From positions 1-33,651 of IMG/VR virus record IMGVR_UViG_3300025889_000485: 33,651 nucleotides of DNA, one strand, 5' to 3'. Below are positions 1 through 33,651 of the stretch, piece by piece. The notes under the pieces were generated by a model. It saw nothing but the letters and a program-made list of their open reading frames with translations, ran no database searches and was not told the DNA's origin. How positions within the stretch are numbered: position 1 is the stretch's first letter; each line of letters opens with the position of its first letter. The position numbers were made by a program, and so were the translations under genes. The DNA is from a virus.

Positions 1-1
1 T

Positions 2-1567
2 GATAGTAATAAGGTGATTCGTGGTTCAGAATTTACCACAGAATTTGTAGCAATTCAAACCGCGTTTAGTAACGCCGCCCCCGCAGCGTCCCCCACCTTC
101 ACCGGCACCGTCACAATTTCTAGCGTTGACATCAACGGCGGCACCATCGACGGCGTGACCATTGGCGGGTCGAGTGCTGGGGCGATTACGGGGACGACTG
201 GGCAGTTTAATACCAGCTTGAATGTTGACGGAATCATGACGTCTGATGATGCAACAATCACAGGACGAGTTACGATTCAAAGCACCACCTCGCCAGAGCT
301 TCGGATTGTTGACGGCAATAATGTTAATTCAGACTTTTTAATCTATAGCCCTGACGGAACCAATTCCTTAAATATCAAAGTAGGCTCATCGCAAACGGAC
401 GCACTTTCCATTGCTTCAGGCGGCGACATTTCCTTCTACGATGAAACGGGGTCGAGCCAATCTCTTTTCTGGGATGCGAGTGCGGAGCGGCTGGGTATTG
501 GGACGACTTCGCCGGGAGTAAAGCTGGATATTCAAGCATCCTCGGATACTTGGGAGCTTCTTAAGGTTCAAAACACTGGTTCGTCACGTTCTGCTCTTAT
601 TAGAACGATAGGTGCAGCAGGTGGTTCTGTTGATTTCGGGGCTAGTGGAGGCGCTGCAAGTACTGCTGTAATCCGCACCGGGGGGTCAGATCGTTTGGCT
701 ATCGACTCCAGCGGCAACGTCGGGATTGGGACGACTTCGCCTTCTGGAAACCTCCATGTAGACGGCGGAGAGGTATTCTTTACCTCCACAGGTAACTCAA
801 AACTTCAAATTAAGGCAGGTAACACGTCATCGTCGTTTATTGAGTTTGGCGATCCAGATGATGGAAATGTGGGTCGATTGCTTTATTCACATTCTGATAA
901 CAGTATGCAATTTACTGTTAACGCTTCCGAAGCCATGCGCATCGACTCGTCAGGCAACGTCGATTTGTATCAAGGCAACAACCTTACTTGGAGATACGCG
1001 GCTGGTAGCACTATTCGTGGAAGCATAAGTATTGACAGTGCGGACAATATTACTTTTAGCAATACGTCTAGCAACACAGAACGCATGCGCATCGACTCCA
1101 GCGGCAACCTGCTGGTGGGACGGTCATCAACTGCGGCAGCAACTACTGATGCGGGGCACAGCATTTTTGGTTCGGGCGCATGGTATATGTACGGCGCTGC
1201 GGGGCAGGCTGTCCGTTTTTATGAGACAAGTGCGGGCAATCAAGTCGGCAACATTACTACCACAACCTCCTCAACCGCATATAACACCTCCTCCGACGCT
1301 CGCCTAAAGGAAAACATTGCAGACGCAGAGGACGCCGGGGCCAAGGTAGACGCCATCCAAGTTCGCCAGTTCGACTGGAAAGCCGATGGCTCGCACCAAG
1401 ACTACGGCATGGTGGCTCAGGAATTACTTGAAGTAGCTCCAGAGGCCGTAAGCGGCGACCCCGAGTCTGACGACATGATGGGCGTGGATTATTCCAAGCT
1501 AGTGCCCATGCTCGTTAAAGAAATCCAATCCCTACGCGCCCGCGTGGCGCAACTTGAAGGAGCATAA
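2..1567 (+). CDS. Tail fibre / tail spike with C-terminal S74 chaperone (5' end outside window)
   Basis: The frame is open to the left edge, so the true start is outside the window; the GTG at 14 is only the first possible start inside it. The visible ~520 residues have repeated RIDSSGN and IGTTSP beta-motifs typical of trimeric phage fibres. From about residue 427 (counting from the GTG at 14) comes SDARLKENI, the signature of the peptidase S74 intramolecular chaperone. In that family the domain helps the trimer fold and is then released by self-cleavage just before this serine. The C-terminus is a short coiled coil (VKEIQSLRARVAQLEG). The protein should sit at the tail tip and bind the host surface. 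The 5' part is more AT-rich than neighbouring genes, as is common in exchanged fibre modules. Confidence 0.9.
   Translation, partial: DSNKVIRGSEFTTEFVAIQTAFSNAAPAASPTFTGTVTISSVDINGGTIDGVTIGGSSAGAITGTTGQFNTSLNVDGIMTSDDATITGRVTIQSTTSPELRIVDGNNVNSDFLIYSPDGTNSLNIKVGSSQTDALSIASGGDISFYDETGSSQSLFWDASAERLGIGTTSPGVKLDIQASSDTWELLKVQNTGSSRSALIRTIGAAGGSVDFGASGGAASTAVIRTGGSDRLAIDSSGNVGIGTTSPSGNLHVDGGEVFFTSTGNSKLQIKAGNTSSSFIEFGDPDDGNVGRLLYSHSDNSMQFTVNASEAMRIDSSGNVDLYQGNNLTWRYAAGSTIRGSISIDSADNITFSNTSSNTERMRIDSSGNLLVGRSSTAAATTDAGHSIFGSGAWYMYGAAGQAVRFYETSAGNQVGNITTTTSSTAYNTSSDARLKENIADAEDAGAKVDAIQVRQFDWKADGSHQDYGMVAQELLEVAPEAVSGDPESDDMMGVDYSKLVPMLVKEIQSLRARVAQLEGA
497..1108 (+). repeat. Short DNA repeats inside the tail fibre gene
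   Basis: ATTGGGACGACTTCGCC occurs identically at 497-513 and 725-741. ATCGACTCCAGCGGCAAC occurs identically at 701-718 and 1091-1108, with a diverged copy near 941. They encode the IGTTSP and IDSSGN motifs. The near-perfect nucleotide identity in an otherwise varied gene could support recombination between repeat units. Confidence 0.75.
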
Positions 1568-1569
1568 CC

Positions 1570-1887
1570 ATGGCAGCAACTATGAACTGGACCATCTCGA
1601 CCCTTGAGCGCGAGCTTTCCGACGGGGGCGTTATCGTGGCGCACTGGCGCTGCACGGCCTCTGACGGTGACTACAGCGCTTCCTCCTACGGCACGGCGGG
1701 CTTTACCCCGGATGCCTCTGCGCCTGACTTCGTGGCCTATGACAGCCTTACGGAAGCCACCGTGCTGGGCTGGGTGTGGGACCAAGCTGACGGCTGGAAG
1801 GATGACGTTGAGGCGGCGCTACAAGCCAAGATTGAAGCCGACAAGAACCCGACCACTGGCGCGGGTGTGCCGTGGACGGTCAGCTAG
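1570..1887 (+). CDS. Small conserved phage protein (DUF7936-like)
   Basis: A 105-residue protein starting MNWTISTLER after a short MAAT lead. The pattern of an N-terminal strand, DGGVIVAHWRCTASDG, then YSASSYGTAGFTP and a C-terminal helical segment resembles a small phage protein family found beside tail fibre and lysis genes (DUF7936, from memory). Its function is unknown. It begins 2 nt after the fibre stop with a good ribosome binding site (AAGGAG), so it is probably co-translated with the fibre and may belong to the tail. The ending GAGVPW is characteristic of this group. Confidence 0.8.
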   Translation: MAATMNWTISTLERELSDGGVIVAHWRCTASDGDYSASSYGTAGFTPDASAPDFVAYDSLTEATVLGWVWDQADGWKDDVEAALQAKIEADKNPTTGAGVPWTVS

Positions 1888-2030
1888 AGCTGCTGGTAAG
1901 CCTTTGGCCGGTATTTGCGGGCTTCATCAGCCTTGTGATCGTCCTAGCCAAAATGCACAGCGAACTGGAAACCGTAAAGGAAAAGGTCCGAGTGCTGTTT
2001 GATTTGTGGAACAGCAGGCAGAGCAAGTGA
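1872..2030 (+). CDS. Small single-pass membrane protein, lysis candidate
   Basis: A 52-residue GTG-started frame overlapping the end of the previous gene by 16 nt. Residues 7-26 form one strongly hydrophobic segment (LLVSLWPVFAGFISLVIVLA), followed by a charged helix (HSELETVKEKVRVLF) and a basic tail. This one-TM-plus-charged-helix layout suits a small holin, pinholin or spanin-like accessory protein, and it lies directly before the lysis genes. No family is recognised, and the start rests on overlap and context because no strong ribosome binding site precedes it. Confidence 0.6.
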   Translation: MDGQLELLVSLWPVFAGFISLVIVLAKMHSELETVKEKVRVLFDLWNSRQSK

Positions 2031-2043
2031 CGGGAGAACGCTT

Positions 2044-2526
2044 GTGCTTGATCCAGTAACAGCAGTAGCCACAGCAAGCGCAGCGTTCAACGGAATCAAG
2101 AAGCTGATTTCAGCAGGGCGAGAGATAGAAGACGTAATGGGGCAGATGGCGACGTGGGCAGGGGCAGCATCAGACCTTGCCTACCACGCCAACGAAAAGA
2201 AGTCCCCACCGCTATTCAAAAAGTTGACTAGCGGAAAAAGCGTAGAGCAGGAAGCGATGGAGATCTTCGCCCACAAGCGAAAGATCGAGGCCCAGGAGAA
2301 GGAGTTACGAGAGATCATCCTGTACGCCTACGGCCAGGAGGCTTGGCGGGAACTTATTGGTCTCCGCCGTCGCATAAAGCTGGAGCGGGAACAAGCCTTC
2401 TACGCCCAGCAACGCAAACGTAAGGCGTACTTATGGAACACCATAACCGCAGCAATACTTACCGTGCTGTGCTACGGGTTCTACGCAGGGATGTCTTTCT
2501 TTATCAAGCAGATGAAAGGGGAATAG
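2044..2526 (+). CDS. Phage protein with C-terminal membrane anchor, lysis region
   Basis: The GTG at 2044 is chosen because GGGAGAA lies 5 nt upstream; a longer frame from 1999 has no such site. The 160-residue product begins MLDPVTAVATASAAFNGIKK, continues with a charged helical middle (EQEAMEIFAHKRKIEAQEKELRE begins the coiled-coil-like part, residues ~75-130), and ends with a hydrophobic span near residues 133-152 before a basic tail. Similar proteins starting MLDPVTAV occur next to lysis genes in marine phages. Their role is unknown. A cytoplasmic helical domain tethered to the membrane is consistent with a lysis regulator or particle-assembly factor; this is inference. Confidence 0.8.
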   Translation: MLDPVTAVATASAAFNGIKKLISAGREIEDVMGQMATWAGAASDLAYHANEKKSPPLFKKLTSGKSVEQEAMEIFAHKRKIEAQEKELREIILYAYGQEAWRELIGLRRRIKLEREQAFYAQQRKRKAYLWNTITAAILTVLCYGFYAGMSFFIKQMKGE

Positions 2527-2527
2527 C

Positions 2528-3001
2528 ATGAACTTGGACGCTATCAAGAACATCGTCGGTGCTGTAGCCCCTACCCTTGGAACGGCCCTTGGCGGTCCCC
2601 TTGGCGGGGCCGCGGCATCAGCCATAGCGGGCGTGCTGGGGTGCGAAAACACCCCCCAAGCTATTGAGAAAGCAGTAGCGAAGGCAACGCCTGAGCAGCT
2701 AACGGAGATCAAGAAAGCAGAGCTGGACTTCCAGGCCCGCATGAAGGAGCTGGACGTCAACGTCTTCGAGCTGGAGACCAAGGATATTCAAAGCGCCCGA
2801 GAAGCCCACAAGGGCGATTGGACGCCGCGGGTTATTGCCCTTGCGTCTATCCTTTGCTTCGGCGGCTACATTTTCAGCGTGACCTTCCTTCCCCCGGAGC
2901 AAAACAGCGAGGCAGTGATTAACCTTGTGCTGGGTTACTTGGGTGGCATCGTTTCAGCGATTGTGTCGTTCTACTTCGGCGCAAGCCAGAACAAGGACTA
3001 A
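2528..3001 (+). CDS. Holin-like protein of the 3TM (gene-transfer-agent holin) type
   Basis: 157 residues. An N-terminal Gly/Ala-rich amphipathic stretch (residues ~8-37) is followed by a soluble helical section ending in QSAREAHKGDWTPR, then two clear hydrophobic segments (about 100-118 and 130-152) and YFGASQ near the end. The WTP element before the membrane pair and the YFG(A/S)S ending match the GTA_holin_3TM family. Such proteins form the membrane lesions that let endolysin reach the cell wall. The start codon follows AAAGGGG closely, 1 nt after the previous stop, and the lysozyme gene follows after 4 nt. Confidence 0.8.
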   Translation: MNLDAIKNIVGAVAPTLGTALGGPLGGAAASAIAGVLGCENTPQAIEKAVAKATPEQLTEIKKAELDFQARMKELDVNVFELETKDIQSAREAHKGDWTPRVIALASILCFGGYIFSVTFLPPEQNSEAVINLVLGYLGGIVSAIVSFYFGASQNKD

Positions 3002-3005
3002 AGCC

Positions 3006-3452
3006 ATGCAGATTAGCCAGCAGGGCGTAGAGCTAATTAAGCACTTTGAGGGATGCAGGCTGGAGGCTTACCTCTGTCCTGCTGGGATCTGGACCATAGG
3101 GTATGGGCATACCCTTGATGTTAAAGAGGGCGACCGTGTTGACAAAGAAGCAGCTGAAGCGTTTCTTATTGAGGATCTGGAAGAGTTTGAAGACCACGTT
3201 CAAAGGTTGGTGGAAGTGGATCTCAACCAAGATCAATTCGACGCGCTTGTATCATGGGTCTTCAACCTTGGCTATGGAAATCTGGCGGCATCGACACTCC
3301 TGGCGAAACTGAACGACGGGCTGTACGACGAAGTACCGGAACAAATCAAGCGGTGGACGCGCGCTGGTGGCCGCGTTCTTGATGGGCTGGTAAAGCGTCG
3401 TAACGCTGAAGCCCTTCTCTGGGAAGGCAAAGACTGGCGAGAGGCCGTCTAG
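3006..3452 (+). CDS. Endolysin: T4-type lysozyme (glycoside hydrolase family 24)
   Basis: 148 residues, the usual length for phage lysozymes of this type. It cuts the glycan strands of peptidoglycan at the end of infection. The catalytic signature E-8aa-(D/C)-5aa-T is complete: Glu15 in HFEG, Cys24 in YLCPAG and Thr30 in WTIGYGH. Cys in the middle position is a known natural variant, as in P21-like lysozymes. There is no signal peptide or signal-arrest-release segment, so export should depend on a holin. The ATG at 3006 removes a spurious upstream extension into the preceding gene. Confidence 0.95.
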   Translation: MQISQQGVELIKHFEGCRLEAYLCPAGIWTIGYGHTLDVKEGDRVDKEAAEAFLIEDLEEFEDHVQRLVEVDLNQDQFDALVSWVFNLGYGNLAASTLLAKLNDGLYDEVPEQIKRWTRAGGRVLDGLVKRRNAEALLWEGKDWREAV

Positions 3453-3453
3453 G

Positions 3454-3666
3454 GTGGAGCGCACGGAGATGCAGGGAATACAAGACAACGCACATCGAGT
3501 TGCAGACAACTTAGCTGCTACCTCCGTGCTGGGGGCCATCACGGCCAACCTGCCTATTATCACAGAGTGGATGCAAATGATCGCAGCCCTTATTGGTATC
3601 TGCTCTGGTTTGGCAGCGCTCAGGTTCTACCTAATACGTACCTCGAAACTAGGCGGGGAGGAGTAA
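3454..3666 (+). CDS. Putative holin (class II-like small membrane protein)
   Basis: 70 residues with two hydrophobic segments (about 22-37 and 40-58) separated by a short TEW turn and ending in a charged tail (RTSKLGGEE). This is the size and layout of two-span holins, and the gene directly follows the lysozyme. The GTG at 3454 has AGAGG at a proper distance; an internal ATG at 3469 has GGAG touching it and is less likely. With the 3TM protein upstream the window holds two holin candidates, so one may be a holin and the other an antiholin. Confidence 0.7.
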   Translation: MERTEMQGIQDNAHRVADNLAATSVLGAITANLPIITEWMQMIAALIGICSGLAALRFYLIRTSKLGGEE

Positions 3667-3669
3667 CAC

Positions 3670-6600
3670 ATGGGTGGTTTTAACCTTAACTTCAGCCTTC
3701 CCGGCTTAGGTATAGACGCCAAAAAGATCCAAGAGGCGCTGGCTTCCTACAGCGCTCGGAATGCGGCTACGGGAGTGCCCTCCGCGCGAGACTTCGCCCC
3801 GGTTGTTCCTGGGGCAGGCACTGCTTACGTGCCTCCTGCGCCCGCTCCTACCCCTACCAGTTATACTGGGCAAGCTGCTATGGATCTTACCGGCGATCCC
3901 GACATGGACCGCATGATCCTTGACGCTAGAGCAGCGCAGGATAACCAAAGAAACTACACAGCCACGCAAGAGATGATTGCTTCTGGGGTGCTGCCCTCAG
4001 ATTTTGTATACGGAATGCCAGGCGGAAAGCCTGGGTTTCTTGAAATTGGAATTAACTCTGAAGGTGTTAAAGGTCCAAATTATCAAGTTATTCCTTACAA
4101 TACTCCGCAAGAATATTTAGATGCGTACAACTTAAAACTACAAACCGAGTCCCCTAGAGAGTCTTGGACAGACCAAAGAAGCAGCTTTGGAAAGTTTGTA
4201 GACGAAACACTAGGTGGGCCGGGAGGGCTGTTCGGTCTGACCGTGGGTGCCCTTACGGGTGGCCTTGGCTACGCGGGGATGCTTGGCTCCGCGGGGGCGG
4301 GAGCAGCAGCAGGGGCAGGTACCGCTGCTATCACTGGTGGTGATCCGCTTCGAGCAGGACTAGCAGGCGGCGCAGGGGGTATCCTTGGGGCTGGCGCTAA
4401 CGCCGCCCTTAGCGGTCCCACGCAAGCAGCCGCAGCAACGGGGACGACTACCCCCGCAGCACAGGCAGCGGCAGCACAGGCTGCCCCAGCGGCAGCTACT
4501 ACTACGGCTACCACGACCCCCGCTATCCAAGCCGCGGCAGCAGCACCGAGCGCGGCAGCGGGCGGTGGAAGCGCTATCAACATTGCAGCAGGTACGGGTC
4601 TTGCGAGTCCGGCTGCGGGAAGCATCAATCTGGCCGCTACGGGACTGCCTGCCTTTACGGGCGCCGCAACTACCGGAGCGGGCACGGCAGCAACAGGGCT
4701 CGGTACGCTGGGGGCAGCTAGTGCAGCCCCGGCTTTGGGCGGGGTGCTTGGAGGCACAAGCCCTGCGGCAGGCGCGATTAACATCGCTGCGGGTACGGGA
4801 GCAGCAAGCCCCGCGGCGGGGGCAATCAATCTCGGTGCAGCGGGCCTTGGGGCCGCAGCCCCGGCTGTAAGCACGGCAGCACCACTTACGATGGGCGGAC
4901 TCCTTGGCGGAGTTAGTCCGGCAGCAGGCAGCATTAATCTAGGAGCAGCGGGACTGGGAGCTGCTGGAGGAGCAAGTATGGGTGGGATTAGTGGCTTTCT
5001 TAGCGGAGCTGGTAACTTCTTAAACCAGGCAGGCAACTTTATTGCCAGCCCTGGGGGGCAGCTTCTTTCTGGGCTGGGCCAAGCGGGTCTTGGCTACCTA
5101 GGCCAGCAAGAGCAGATGGAAATGGCTCAGCAGCTTGCCGAGCAAGCCCGTTTCCGGCCCTACAACATCCAAGGGCCCCTCGGGGCTGTGGACATTACCG
5201 GCCAGGACATCAGCATCTCTCCGACTGCTCAGCAGCAACAGCTCCAACAGGGGTTGTTTGGTGCGGCACAGCAGCAGCTAGGGGTAGCCGGGGCTCCCGC
5301 CCTTGCGGGCATCGTAAGCCGGGCTCCGGGGCAGGTAGAAAGCCTTGCTCAGCAGTTTATCCGCCAGCAAACCACCACCCCGGCAGCAGCCCGAGCCCTT
5401 GCTTCTCAGCTTGGGGGCCTTGGACGACAAGCTACGCAGTTTGGTGCGCAAGGCATCCAGCAGGCGTTTCGCGCTCCCAGCGCACAAACAGCGGCAGCAC
5501 AAGCTCTCCGTAGCCAACAAGGGCGAGCAGAAGCAGCGCAACTCCAGGGCCTCGCAGGAGGTCTCGGAGCCATGGGCGGGCAAGCCCTTTCCCAAGCATT
5601 CCGCGCTCCGGATGCGCTAAGCGCGATTAGCGGGCAGTTAGGCGTAGGCGGGTATCAAGGCCTTCCTTCTTCCGTAGGCATGGCCTCGCCTTTCTTGGGG
5701 CAAGCTCCCCAGGCTGGGATGCTGTCCGCACGCGGTGCCGTTGGCGGCCTCCTTGGAGGGGCCGCGCCCGGTGTGGCAGGCATGGGCGCGGGTGCTTTGG
5801 GCGGAGCCCTTGCGCGTAGCCGAGAGGAAGGACTGGTAAGCCAAGCTGCAGGCGCAGGGCTGGGGCTGTTAGCAGAGGGTGCAGCAGGTGCCCGTGGCCT
5901 TGCAGGGGAGATTGCAGGGGCTGGCGGAGAGCTACTCCGCGGCGCCCAGGCACCGTCCTTCAATCAACTTGCAGCAGAGCGTCTAGCCGCACTACGCGGC
6001 CAAGCACGGACGGGTGAGGAGCGGGCTACCCAGTCCGCCATCGAGCGTTTGTTCAGCCAGGGCCGTCTAGGGACGACGGGGGGACAGCGCGCTCTTGGAG
6101 AGCTGGCGCGGGCCCAGGAAGAGGCAGACATTGCACGTACGGTGGCTGCACAAGACTTTGCCCAGCAACAGCAGAACATCGCTGCACAGCAGGCGCTGCA
6201 ACGGCAGCAGCTTGGGGCAGGTTTGCTAGGCACGGGGCTTGCAGGACAGCAGTTCCTTGCCCAGCAGGGCCAAGGCTTGCTTGGGATGGGTGCGCAGGTT
6301 GGTCAGTTTGGCCGTACCCTTGGCGCAGACATCGGGCAGTTTGGTGTGGGGCTCGGAGAGCAGGCACGGCAGGCGGATATTGCCAATATCCTTGCCGCCA
6401 CAGGCCAAGACGTATCCCAGCTTCAGTTTGGTGCTACCCTTGGGGAGCAACAGCGCGCACAGAACCTGCAAACACTGCTTGCAGCACAGGCCCAAGATAT
6501 TGGGCAACGGCAGTTCGGCACGAGCTTTGCAGAGCAGCAGCGCCAGGCAAACATCGAGGCCTTGCTTGCGGCCACTGGCCAGCAGCAGGCTCAGGCTCAG

Positions 6601-7101
6601 TTCCTTGGGGGCCTTGGGGAGCGTTTGGCGGGGCAGCAGCTCGGTGCCCAGCAATTCCTTACGCAGCAAGCGCAAGCGCAGCGGCAAGCAGACATCGCCG
6701 CCCAGCTGCAAGCTGTGGAAGCAGATCAGCTACGCGCTGCACGACTGGGACAGCTTGGACAAGGGCTCTTCGGCCTGGGGGCCGAGATCCCAGCAACGGT
6801 GTTCGAGGCGCAGCGTCTGGCAGACCAGGCATCTCTCAGCCGCGGGGCACAGCGGGTTGCGGCAGCCGAGGGGCTGTTCGGATTCGGGCAGCAAGCCCAG
6901 CAGCAAGCACTTCAGCAGGCTACGATGGCAGCAGGGGCTCAGGCAGATCTGTACAGCCCGCTTATCCAGCTTGCGAATATCGCATCGGGTATGGGCGGTG
7001 CCCAAGCTACCGCAGCAGCGCGGGGCGCAGGGCTACAGTACGACGCCTTCGGGTCGCCCTACACGGCGGCAGGATCGTTCTTCGGAGGCCTTCTGGGCTA
7101 A
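3670..7101 (+). CDS. Large Ala/Gln/Gly-rich protein, probable virion or ejection protein
   Basis: 1143 residues with very biased composition. Residues 1-180 are ordinary and partly AT-rich at DNA level. Residues ~180-440 are Ala/Gly/Thr-rich, glycine-zipper-like, with repeats of the type INIAAGTG and SPAAGSINL. From ~480 to 1143 the protein is Gln/Ala/Leu-rich with many ELARAQEEADIA-like helical units. It follows the lysis genes and precedes two more large genes in the place where podoviruses carry internal virion proteins that form the DNA-ejection channel. No catalytic motif was found. The function is therefore inferred only from size, composition and position. GGAGGAG lies just before the ATG. 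Confidence 0.85.
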   Translation: MGGFNLNFSLPGLGIDAKKIQEALASYSARNAATGVPSARDFAPVVPGAGTAYVPPAPAPTPTSYTGQAAMDLTGDPDMDRMILDARAAQDNQRNYTATQEMIASGVLPSDFVYGMPGGKPGFLEIGINSEGVKGPNYQVIPYNTPQEYLDAYNLKLQTESPRESWTDQRSSFGKFVDETLGGPGGLFGLTVGALTGGLGYAGMLGSAGAGAAAGAGTAAITGGDPLRAGLAGGAGGILGAGANAALSGPTQAAAATGTTTPAAQAAAAQAAPAAATTTATTTPAIQAAAAAPSAAAGGGSAINIAAGTGLASPAAGSINLAATGLPAFTGAATTGAGTAATGLGTLGAASAAPALGGVLGGTSPAAGAINIAAGTGAASPAAGAINLGAAGLGAAAPAVSTAAPLTMGGLLGGVSPAAGSINLGAAGLGAAGGASMGGISGFLSGAGNFLNQAGNFIASPGGQLLSGLGQAGLGYLGQQEQMEMAQQLAEQARFRPYNIQGPLGAVDITGQDISISPTAQQQQLQQGLFGAAQQQLGVAGAPALAGIVSRAPGQVESLAQQFIRQQTTTPAAARALASQLGGLGRQATQFGAQGIQQAFRAPSAQTAAAQALRSQQGRAEAAQLQGLAGGLGAMGGQALSQAFRAPDALSAISGQLGVGGYQGLPSSVGMASPFLGQAPQAGMLSARGAVGGLLGGAAPGVAGMGAGALGGALARSREEGLVSQAAGAGLGLLAEGAAGARGLAGEIAGAGGELLRGAQAPSFNQLAAERLAALRGQARTGEERATQSAIERLFSQGRLGTTGGQRALGELARAQEEADIARTVAAQDFAQQQQNIAAQQALQRQQLGAGLLGTGLAGQQFLAQQGQGLLGMGAQVGQFGRTLGADIGQFGVGLGEQARQADIANILAATGQDVSQLQFGATLGEQQRAQNLQTLLAAQAQDIGQRQFGTSFAEQQRQANIEALLAATGQQQAQAQFLGGLGERLAGQQLGAQQFLTQQAQAQRQADIAAQLQAVEADQLRAARLGQLGQGLFGLGAEIPATVFEAQRLADQASLSRGAQRVAAAEGLFGFGQQAQQQALQQATMAAGAQADLYSPLIQLANIASGMGGAQATAAARGAGLQYDAFGSPYTAAGSFFGGLLG
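4561..4968 (+). repeat. Imperfect coding repeats in the 1143-aa protein
   Basis: Three units at roughly 4570-4645, 4741-4850 and 4900-4968 encode variants of (L)GG-SPAAG-INIAAGTG-ASPAAG-INLGAAGLGAA. Units 1 and 2 carry both halves, while unit 3 carries only the SPAAGSINLGAAGLGAA half. The units are diverged at DNA level, so they are old or selected at protein level. Confidence 0.7.
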
Positions 7102-7113
7102 GGGGATATAGAC

Positions 7114-8388
7114 ATGAGTATGCAACGTATCAGCGGTCTGCTAGGGCTATCCCCTAACGAGCTGACCATGCTCCAGCGGGAGCGTAACCAGCAGGAGCGC
7201 CAAGCGCGTATTGAGCAGCTTTCCAGTGGCTACGGTACGTCGGGCCAGCAGGCTATGGCGCGCCTTGGGGCACAGGCAGGCACGGCTCTACGAGCGGCTA
7301 CGCTGCGTGGACAGGAAGATCCTGACATCGCCCAAGTTCGCCAGATTCAAAGTGCGACTCAGCAGCTTACAGAAAGCCCTGAGTTTAAGAAGCTGAACCC
7401 ATTTGAGCAACGGGAAGCATTGTTGCGCACCACAGCACAAACCGCAGCTAGGCTTGGAAACACTGGTTTAGCCAGCCAAGCCCTTGAGGGGCTTACTGGC
7501 GTTATGGCTCAGCGAGCGCAATACAACAGCCTTGTGGAACCAAAAGCTCCTGAGCTTCCTGCCGACGTGCGGAAGTTCCAATACTTCCTTAAGCTGGCAA
7601 ACGACCCTAACGTAGCCCAGTCCACGCGAGACGCGGCCCGGGCACAAATTGACGATATTCCCGCTAATGTGCAGTTCTTTGAGTATCTGACGGGCGTGCT
7701 GGAAGATCCGCAAGCAAGCGACACGCTTAAAGCAGCAGCGCGCAGTAAACTAAGCTCTGGGGGAATTACCTTTGAGACCAAGCCCGACGGCTCAGTCCGC
7801 CTGGTAACGGGCGGGGGCGGTGAGCTGACGACTGGGGCACGCACCAGCATCCAGCAGCTTGAGTCGAGCTTGGAGCGTGCTGATGGTGTTTTGTCTGAGC
7901 TGGGCCAGAAAATCCAAGATGCGCCAGAAACGGCCTTTGGCCTTATCGGGGACTTGACGGAAAAGGGCGCGGCCTACGCGGAGCAGTTCAGCTTTGTGCC
8001 TGGAGTATCCCTTGCTAGGGACTTCCTAACTAATAAAGAGCGCACTGAGCTACGTACCTACGCATCCCAAATGGATGGGTTTATCTTGCCCATCTTGACC
8101 GGGGACACGCGATTCACTGACGCGGATGTCAACCGTGCAAGGAATGCGCTTCGTATCCTTGAAGGCGCCAGCTCCAAGACGCAAGCAACCATCGCTTATA
8201 ACAACCTTAACAGTATTATGGACAAGGTGCGCAGCGTTACTCAAGAGCAGCTAGGCAGCACCCAAGCAGCGGAAGCGGTCAACGTGGCAAATGACATCGC
8301 TGACGAAGAGCTGACGGAGCTGGAAGCGCAGGCCAAGGCAATGGGAATTGACGTAGACGCCCTTAGAGCGGAGTTTGGAGTCAAGTAA
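7114..8388 (+). CDS. Structural protein of unknown function, 424 aa, probable virion component
   Basis: A mostly helical, Gln/Ala-rich protein without recognisable catalytic motifs. The N-terminus (LLGLSPNELTMLQRERNQQE) and the middle (LEQLESSLERA-type segments near 245-260) look like coiled-coil packing. It is the second of three consecutive large genes; its stop overlaps the start of the next gene (TAATG). In short-tailed phages a trio of large genes here commonly encodes internal ejection proteins. That assignment is by position only. AAGGGG lies 8-9 nt before the ATG. Confidence 0.8.
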   Translation: MSMQRISGLLGLSPNELTMLQRERNQQERQARIEQLSSGYGTSGQQAMARLGAQAGTALRAATLRGQEDPDIAQVRQIQSATQQLTESPEFKKLNPFEQREALLRTTAQTAARLGNTGLASQALEGLTGVMAQRAQYNSLVEPKAPELPADVRKFQYFLKLANDPNVAQSTRDAARAQIDDIPANVQFFEYLTGVLEDPQASDTLKAAARSKLSSGGITFETKPDGSVRLVTGGGGELTTGARTSIQQLESSLERADGVLSELGQKIQDAPETAFGLIGDLTEKGAAYAEQFSFVPGVSLARDFLTNKERTELRTYASQMDGFILPILTGDTRFTDADVNRARNALRILEGASSKTQATIAYNNLNSIMDKVRSVTQEQLGSTQAAEAVNVANDIADEELTELEAQAKAMGIDVDALRAEFGVK

Positions 8389-10943
8389 TGAGCAAACAAG
8401 ACTACGCGGCAAAGCTGCGCGAGATGATGGGCAATGCTTTCCAGCCTGCCCAGGAAGTGCCGCGTCTTGGTGAGCGGGACTACAAACAGGTTCTACGAGA
8501 TCAAATTCGAGAAGAAGCCATCGCCCGCGTTGAGCGAGGAGAGGAGCAGTTCCTTGACCAGAAGTTTATTGAGGACCAGCTAGGGGCTCGCGTTGTTGAC
8601 GCAGAGATCCCTGGGTTCCTCTTCCAGAACCAGCTTGCCGCTCGGGAAGAGCTGGACAGGGCAGTGAATTACGTCAGAGACTCTGGGCGGGTTCCAGAGG
8701 GTTCCCGAGTGGTCGGTGCCCAGAACCGTGAGGGCGGCTTTGAGGTGCTGTACCAGCCTCCCGGAGAGGGGGACTTCTACCGCGTGAACAAGCAAGGCCC
8801 CTCTCTTGGGGACATTGGTAAATACTCCCCTAACCCCTTTTCCTTGGAGACCTGGGGCGCCATTGCAGCAGAGCTAGCAGGCCCGAAGGGGCTGGGGCGC
8901 GCAGGGCGCTATGCGCTTGATGCCATCGCCGCTGGCTTGGGCCGCGGCGCAGACGAGTTGCTTGAGGACATTACCGTAGGTGACAAAGTAGACCCGGAGC
9001 GTTTACGTGATCGAGCTATTGAGTCTGGCTTTGTAGGCGCCATTGGACGAGGCGTTGGTGAGGCTGGGGAAGTCTTCGCAAACCTAGCCACGGGGCGCGG
9101 TCTGCGTCTAGGAGGCACTGGCCGTCCTGAAGTGGACTACGCAGCAGAGGCACTTAGCATTGCAGAGCGCCGTGGTCTGCCTCCGTTGTCTGCGGGTGAT
9201 TTATCCGTCTCCCCCATCCTAGGGCGGGCGGAGCGTCAGGCGCAGGCGCTTGTCCCTCGTGAGCAGCGGCGCGGCATTGATCGCCTCAATGCTTACTACC
9301 AAGAGGTGTACAACGCTGCGGACTTTGTGGAGCGTCCGACGGAAATATCTGATGCAGCTCTCAGCAGCATTGTCACGGGTGAGAAGAAGCGGCTTGAGCG
9401 GCAGCTTCGTCGAAACCTGCGCCAACAGGGACTGGATTTACGAGAGCAAACTCCAGAGCTGGGAGGTCGCGCTGTAGGCGAGGCCCTCCAAGGATACAAG
9501 TCGGCCACCGGAGAACGGGGCCGACGCTTGTACGATAATGCTTTCCGAATTGCTGAAGAAGATGGGATTACCTTCGACATCAGCCGCACCAAGCAAGCCG
9601 TGCAACAGGAGCTGGAGCCCCTTGTTCTGGATGCGCTGGAAAAGCAGCAAAACATCAGTGATCGTATCCAAGCTGTTATTGCTAACCCAGATGCTGCCTC
9701 TCCGCAGGAGCTGGAGTTAGTCAAAGAGTTTATAGCTAACGATCCCGAAACGGGCGAAATTATCATCCCGCGGGATTACGGCGCTGCTCTCAATAATGTC
9801 TTTGGCGCACTCCGAGAAGCAGATGCGGCCCAGGGCCCGCAGCGTGTTGAAGCCCTGCGCAAACTGGGCACTTACCTTCGAGAGCTTGGGGAGCCGTCGT
9901 CAGGGATTGCGCGCACTCCTGCGGAAGCGCGGGCTGTGCGTGTGCTGGGCAAACTTAACCAGGACTTGCAAGAGTCTGGTTCCGGGCGCTTTGCACAAGC
10001 GATTACGGAAGCAAACAATCTGTGGAAAGAGCGTAGCAGTGTACTAGGCAGCTTTAACTTCGTAGATAAGCTGGACGAGATCGGCGGCGGGGAAAAGATT
10101 TACCGCGCGCTGATGAACAACCCCACGGAAGAGGGTTTCCGGCAAGCCATGGGCCTTATGGGCGCAAAGCGTAAGTCGGAATTTCAGGCCGCCTTCCTGA
10201 ACGACATGATTAACAATCCGGGGACTATTGGCGGCAGGCTTGATGCTCTAGGTCCTGGAGTGCGTAACCAGATCCTACCGGAAAGCACTCAAGACGTTCT
10301 GCGCATTTACGAGCGCCAGATCGGGGCAATCAATTCTGATGTCATTTCCCAAGCCATTGGCAAGGAAGAACGTGCTACGGGGCTTATGCGCAGCATAATC
10401 CAGCGGGGGGATAAGCAGGCAATTAACCAGTCTATCCGCCAGGCGCGTATGTCCCCAGAAGAAGTGCGCCGTAACATCGTCATGTCGTTCCTTGACGAAA
10501 CCAGCAGCACAAAAGGCGGAACGCTTGTTCTCAACCCCGCTTCTTACGAGCGGGTGTTGAAGACGTACGAGGATAAAGGCTTGCTTAGCTACCTGACTCC
10601 TGAGCAGCGCAGCACTATGAGAGATGTAAACACGCTAACGTCCTTCCTGCGCAACAGCTCGGACGCGGGATCATCCATCGCTTCGGCAGAGATAGCGTCA
10701 CAGCAGGTAGGGGCGCTCAATAATCCCGGGAATGCGGTTAGCGCTCGATTGAAGCAGATTTACTTGAGCCTTGCTGCGAGACTGGCGAACAATCCCGCAT
10801 ATCTCAAAGCTACCATCGGGGTCCGCAAGCCGGAGGACTACACGAAGACAAGGGCTGCCTTGCTTGGTATAACTACTGCCATTGATGACGTGTTTGGGGA
10901 AGTGAAGCCGCGGCAGATAGAAGATCCCGAACCGCCGCTGTAA
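8388..10943 (+). CDS. Large structural protein, 851 aa, probable internal virion/ejection protein
   Basis: The last plus-strand gene of the left block, coupled to the gene before it by a 1-nt overlap, with GGAG upstream. Residues ~160-190 are Ala/Gly/Leu-rich and could meet a membrane. The rest alternates charged and hydrophobic helices (for example RQLRRNLRQQGLDLRE near 330-345). No transglycosylase or peptidase active-site motif was recognised, so it cannot be equated with T7 gp16. Large size and placement after the 1143- and 424-aa genes favour a DNA-ejection or core protein. It ends 10 nt before a strong stem-loop. Confidence 0.8.
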   Translation: MSKQDYAAKLREMMGNAFQPAQEVPRLGERDYKQVLRDQIREEAIARVERGEEQFLDQKFIEDQLGARVVDAEIPGFLFQNQLAAREELDRAVNYVRDSGRVPEGSRVVGAQNREGGFEVLYQPPGEGDFYRVNKQGPSLGDIGKYSPNPFSLETWGAIAAELAGPKGLGRAGRYALDAIAAGLGRGADELLEDITVGDKVDPERLRDRAIESGFVGAIGRGVGEAGEVFANLATGRGLRLGGTGRPEVDYAAEALSIAERRGLPPLSAGDLSVSPILGRAERQAQALVPREQRRGIDRLNAYYQEVYNAADFVERPTEISDAALSSIVTGEKKRLERQLRRNLRQQGLDLREQTPELGGRAVGEALQGYKSATGERGRRLYDNAFRIAEEDGITFDISRTKQAVQQELEPLVLDALEKQQNISDRIQAVIANPDAASPQELELVKEFIANDPETGEIIIPRDYGAALNNVFGALREADAAQGPQRVEALRKLGTYLRELGEPSSGIARTPAEARAVRVLGKLNQDLQESGSGRFAQAITEANNLWKERSSVLGSFNFVDKLDEIGGGEKIYRALMNNPTEEGFRQAMGLMGAKRKSEFQAAFLNDMINNPGTIGGRLDALGPGVRNQILPESTQDVLRIYERQIGAINSDVISQAIGKEERATGLMRSIIQRGDKQAINQSIRQARMSPEEVRRNIVMSFLDETSSTKGGTLVLNPASYERVLKTYEDKGLLSYLTPEQRSTMRDVNTLTSFLRNSSDAGSSIASAEIASQQVGALNNPGNAVSARLKQIYLSLAARLANNPAYLKATIGVRKPEDYTKTRAALLGITTAIDDVFGEVKPRQIEDPEPPL

Positions 10944-10952
10944 GAAGAGAGT

Positions 10953-11006
10953 CCCCCAGGCCCGACACAACATAAGGCCCGGGGGCGGCTCCCAGAGCTG
11001 GGGAGA
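10953..11006. terminator. Stem-loops between converging operons, candidate two-way terminator
   Basis: CCCCCAGGCC (10953-10962) pairs with GGCCCGGGGG (10976-10985), nine of ten pairs, with a 13-nt loop. A second stem CTCCC (10989-10993) / GGGAG (11001-11005) follows. The site lies exactly where the rightward structural operon and the leftward early operon meet. There is no clear T-tract on either strand, so Rho-dependent ending or RNA protection is also possible. Confidence 0.5.
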
Positions 11007-11064
11007 AAGCAGCCTGGGTTCCGATTACCTGCTAGCCCACACGAAATGGCGACGGGCGCTGAAG

Positions 11065-11259
11065 CTATTCCGTGCTTATGGACTTAGCAAGTAACACTCT
11101 AACTTTACGCCTCAAGTCCGGCTCCTTACCAAGGAAGGTATTGAGCCACTTGTCGGCATGTAACTGATTCCCCTCGATGGCCTTCTCTACCCAGATCTCG
11201 GCCCATCTTGCGACCATCTTAGGGTGTACCTTAGCCTTCCGAATCGGATCGGTAGGCAT
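11065..11259 (-). CDS. Hypothetical small protein, last gene of the early operon
   Basis: 64 residues (MPTDPIRKAKVHPKMVARWAE...), basic at the start and helical, with WVEKAIEGNQLHADKWLNTFLG in the middle. No family recognised. It overlaps the end of the upstream gene by 29 nt, as many genes in this operon do. The ribosome binding site is weak (GAAGG about 14 nt away), so expression may depend on translation of the gene before it. Confidence 0.55.
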   Translation of the reverse strand: MPTDPIRKAKVHPKMVARWAEIWVEKAIEGNQLHADKWLNTFLGKEPDLRRKVRVLLAKSISTE

Positions 11260-11722
11260 TTAATGCTCGCTTAGCCTTCTTGAGCGCTGTGTCCAGCTCT
11301 CTCAGCTCAACCTCAATAGCATAATACTTGGCTTCTAGATCTGCAATCTGTTTTTCTGTGCCTTCGACGACCGCTTGAAGTTGGTCTTCAATCGTCTCTG
11401 GAGCCACCGCAGTTGGCGGTTGGCTTCCTTCACTCCGTCCGGCTTCTCCATCTTCCCGTCCGCCAGCAGGCGCAGGTGTAGCCGCGCTGCTGCCATCCTC
11501 AGTCGCTTTACCTGTTTGCCCCGCACTTAACTCCTCCTCCTGCCTTTCAAACTCCGCCTTGACCAGCTCATGCCACCGAGTGGCTAGGTCAGCGTTCAGC
11601 TTGCCCTTGAATTCGGCAAACACCGCCTTGCCCATCGGCATAAGGTGGGCAGGGATACGTATCCCCGTGTCTGTAGTTTCTGTCAGGTCAAGGACCTGAG
11701 CAAAGCTCTCTGGATTAAGCAC
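11231..11722 (-). CDS. Hypothetical protein with C-terminal coiled coil
   Basis: 163 residues from a GTG start with GAGGGAGAA at good distance. Three parts are visible: a folded-looking N-terminal ~70 residues (RIPAHLMPMGKAVFAEFKGK), a low-complexity Ala/Gly/Pro/Glu linker (about 70-105), and a long heptad-like helix (about 110-158, KQIADLEAKYYAIEVELREL). No enzyme motif. The layout suits a dimeric adaptor or DNA/protein-binding accessory factor, but this is only a structural reading. Confidence 0.8.
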   Translation of the reverse strand: MLNPESFAQVLDLTETTDTGIRIPAHLMPMGKAVFAEFKGKLNADLATRWHELVKAEFERQEEELSAGQTGKATEDGSSAATPAPAGGREDGEAGRSEGSQPPTAVAPETIEDQLQAVVEGTEKQIADLEAKYYAIEVELRELDTALKKAKRALNAYRSDSEG

Positions 11723-11734
11723 CTGTGTTCTCCC

Positions 11735-12481
11735 TCACAAGAGCAGATTCTCGCTTGATTTGTAGAGTACCACACGCCCCCTTGAGTTTGCACCACAATC
11801 CATGCACTTGTAGCGCTGGTAGGCGTTGCTGCGCGCTGGGCGCTCCACACCGCGCTTCTGGACGCTGGTGCCCCCGCAGTTCGGGCACACGGGCTCCTGG
11901 GGGTTGTCTATGTACAGTCCCCGGTTGGGGTGGTTCTTGATCCACGGGCGCAGGTAGCGATACAGCTCCTCCAGCACCACGATGTCCTGGCAGTTGTACT
12001 TCTTCATCACGGCCTGGGCCTTTTTGTCCCCGGCCATCACCTCTTCCCAGAGCTGCATACCCTTGTGCTCGGTCTTCCGCTGGAGCCCCAGCTCCGAGGC
12101 GACGGAATCCATCGAGTTGCTAAGGAAGCGGAAGTTCTGGCGCACGATCTGGAACATATCGAGCTGGTGGTAGTTGGTCGGAGGGCTGAGGCCAAGGATG
12201 GCAAACTCGCGGTTCAGGGTGGGGATGTCAAACTTCTTGCCGTTGTAGTGGACCACCATGTCGGCTTGATCCAGTAGCTCGTAGGCTTGCCGGATCATCT
12301 CCTCGTGGCCGTGCTGCCACTCGCTGGCAAAGTGAATCTTCTTCTTCCCCTCCCACCGTGCTGCCCAGCACAGGGTGTACCCTCTATCGACTACTTGGCT
12401 GATCGGTACAAAGCGTGTCTTGAGGCCCCATATTCGGGCCGTGGCGGGTGCTGTTTCGATGTCAATATACAGCACGTTCAT
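11735..12481 (-). CDS. DEDDy-type 3'-5' exonuclease (DnaQ/RNase H-like fold) with C-terminal zinc ribbon
   Basis: 248 residues starting MNVLYIDIETAP; a longer frame to 12655 runs into the neighbour and is rejected. Exo I is D7/E9 in YIDIET, Exo II is D85 in NGKKFDIPTLN, and Exo III is Y162-x3-D166 in YNCQD, so all metal ligands of a DEDDy nuclease are present. Cys199/202 (CPNC) and Cys226/229 (CMDC) form a zinc ribbon. The enzyme should remove nucleotides from 3' ends. It is separate from the polymerase, which has its own exonuclease domain. It could trim recombination intermediates or degrade host nucleic acid. The ribosome binding site is GAGGTG, and the gene follows the DUF3310 gene by 2 nt. 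Confidence 0.85.
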   Translation of the reverse strand: MNVLYIDIETAPATARIWGLKTRFVPISQVVDRGYTLCWAARWEGKKKIHFASEWQHGHEEMIRQAYELLDQADMVVHYNGKKFDIPTLNREFAILGLSPPTNYHQLDMFQIVRQNFRFLSNSMDSVASELGLQRKTEHKGMQLWEEVMAGDKKAQAVMKKYNCQDIVVLEELYRYLRPWIKNHPNRGLYIDNPQEPVCPNCGGTSVQKRGVERPARSNAYQRYKCMDCGANSRGRVVLYKSSENLLL

Positions 12482-12483
12482 AG

Positions 12484-12711
12484 CTACACCTCGTCTTGTA
12501 TGCTCAACAAATAGTCGATATACCACCGGGCCTTCTTCAGATCCTCGGCCCCGTTCTTCTGCTTCCAACGCCACAAATACTTGATGACGTTGGCAGTACA
12601 TACGGCCTCGATACCCTTCAGATTGACCGTCGCGGCAGCCAGAGCCTGGATGCACTCTATGTCCCCCGCCGTATAGTGGGCGGGGTGGTTTACGCGATCT
12701 ACTTCAGCCAT
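12484..12711 (-). CDS. DUF3310 family protein (possible nucleotide kinase-associated)
   Basis: 75 residues beginning MAEVDRVNHPAHYTAGDIECI. The pattern VNHPAHY-x-G-x-IE, then NVIKYLWRWKQKNGAEDLKKARWYIDYL is the complete signature of DUF3310, a small helical family very common in phages. Homologues are often labelled nucleotide kinase without strong evidence. ATG at 12711 fits the family start; a TTG 30 nt upstream is possible. It overlaps the endonuclease I gene by 13 nt. Confidence 0.9.
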   Translation of the reverse strand: MAEVDRVNHPAHYTAGDIECIQALAAATVNLKGIEAVCTANVIKYLWRWKQKNGAEDLKKARWYIDYLLSIQDEV

Positions 12712-13106
12712 TCCTTGGGTATCCCGTCGTCTACAAAGCAATAGAGAAAGCCGTTCTTGTCACACCACTCGCTGTATCGCGTCTTGGAGGACGCGCTCAG
12801 CTTGTTATCCACCTTGAAGACAAAGCGGATGTCGATGTCGGGGTGTTGCTCCTTCAGCAGAAGGTGCTTCACCCGGTCCGCCTGGGTAAGGCGTCCCTTC
12901 GCCTCAAGGATCACTCCGTTAGGCAGCACAAAGTCGGGTAGGTAGTGCCTGACCTTGGGCTGGTAAGGAAGCTGCTTCTCCTTGGGCTCGTACTCGTACT
13001 CAGTCTTCAGATCCTTCAGGGCATTGCTGACCTGATGCTCTAGCCCGGATCTAAATCCCTTCTTCAGGGCTATCGCCCGCGTCCTCGACCGTACTCTTCG
13101 CGGCAT
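12699..13106 (-). CDS. Endonuclease I, T7 gp3-like Holliday-junction resolvase
   Basis: 135 residues. It resolves four-way junctions and branched DNA during replication and packaging, and in T7 also helps break host DNA. The catalytic set is complete: Glu23 in SGLEHQ, Asp58 in YLPDF, Glu68 and Lys70 in ILEAKG. The spacing equals that of T7 endonuclease I (E20, D55, E65, K67) with a constant offset of three. The start MPRRVRSRTRAIALKKG was chosen because it gives the family length; the frame continues open for 53 codons upstream inside the neighbouring gene. Overlaps both neighbours. Confidence 0.9.
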   Translation of the reverse strand: MPRRVRSRTRAIALKKGFRSGLEHQVSNALKDLKTEYEYEPKEKQLPYQPKVRHYLPDFVLPNGVILEAKGRLTQADRVKHLLLKEQHPDIDIRFVFKVDNKLSASSKTRYSEWCDKNGFLYCFVDDGIPKEWLK

Positions 13107-13371
13107 TTCGCTTCCGTCCTCGTGCAGGGGCACTCTCTTCCGTAAGGAACGAGGGCGCTGGTACATCAATTCCCTGTGACTGTTTGGCCTCCCTCGCGGC
13201 CTTACACCACTTGTCGAACTCTTTAGCTTTCTCGGCAAAGGCCAGGATGGCCTCTTTCTCGGCATCGGTTCCCTCCCACTCCGCTGCGTAGAAGTTTTGG
13301 TCCGGCTCGGCTACGTACACGTTTTGGCCTCGTTTGAGCGAGAGCCACACTCGGTTACCTGGCATTTTCAT
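13051..13371 (-). CDS. Hypothetical protein, 106 aa
   Basis: Starts MKMPGNRVWLSLKRGQNVYVAEPDQN, then a Glu/Lys/Ala-rich helix (AEKEAILAFAEKAKEF), and a basic and acidic low-complexity tail (ARGRKRNAAKSTVEDAGDSPEEGI). GGAG sits 8 nt upstream of the ATG. The start overlaps the previous stop by 1 nt (TGATG), and the last 56 nt overlap the endonuclease I gene. No family recognised. Confidence 0.75.
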   Translation of the reverse strand: MKMPGNRVWLSLKRGQNVYVAEPDQNFYAAEWEGTDAEKEAILAFAEKAKEFDKWCKAAREAKQSQGIDVPAPSFLTEESAPARGRKRNAAKSTVEDAGDSPEEGI

Positions 13372-13550
13372 CAGTCTGTCTCCGGTTTTTCAAGGTTCTT
13401 AACGGCGTCCATAAGGACGGTTACAAGGCCTCGCTCGATAAAGTATTGTGCTGCTACCGGGCTCATGTCCACGGTAAGCGTTGCGCTGCCGTCTTCATTC
13501 TCCTCGACGCTCAGCACGTCCACGCTAAAGTTGGCGTCTTTAATCATCAT
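13371..13550 (-). CDS. Small hypothetical protein, 59 aa
   Basis: A short reading frame with one of the best ribosome binding sites in the window (CGGAGGGA directly before ATG ATG). The product reads MMIKDANFSVDVLSVEEN, then GSATLTVDMSPVAAQYFIER and a short helix. It looks like a compact alpha/beta fold. It is coupled at both ends to neighbours (11-nt overlap upstream, 1-nt overlap downstream). No family recognised. Confidence 0.75.
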   Translation of the reverse strand: MMIKDANFSVDVLSVEENEDGSATLTVDMSPVAAQYFIERGLVTVLMDAVKNLEKPETD

Positions 13551-13746
13551 TCCCTCCGTACCAGTCCAGCACGCACTTAAGCGCCTTAGCTAGCTTCTTG
13601 AGCTGCTTGGTGTTCTCCTCACGGTCATAGGAAAACATCCCAAGCCTGCCGTTATCTAGGTCTTCCTTGATCCACCCAAGCTGTTGGGATAGCTCCTTAA
13701 CTATGATGGACTCAATCTGCTCGTCACACACTTCAATGGTTATCAT
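13540..13746 (-). CDS. Small hypothetical protein, 68 aa
   Basis: MITIEVCDEQIESIIVKELSQ at the start and LKKLAKALKCVLDWYGG at the end: an acidic, helical protein of a kind common in phage early operons. The ATG at 13746 overlaps the preceding TGA and follows AGGGAGAAG; a GTG one codon upstream is the alternative. Function unknown. Confidence 0.8.
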   Translation of the reverse strand: MITIEVCDEQIESIIVKELSQQLGWIKEDLDNGRLGMFSYDREENTKQLKKLAKALKCVLDWYGGNDD

Positions 13747-13967
13747 CACTCTTCTCCCTTTGCTTTTGCGATTGCTGCGTGGGCCTCAACTACGGTCAAC
13801 GAGTTGTCAGAAACATGACCCCGCTTTTCCAGCAGCGAGACCGTTGCCTCCAGCGCTTCCAGCAGCTCTGGCGCCGCAGCGGCCAAGTGGAGGGCTTTTT
13901 GGGCGCCGGGCATCGTATTGGCATCGACGTAGTAGCGCTCGTCGTCGCGGCGAATCTTCCAGCTCAT
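13746..13967 (-). CDS. Small hypothetical protein, 73 aa
   Basis: MSWKIRRDDERYYVDANTMP, then an Ala/Leu-rich helix (AAAAPELLEALEATVSLLE). The segment APELLEALE is a frequent motif in small phage proteins of unknown role. AAGGGAGAAG precedes the ATG. This is the first gene after the 149-nt gap behind the 5'-exonuclease gene, so it may be read from its own promoter. Confidence 0.8.
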   Translation of the reverse strand: MSWKIRRDDERYYVDANTMPGAQKALHLAAAAPELLEALEATVSLLEKRGHVSDNSLTVVEAHAAIAKAKGEE

Positions 13968-13995
13968 TGATCTTCTCCCTTTGTGTCCATCAAGG

Positions 13996-14088
13996 CCCCT
14001 TAACGGGGATAGCGAACCCTAAAGTAATCCTTACAAGTTGCACTTTCCTGCGCATAGTTTGCGGTGATTGGCACACTTTTCTGCGCAT
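13996..14088 (-). promoter_or_regulatory. Intergenic control candidate: small hairpin plus two direct repeats
   Basis: The gap 13968-14116 is the largest inside the early operon. On the plus strand CACTTTCCTGCGCAT (14041-14055) and CACTTTTCTGCGCAT (14074-14088) match at 14 of 15 bases, 33 bp apart, about three helical turns. A CCCC/GGGG mini-hairpin (13996-14008) lies between them and the next start codon. They could be a tandem operator or activator site for an internal promoter serving the last early genes. No -35/-10 pair was convincing. Confidence 0.4.
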
Positions 14089-14116
14089 GTGTGAACTACA
14101 GTACACACTCCAGTGC

Positions 14117-14998
14117 CTATTCCGCCCACTCCTCGTGGTCGGGCTTCGGAGGCATCCACATCTCTCCGTGGTACGTCTGCATCCACAGCAGGCGGCCCAC
14201 CTCGATTATCATCTCGTCGGCCTTGTCTCCGTACTCTTTCTCGTACGCTTTGCGCACCACCTCGTACATCTCGTATTCGGTGTAGTGCGGGGGATCGTCA
14301 ATGAAGGGCAGCATCTTCTCCGCCGTCTTCTTACCGATGCCCTTGATCCCGGGAATGTTATCTACGCTGTCCCCGGTTAGCATCTGGCGCCAGAAATAGA
14401 CGGGCGCATCACAATCGGCAACGTAGTAGGACTCGCGCTTGACGTAGTTGTAGTGGAACCCGGGCACCATATCCAAGTCCTTATCAATGGTGCAGATAAC
14501 GCTGTCCTCGCCGCGGTCTCGGGACTCGTGCTGGTAGATGCTCAGCAGGTCGTCTGCCTCGCAGTTATCCGACGTCACGACCTCGTAGGTCTTGACCATG
14601 AAGTCCTTGATAGCCTGAGCGTGGATAGGCTTGTGGGTCTCGTCCCGGTTCCCCTTGTAGGGAAGGGTCTTGGCTACGTCAAAACGGAAGTTTTTCTTGC
14701 CAGACAGGAAGCCGATCATACTGTCCAAGCCAACGTGCAGATCCTTGCACGTCGTCTCAAGCATCGACTTCACGTTGTATAGCGCGTTCTGCACAGGTTC
14801 GGGCGTCACGCGCTTCTCAATGATGGGCTGGTAGCCTTCGCCTTGCAGCTCAGCAACCCGCTCCTTGGCGAGAGAGGCTTTGTTGTACCAGTTGGTGATC
14901 TCCTCCCCTGCTTCTTCGTAGTGGACCGCGTACTCCGTGGTCTGCGCAGCAAACCCCGCTCGGTACACTATCGGGTCAAGATCGACCAGTACCAGCAT
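14117..14998 (-). CDS. 5'-3' exonuclease, FEN1/T7 gp6-like
   Basis: 293 residues of the flap endonuclease/5'-nuclease family, which removes RNA primers and degrades DNA from 5' ends. Acidic metal-binding residues are in place: D6/D8 in LVDLDPI, the E147-x-D149-D150 cluster in CEADDLL, D172/D174 in IDKDLDM, and D210/D213 in GDSVDNIPG. The helix-hairpin-helix GIKGIGKKTAEKML follows at 218-230 and contacts DNA. Its start overlaps the previous stop by 1 nt. It is grouped with SSB, polymerase and endonuclease I as in T7-type replication modules. Confidence 0.93.
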   Translation of the reverse strand: MLVLVDLDPIVYRAGFAAQTTEYAVHYEEAGEEITNWYNKASLAKERVAELQGEGYQPIIEKRVTPEPVQNALYNVKSMLETTCKDLHVGLDSMIGFLSGKKNFRFDVAKTLPYKGNRDETHKPIHAQAIKDFMVKTYEVVTSDNCEADDLLSIYQHESRDRGEDSVICTIDKDLDMVPGFHYNYVKRESYYVADCDAPVYFWRQMLTGDSVDNIPGIKGIGKKTAEKMLPFIDDPPHYTEYEMYEVVRKAYEKEYGDKADEMIIEVGRLLWMQTYHGEMWMPPKPDHEEWAE

Positions 14999-15282
14999 CA
15001 GTGGACCTCCTCGTCCTCTTCTTCCTGCTGGAACTCAATCCACTCCCAGGGCTTGCCCTGCATGGTTATGCTGAAGTACACACAGTTGTGGATTGCCTCA
15101 GGAAGGACAACGGTGCGCATCTCTACCATGCCCGTCTGCTTATTGACGACGGCGTAGTAATTCTCGAACTCGTTGCCATGGGAATAGCAAACCGCCCCGT
15201 CCTCGTTGAGGCGGTCTGCTTCGTAACTTCCTGCCGTGACCAGAATGACCCGGTATAGGTCTGATTCAAAGATAGAAGTCAC
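14998..15282 (-). CDS. Hypothetical protein, 94 aa, in the replication cluster
   Basis: MTSIFESDLYRVILVTAGSY at the start, a beta-rich middle (YYAVVNKQTGMVEMRTVVLP) and a very acidic tail (FQQEEEDEEVH). It lies between the ssDNA-binding candidate and the 5'-exonuclease, ending on the exonuclease start codon. The acidic tail is DNA-mimic-like or a protein-interaction tail. No family name is supported. Confidence 0.8.
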   Translation of the reverse strand: MTSIFESDLYRVILVTAGSYEADRLNEDGAVCYSHGNEFENYYAVVNKQTGMVEMRTVVLPEAIHNCVYFSITMQGKPWEWIEFQQEEEDEEVH

Positions 15283-15284
15283 GA

Positions 15285-15932
15285 TCAGTCGTCCGTGAAC
15301 TCTTCTTCAATCAGATCGTCCTCCGCAGCCCCGGCCTTGGAAGGGCCGTTGGCAAGGATCTCGCTGAGACGCTTGTGGGCGTTCATCGAGTCCACGAAGA
15401 AGCGATCAGTGACCTGATCCACATACTCCAGCAGCAGATCAAGGCGCTCGCCTTTCTTCTGCCCAAGGCTTAGAGCATCGTTAGCCAGGGCGGCAGCCAC
15501 AAGAGTTACTGCTCGCTCCTGGGAGGCAGAGAAGGACATGCGGGGTACGTCAACTTCTTGGTATCGCTTGTCCTTCTGGAGATCCCGGGCCTCCTTCTCG
15601 GCCCAGTACCCGTCCCGGGTTTGTCCCCCACCACCAGCAGCTGGTGCGGGGCGTCCACCGCCTTGACGGTTAGCAGCGCGAGGAGCGCCACTCTGGCGAG
15701 GAGGCGCCGAAGGTGCCCCACCCGCGACAAGAGAATCGTAATCCACGTTTCCTTTGTCGTCGTTCTCAAAAGAGATCACGTCTCCTTGCTGGAAGGTGGG
15801 CTTCTTACGGCCCAACCGGAACCAGCGACGGCTCGAATCAATCTGGAAACTCCAAAGCAGCACCGGACCATTACGCCCGTCGAACTCTTTGCTTTCTACA
15901 CTTGTTACGGTACCGCTGTTTTGATAGCTCAC
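15285..15932 (-). CDS. Probable single-stranded DNA-binding protein (OB-fold, acidic tail)
   Basis: 215 residues from GTG at 15932, with AAGGGAG 9 nt upstream and 4 nt after the polymerase stop. The longer frame to 16004 overlaps the polymerase and lacks a good site. Residues ~1-65 look like an OB-fold barrel (VSYQNSGTVTSVESKEFDG..., WFRLGRKKPTFQQGDVISF), followed by a Gly/Pro/Arg-rich linker (about 70-105) and a helical region. The C-terminus DDLIEEEFTDD is acidic with an aromatic residue, as in SSB tails that recruit replication enzymes. Position next to PolA supports the role; sequence homology was not tested. Confidence 0.7.
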   Translation of the reverse strand: MSYQNSGTVTSVESKEFDGRNGPVLLWSFQIDSSRRWFRLGRKKPTFQQGDVISFENDDKGNVDYDSLVAGGAPSAPPRQSGAPRAANRQGGGRPAPAAGGGGQTRDGYWAEKEARDLQKDKRYQEVDVPRMSFSASQERAVTLVAAALANDALSLGQKKGERLDLLLEYVDQVTDRFFVDSMNAHKRLSEILANGPSKAGAAEDDLIEEEFTDD

Positions 15933-15936
15933 TTGG

Positions 15937-17820
15937 CTATACTCCCTTGTGGTACATCGCCGGATTGGCGTTGTACGTTTGCTCAGACTTCTTGCTTGCT
16001 TCATCGGCCCAGTTAGGGCCTATGCTTACCCCAGCTCCCAGGGGAGCCGTGAGTTTCACTCCGTACATCTTATCCAGGTACCAGTACGGTACGTTGATTA
16101 AGGCGTACTTTGACAGCTCATGGAAGGCCTCAACCTCGTTCGGTGGGACCTCACAGATAATGCTGTCATGTATCGAGTTGACCACCATAAGCTCTAGGTT
16201 CGCCGCCTTAGCAGCGTGCCAGAAATACACTAGGCCAACGGGGATAATCTCCGCGGTGGCGAAGCTCTGCACGGGGTAGTTGCAGATGCTGGTGGTATTG
16301 GTGACGTAGCCGCTGCGATCCATGCGGGTGTCGGGCCAGTAGAACTGTAGGCCCCACTCCGTCTCCAGCTTCCCCTTCTCCAGCACCGTTGTTATCCAGC
16401 GGTCCTGGGTATCCGAGATCCCCGCGTACTTGTCGCGGAAGGCTCGGTAGTAGGTCTGCTCAGCTTCAGTGCCTGAGCGTCCACCAAACAAGGGCTTGAA
16501 GGTGTGAGCCTTCGCGCCCTGTCTGTCCGTGGGCTGCCCTGCATCGGTAAGCGTCTTGGCCGTGAAGCTATGCACGTCCACTTCATCCACGATGTCAGAG
16601 ATAGCCTTCTCGTCTCTTCCAAGGTGTGCTGCGACGCGAAACTCTAGCTGCGCCCCATCACACTCGCCAATCAGCCATCCCTCGTGGCGCGACCTAAAGA
16701 ACGGCTTGTAGGCGCGCGGGAAGTTTTGGAACTGTGCGCGGTAGTCAAGGCCGTTGCTTGAGAGTCTGTGCGTCTGCGTGTTGGTCTGATTGAACTGTGC
16801 CACAAGTCTGCCGTTGGCGTCCTTGCAGCAATCACTAAACTTGCGCAGATACTTGGTCAGCTCAGTGTGGACGCTGTTCAAACTTCCATACAGCTCCAGG
16901 AACTTGCGCTGTTTCGCATTGCTAGCATTTAGTGATAGCACGGTGCTGATGTCCGTCTTGGGCCTGCCGCTAGACGTCCTGTCAGGCTTGCCGTAGCGGT
17001 CCGTAGGCTCTTTGAACTTCAGCGTCGTGTACAGGAACTCCGCCAGTTGCTTCGTGCTGGCGGTGTTAATACCTCCGGTAAAGGCTTCCATCTGCTGCTG
17101 CAGCTCGCCGTAACTACGCTCCAGATCAGTGGCCCTTTGCACTACCTTTTCCGGGTCAAGGTACATACCCGTGAACTCCATCATGCTCAGCACCGGGGCC
17201 ACAAGGCACCGGGTGTACACGATGGGCATAAGCCGCGGCTTAGCGCGCTGGATATAAGCCAGCTGGTTTCGGAACAGACGTTCCGTCAGGGCAACGTCCT
17301 GGATGCAATACTTCTCCAGCCAGCGCTTCGGGATGTCCTGGGTCGGAATCCCTCGCTTAATCATCTTTGAGACGACCGCTTCCTTTCCTTCCCATGCGCG
17401 CCGCTTGGCGCAGCGCTCAAGGCTCAAGGCTCCCCACTGCCAACGGTTACCTCCGAGCACGTACTCCGCAAGCTGGGTGTCCCAGACCAGCAGCTGGGGG
17501 ATCTTAGCCCCGCAGCGATGCAGCCATTGCAGGTCAAACTTGGCGTTGTGGGCCACCACGAAGCCCGCCTGCTCAGCGTCCTCGACTAGCTGGGCGTGGT
17601 CAAACTCTCCGCCCCAGGAAACGTGCATTCCAGGGTTAGGGTGCCCAGGGCCGTTAAACCAGGCCACCATGACCGTGCTGTTCTCGCGGTACACGGCGAG
17701 ACCGTTGTTAAAGGTCGTAGTCTCAAAGTCAAAAACTGTATAGTTATCAGACAGATAGCGGCTAACGTCGGGGCTGGCGACGTGCTCAGGCAGTCGTTTG
17801 TGCAGCGCCCGGAGATCCAC
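15937..17820 (-). CDS. DNA polymerase, family A, with 3'-5' exonuclease domain
   Basis: 627 residues, GTG start overlapping the previous TAG by 1 nt. It is the replicative polymerase. Exonuclease: D31/E33 (FDFETT), D96 (HNAKFDLQWL), Y171-x3-D175 (YCIQD). Polymerase: motif A D388...E393 (ECDGAQLEFR), O-helix R433/K437/F441 (RQGAKAHTFKPLFGG), motif C H551-D552-S553 (SIHDSII). The residue equivalent to E. coli 762 is Phe, the ancestral form. Motif C has Ser where HDE is usual, but the catalytic Asp is kept. At 627 aa it is shorter than T7 gp5 (704) and lacks a long thumb insertion that I can see. Confidence 0.95.
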   Translation of the reverse strand: MDLRALHKRLPEHVASPDVSRYLSDNYTVFDFETTTFNNGLAVYRENSTVMVAWFNGPGHPNPGMHVSWGGEFDHAQLVEDAEQAGFVVAHNAKFDLQWLHRCGAKIPQLLVWDTQLAEYVLGGNRWQWGALSLERCAKRRAWEGKEAVVSKMIKRGIPTQDIPKRWLEKYCIQDVALTERLFRNQLAYIQRAKPRLMPIVYTRCLVAPVLSMMEFTGMYLDPEKVVQRATDLERSYGELQQQMEAFTGGINTASTKQLAEFLYTTLKFKEPTDRYGKPDRTSSGRPKTDISTVLSLNASNAKQRKFLELYGSLNSVHTELTKYLRKFSDCCKDANGRLVAQFNQTNTQTHRLSSNGLDYRAQFQNFPRAYKPFFRSRHEGWLIGECDGAQLEFRVAAHLGRDEKAISDIVDEVDVHSFTAKTLTDAGQPTDRQGAKAHTFKPLFGGRSGTEAEQTYYRAFRDKYAGISDTQDRWITTVLEKGKLETEWGLQFYWPDTRMDRSGYVTNTTSICNYPVQSFATAEIIPVGLVYFWHAAKAANLELMVVNSIHDSIICEVPPNEVEAFHELSKYALINVPYWYLDKMYGVKLTAPLGAGVSIGPNWADEASKKSEQTYNANPAMYHKGV

Positions 17821-18032
17821 TAGCTCGCTTCCTTCTCCAGATCGTTCAGCCAGCTCTGCACATCCGCTTCGCTTTCAACTTCGCGGATTGACATAACGCT
17901 GGTCCAGGGAGCCGTCTTGCTGTAGCGCTCGATAGCCATGTTATAGCCCCGGCCAGTCTCATGGATGGCCCGGACAATGTAGCCAGCTCGCATAACGAAG
18001 CTGGTCAGGTCGCGCCGTAGATTATCACTCAC
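17820..18032 (-). CDS. Small hypothetical protein, 70 aa, upstream of polymerase
   Basis: GTG at 18032 is chosen because GAGGGAGAAG lies 6-7 nt before it; the frame could start 18 nt earlier at TTG, but that would place the binding site inside the gene. The product has a basic helix (DNLRRDLTSFVMRAGYIVRAI) and an acidic end (ESEADVQSWLNDLEKEAS). It overlaps the gene before by 8 nt (GTGAGTGA) and the polymerase by 1 nt. Function unknown. Confidence 0.75.
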   Translation of the reverse strand: MSDNLRRDLTSFVMRAGYIVRAIHETGRGYNMAIERYSKTAPWTSVMSIREVESEADVQSWLNDLEKEAS

Positions 18033-18282
18033 TAGTTTCTTCTCCCTCAAACTCGCGCTGAAGTGTCAACTTGACGTGGACAAGGGTCTCAATCAGATCC
18101 GTGATGTCCCCATAATCAAAGGAAAACGTCTCGCTGTCCTGTCTGAGAAGGAAGTGACAATCGTGCAGGCTTTCCTTCTTGGAAGTCAGCCAGCAATTTG
18201 TCCACGCTTCAACGATAGGGATCTTCCTGTTGCTTGTGTGGACCATGATTATGTCGCCTTCGCGTTTGATCGTCTCGATCAT
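18025..18282 (-). CDS. Small hypothetical protein, 85 aa
   Basis: MIETIKREGDIIMVHTSNRK, then a middle strand-rich region (CHFLLRQDSETFSFDYGD) and a C-terminal helix (DLIETLVHVKLTLQREFEG). TAGGAG precedes the ATG. It lies 2 nt after the helicase gene. No family recognised; size and placement suggest a replication-accessory or host-takeover protein. Confidence 0.75.
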   Translation of the reverse strand: MIETIKREGDIIMVHTSNRKIPIVEAWTNCWLTSKKESLHDCHFLLRQDSETFSFDYGDITDLIETLVHVKLTLQREFEGEETSE

Positions 18283-18284
18283 TG

Positions 18285-19505
18285 CTAGTCTCCTAAGCCC
18301 ATATACTTGTTCAGTTGGGGAATAAGGCGTACCGGGAAGAACTCGTGGTTACCGCTGCGCTTGTTCTTGATAAGGCTGATAACGCGACGGTTTGCGGCCT
18401 GATCGTCCTTGTCGGCACCAATGCCGAGAAGCACATCAGCTTGGGCAGGTATGCCCGTATTTGAAGAGTCGATGTCGCCCATATCTAGCACGGCCTTCCC
18501 CTCCGCGCTGCCCCCTGCCTGGGTCGCGCTGATAACCACACAGTTGTGGCGGCGACCGATCTGGCGTACCCCAATGGCAACCTTTTCAAGCTGCCGGGTA
18601 AAGTTGTCCTCTCGTTTTACCATGATGTTGCGAAGCTGGTCAAGGATTATGACGTCCGGCTTTTCCTCCTCCACGATGGCTTCAATCTCCGTAAGAGTCC
18701 CCGGTTGGAGGTCCACCACCACAAAGTTATCCAAGCCCTTAGCCTTTGCCTCTGCGTCTATCGCATCAATGTCCTTGCGGCACTCCGCCGCGTCCTTCTG
18801 GACAAGGCGAGAAATCATCCGCGGCTGGATATGCCTCGGCCCTTCCTCGTTGATGAAGTAGACGACCTTCAGCTTCTGCTTTAGAAACCCAAAGCACATG
18901 TTCACCAGGAAGGCGGTCTTGCCCATCTCTGGGCGCGCCGCCACGATCAAGTGATTACCTCGAAGCAAGCCCCCGCCAAGGCGGGCGTTCAAGGTGACGG
19001 GCAGAACCTGAATTAGCTCCTCCTTCCCATCCGTGCCGTAGATCTCCCTCAGGGTAAGCCCGCGGAACACCTCCGGGCCCTTGGGACCGTCCTCCAGGGC
19101 GTCTGCCTTGCAAAGCGCCGTGTACTCCTCCATGAGGGGCAGTATGGTCTCCGGGCTGTCCTGGGCCACGCTAGCTGCGCTAAGGCGCGCTAGCACCGCG
19201 TCCCGCTTCGCGGAAAGCACAAGGCTTGCCACGTTCAACGGGGACACATCTACCTGCCACAGCTTCTCCAGCGCTAGCTTAAAGGTCTCTTTGTGCTTCT
19301 CGATGGTGATGCTTTGTAGCACCAGCCCATCAAAGATCTCGCGGTCCGCGGCCTTGGCCCCGGGATCGCGCTTGTAGTAGTCGGACAAGACGCCGAGAAT
19401 GCGGCGCCCCGTCTCCGTAAAATCCCCCTCCTCAACGTGAGCGGTTAGCAGCTCCCACGCCTTCCGGCTATGGGCAGAGGCGGCTAGCAGCTTCTTTTCA
19501 TTCAT
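18285..19505 (-). CDS. Replicative DNA helicase, DnaB-like (RecA fold)
   Basis: 406 residues. The N-terminal ~150 residues are helical, as in the DnaB N-domain. The ATPase core contains Walker A RPEMGKTAF (Lys196), a catalytic Glu pair in FINEEG (220-221), Walker B VIILDQ (Asp289), and ISATQAGG near 325-332, which corresponds to the DnaB sensor region. A basic finger-like stretch IKNKRSGNHEFFPVRL ends the core. It unwinds the fork ahead of the PolA enzyme. Primase and helicase are separate genes here, unlike the fused T7 gp4. It overlaps the small gene before it by 8 nt. Confidence 0.92.
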   Translation of the reverse strand: MNEKKLLAASAHSRKAWELLTAHVEEGDFTETGRRILGVLSDYYKRDPGAKAADREIFDGLVLQSITIEKHKETFKLALEKLWQVDVSPLNVASLVLSAKRDAVLARLSAASVAQDSPETILPLMEEYTALCKADALEDGPKGPEVFRGLTLREIYGTDGKEELIQVLPVTLNARLGGGLLRGNHLIVAARPEMGKTAFLVNMCFGFLKQKLKVVYFINEEGPRHIQPRMISRLVQKDAAECRKDIDAIDAEAKAKGLDNFVVVDLQPGTLTEIEAIVEEEKPDVIILDQLRNIMVKREDNFTRQLEKVAIGVRQIGRRHNCVVISATQAGGSAEGKAVLDMGDIDSSNTGIPAQADVLLGIGADKDDQAANRRVISLIKNKRSGNHEFFPVRLIPQLNKYMGLGD

Positions 19506-19653
19506 CCACCCGTTCCTCTACGAACTTTGGGTTAGCTGGCGCTGCCGCCATGATTACCTCGATCTCGCCATACTCCTCTAACCAATGCTCCAGCATGTCC
19601 TTTATCGCTTCCGCTTGTTCTGGAAACTTCACAATGTGGTGAATTTTCAGCAT
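19498..19653 (-). CDS. Small hypothetical protein, 51 aa
   Basis: Too short for most ORF cut-offs but supported by an excellent ribosome binding site (AGGGAGAAGG) and 8-nt overlap with the helicase start (ATGAATGA). The product MLKIHHIVKFPEQAEAIKDM, then LEHWLEEYGEIEVIMAAAP, resembles a single beta-alpha-beta unit. Translational coupling suggests it is made with the helicase. Function unknown. Confidence 0.7.
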   Translation of the reverse strand: MLKIHHIVKFPEQAEAIKDMLEHWLEEYGEIEVIMAAAPANPKFVEERVDE

Positions 19654-19664
19654 CGCCCTTCTCC

Positions 19665-19877
19665 CTATAGATCACTTGGTACCATTCCCCAGGTCGCCGG
19701 GACCACCGCGTCCGGCGCCTTCAACTTCGCGGGGATGTCCTGCCTCCACTTCACAATCTCTTCCCAGTAGTGCTTATAAACCTCGCCATTCTCAAAGGAT
19801 CGGTAGCCCTCCAGCCTCCGGTGCTGTAGGTCAATCCCAAGCTTCAGATAGCGCTGCAATTCTTCCGCGAAGCTCAT
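19665..19877 (-). CDS. Small hypothetical protein, 70 aa
   Basis: The ATG at 19877 overlaps the preceding TGA (ATGA); a GTG/ATG 12 nt upstream would lie inside the previous gene. Helical and charged, with an aromatic centre (YKHYWEEIVKWRQDIPAKLK). No family recognised. Confidence 0.7.
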   Translation of the reverse strand: MSFAEELQRYLKLGIDLQHRRLEGYRSFENGEVYKHYWEEIVKWRQDIPAKLKAPDAVVPATWGMVPSDL

Positions 19878-20164
19878 GGCAAGCCCCACTCGTCCCAGTC
19901 CGTGATCGACTCCACATAGTCGTAAATGCTTTTCCAGTCCCGAGCAAAGGCGGCCTCCTTCAGGGCCTCCTTAAAGGGCTTCTCAGACACGCCAGCGTCC
20001 CATAGCGCCTCAATCAGGTGGTCCCCAAGGGGCTCGTAAAGCTCGTCAAGATCCCGGTTGTCTATGGCCTCGTCGAACCATTCCTGGACCAGCTCTTCTA
20101 GCTTCTCGTGCTTCTCACGGAGCCCCTCTTGCCGAGGGTCGTAGTCTCGCCATGCTATAGGCAT
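19874..20164 (-). CDS. Hypothetical acidic protein, 96 aa
   Basis: MPIAWRDYDPRQEGLREKHE, followed by an acidic helical body (ELVQEWFDEAIDNRDLDELY) and a WDEWGLP end. It starts after a 44-nt gap holding a strong stem-loop and CTGGGAGAA, so it opens a new translational block after the methyltransferase. Strong net negative charge could mean DNA mimicry, which is a guess. Confidence 0.75.
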   Translation of the reverse strand: MPIAWRDYDPRQEGLREKHEKLEELVQEWFDEAIDNRDLDELYEPLGDHLIEALWDAGVSEKPFKEALKEAAFARDWKSIYDYVESITDWDEWGLP

Positions 20165-20181
20165 CGTTTTTCTCCCAGTAT

Positions 20182-20205
20182 CCCCTGCCGCACCATGCGG
20201 CGGGG
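20182..20205 (-). promoter_or_regulatory. Leader stem-loop before the 96-aa gene
   Basis: On the plus strand the arms CCCCTGCCGCA (20182-20192) and TGCGGCGGGG (20196-20205) pair with one bulge around a 3-nt loop. The structure ends 17 nt before the ATG, leaving room only for the ribosome binding site. It may also end transcription of the methyltransferase gene, although no T-run follows. Confidence 0.5.
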
Positions 20206-20208
20206 TCC

Positions 20209-21135
20209 CTACATTACTGCTTTGATGAACTGCGTTGCGACTTGCGGGACGATGGCATTGCCGTAGGCGCGCAGTCGTCCCACTCGGGCGGGAACCCCAT
20301 GAGCCAGCGGCTCAATGCTGGGTTCAATGCGCCTCGCTTTTCCGTCGGCGCAGGGGATGTAAATAGCGCTTCCCTGAGCTGTCCACGGCGCTGTTCCAGC
20401 TTGTGGGCTCCCTTCCAATCCGACGCTTGTGGCGTCGCCCAGCCCGCTGCTGCTTCTTGGAGACTTGCGCCCCGTTTCCCGTCGTTCTCCCGGCTGCCCC
20501 GTCGATCCGATGTTGTCGGAGTCGGCCAACCTACTGCCAGAACTGCTTTTACTCTTAGGCTCCCCTGTGTTCCCGCATGGCGAGTTGTCAGCTCCCACTC
20601 TGTCGCTGGACCGTGCTTGCTGTCCTGAACCCTTGGAGTCGGCCACCCACCATAGCCGTTGCCGGATGTGCGGCGCGCCGACGCTCGCAGCGCACAGATC
20701 GGCTCCCCCGACTGCATAGGCCAGTGTTTCCAGGTCAGCGCGTACTCCGGCGAACCACTCTCGGCCAAGGCGGCTCGCAACTTGCTCTCCAAAGACGACT
20801 GAAGGCTGGCACTGGCGGATAAGCTCGTAGAACACGGGCCACAGGTGTCGCTCGTCGCTTGTGCCTCGCTGTTTTCCTGCTGCGCTGAAGGGCTGACAGG
20901 GGCAGCTTCCTGTCCACATTGGGCGGTCGTCGTCCCACCCAGCCAATCGAGCTGCGTAGGACCATCCGCCGATTCCGGCAAAGAAGTGGCACTGGGTAAA
21001 CCCTTTAAGATCTTCCGCTTCGACATCCTCAATGCTCCGCTCGTCAACCTCGCCAGGGGCGATATGCCCTGCCTTGATAAGGTTACGCAGCCACTGGGCA
21101 GCATAGGGGTCAATCTCATTGTAGTAGGCTGTCAT
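20209..21135 (-). CDS. DNA cytosine-C5 methyltransferase
   Basis: 308 residues. Motif I FFAGIGG (51-57) binds S-adenosylmethionine, and motif [16 protein letters not shown] (78-91) carries the catalytic Cys80. Motif VI is GEQV (116-119) where ENV is usual, keeping the catalytic Glu. Motif VIII is RQRLWW (158-163) and motif X is [12 protein letters not shown] near the C-terminus. A ~100-residue variable part (about 165-265) with repeated ADS-type motifs is the target-recognition region. It probably protects phage DNA from host restriction; the target sequence cannot be read. GGGGGAA precedes the ATG, which overlaps the sigma-like gene stop. A long second frame lies inside. Confidence 0.93.
20214..21026 (-). 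CDS. Possible overprinted gene inside the methyltransferase (alternative frame)
   Basis: A second frame on the same strand stays open for about 300 codons inside the methyltransferase gene (20214-21119). The ATG at 21026 has GGAG 8 nt upstream, giving 270 aa starting [19 protein letters not shown]. It contains three spaced GW(P/A)TP...(S/Q)D units and ends [21 protein letters not shown] recognise this ending and the [22 protein letters not shown] region from proteins annotated in other phages, also linked to C5 methyltransferases. It may be a real dual-coding gene or a by-product of conserved methyltransferase codons. Confidence 0.35.
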
Positions 21136-21626
21136 AAATTCCCCCGTATCGCCTCAACTGCCTTGTTCCGAATCCGCTGCACTGACCTTACGCTCATTCC
21201 CAGCTCGTCTGCAACCTCAGCCTGCGTATACCCAAATAGGTATAGCCAGCTCAGCACTTCCCGCTCCTCCTCCGTCAGTCCCGCCTCGTCCATGGACACC
21301 AGCAGCTTTGCCATCTGCTCCTCGTGCCACCGCTCGTCCGTTGCGCGGTCTGCAACGTAGAGCTCCTCCGTGTCCACCTGCGGATCAAACAGCTCCAACC
21401 TTTCGCGCTCGCGCTTGTGGTAGCGCAGCAAAGCCCAGACGATGCGCTGGCGCACAAAGCTCTTTAAACTCATACCGCGCTCCGGGTCCCACTTGCGCCC
21501 CTCCTCCACTAGGGCCAGTAACGCCTCGCTGACGTAGCCGTCGGGGTCGGAAACCCCGCGGCGACGGGCGAAGCCCTCAGCTACGCGGATCGCGTAGGGG
21601 GTCAGATCCTCAACCTTTGGGTGCAT
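21132..21626 (-). CDS. Sigma-70 family RNA polymerase sigma-like factor
   Basis: 164 residues with two conserved parts of sigma factors. Region 2-like: EALLALVEEGRKWDPERG...FVRQRIVWALLRYHKR (about 34-72). Region 4-like helix-turn-helix: LTEEEREVLSWLYLFGYTQ...DELGMSVRSVQRIRNKA (about 117-158). The linker is acidic, and regions 1 and 3 are missing, as in minimal ECF-like sigmas. It would bind host core RNA polymerase and direct it to phage promoters. It overlaps a 59-aa gene at its start and the methyltransferase at its end. A non-sigma HTH regulator of the same ancestry is the alternative. Confidence 0.8.
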   Translation of the reverse strand: MHPKVEDLTPYAIRVAEGFARRRGVSDPDGYVSEALLALVEEGRKWDPERGMSLKSFVRQRIVWALLRYHKRERERLELFDPQVDTEELYVADRATDERWHEEQMAKLLVSMDEAGLTEEEREVLSWLYLFGYTQAEVADELGMSVRSVQRIRNKAVEAIRGNL

Positions 21627-21789
21627 ACAGCGCCAGGATCACGGGGTGCTGTTTCAACACGTTAGCCAGGGCAACCTTACGGCCCTCGGTGGTCGTGTCC
21701 CCTCGGGTTGTGAGATCAGCCCATTCGGCAAGCTCGATAATCGCTCGCCGTAAAGCCGCTATGTCCTCCTGGGGTGTGCGTTCTGGCAT
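21610..21789 (-). CDS. Small hypothetical protein, 59 aa
   Basis: MPERTPQEDIAALRRAIIEL, then AEWADLTTRGDTTTEGRKVA and LANVLKQHPVILALYAPKG. GGAGGGA sits just before the ATG. The gene starts inside the end of the primase gene and overlaps the sigma-like gene by 17 nt. It looks like two amphipathic helices. Its tight coupling with the sigma-like gene allows a partner or anti-sigma role, which is speculation. Confidence 0.65.
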   Translation of the reverse strand: MPERTPQEDIAALRRAIIELAEWADLTTRGDTTTEGRKVALANVLKQHPVILALYAPKG

Positions 21790-22597
21790 TAGGTCCCTCC
21801 GGTGTGTAATCGCGCAGCAGTTGTGCTACGTCACCTTCCCCCATGTCCTTTATATCCCGCCGCAGCACTAGCTGGCGGCTTTCGTCAAACATCAGCCCAT
21901 GCTGGCGCTTTAGGCGCACCGCCTGGGCGGTAGCGTCCGCATCCAGGCACCAGATTACCTGGGGGCAAAAGTTAGCGATCTCCGCAGCGTATTCGCTGGA
22001 GCATCCCGTACCCAGCAAAGCCACAGCGTGGCAATACTCCGCCGCGCGCACCGCGCTCGGAATGTCCTCCACCACAAGAATCCACTCCGCGCCCTGGGGG
22101 CCCGGGTAAAAACTCAGGTGCGGCTCGATAACGTCCATGCGGGTAAGGGTCTTGGGCGTAGCCGTCCAGCTTCGCAGGACGTAGCCGCGGCGCCTTCCAG
22201 AGGCGGCGAGGATAGGCAGGGCAAAGCGCCCATCATCGGGCGCATACAAGGGCCGAGCACGGCGAAGGTGTGAGGCCCGCCAGCCGATGCGCTCGCGGAG
22301 GAAGCCTTGCTCGCTTTCGGTGAGATCGCGCAGGCTGCCCTCGTAGGGGCGCGCCTTGCGCGTAGGTTCCCGCGCACGCAGCGCGGGGGAATGGCGGATG
22401 TCTCCGGTAAACCCGGCGACCCCGCACTTGTTTCTGAAGCATCGCCAGCGCCCCCCGGAGCCGCTGGCGTCCATGCTTACCAGCATGGATACTTCCTTGC
22501 TCGCCCCGCCCCCACAGGCGGGGCAGAGGATGCGTGTCTGCTCGCCGGGCTTGAGGCCCGCGAGCGTTAGCTTGATCGTGTCAGTGGTCGCACTCAC
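21716..22597 (-). CDS. DNA primase with zinc finger and TOPRIM domain (T7 gp4 primase-like)
   Basis: 293 residues, GTG start overlapping the previous TGA (GTGA). The zinc-binding domain has Cys25/Cys28 (CPACGG) and Cys53/Cys58 (CFRNKC). The TOPRIM core has Glu177 in LVVEDIPSA and Asp219/Asp221 in WCLDADA, the metal ligands for RNA primer synthesis. It stops after the TOPRIM region with no helicase domain; the helicase is encoded separately about 2 kb downstream. The C-terminal tail is Gly/Thr/His-rich and probably disordered. It makes primers for lagging-strand synthesis. Confidence 0.9.
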   Translation of the reverse strand: MSATTDTIKLTLAGLKPGEQTRILCPACGGGASKEVSMLVSMDASGSGGRWRCFRNKCGVAGFTGDIRHSPALRAREPTRKARPYEGSLRDLTESEQGFLRERIGWRASHLRRARPLYAPDDGRFALPILAASGRRRGYVLRSWTATPKTLTRMDVIEPHLSFYPGPQGAEWILVVEDIPSAVRAAEYCHAVALLGTGCSSEYAAEIANFCPQVIWCLDADATAQAVRLKRQHGLMFDESRQLVLRRDIKDMGEGDVAQLLRDYTPEGPNARTHTPGGHSGFTASDYRACRMG

Positions 22598-22866
22598 AAG
22601 CTCGTGCTCCCGCCTTGCCCCCCCTTAATCCCCCCCACGATATCACGCGAGGGGGAAGCCTGCAACACCCCGGCCTCCTTGTTCGCTTTAGCCCAGGAAA
22701 GGATCAGCTCGTGCTGGATCTTTGACATAGTGAGCATGGCTCGCCGCAGGTTATCCGTATTGGTAGGGTCTGCCATCGCCTCCGCAATCTCTCCCACCGC
22801 CTGGGTCTGCATAATCTGGAGATACTGAGGGCCTAGTAACTCTTTGATATTGTTACGCTTTTTCAT
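22594..22866 (-). CDS. Small hypothetical helical protein, 90 aa
   Basis: MKKRNNIKELLGPQYLQIMQ, then a helical body (VGEIAEAMADPTNTDNLRRA...SKIQHELILSWAKANKEAG) and a Gly/Ser-rich tail (GGIKGGQGGSTSL). AGGAGA lies upstream of GTG-ATG; I use the ATG. It overlaps the primase start by 4 nt. No family recognised. Confidence 0.75.
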   Translation of the reverse strand: MKKRNNIKELLGPQYLQIMQTQAVGEIAEAMADPTNTDNLRRAMLTMSKIQHELILSWAKANKEAGVLQASPSRDIVGGIKGGQGGSTSL

Positions 22867-22869
22867 CAC

Positions 22870-23502
22870 TTACTCTCCTCTCAGGTCAAGGTCCATAAGA
22901 TCCTCCATCGCCTCGTGCTGTGGCGCGTCGATCTCATAGGCAAGGGCTGGGCTTAGGTAGCGCGCCGCCAGCGTGTACACCAGGGCATCGGATGCTTCTT
23001 CCCGCACGGGGTCCTTTATCGCGGGGCTTTCCCACACTCGAACCTCAATAGTGCGATTCATGGGGAAGTAGCGCTGCTCCCCGGGCCGGATAAGCAAGGC
23101 GCAGCAATTCCCGTTGACTGCATCGGTGCGCAGGGAAAAGAACGCCTCCCGCTCGGGATCGCCAGGGCTTGCCGCGTAAACCACCGGGGCCCGAGAAAGG
23201 CGCAATGCTGAGACCATAGCCGCCACCCGCAAAAGGTACACGGCAACGTCCCGCTGGTAGGTAGGCGATAATGGGTCAATTTTGGCGCTTCCAAGGCCCT
23301 GTGGGAGGTGTTCTGCCGCCCAGGGGTGTAGGGGTAGGGGCTTGGCGTAATGCACGCCAGAGAGCGCCACAAAGGGCCCCACGGGCACTAATTCAACATA
23401 GGGGCAAAATACTTCCGCCTCACCCGCTATGAAGGTTTTGAGAAAGTGCCGCTCTCCCGCGCCGTAAAAGGCGACGGGGAGCGCGTTGGGATAGCTAAAC
23501 AT
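22870..23502 (-). CDS. Hypothetical protein, 210 aa
   Basis: The largest early protein without a name. It starts MFSYPNALPVAFYGAGERHF and reads as a mixed alpha/beta fold with several His/Tyr/Pro-rich loops (GVHYAKPLPLHPWAAEHLPQ), a helical centre (YLLRVAAMVSALRLSR) and an acidic end (HEAMEDLMDLDLRGE). GAGGGAGGAG precedes the ATG, predicting strong translation. I see no Walker, nuclease or zinc motif. Confidence 0.75.
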   Translation of the reverse strand: MFSYPNALPVAFYGAGERHFLKTFIAGEAEVFCPYVELVPVGPFVALSGVHYAKPLPLHPWAAEHLPQGLGSAKIDPLSPTYQRDVAVYLLRVAAMVSALRLSRAPVVYAASPGDPEREAFFSLRTDAVNGNCCALLIRPGEQRYFPMNRTIEVRVWESPAIKDPVREEASDALVYTLAARYLSPALAYEIDAPQHEAMEDLMDLDLRGE

Positions 23503-23728
23503 AACTCCTCCCTCGGGGCAGGTGGGCTGTGTAACGATTGTCTGCCCAGACCAGATCTATATTCTCCCCGTGTGTCTTTTTCCAATAGACGGGGGTTTCG
23601 TAGCGGTACAGCTTGGCGCGCTTACCCTTCCCGCGTGCGCGGGCTCCCGCCACCTCCTCGATAAACTGCAAGTGGTGGCCCCGGTCCAGGGCTGCGCGAA
23701 GCTCCGCATAAAGCGTTCCGCCTTTCAT
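23495..23728 (-). CDS. Small basic hypothetical protein, 77 aa
   Basis: ATG at 23728 is preferred because AAGGGGAAG lies 6-7 nt upstream; the frame stays open for 42 codons further, but that extension is antisense-like Arg/Ser/Ala-rich sequence. The product MKGGTLYAELRAALDRGHHL, then a basic ARARGKGKRAKLYR patch and DLVWADNRYTAHLPRGRSYV, could bind nucleic acid. Confidence 0.65.
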   Translation of the reverse strand: MKGGTLYAELRAALDRGHHLQFIEEVAGARARGKGKRAKLYRYETPVYWKKTHGENIDLVWADNRYTAHLPRGRSYV

Positions 23729-23741
23729 AAGTTGCTTCCCC

Positions 23742-23948
23742 TTATGCAATTTTCCAGATCCGCACGCCTTCTTCGCCGTGCTTCTCCGCGCGGCGCAAGG
23801 AAAGAATGTAGCGCGTACCGTAGCGGTCCTGCTCGCTTTTGACTGTAGAGGCAAGCCGTCGCCGCGTTAAAGCCGCGTCCTCCCAGGGATGGGGCGCGAT
23901 GATGAAAGAATCCCCGATTTCCATTTCTCGCCATGGGTACTTTCTCAT
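23742..23948 (-). CDS. DUF7303-like small protein, copy 1
   Basis: 68 residues starting MRKYPWREMEIGDSFIIAPH and ending GVRIWKIA. The pattern KYP-x(4-6)-(I/V)G-(D/E)SF...RR...G-x-RVW(R/K) is shared with the gene just upstream, so the two are tandem paralogues. I remember the pattern as a small phage family (DUF7303). GGAGG lies 5 nt before the ATG, which overlaps the neighbour's TGA. Confidence 0.75.
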   Translation of the reverse strand: MRKYPWREMEIGDSFIIAPHPWEDAALTRRRLASTVKSEQDRYGTRYILSLRRAEKHGEEGVRIWKIA

Positions 23949-24202
23949 GAGAGCCTCCACACTCTAAAACCTTCTGGGTCGTCCTGCCAGCGGCGAGAGA
24001 AGGTGAGGCCGTGGCGCTTTCCATAGTCATAAACCGCAGCCTTGATGCGGTGTCGGAATTTTTCCTTCCCTTCCGGCCCCATGGGAACAAAAAAGCTTTC
24101 CCCCACAGCTAAGCGGTCTAAGGGATATTTCTGGTTGTGTCCTCCCGGCCCGAGGCGCTTGGGCAGGGGGACGTTCTTTTCTATCTTAAAAGCGCTTTCC
24201 AT
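23945..24202 (-). CDS. DUF7303-like small protein, copy 2
   Basis: 85 residues. The core QKYPLDRLAVGESFFVPMGP...AVYDYGKRHGLTFSRR...GFRVWRLS is a fuller form of the motif in the downstream paralogue, preceded by ~23 extra residues (MESAFKIEKNVPLPKRLGPG). Basic and Tyr/Phe-rich, so nucleic-acid or ligand binding is possible. GAGGAG lies upstream of the ATG. Function unknown. Confidence 0.8.
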   Translation of the reverse strand: MESAFKIEKNVPLPKRLGPGGHNQKYPLDRLAVGESFFVPMGPEGKEKFRHRIKAAVYDYGKRHGLTFSRRWQDDPEGFRVWRLS

Positions 24203-24402
24203 TACTTCCGATCTCCTCGAACAAGCTCAAGCAATTTAACTCCCAAGTCCGCCACCGCGGCAATGGGTCCCACGAGAACAATCATTAGGCACTCGCCCCA
24301 GCTAGGTTGAGGGCGCCCGTGGTTGAAATCGTCAGCCCAGTTAGCAATGGCGCAGCCTAGGCCGATTATCAAATAAACAGTGAGAAAGGTAAGCTCTGGC
24401 AT
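24202..24402 (-). CDS. Small membrane protein, 66 aa
   Basis: MPELTFLTVYLIIGLGCAIA forms an N-terminal membrane segment, and CLMIVLVGPIAAVADLGVKL forms a second one, with a charged loop (NWADDFNHGRPQPSWGE) between. TGGAGG lies 4-5 nt before the ATG. A two-span early protein could act in membrane takeover or superinfection exclusion; that is inference from type and position. The stop overlaps the next start by 1 nt. Confidence 0.75.
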   Translation of the reverse strand: MPELTFLTVYLIIGLGCAIANWADDFNHGRPQPSWGECLMIVLVGPIAAVADLGVKLLELVRGDRK

Positions 24403-24416
24403 AGACCCTCCAAAGG

Positions 24417-24563
24417 TCAAAAGGTAAAAGCTAGGGCAACAAGGAACCACAGCAGCCCAAGGGATGCAAGGGCTAAGGTGGACAAGATAGCAGCCCCGCA
24501 AAGGGCTGCCATTCGATCGAGGCGCGCTTCCCGCGCAAGGTGTGCCTGGTGTGCTTTATTCAT
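24417..24563 (-). CDS. Small membrane protein, 48 aa
   Basis: A short basic head (MNKAHQAHLAREARLDRMAA) and a long hydrophobic stretch (ILSTLALASLGLLWFLVALA) running to the end. The start overlaps the preceding TGA (ATGA), and GGGGGT lies upstream. It forms, with the following 66-aa gene, a pair of tiny early membrane proteins. Confidence 0.65.
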   Translation of the reverse strand: MNKAHQAHLAREARLDRMAALCGAAILSTLALASLGLLWFLVALAFTF

Positions 24564-24862
24564 GCTTGTACCCCCAAAAGGCGCGCAATGCGGCGCCGCG
24601 TTGATGGGGTGAGATGCTCGGGGAAGTGTAGGCTCAGGTTACCCGTCTCACCGCTTTGATGGTCCTCGTACGTACGGTAACCCGTAACCCACCGCGGGCA
24701 AGTCACCGGCCACTCGTTTGCTTCGACGTGCTTCGCGCTGCTAAGTTCGTCGAGCGCTTCGCGGAGGGTGATGCTTGGATAAAGGATCCCCGCATCTTCT
24801 ACGTCACCATGCGAAGCGCTAGAGGGCGTGATTAATTCATAGGTCATCATAAAAGCGGTCAT
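24560..24862 (-). CDS. Hypothetical protein, 100 aa, phage family of unknown function
   Basis: MTAFMMTYELITPSSASHGD, then SITLREALDEL, EANEWPVTCPRWVTGYRTYE and a C-terminal SLHFPEHLTPSTRRRIARLL. The order TYELITP-x-S-x-GD / EANEWP / SLHFP...R-RIA-LL is one I recognise from hypothetical proteins in other phages and prophages; no function is known to me. ATG overlaps the previous TGA. Confidence 0.8.
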   Translation of the reverse strand: MTAFMMTYELITPSSASHGDVEDAGILYPSITLREALDELSSAKHVEANEWPVTCPRWVTGYRTYEDHQSGETGNLSLHFPEHLTPSTRRRIARLLGVQA

Positions 24863-25152
24863 GCTGCACACTCCTCTAGCTTGTGGCGTGCGATTTCGTA
24901 CCAGTTGACTTCAGACAAGAACGCTTCTGCGTAGCTGTCCGCAATGTTCCTTTTCTCGCTACCTTCAAAGATTACTTCTTCGGCGTAGTCCTTTAAAGCT
25001 TCCGCTAGCTGTTCTTTTGCGTACTCGTCATCGGCGCCGCGCTCGTCAATCTCAAGGCCCCAATCCTCAATCGGGTTTAGGCCGTCGAAGATTTCCAGGT
25101 TGACGCGCCACGTTGCGTAATTGGTCCAGCCGTTGTAAGTGTTGTCGGTCAT
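24859..25152 (-). CDS. DUF7249-like small acidic protein, 97 aa
   Basis: The N-terminus YNGWTNYATWRVNLEIFDG is a distinctive motif of a phage protein family (DUF7249, from memory) usually found in early regions. The rest is acidic and helical (YAKEQLAEALKDYAEEVIFE). GAGGAAG precedes the ATG. Upstream, 56 nt hold a copy of the recurring CTAAGG-type leader motif, so a promoter or control site may serve this gene. Function unknown. Confidence 0.85.
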   Translation of the reverse strand: MTDNTYNGWTNYATWRVNLEIFDGLNPIEDWGLEIDERGADDEYAKEQLAEALKDYAEEVIFEGSEKRNIADSYAEAFLSEVNWYEIARHKLEECAA

Positions 25153-25185
25153 GGTTACTTCCTCGCGTTATGTAAAAGACAAGGC

Positions 25186-25208
25186 AAAAGGTATAGGAAA
25201 GGCTAAGG
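25186..25208 (-). promoter_or_regulatory. Recurring leader element, copy 3
   Basis: On the plus strand the block runs AAAAGGTATAGGAAAGG then CTAAGG. It matches 20 of 25 positions, allowing one-base differences, with the block at 25916-25938, and shares the AAAGG-TAT...CTAAGG frame with 26455-26470. It lies just upstream of the DUF7249-like gene on the minus strand. Candidate promoter or antitermination site. Confidence 0.4.
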
Positions 25209-25439
25209 CTATGCAATAGCCGCGGTAACTGCGCGCTCGATGACGTCCTTATCAAGGAAGGCGCCATGCTTGATCTTGAACTGCCCCATGACGGGATCCA
25301 GCGATGCAATGCGCTCTTTCAGGTACAGGTTGGCGACGCGCTCTGCGTGCTCGCCTGCCCCGAGCTCTGCCAGCGTGTCCACCAAGCTACGATAGGCGTT
25401 GTCCTGGCGAGTGACTAGGGCTGCTATGGATTCTTTCAT
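25209..25439 (-). CDS. Hypothetical early protein, 76 aa
   Basis: MKESIAALVTRQDNAYRSLV, then DTLAELGAGEHAERVANLYL and DPVMGQFKIKHGAFLDKDVI: a helical protein of a type often seen near the start of phage early operons. The segment GQFKIKHGAFLDKDVIERAV is well-ordered. GGAGAA lies before the ATG, and a GCCCC/GGGGC hairpin sits 16 nt upstream. Function unknown. Confidence 0.8.
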   Translation of the reverse strand: MKESIAALVTRQDNAYRSLVDTLAELGAGEHAERVANLYLKERIASLDPVMGQFKIKHGAFLDKDVIERAVTAAIA

Positions 25440-25455
25440 TGTGTTCTCCGCGGGC

Positions 25456-25469
25456 GCCCCTTTCGGGGC
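25456..25469 (-). promoter_or_regulatory. Leader stem-loop before the 76-aa gene
   Basis: GCCCC-TTTC-GGGGC, a perfect 5-bp stem with a 4-nt loop (plus strand). It ends 16 nt before the ATG at 25439. Confidence 0.5.
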
Positions 25470-25489
25470 TAGCCCTTTTAGTTGATTGT

Positions 25490-25624
25490 TTAGAAGTTCC
25501 AGGGCTGTACGTTCAGATCCTTGCAGAGCTTGCGTGCTTCGCGCATCCCCGAGACAGCGAAGCGCTTTCCTTGTACTTCTAGGAACTTGTTCTTGCCGGA
25601 TGCGTAATAGTAAGCCTTTGCCAT
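25490..25624 (-). CDS. Very small basic protein, 44 aa
   Basis: MAKAYYYASGKNKFLEVQGK followed by RFAVSGMREARKLCKDLNVQ and PWNF. The ribosome binding site AAGGGAGAAAG is near-ideal, and a perfect 6-bp GC stem lies 14 nt upstream. The beta-strand-then-helix pattern and basic charge suggest a compact binding protein. No family recognised, but the translation signals are among the best here. Confidence 0.7.
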   Translation of the reverse strand: MAKAYYYASGKNKFLEVQGKRFAVSGMREARKLCKDLNVQPWNF

Positions 25625-25638
25625 TGTCTTTCTCCCTT

Positions 25639-25654
25639 GCGGCCCTTAGGCCGC
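25639..25654 (-). promoter_or_regulatory. Leader stem-loop before the 44-aa gene
   Basis: GCGGCC-CTTA-GGCCGC, a perfect 6-bp stem with a 4-nt loop. It overlaps the stop codon of the gene before and ends 14 nt before the next ATG. Confidence 0.55.
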
Positions 25655-25864
25655 GTTGCGTTGTTGGATATAGGAAAGGTTCGGGAGCTCAATACCGTAA
25701 GCCTCAAAGAGCTCCAGAGTGTCGCGAGCAATGGCGCGGTCCCAAAGGTCCCAGCTCTCCAAATCTTCCTTGACTAGCGCGTGGTCGCGCATGTCATTAG
25801 CCACCACTAGGCTATTGATAAGGGACGCTAGATCCTCGCGTTGTGCTTTCGTTAGTTTTGCCAT
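25646..25864 (-). CDS. Hypothetical early protein, 72 aa, first gene of the leftward operon
   Basis: MAKLTKAQREDLASLINSLV, then a helical middle (VKEDLESWDLWDRAIARDTL) and a C-terminal helix (FEAYGIELPNLSYIQQRNAA). It is the first credible gene left of the 1-kb divergent region, so it should be made earliest. TTGGGAGAAA precedes the ATG, with a CCCCGC/GCGGGG hairpin just upstream. Early first genes of phages often counter host functions, but nothing in the sequence shows this. Confidence 0.8.
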   Translation of the reverse strand: MAKLTKAQREDLASLINSLVVANDMRDHALVKEDLESWDLWDRAIARDTLELFEAYGIELPNLSYIQQRNAA

Positions 25865-25881
25865 GGTGTTTCTCCCAAGGG

Positions 25882-25898
25882 CCCCGCGTTGTGCGGGG
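25882..25898 (-). promoter_or_regulatory. Leader stem-loop before the first early gene
   Basis: CCCCGC-GTTGT-GCGGGG, a perfect 6-bp stem. It ends 17 nt before the ATG at 25864. Confidence 0.55.
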
Positions 25899-25915
25899 TA
25901 TGCAAAGGGTAAAGC

Positions 25916-25938
25916 AAAGGGTATGCCAAAAGCTAAGG
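25916..25938 (-). promoter_or_regulatory. Recurring leader element, copy 2
   Basis: Plus strand AAAGGGTATGCC then AAAAGCTAAGG, preceded by a half-copy TATGCAAAGGGTAAAGC. Same pattern as 25186-25208 and 26455-26470. It lies just upstream of the leader hairpin of the first early gene. Confidence 0.4.
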
Positions 25939-25983
25939 CCTAGTTAAATCAATGAGTTACATGCTAGGGCATGGCCCCTCGGT

Positions 25984-26040
25984 GTTACCGTTACTGTTAC
26001 CGTGTTACCCAAGGTAGCACTACTGTTACCCTAGGTAGCA
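25984..26040. repeat. GTTACC repeat array with two palindromic operator-like units
   Basis: GTTAC(C/T) occurs at 25984, 25990, 25996, 26004 and 26025. The last two belong to the longer direct repeats GTTACCCAAGGTAGCA (26004-26019) and GTTACCCTAGGTAGCA (26025-26040), which differ at one base and are exactly 21 bp apart. Each contains a TACC...GGTA dyad. The regular two-turn spacing points to cooperative protein binding on one DNA face. Confidence 0.6.
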
Positions 26041-26106
26041 TTGGACCAGGTAGGCTCCATGCGGGTCCCGACCACACTTTCTCTTTGTACAATTTTTGAA
26101 CACTTA

Positions 26107-26139
26107 ACAGCCTAAGCTGTAAACGTGAGCAGGTGCTCA
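26107..26139. promoter_or_regulatory. Two dyads upstream of the early operon
   Basis: ACAGC-CTAA-GCTGT (26107-26120) and TGAGCA-GG-TGCTCA (26126-26139) are perfect inverted repeats 5 bp apart. They could be repressor sites or small RNA hairpins. Confidence 0.35.
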
Positions 26140-26186
26140 TGTATTGATGCTGTCTATCAATCCAGAGCTTTCGATAGGTTTTATCT

Positions 26187-26248
26187 GTTAGTGAGTACTT
26201 ACTTCGCCTAGAGCCCACGTTTTGCCTAGTTAGTGAGTGCTTACTAAC
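26187..26248. promoter_or_regulatory. Paired operator-like sites GTTAGTGAGT(A/G)CTTACT
   Basis: GTTAGTGAGTACTTACT (26187-26203) and GTTAGTGAGTGCTTACTAAC (26229-26248) share 16 of 17 bases and are 42 bp apart, four helical turns. The second is an almost perfect palindrome (GTTAGTGAG / CTTACTAAC). The layout is that of a dimeric regulator binding two tandem operators. Confidence 0.5.
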
Positions 26249-26347
26249 GGGGGGCACCCCCCTCCCGGGGGTATTGGTAGTCTGTAGCACCTTCACCAAT
26301 ACAGGAGAGGTGATTTTTGGCCTAGGGGATCGCTGGCGAGAGGCGCA

Positions 26348-26399
26348 GCCCTCGCGTTACATGGAATACTGCCCTCGCATCGGGCTACTCTGCCCTCGC
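26348..26399. repeat. Three GCCCTCGC direct repeats, iteron-like
   Basis: GCCCTCGC at 26348-26355, 26371-26378 and 26392-26399, spaced 23 and 21 bp. Iterons of replication origins show such spacing. An AT-rich tract lies about 120 bp to the right. Origin function is a guess. Confidence 0.35.
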
Positions 26400-26454
26400 T
26401 TAGGGCCCCGCACCCGCACTAGCGGGTAGCGGGTATACAGGAAAGAATCACGGG

Positions 26455-26470
26455 AAAGGGTATGCTAAGG
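26455..26470 (-). promoter_or_regulatory. Recurring leader element, copy 1
   Basis: Plus strand AAAGGGTATGCTAAGG, a compact form of the elements at 25916-25938 and 25186-25208. A GTATACAGGAAAG sequence lies 20 bp to the left. Confidence 0.35.
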
Positions 26471-26481
26471 GGCCCCACTCG

Positions 26482-26496
26482 GCACCATATTGGTGC
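26482..26496. repeat. Inverted repeat GCACCA-TAT-TGGTGC
   Basis: A perfect 6-bp dyad with a 3-nt centre; operator-like or a small hairpin. It stands alone in the window. Confidence 0.35.
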
Positions 26497-26533
26497 ATAG
26501 AGTAGGGGATTATGGAGAAATCATGGAAGTTTG

Positions 26534-26566
26534 CAAAAAAGGGCTAAAAAGCTGTCGCCTTTTTTG
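26534..26566. terminator. A/T-run inverted repeat, possible two-way terminator or origin melting element
   Basis: CAAAAAAGG (26534-26542) pairs with CCTTTTTTG (26558-26566) around a 15-nt loop. It is the only place in the window with such A/T runs. The stem is AT-rich, so it is a weak terminator; it could equally be a DNA-unwinding element. Confidence 0.3.
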
Positions 26567-26602
26567 AAAAAACATACATATATACATTGAGGCCTTGAAG
26601 AA

Positions 26603-26620
26603 CCCCCTTGGATAAGGGGG
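26603..26620. repeat. REP-like palindrome CCCCCTT-GGAT-AAGGGGG
   Basis: A perfect 7-bp stem with a 4-nt loop, followed by ATTGAGGGGG. The form (palindrome plus GATTGAGGGGG) resembles extragenic palindromes scattered in bacterial genomes. In a phage it may be a host-derived piece or a recombination site. Confidence 0.45.
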
Positions 26621-26731
26621 ATTGAGGGGGTCGATAGAATCTTGACGTGTGAGTGGGTGCTTGGTAGCACACGCGAACACGGTAAGACTCGCTCCGCTGC
26701 CCTTGAGGGTTGCGGGCGAGCTGACAAGGGT

Positions 26732-26756
26732 CCCGCCCCTCCCAAGAGGGAGCGGG
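26732..26756. repeat. GC-rich stem-loop
   Basis: CCCGCCCCTC (26732-26741) pairs with GAGGG-A-GCGGG (26746-26756) with one bulged A and a 4-nt CCAA loop. No T-run follows. Possible RNA processing or pausing site in the leader of the rightward operon. Confidence 0.35.
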
Positions 26757-26802
26757 CATGCTTACGTCGGAGCCGTAGCCCCAAGCGAAGGCTAACGACG
26801 TG

Positions 26803-26843
26803 ACAAGAATACTCCTCAGCTCAAGCCTTCGTCGTATTCTTGT
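26803..26843 (+). promoter_or_regulatory. 10-bp inverted repeat in the leader of the packaging operon
   Basis: ACAAGAATAC (26803-26812) and GTATTCTTGT (26834-26843) are perfectly complementary around 21 nt, which itself contains GCCTTCG complementary to CGAAGGC at 26786-26792. Two exclusive hairpins are therefore possible, a classic attenuator-like layout. GTATACA motifs follow at 26842 and 26899, close to the first gene. Confidence 0.4.
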
Positions 26844-26908
26844 ATACATCAGCAGCTTACGCTGCGCCCTATCCCGAAGGGATGGGCAAACCACTTAGGT
26901 ATACACGC

Positions 26909-27142
26909 ATGTTAAGCATTGATGGAAAGCAGTACACCGAAGAAGATCTGACTCCTGAGCAGATCGCTGAGGTGAATCACATGGTCGCGCTCCAGCAAGA
27001 GCTGGGGGCGCTCCAGCGTCGCTTTACAGACGTACAGATTGCGCTGTCCACTCGCCAGGAAGCCTTCGTGGCAGCGATCAAGGAAGTGTCAGAGGACGAG
27101 CCTGAGCTTGTCGAGGGTGAGGCCGAGGCGGAAGTCGCGTAA
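26909..27142 (+). CDS. DUF6447-like small protein, first gene of the packaging operon
   Basis: 77 residues. MLSIDGKQYTEEDLTPEQIA, then a coiled-coil-like VALQQELGALQRRFTDVQIA and an acidic tail (EDEPELVEGEAEAEVA). The MLTIDGKEY-type opening with ELTPEQ is typical of a small phage family (DUF6447, from memory) placed near terminase genes. The ATG at 26909 matches that opening; an in-frame ATG 27 nt upstream is possible. Ribosome binding site is weak (TTAGGT). It ends on the start of the next gene. Confidence 0.75.
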   Translation: MLSIDGKQYTEEDLTPEQIAEVNHMVALQQELGALQRRFTDVQIALSTRQEAFVAAIKEVSEDEPELVEGEAEAEVA

Positions 27143-27396
27143 TGGCGACCCCGCGGAAGGGTAAGGCTAAGGTCAAGGTGACCGCCAGCGGGCGGAAGGT
27201 GTCCTACGGCCAAGCCGGTAAAGCGAAGGACGGAGGGCCGCGTGTACGTCCAGGGACCGCGAAGGGTGATGCCTATTGCGCCCGTAGCGCGGGCCAGATG
27301 CGTGACAACCCGAAAGCAGCCAAAGACCCCAACTCCCCGCTCCGCCTCTCGCGGAAGCGGTGGAAGTGCAGCGGAACCAAGAGCCGGAGATCCTGA
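27142..27396 (+). CDS. DUF6321-like basic protein
   Basis: 84 residues, strongly basic. The core KDGGPRVRPGTAKGDAYCAR, then LSRKRWKCSGTKS matches a phage family (DUF6321, from memory) with two conserved cysteines and the TAKGDxYCARS motif. Its role is unknown, but its place before small terminase and its charge suggest DNA or virion association. Overlaps both neighbours by 1 nt. Confidence 0.8.
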   Translation: MATPRKGKAKVKVTASGRKVSYGQAGKAKDGGPRVRPGTAKGDAYCARSAGQMRDNPKAAKDPNSPLRLSRKRWKCSGTKSRRS

Positions 27397-27572
27397 TGCC
27401 CAGAGGACTGTACGCCAACATCAACGCCAAGCGTAAGCGCATCGCAGCCGGTTCAGGCGAGCAGATGCGCACCCCGGGCTCTAAGGGTGCTCCCACGGAC
27501 AAAGCCTTCAAGGAGTCTGCCAAGACGGCCAAGAAGAAGCGGGGAGGGTCCCGCACCCGCCGCCGCGGGTAG
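27396..27572 (+). CDS. Small basic protein, 58 aa
   Basis: MPRGLYANINAKRKRIAAGS, then GSKGAPTDKAFKESAKTAKK and an Arg-rich end. I recognise the MPRG(L/V)YANINAKRKRIAAGS opening from phage genomes, always small and basic, beside the DUF6321-like gene. Start and previous stop overlap (TGATG). Likely DNA-binding; role unknown. Confidence 0.75.
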   Translation: MPRGLYANINAKRKRIAAGSGEQMRTPGSKGAPTDKAFKESAKTAKKKRGGSRTRRRG

Positions 27573-27577
27573 CGGGT

Positions 27578-28183
27578 ATGACCTACGACTACATGCCCGA
27601 GCACCCTGTTATCAGTGGCAACCGTACCGTAATCTGGTGCCCCATCGGGCGAGAGGTCATAGCAGCAACACCGAAGGTAGGTTCTAACAGCGTACGCAAG
27701 GCAGCCAACGGCGGCCAGGTACCAAAGCACAAGGTAGAGCACTACAACGAAGCGGTAGTATTTGTCCGAGATCCGCTGGAGCGGATGGAAAGCTCCTTTC
27801 ACTACTTCAACAACCGCGCGTCGTGGCCCCAGGTGTGGCACGAGCGCACCCAGAGCTACATCTCCAGCCCCCCGCGGGACTGGATGGACTTTGTAGACCT
27901 AGTGTTGGACAAGCGGTACTGGGACAAGCACTGGGTTCCCCAGAATTGGCTCTGGGGACCCCTTCCGACGTTGTATTTCATGTTTGAAGACATCGAACAG
28001 GTATTCAAAGAACGCTACGGGCTACGCATCGGGCACCACAACAAGGGCCCGCTGAACATGGAACCGATGGCCCGCAGCTACCGAGAGCCGGAATTAGAGG
28101 ATTTCTTCAAAGATGACTTCAACCTCAGAGCAAATATCAAAGAATTCGACCGAAAACTCGGATTCAGCGTCCCAAGAGACTAG
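27578..28183 (+). CDS. Sulfotransferase-like protein (carbohydrate sulfotransferase family)
   Basis: 201 residues. TPKVGSNSVRK at 31-41 matches the 5'-phosphosulfate-binding loop of PAPS-dependent sulfotransferases (usual form PKxGSTS). VVFVRDPLERMESSF at 60-74 matches the 3'-phosphate-binding strand and helix (FVRDPxxRxxSxY/F). Both cofactor-binding parts are thus present. The protein is shorter than most family members (250-350 aa). It would move sulfate from PAPS to a hydroxyl group, perhaps on a cell-surface or virion glycan. It lies between basic packaging-region genes and small terminase, overlapping the latter by 71 nt. Weak ribosome binding site. Confidence 0.75.
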   Translation: MTYDYMPEHPVISGNRTVIWCPIGREVIAATPKVGSNSVRKAANGGQVPKHKVEHYNEAVVFVRDPLERMESSFHYFNNRASWPQVWHERTQSYISSPPRDWMDFVDLVLDKRYWDKHWVPQNWLWGPLPTLYFMFEDIEQVFKERYGLRIGHHNKGPLNMEPMARSYREPELEDFFKDDFNLRANIKEFDRKLGFSVPRD

Positions 28184-28556
28184 CTTAGTCAGGGACAATT
28201 CGACCGGACGCTTCCTGAAAGGCGTCAGCGGTAACCCAAACGGACGCCCGAAGGGCTCAAAGAACAAGGTTACCATGCTCAAACTGATGGTCGAGGAGGC
28301 CGTCAGGGAAGATAACGCAGACAAAATGCTCCAAGTGGCAAATCTGATTGTAAATCAAGCACTTGAGGGCGACAAAGACAGCCAAAAGCTGGTTTGGGCG
28401 TCGATCATGTCCAAAAGCGCAGCGGATAACACCGTTGCGGGCAAGGAAAGCGTCCAAATTAACATTTCCACCACCGACTCTGCCTCTAAAAAGGCGGAAA
28501 TCATCGAAGTAGACGACGAGGATATTGAAGATGGCGAACATGAACCAGTGCAGTGA
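28113..28556 (+). CDS. terS: Putative small terminase subunit (DUF5681-like N-terminus)
   Basis: 147 residues. GRFLKGVSGNPNGRPKGSKN (about 32-51) is the DUF5681 signature, a DNA-binding-type module common in phages. A helical oligomerisation-like region follows (about 55-110), then an acidic tail (EVDDEDIEDGEHEPVQ). Size, N-terminal DNA-binding motif, acidic tail and place before the large terminase support TerS, which selects the DNA to be packaged. The function is inferred from position. It starts inside the sulfotransferase-like gene and is overlapped by the next small gene. Confidence 0.7.
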   Translation: MTSTSEQISKNSTENSDSASQETSLVRDNSTGRFLKGVSGNPNGRPKGSKNKVTMLKLMVEEAVREDNADKMLQVANLIVNQALEGDKDSQKLVWASIMSKSAADNTVAGKESVQINISTTDSASKKAEIIEVDDEDIEDGEHEPVQ

Positions 28557-28686
28557 CTACGCCCAGAAGGGTCCCGGCGTGAAATCCAAGTCCAGCATGG
28601 GCTCCAAGCCCTACAAGGCTGGCGCAGGCATGAAAAGCCCCGTCAAGGGCGGTGCTATGGGCGGTTCCAAGCCCCAGGGCTACTAA
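28531..28686 (+). CDS. Small Gly/Lys/Ser-rich protein, 51 aa
   Basis: MANMNQCSDYAQKGPGVKSK, then SSMGSKPYKAGAGMKSPVKG and GAMGGSKPQGY. Low-complexity and basic with regular Lys-Gly-Met spacing. GAGG lies 8 nt before the ATG, and the frame differs from the TerS frame it overlaps. Similar tiny basic proteins accompany terminase genes in other phages. Possibly a virion DNA-compaction peptide; this is inference. Confidence 0.6.
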   Translation: MANMNQCSDYAQKGPGVKSKSSMGSKPYKAGAGMKSPVKGGAMGGSKPQGY

Positions 28687-28697
28687 GGTGGCCTACG

Positions 28698-28820
28698 GTG
28701 CCGGTAAGAAAGGTAAAAAGCGGATGGCAAGTCGAAGGAACACGAGCCGTCCACAGAACCCGAGCCGCCGCCGAAAGGCAGCTTCGCGCTATTAAAGCGT
28801 CGCAAGCCAAAAAACGCTAG
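28698..28820 (+). CDS. Small basic protein, 40 aa
   Basis: GTG start with AAGGTGG 6 nt upstream. MPVRKVKSGWQVEGTRAVHR, then TRAAAERQLRAIKASQAKKR. The pattern M-P-V-(R/K)-x-V-K-x-G-(W/Y), then A-E-x-Q-x-x-A-I-x-A-S is a very common tiny protein before the large terminase in phages. It ends at the base of the hairpin holding the terminase ribosome binding site. Confidence 0.7.
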   Translation: MPVRKVKSGWQVEGTRAVHRTRAAAERQLRAIKASQAKKR

Positions 28821-28832
28821 TCCCGGAGGGAC
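28820..28832 (+). promoter_or_regulatory. Hairpin enclosing the terminase ribosome binding site
   Basis: GTCCC-GGA-GGGAC is a perfect 5-bp stem. GGAGGG, the ribosome binding site for the TTG-started terminase gene, lies in its loop and 3' arm. The hairpin begins at the last base of the upstream stop codon. It would mask the site unless ribosomes finishing the upstream gene open it. Confidence 0.5.
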
Positions 28833-28838
28833 GTACGT

Positions 28839-30116
28839 TTGAATATCAGTCTTCACAAGCACCAGCTTGATATTTTTGAAGACCCCAGCCGCTTTAAGGT
28901 CGTTGCGGCTGGCCGTCGTTTCGGGAAATCGTATCTTGCAGCCGTGACATTATTCGTAGAAGCGGCGAAGAACTCCAAGGTGCGAAGCGACGGGGTAGAA
29001 GTAGACCTTGCGCTAGAAGAAGTGTACTACGTCGCGCCGACGTACGAGCAGGGGAAGAAGATCCTTTGGCCGCTCCTGAAGGAGCTTGGATCTGAACTCA
29101 TAGCTCAGAAATACGAGAACCAGGGCGTGCTCACGCTAGTCAACGGTCGCCGCATCTCTATCAAGGGTGCAGACCGCCCCGACAGCCTGCGTGGGGTTGG
29201 CCTTAGTTACGTAGTCATGGACGAGTACGCTTTTATGAAGGAAGAGGTGTGGCAGATGATTATCCGCCCCGCCTTGGCTCGGGCCGAAGGGGGAGCGCTG
29301 TTTATCGGCACCCCCGACGGCAAGAACCACTTCTACGAGTTGTGGGCCCACGCCATGCAGACGGAAGACGACGCATGGAAAGCGTGGACCTACAAGTCGA
29401 TGGACAACCCGTTCCTGCCCGCGCAGGAAATCACGATGATGGCCGAGAATATGTCGGAGGAGCGTTTCCGGCAGGAGATTGAGGCATCGTTCGAGTCGGG
29501 AGGCGGTATTGTCCTTACCCGCGATATGTTTGACATCGTGGAGAGTGTCCCCTACCCGGGGGATTATTACGTAGCAATCGACCTCGCCGGTTTCAGCAAA
29601 ACCGAGGGAGGGCGCAAGGTGAAGAAGCTCGACGATCACGCCATCGCAGTAATCCTTAATCATGCTGGCGGATGGTGTGTTGCCGATCTTATTTACGGTC
29701 AGTGGGATGTTAGAGAGACCGCACTTCGGATAGTAAAGGCGTATCGGGACTACAAGCCCGTGAAGCTAGGCGTTGAGAAGGGCATGGCAAAGAACGCCGT
29801 TACCCCCTACATCGAGGACGAGATGAATCGCCTGGGGGTGTACTTTCCGATCTGGGAATTGTCGCACGGGAATCAGCGAAAGACAGACCGTATCGCCTGG
29901 GCCCTTCAAGGCCGGGCGGAAAAGGGTCGCATAAGTCTGCTGAAGGCCCCGTGGAACAAAGACTTCCTGGACCAGTGTGTAGACTTTCCGTCCCCTTTAT
30001 CTCACGACGACCTCATTGATGCAGTGTCGTACGTGGATCAGATGGCAGACCCATGGTTCGACGGCTTTGATGTCGAAGACGAGTGGGAGCCAATGGACGA
30101 TGTTGCAGGCTATTAA
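28839..30116 (+). CDS. terL: Terminase large subunit (packaging ATPase and nuclease)
   Basis: 425 residues from a TTG with GGAGGG 9 nt upstream. ATPase: Walker A AAGRRFGKS (23-31), Walker B YVVMDEYAF (124-132) with catalytic Glu129, and coupling motif IGTPDG (156-161). Nuclease: Asp248 in VAIDLAG, Glu313 in LGVEKG, and Asp390/391/394 in SHDDLIDA, the three acidic sites of the RNase H-like fold. It cuts and pumps DNA into the prohead through the portal. The C-terminal tail is acidic (FDVEDEWEPMDD). Confidence 0.95.
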   Translation: MNISLHKHQLDIFEDPSRFKVVAAGRRFGKSYLAAVTLFVEAAKNSKVRSDGVEVDLALEEVYYVAPTYEQGKKILWPLLKELGSELIAQKYENQGVLTLVNGRRISIKGADRPDSLRGVGLSYVVMDEYAFMKEEVWQMIIRPALARAEGGALFIGTPDGKNHFYELWAHAMQTEDDAWKAWTYKSMDNPFLPAQEITMMAENMSEERFRQEIEASFESGGGIVLTRDMFDIVESVPYPGDYYVAIDLAGFSKTEGGRKVKKLDDHAIAVILNHAGGWCVADLIYGQWDVRETALRIVKAYRDYKPVKLGVEKGMAKNAVTPYIEDEMNRLGVYFPIWELSHGNQRKTDRIAWALQGRAEKGRISLLKAPWNKDFLDQCVDFPSPLSHDDLIDAVSYVDQMADPWFDGFDVEDEWEPMDDVAGY

Positions 30117-30129
30117 GGGGAGCTAAAGC

Positions 30130-32046
30130 GTGGCGATACAAAACCAATTCGGGGATACCAATAACCCGAACGACGCGCGCCAAGAATACGAAGGCTTCTC
30201 TGGCCTTGCAGAGTTTATTCTGCTGAAGGTGGATCACGCACGGGACGTGCGCGACACCAAGTACGGTACTCGCTGGGACGAGTACACCCGCCTGTGGCGG
30301 GGGTTCTTCACGGAGAAGGACAAGAATACGGACAGCGAGCGCAGCCGCCTTATCGCTCCTGCGCTGTCCCAGGCTATTGAGATGACGGTCAGCGAGATTG
30401 AGGAAGCTATCTTCTCTCGCAAGGCGTGGTTTGACATCACGGATGACATCCGCGATGAAAGCAAAGAAGACGCAGTGATCTACCGTAACCAGCTCCTTGA
30501 GGACTTTAACCTTGACGGGGTTCAGCGGTCTATCAGTGACGCCATCTTGATGGGCGCTATCTATGGCACGGGGATCGCCAAGATCAACGTGGCTAAAAAG
30601 ACCGAGCTTCAGGCAGGCCCGACGGGGGATACCACGGAAGTGGAGCGTATTTCCGTTCCCGTGGAGGCAGTGCGTCCTGACCAATTTGTTATTGACCCCG
30701 CGGCAACGAACATCGACGAAGCGATGTTTGTGGCCCACGAGGTTATCAAGCCGATGCACACCATCCGGGAGAAGCAGCGGCAGAAGATCTATCGTAAAGG
30801 CGAGTTGTCGCCCTACACGGGCACCCGTCCCGATACGGACGGCACGGGCATCACGGCTAACGTGGACCTGCGGGATAGCTCCGTCAAGCTAGTTGAGTAC
30901 GCGGGCAAGGTGCCTGCGGTGCTCCTACCTGACGCAAAGGGCAGCGGTATGGTCGAGGCCCTTGTGACCCTTACGGAAGACGGTTTTGTATTACGTGCGG
31001 TAGAGAATCCTTACCGCATGAAGGACCGGCCCTACGTCGCGTATCAACACGACAGCGTGCCGGGAGAGTTTTGGGGCCGAGGCGTAGCTGAGAAAGGCTA
31101 TAACCCTCAGAAGGCCCTTGATGCAGAGCTGCGGGCTCGTATCGACGCCCTGGCTTTGATGTCTGCCCCGATGATGGGGGCGGACGTATCACGGCTACCG
31201 CGCAACGCAGACTTCCGGGTACGTCCCGGCAAGACGGTGTTTACCCGCGGTCGTCCTAGCGAGATCCTGGAGCCGCTACAGTTCGGTAATCCCTCGATCC
31301 TTGCTAACACCTTCCAGCACACGGGTGATCTGGAGCGGATGATCCAAATGGGAACCGGGGCGATGGACTCGGCAACCCCCGTTGGTGTCAATGCGCGAAA
31401 CAGCACCGCCAGTGGCATCAGTCAGCTACAAGCTGGCTTCATCAAGCGCTCCAAGCGCACGATGCAAAACATTGAGCGCCAGTTCCTTGGACCGCTGGTC
31501 CGTAAGAGCCTTTGGCGCTACATGCAGTACGACCCTGAGCGTTATCCGGTGGATATGAAGTTCCGTATCGACTCCGCCATGGGGATCATGGCTAAGGAAG
31601 TCGAGAATACGAACCTGACCAACATGCTTGGTTATATTCCGCCCAACTCTCCTGCTCACATGCTGGTTGTACGTGCCATCTTTGAGAACAGCTCCTCCGC
31701 TAACAAGGAAGAGCTGATGAACGCAATTCGTCAGCTATCTCAGGGCCCGAGCCCCGAGCAGCAGCAAATGCAACAACAGATGCAAGAGCTGCAACAGCGG
31801 ATGTTGATGCTTGAAATGCAAGCGAAAGAGCTTGAGAACGCCAAGGCGCAAGCAGAAATCGCCAAGCTACAAGCAGAGACTCAATACACGCTGACGAAGG
31901 ACGATCTGGAAGACGATAAGGTCCAGATTAATGCGTCAAACGCGGCTGTAGCAGCGCAGAAAGTGCGCGTGCAGTCGCAGGTGGCAGATACCCAGCGGCA
32001 GGAGGCACTAGCCCGTGCAATCGGACAACGACAAGGTAGTAGCTGA
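30130..32046 (+). CDS. Portal protein (head-tail connector)
   Basis: 638 residues from a GTG with AAGGGGAG upstream. The N-terminal helical wing (EFILLKVDHARDVRDTKYGT...TRLWRGFFTEKDKN), the FVIDP-type stem (RPDQFVIDPAATNIDEA), and the crown-like C-terminal Gln/Glu-rich coiled coil (about 535-620) match large portal proteins, nearest in style to the P22 portal family. A ring of twelve copies forms the DNA entry channel and binds terminase. GRGVAEKGYNPQKALDAELRA begins the clip-like part near residue 317. Directly downstream of terL, as expected. Confidence 0.88.
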   Translation: MAIQNQFGDTNNPNDARQEYEGFSGLAEFILLKVDHARDVRDTKYGTRWDEYTRLWRGFFTEKDKNTDSERSRLIAPALSQAIEMTVSEIEEAIFSRKAWFDITDDIRDESKEDAVIYRNQLLEDFNLDGVQRSISDAILMGAIYGTGIAKINVAKKTELQAGPTGDTTEVERISVPVEAVRPDQFVIDPAATNIDEAMFVAHEVIKPMHTIREKQRQKIYRKGELSPYTGTRPDTDGTGITANVDLRDSSVKLVEYAGKVPAVLLPDAKGSGMVEALVTLTEDGFVLRAVENPYRMKDRPYVAYQHDSVPGEFWGRGVAEKGYNPQKALDAELRARIDALALMSAPMMGADVSRLPRNADFRVRPGKTVFTRGRPSEILEPLQFGNPSILANTFQHTGDLERMIQMGTGAMDSATPVGVNARNSTASGISQLQAGFIKRSKRTMQNIERQFLGPLVRKSLWRYMQYDPERYPVDMKFRIDSAMGIMAKEVENTNLTNMLGYIPPNSPAHMLVVRAIFENSSSANKEELMNAIRQLSQGPSPEQQQMQQQMQELQQRMLMLEMQAKELENAKAQAEIAKLQAETQYTLTKDDLEDDKVQINASNAAVAAQKVRVQSQVADTQRQEALARAIGQRQGSS

Positions 32047-32290
32047 ACTCAAGGAGATGCAGAAGGTCTTTGAGGAGCCAGGATGGCGAATTGTAGTAAA
32101 CCAGCTACTTCAATCCGCTGAAGAGCTAAAAGAAGCAGTGTTGTATTCCAAGGATTGGGGAGACACGCAGTTTCTGAAAGGTCGCGTAGAGCAATGCCGG
32201 ATGGTGGCAAACCTGGAGGACTTGGTTCTAAACCAGCTTGCCATGATCGAAGAGGAAGCTCTAGGAGGCGACGATGCTGCGGATGTATGA
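32015..32290 (+). CDS. Hypothetical protein, 91 aa, portal-associated
   Basis: GTG start inside the end of the portal gene with GGAGG 10 nt upstream. Helical and acidic (DKVVAELKEMQKVFEEPGWR, then LEDLVLNQLAMIEEEALGGD). A small helical protein of this size after the portal is common in podoviruses; its role is unknown. Overlaps the next gene by 17 nt. Confidence 0.75.
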   Translation: MQSDNDKVVAELKEMQKVFEEPGWRIVVNQLLQSAEELKEAVLYSKDWGDTQFLKGRVEQCRMVANLEDLVLNQLAMIEEEALGGDDAADV

Positions 32291-32585
32291 CTACCACTGT
32301 CCCCACTGTGATCGCTACTTTGAGGCGCTTGCAGAATCGACAGAACGGCACTTCCATCACTGTCACCACTGTGAGGGAACTGCCCAATTAGTGATTCGCT
32401 CTGTACCGATGCTGGACCCTCGGATGGGCGTAGACAAGGACTTCCCGACCATGGCTAAGCGATGGGACGAGAAGCACAAGAAACTTGCCTACGGCCAGAT
32501 GAAAGACAGCAACAATACCCGGTACGGGACGAAGACTGACTACGAGCGTGAGGCGTTCTATAAACGCCGAGAGCTTGAGAAGTAA
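32274..32585 (+). CDS. FmdB-like zinc-ribbon protein
   Basis: 103 residues. MYDYHCPHCDRYFEALAEST, then HHCHHCEGTAQLVIRSVPML is the CxxC...CxxC zinc-ribbon start of the FmdB/putative regulatory family. Extra His residues around the cysteines could add metal binding. The rest is basic and helical. Homologues next to portal genes are frequent in phages. GGAGG precedes the ATG. Role unknown, perhaps assembly. Confidence 0.85.
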   Translation: MLRMYDYHCPHCDRYFEALAESTERHFHHCHHCEGTAQLVIRSVPMLDPRMGVDKDFPTMAKRWDEKHKKLAYGQMKDSNNTRYGTKTDYEREAFYKRRELEK

Positions 32586-32587
32586 AG

Positions 32588-32620
32588 AAACGGACAATCC
32601 GAGACCTCGGGACCGTTTTT
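32588..32620 (+). terminator. Candidate Rho-independent terminator after the zinc-ribbon gene
   Basis: AAACGG (32588-32593) pairs with CCGTTT (32613-32618), with CCGAG/CTCGG inside as a second stem, and the T-run TTTTT ends the structure. It lies 3 nt after the stop. It would lower read-through into the scaffold and capsid genes, or mark where capsid transcription begins anew. Confidence 0.6.
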
Positions 32621-32675
32621 ATCTATGCGGGGAAACCATTGTCGTCCCGCTAACTTAAGAGAGGAGTCGGCACTT

Positions 32676-33491
32676 ATGCCACTGAAGTACGAAGATTACG
32701 CCCGGAAGCAAGAGGACGAGCTAGAGACTGAGATCCAAGAGGCGTCGGAAGCCTCGGAGAGCCGCCAAGCGGAGAACTCTATCGAGATTCCTGACCGATT
32801 CAAGGATAAGTCCATTGAGGACGTTATCAAGTCTTACACGGAGCTGGAGAAAGCCTACAGTCGCCAAGGAAACGACCTGGGTGAGTATCGAAAGCTCTCT
32901 GAGCAACTCCTTTCGCTGGAATCCGCAAGCGGGTCTAAAGAAACTGAGACCCAAAGCGAAGACATCTCAATTGACGCCCTTTACGACGATCCGAAAGGGA
33001 CTATTGAGAAAGTCGTTAGCCAACGTGTTAGCGGCCTGGAACAACAGCTATACCAAGAGCGGTTTAACGACCGCTTAGCTCAGATGAGCAGCAAGTACGA
33101 CGGCTGGCAGGAAGAAGTCAGAACTCCCGAGTTTGTGAACTGGGTGCAGGAATGGGCGAACACGCCCGTACGCCAGCGCCTTGTCATGGCAGGGGACCAA
33201 GGCGATCTTGATGCTGCGGAAGAGGTTCTCCTCTCGTATTACGAGAAGAAGCAACTTTCCCAGCAAGCCCGTCAGTCGGAGCGCAAAGCGGAACGCGATG
33301 CGGATCTAGCTAAGGGTATGCTGGAAAGCGGTAGCCCGGACTCTCCGGAGTCGGACACCACTTTCTCTCGGAAGAAGCTGCTGGACTTACGTATCCGTGC
33401 TAAGCAAGGGGACCGTAAGGCGTCAGAGTTTCTGAAAGAGAACCAGGTTGATATTGCACGTGCTTACGCTGAGGGTCGTCTTGTCGATTGA
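32676..33491 (+). CDS. Putative scaffolding protein
   Basis: 271 residues starting MPLKYEDYARKQEDELETEI; an open stretch 17 codons upstream lacks a binding site, while GAGAGGAG fits the chosen ATG. Highly charged and helical, with an acidic N-terminus and a basic, helical C-terminal quarter (SRKKLLDLRIRAKQGDRKAS), which in scaffold proteins binds the capsid protein. Position directly before the major capsid gene supports the role. Confidence 0.8.
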   Translation: MPLKYEDYARKQEDELETEIQEASEASESRQAENSIEIPDRFKDKSIEDVIKSYTELEKAYSRQGNDLGEYRKLSEQLLSLESASGSKETETQSEDISIDALYDDPKGTIEKVVSQRVSGLEQQLYQERFNDRLAQMSSKYDGWQEEVRTPEFVNWVQEWANTPVRQRLVMAGDQGDLDAAEEVLLSYYEKKQLSQQARQSERKAERDADLAKGMLESGSPDSPESDTTFSRKKLLDLRIRAKQGDRKASEFLKENQVDIARAYAEGRLVD

Positions 33492-33517
33492 CTCTTTTTA
33501 GTTAGGAGCACTTAACA

Positions 33518-33651
33518 ATGGCACTTGGAACTGACCACGTAACTATTACTGAGGCCACTGCGGCCACTCGGACTCGCTCCAACTCCGCGTTTGTACCGGA
33601 GCTGTGGAGTGACGAGATCATTGCTGCATACAAGTCCAACCTTGTGATGCA
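33518..33651 (+). CDS. Major capsid protein (3' end outside window)
   Basis: Only the first 44 codons are visible: MALGTDHVTITEATAATRTR, then SNSAFVPELWSDEIIAAYKS. The segment FVPELWSDEI is typical of the N-terminal arm of HK97-fold capsid proteins in podoviruses. TTAGGAG precedes the ATG at a proper distance, predicting strong translation. Its place after the scaffold gene makes the assignment secure despite the truncation. Confidence 0.85.
   Translation, partial: MALGTDHVTITEATAATRTRSNSAFVPELWSDEIIAAYKSNLVM

Follow-up and report, generated by a model that had tools for sequence, protein, structure and literature searches.

A predicted PAPS-type sulfotransferase gene is carried as variable cargo beside the terminase genes of a podovirus-like phage

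Introduction

Sulfotransferases have been reported in aquatic phages (PMC10580990, PMC10829341, PMC12285232), and one survey states that the role of these enzymes in phages is unclear (PMC10580990). Phage sulfotransferases of phrog_3347 and Pfam family PF03567 are proteins of about 190–230 amino acids (AA) that share the signatures FVR[DN]P-x2-R-x2-S and H-x2-P-Q as well as a PK-loop. The PAPS loop and the 3'-phosphate motif are also present in animal enzymes, namely the heparan sulfate 2-O- and 6-O-sulfotransferases and the SULT enzymes (PDB 4ndz, 5t03, 1cjm). An arrangement in which a sulfotransferase gene lies beside terminase was not found described in the literature that we searched.

Here, we analyse a sulfotransferase-like gene in a 33.65-kb IMG/VR virus record (the window), which is possibly a fragment. 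Its product resembles the phage enzymes in length and in all three signatures, but differs from the phrog_3347 phage sulfotransferases in sharing only 15–24% identity with them, in giving no match to the phrog_3347 profile ('Galactose-3-O-sulfotransferase') at E-values up to 10, and in its surroundings, with no glycan-synthesis or PAPS-synthesis gene among the window genes scanned. Profile and fold matches likewise connect it to the heparan sulfate and SULT enzymes, although these are longer and the E-values are weak (0.004 by profile and at least 0.06 by fold).

The original prediction held that no phage was known to carry a sulfotransferase gene beside its terminase genes, and this did not withstand comparison. 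In Roseobacter phage SIO1, to which we were led by a fold search, gp5.1 (4688–5254, minus strand; 188 AA) carries VPKTATIAI and LIRNPHDWIKSYY, follows the tail-fibre genes and lies directly upstream of a TerL-like gene. Encoded in a marine podovirus, gp5.1 is like the window protein a lone sulfotransferase-like protein with a TerL-like gene downstream; it differs in being unannotated and in its weak family match (phrog_3347, E 0.033). It was found in Siovirus records only, and tblastn with the window protein did not recover it. Close to the left end of the SIO1 record, terminase-like coding sequence is present on the plus (441–1521) as well as the minus strand (3161–4222), which may be an assembly artefact of the reference record. 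A second precedent is provided by IMG/VR contig 3300030329_005844 (L203), where TerL overlaps by 1 bp with a Pfam-confirmed sulfotransferase gene that is followed by a second, overlapping one (3598–6915). This contig shares with the window a sulfotransferase gene adjoining a terminase gene, but the gene is downstream of TerL, the phage belongs to a different lineage and the Pfam match is much stronger (E 1e-13). In a further contig (L200), TerL lies 1.8 kb from the sulfotransferase gene. Both the enzyme family and the terminase-adjacent position thus have phage precedents, and the position is not unique.

Results and discussion

The window is organized into a leftward block of replication genes, which encode a PolA-type polymerase, a 5'–3' exonuclease, a DnaB-like helicase, a T7-type endonuclease I, a sigma-70-like factor and a DNA methyltransferase-like protein, and a rightward block that starts near 26840 with small open reading frames (ORFs) and continues through TerL and portal. 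The phage-encoded sigma-70-like factor (21135–21626, minus strand), located within the replication block, has regions 2 and 4. The rightward block, all on the plus strand, opens with an ORF of 100 AA (26840–27142), followed by two small basic ORFs of 84 AA (27142–27396; conserved in the related contigs L004–L008) and 70 AA (27360–27572; phrog_16028). The fourth ORF is the sulfotransferase gene (27578–28183; 201 AA, ATG start), of the Sulfotransfer_2 or carbohydrate sulfotransferase type. Downstream are a DUF5681 protein of 147 AA (28113–28556; PF18932, E 8e-13), which by position is probably the small terminase subunit, two small basic ORFs of 53 AA (28525–28686) and 40 AA (28698–28820), the large terminase subunit TerL (28839–30116; Pfam Terminase_6N, E 3.9e-15; phrog_2, E 9.6e-42) and the portal protein (30130–32046; Pfam SU10_portal, E 8e-23; phrog_1216, E 6e-50). 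The portal is distantly related (about 22–29% identity) to those of HMO-2011-like and other mostly marine podoviruses. The ORF, its two PAPS motifs and its neighbours were accordingly as originally described.

The 3' end of the sulfotransferase gene overlaps the 5' end of the DUF5681 gene by 71 bp (28113–28183, plus strand), and because a similar overlap is found in the related contigs L003 and L004, co-transcription and translational coupling of the two genes are likely. No clear promoter was found. Copies that are identical or 83% identical occur in L002, L003 and L004, which are contigs of three other metagenome records; with the gene at the same place in all of these, an assembly chimera is unlikely.

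Assignment to the PAPS-type sulfotransferase family, which we consider very likely, is supported by several comparisons. The only Pfam family found on the protein was PF03567 Sulfotransfer_2 (E 8.5e-5; residues 50–125), at 23.2 bits just above the curated cut-off of 22 bits. PHROG and NCBIfam family searches returned no match, and phmmer of the single protein against the PDB gave chance matches only. When a profile of three distinct copies of the protein was aligned by hhalign with one built from 15 bacterial Sulfotransfer_2 proteins, residues 60–130 matched with a score of 51.3 (P about 1e-7), whereas the maximum among 40 column-shuffled controls was 17.9, and the match is therefore beyond chance. 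The PKVGSNS loop was paired with the bacterial PK-loop in another alignment mode.

Three sequence elements are shared with other sulfotransferases. The 5'-PAPS phosphosulfate-binding loop TPKVGSNSV (27668–27694, plus strand; residues 31–39) aligns with the same loop, PK[VTSA]..., in 15 bacterial and 39 other viral sulfotransferases. The 3'-phosphate-binding motif FVRDPLERMESSF (27761–27799, plus strand; residues 62–74) contains R64 and S72 (R-x7-S) in register with the bacterial enzymes. The H-x2-P-Q signature, HWVPQ (27929–27943, plus strand; residues 118–122), is common to seven bacterial sulfotransferases (L119, L120, L124, L125, L136, L147 and L157) and to every viral one recruited. Recruitment used a strict DNA pattern for FVR[DN]P-x2-R-x2-S...H-x2-P-Q, which recovered the window gene, several bacterial enzymes and 64 viral-contig stretches, the window's own relatives included. 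A separate pattern match in L026 lies inside a portal-like gene and is due to chance. Nine residues (F62, V63, R64, P66, R69, S72, H118, P121 and Q122) are invariant in an alignment of 42 viral sulfotransferases, partly by construction, since the recruiting pattern contains them. The PK-loop, N155, Y168 and D180 lie outside the pattern and are nevertheless common to most viral members. As to the catalytic base, neither His51 nor His55 is retained in the L003 and L004 proteins. No convincing cellular relative emerged from scans of genome contigs for close relatives or from profile searches that covered 399 genomes of one phylum and 292 of another; three weak matches (E 7e-4 to 0.008) contained internal stop codons.

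The structure prediction and fold search proposed with the original prediction were carried out and gave mostly sulfotransferases. An AlphaFold model built with the 42 viral sequences was of medium confidence (pLDDT 67, pTM 0.64), compared with a pLDDT of 32 when just three near-identical sequences were supplied; the alignment itself consisted of sulfotransferases, so the model does not test the family assignment independently. Foldseek matches of the model were nearly all sulfotransferases. In the PDB they were led by SULT1A3, heparan sulfate 6-O- and 3-O-sulfotransferases and other sulfotransferases, none with an E-value below 0.001, and in the viral BFVD they were mostly annotated sulfotransferases (best E 9.7e-4).

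Shortness of the protein had been singled out as a notable feature, yet most of the viral sulfotransferases found here span 190–230 AA and the window protein, at 201 AA, falls among them. A truncated sulfotransferase is ruled out by this typical length and by the retention of the C-terminal N155, Y168 and D180 columns. Measured from start to start, the two PAPS motifs are 30 residues apart, the shortest spacing seen, compared with mostly 32–60 in other viral sulfotransferases, which places the protein at the compact end of a continuum. Together with the strong divergence of the protein, the missing PHROG match and the medium confidence of the model, this spacing could suggest a sulfotransferase fold that is no longer catalytic and now serves some other purpose, e.g. 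nucleotide binding. We find this unlikely: the PAPS-contact residues K33, R64 and S72 of both motifs are retained, and outside the DUF5681 overlap the window and L003 copies differ with a dN/dS of 0.10 (dN 0.037, dS 0.36), which indicates purifying selection for protein function. Judged from these residues, the window enzyme is likely to have retained catalysis.

Comparison with close relatives demonstrates that the gene is cargo (a moron) in a hypervariable slot heading the rightward block. Blastn homology between the window and L005–L007 ends at 27541 and resumes at 28194, so that about 50 bp in these contigs replaces the 652 bp of the slot (27542–28193, plus strand), the left edge of which is marked by the 70-AA ORF. 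The three contigs are without the sulfotransferase gene despite TerL and portal proteins that are 98–99% and about 95–96% identical to those of the window, respectively, and in L008 the slot is occupied by two other small basic ORFs instead. The empty site and the replacement rule out a core packaging gene, and the absence from close relatives of the same synteny argues for accessory cargo. The proposed location inside a packaging operon holds to the extent that the gene belongs to a compact series of same-strand genes closing with TerL. The gene is missing from some relatives of the same synteny but not from all, being kept in L003 and L004. An additional cargo gene of 198 AA without a Pfam or PHROG match precedes the sulfotransferase gene in the slot of L004 (1048–1641). 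L009 starts at the slot edge, which may reflect an assembly break at the polymorphism.

The empty site also bears on the possibility that the enzyme sulfates a component of the virion, such as a tail-fibre or capsid protein (on tyrosine or an attached glycan), and is for that reason produced late with the structural genes. The position of the gene in the rightward structural block, where it overlaps the TerS-like gene upstream of TerL and portal, would fit such a function, as would the comparable settings in SIO1, where tail-fibre and TerL genes are the neighbours, and in L203, where TerL adjoins. However, since relatives with near-identical TerL and portal proteins dispense with the gene, it cannot be required by any conserved protein of the head or the packaging machinery, and the family is mostly carbohydrate-directed; we therefore regard modification of the virion as improbable. 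Its broader form, in which the enzyme would act on the virion or the assembling particle (the tail fibre or a packaging-associated protein) and sulfation would be part of late assembly in several unrelated terminase-adjacent lineages, appears very unlikely.

Among more distant relatives fetched by TerL (44–61% identity), none was found to carry the sulfotransferase gene. More than 1.5 kb upstream of TerL is available in 71 TerL-fetched loci, a count that includes the window and its close relatives, and 61 upstream proteins scanned from these loci include C5 and N4/N6 methylases, ArdA, lysozymes, peptidases and polyvalent-protein domains. The methylases and ArdA raise the question of whether the enzyme instead adds sulfate to nucleic acid, to nucleotides or to some small metabolite and so takes part in anti-restriction or base modification, and a passage in PMC10829341 cites Iyer et al. 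(2013) for sulfotransferase-based nucleotide modification in phages. Against this, the family match is of the carbohydrate type, and in the window a DNA methyltransferase-like gene was recognized but no base-hypermodification gene. As the slot of distant relatives also holds lysins, membership in it does not fix function, and we give a nucleic acid or metabolite target little credence.

We propose, with about even confidence, that the gene is accessory cargo of a podovirus-like phage and specifies a compact PAPS-dependent sulfotransferase, which would add sulfate to a surface glycan of the host at a late stage of infection, with PAPS supplied by the host. Judging from its position, the gene would be co-transcribed with the packaging genes and its product made late. 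The enzyme would draw PAPS from the sulfate-assimilation pathway of the host and attach the sulfate to a hydroxyl on a surface polysaccharide made by the host, or on the lipid-linked precursor of that polysaccharide. The added negative charge might alter the receptor, so that progeny would not be trapped on the debris of lysed cells and rival phages would adsorb less. The glycan target is drawn from family analogy, since the window protein does not match phrog_3347 and the window genes scanned hold no glycan- or PAPS-synthesis gene; its main support comes from the neighbourhoods of viral sulfotransferases, in which glycosyltransferases, epimerases, aminotransferases and APS kinases are encoded. 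In addition, 36 of the 42 viral relatives match phrog_3347.

Tail-fibre proteins with an S74 domain often read surface glycans. At its left end, the window encodes a tail-fibre-like protein with a C-terminal S74 intramolecular chaperone (14–1567), and by way of this established link between fibres and glycans we count the protein as a possible argument in favour of a glycan target.

With the claimed novelty of its position gone, the gene remains a genuine accessory gene, though a fairly ordinary one. Its value lies in comparison: near-identical phages with and without it constitute a clean natural experiment, and such a pair could directly reveal what sulfation does for a phage. Recovery of dozens of contigs with one strict signature indicates that phage sulfotransferases are common in viral metagenomes, and in this podovirus lineage the slot before TerS offers a compact place in which to seek genes for host interaction and anti-defence.

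As a separate observation, many of the indels that distinguish the window from its close relatives consist of a tiny hairpin or include one, e.g. GCAGC-TTAC-GCTGC, CTCAC-TAAC-GTGAG and GGCT-GCAA-AGCC. The window holds 190 perfect hairpins with a 5-bp stem compared with 113 (maximum 133) in 20 shuffles, which ignore codon constraints. Hairpin indels occur in intergenic as well as coding DNA (window 26733–26891, 28510 and 30117; L003, 246–908; L010), and the sulfotransferases of L003 and L004 have a 20-residue in-frame insertion that holds two of them.
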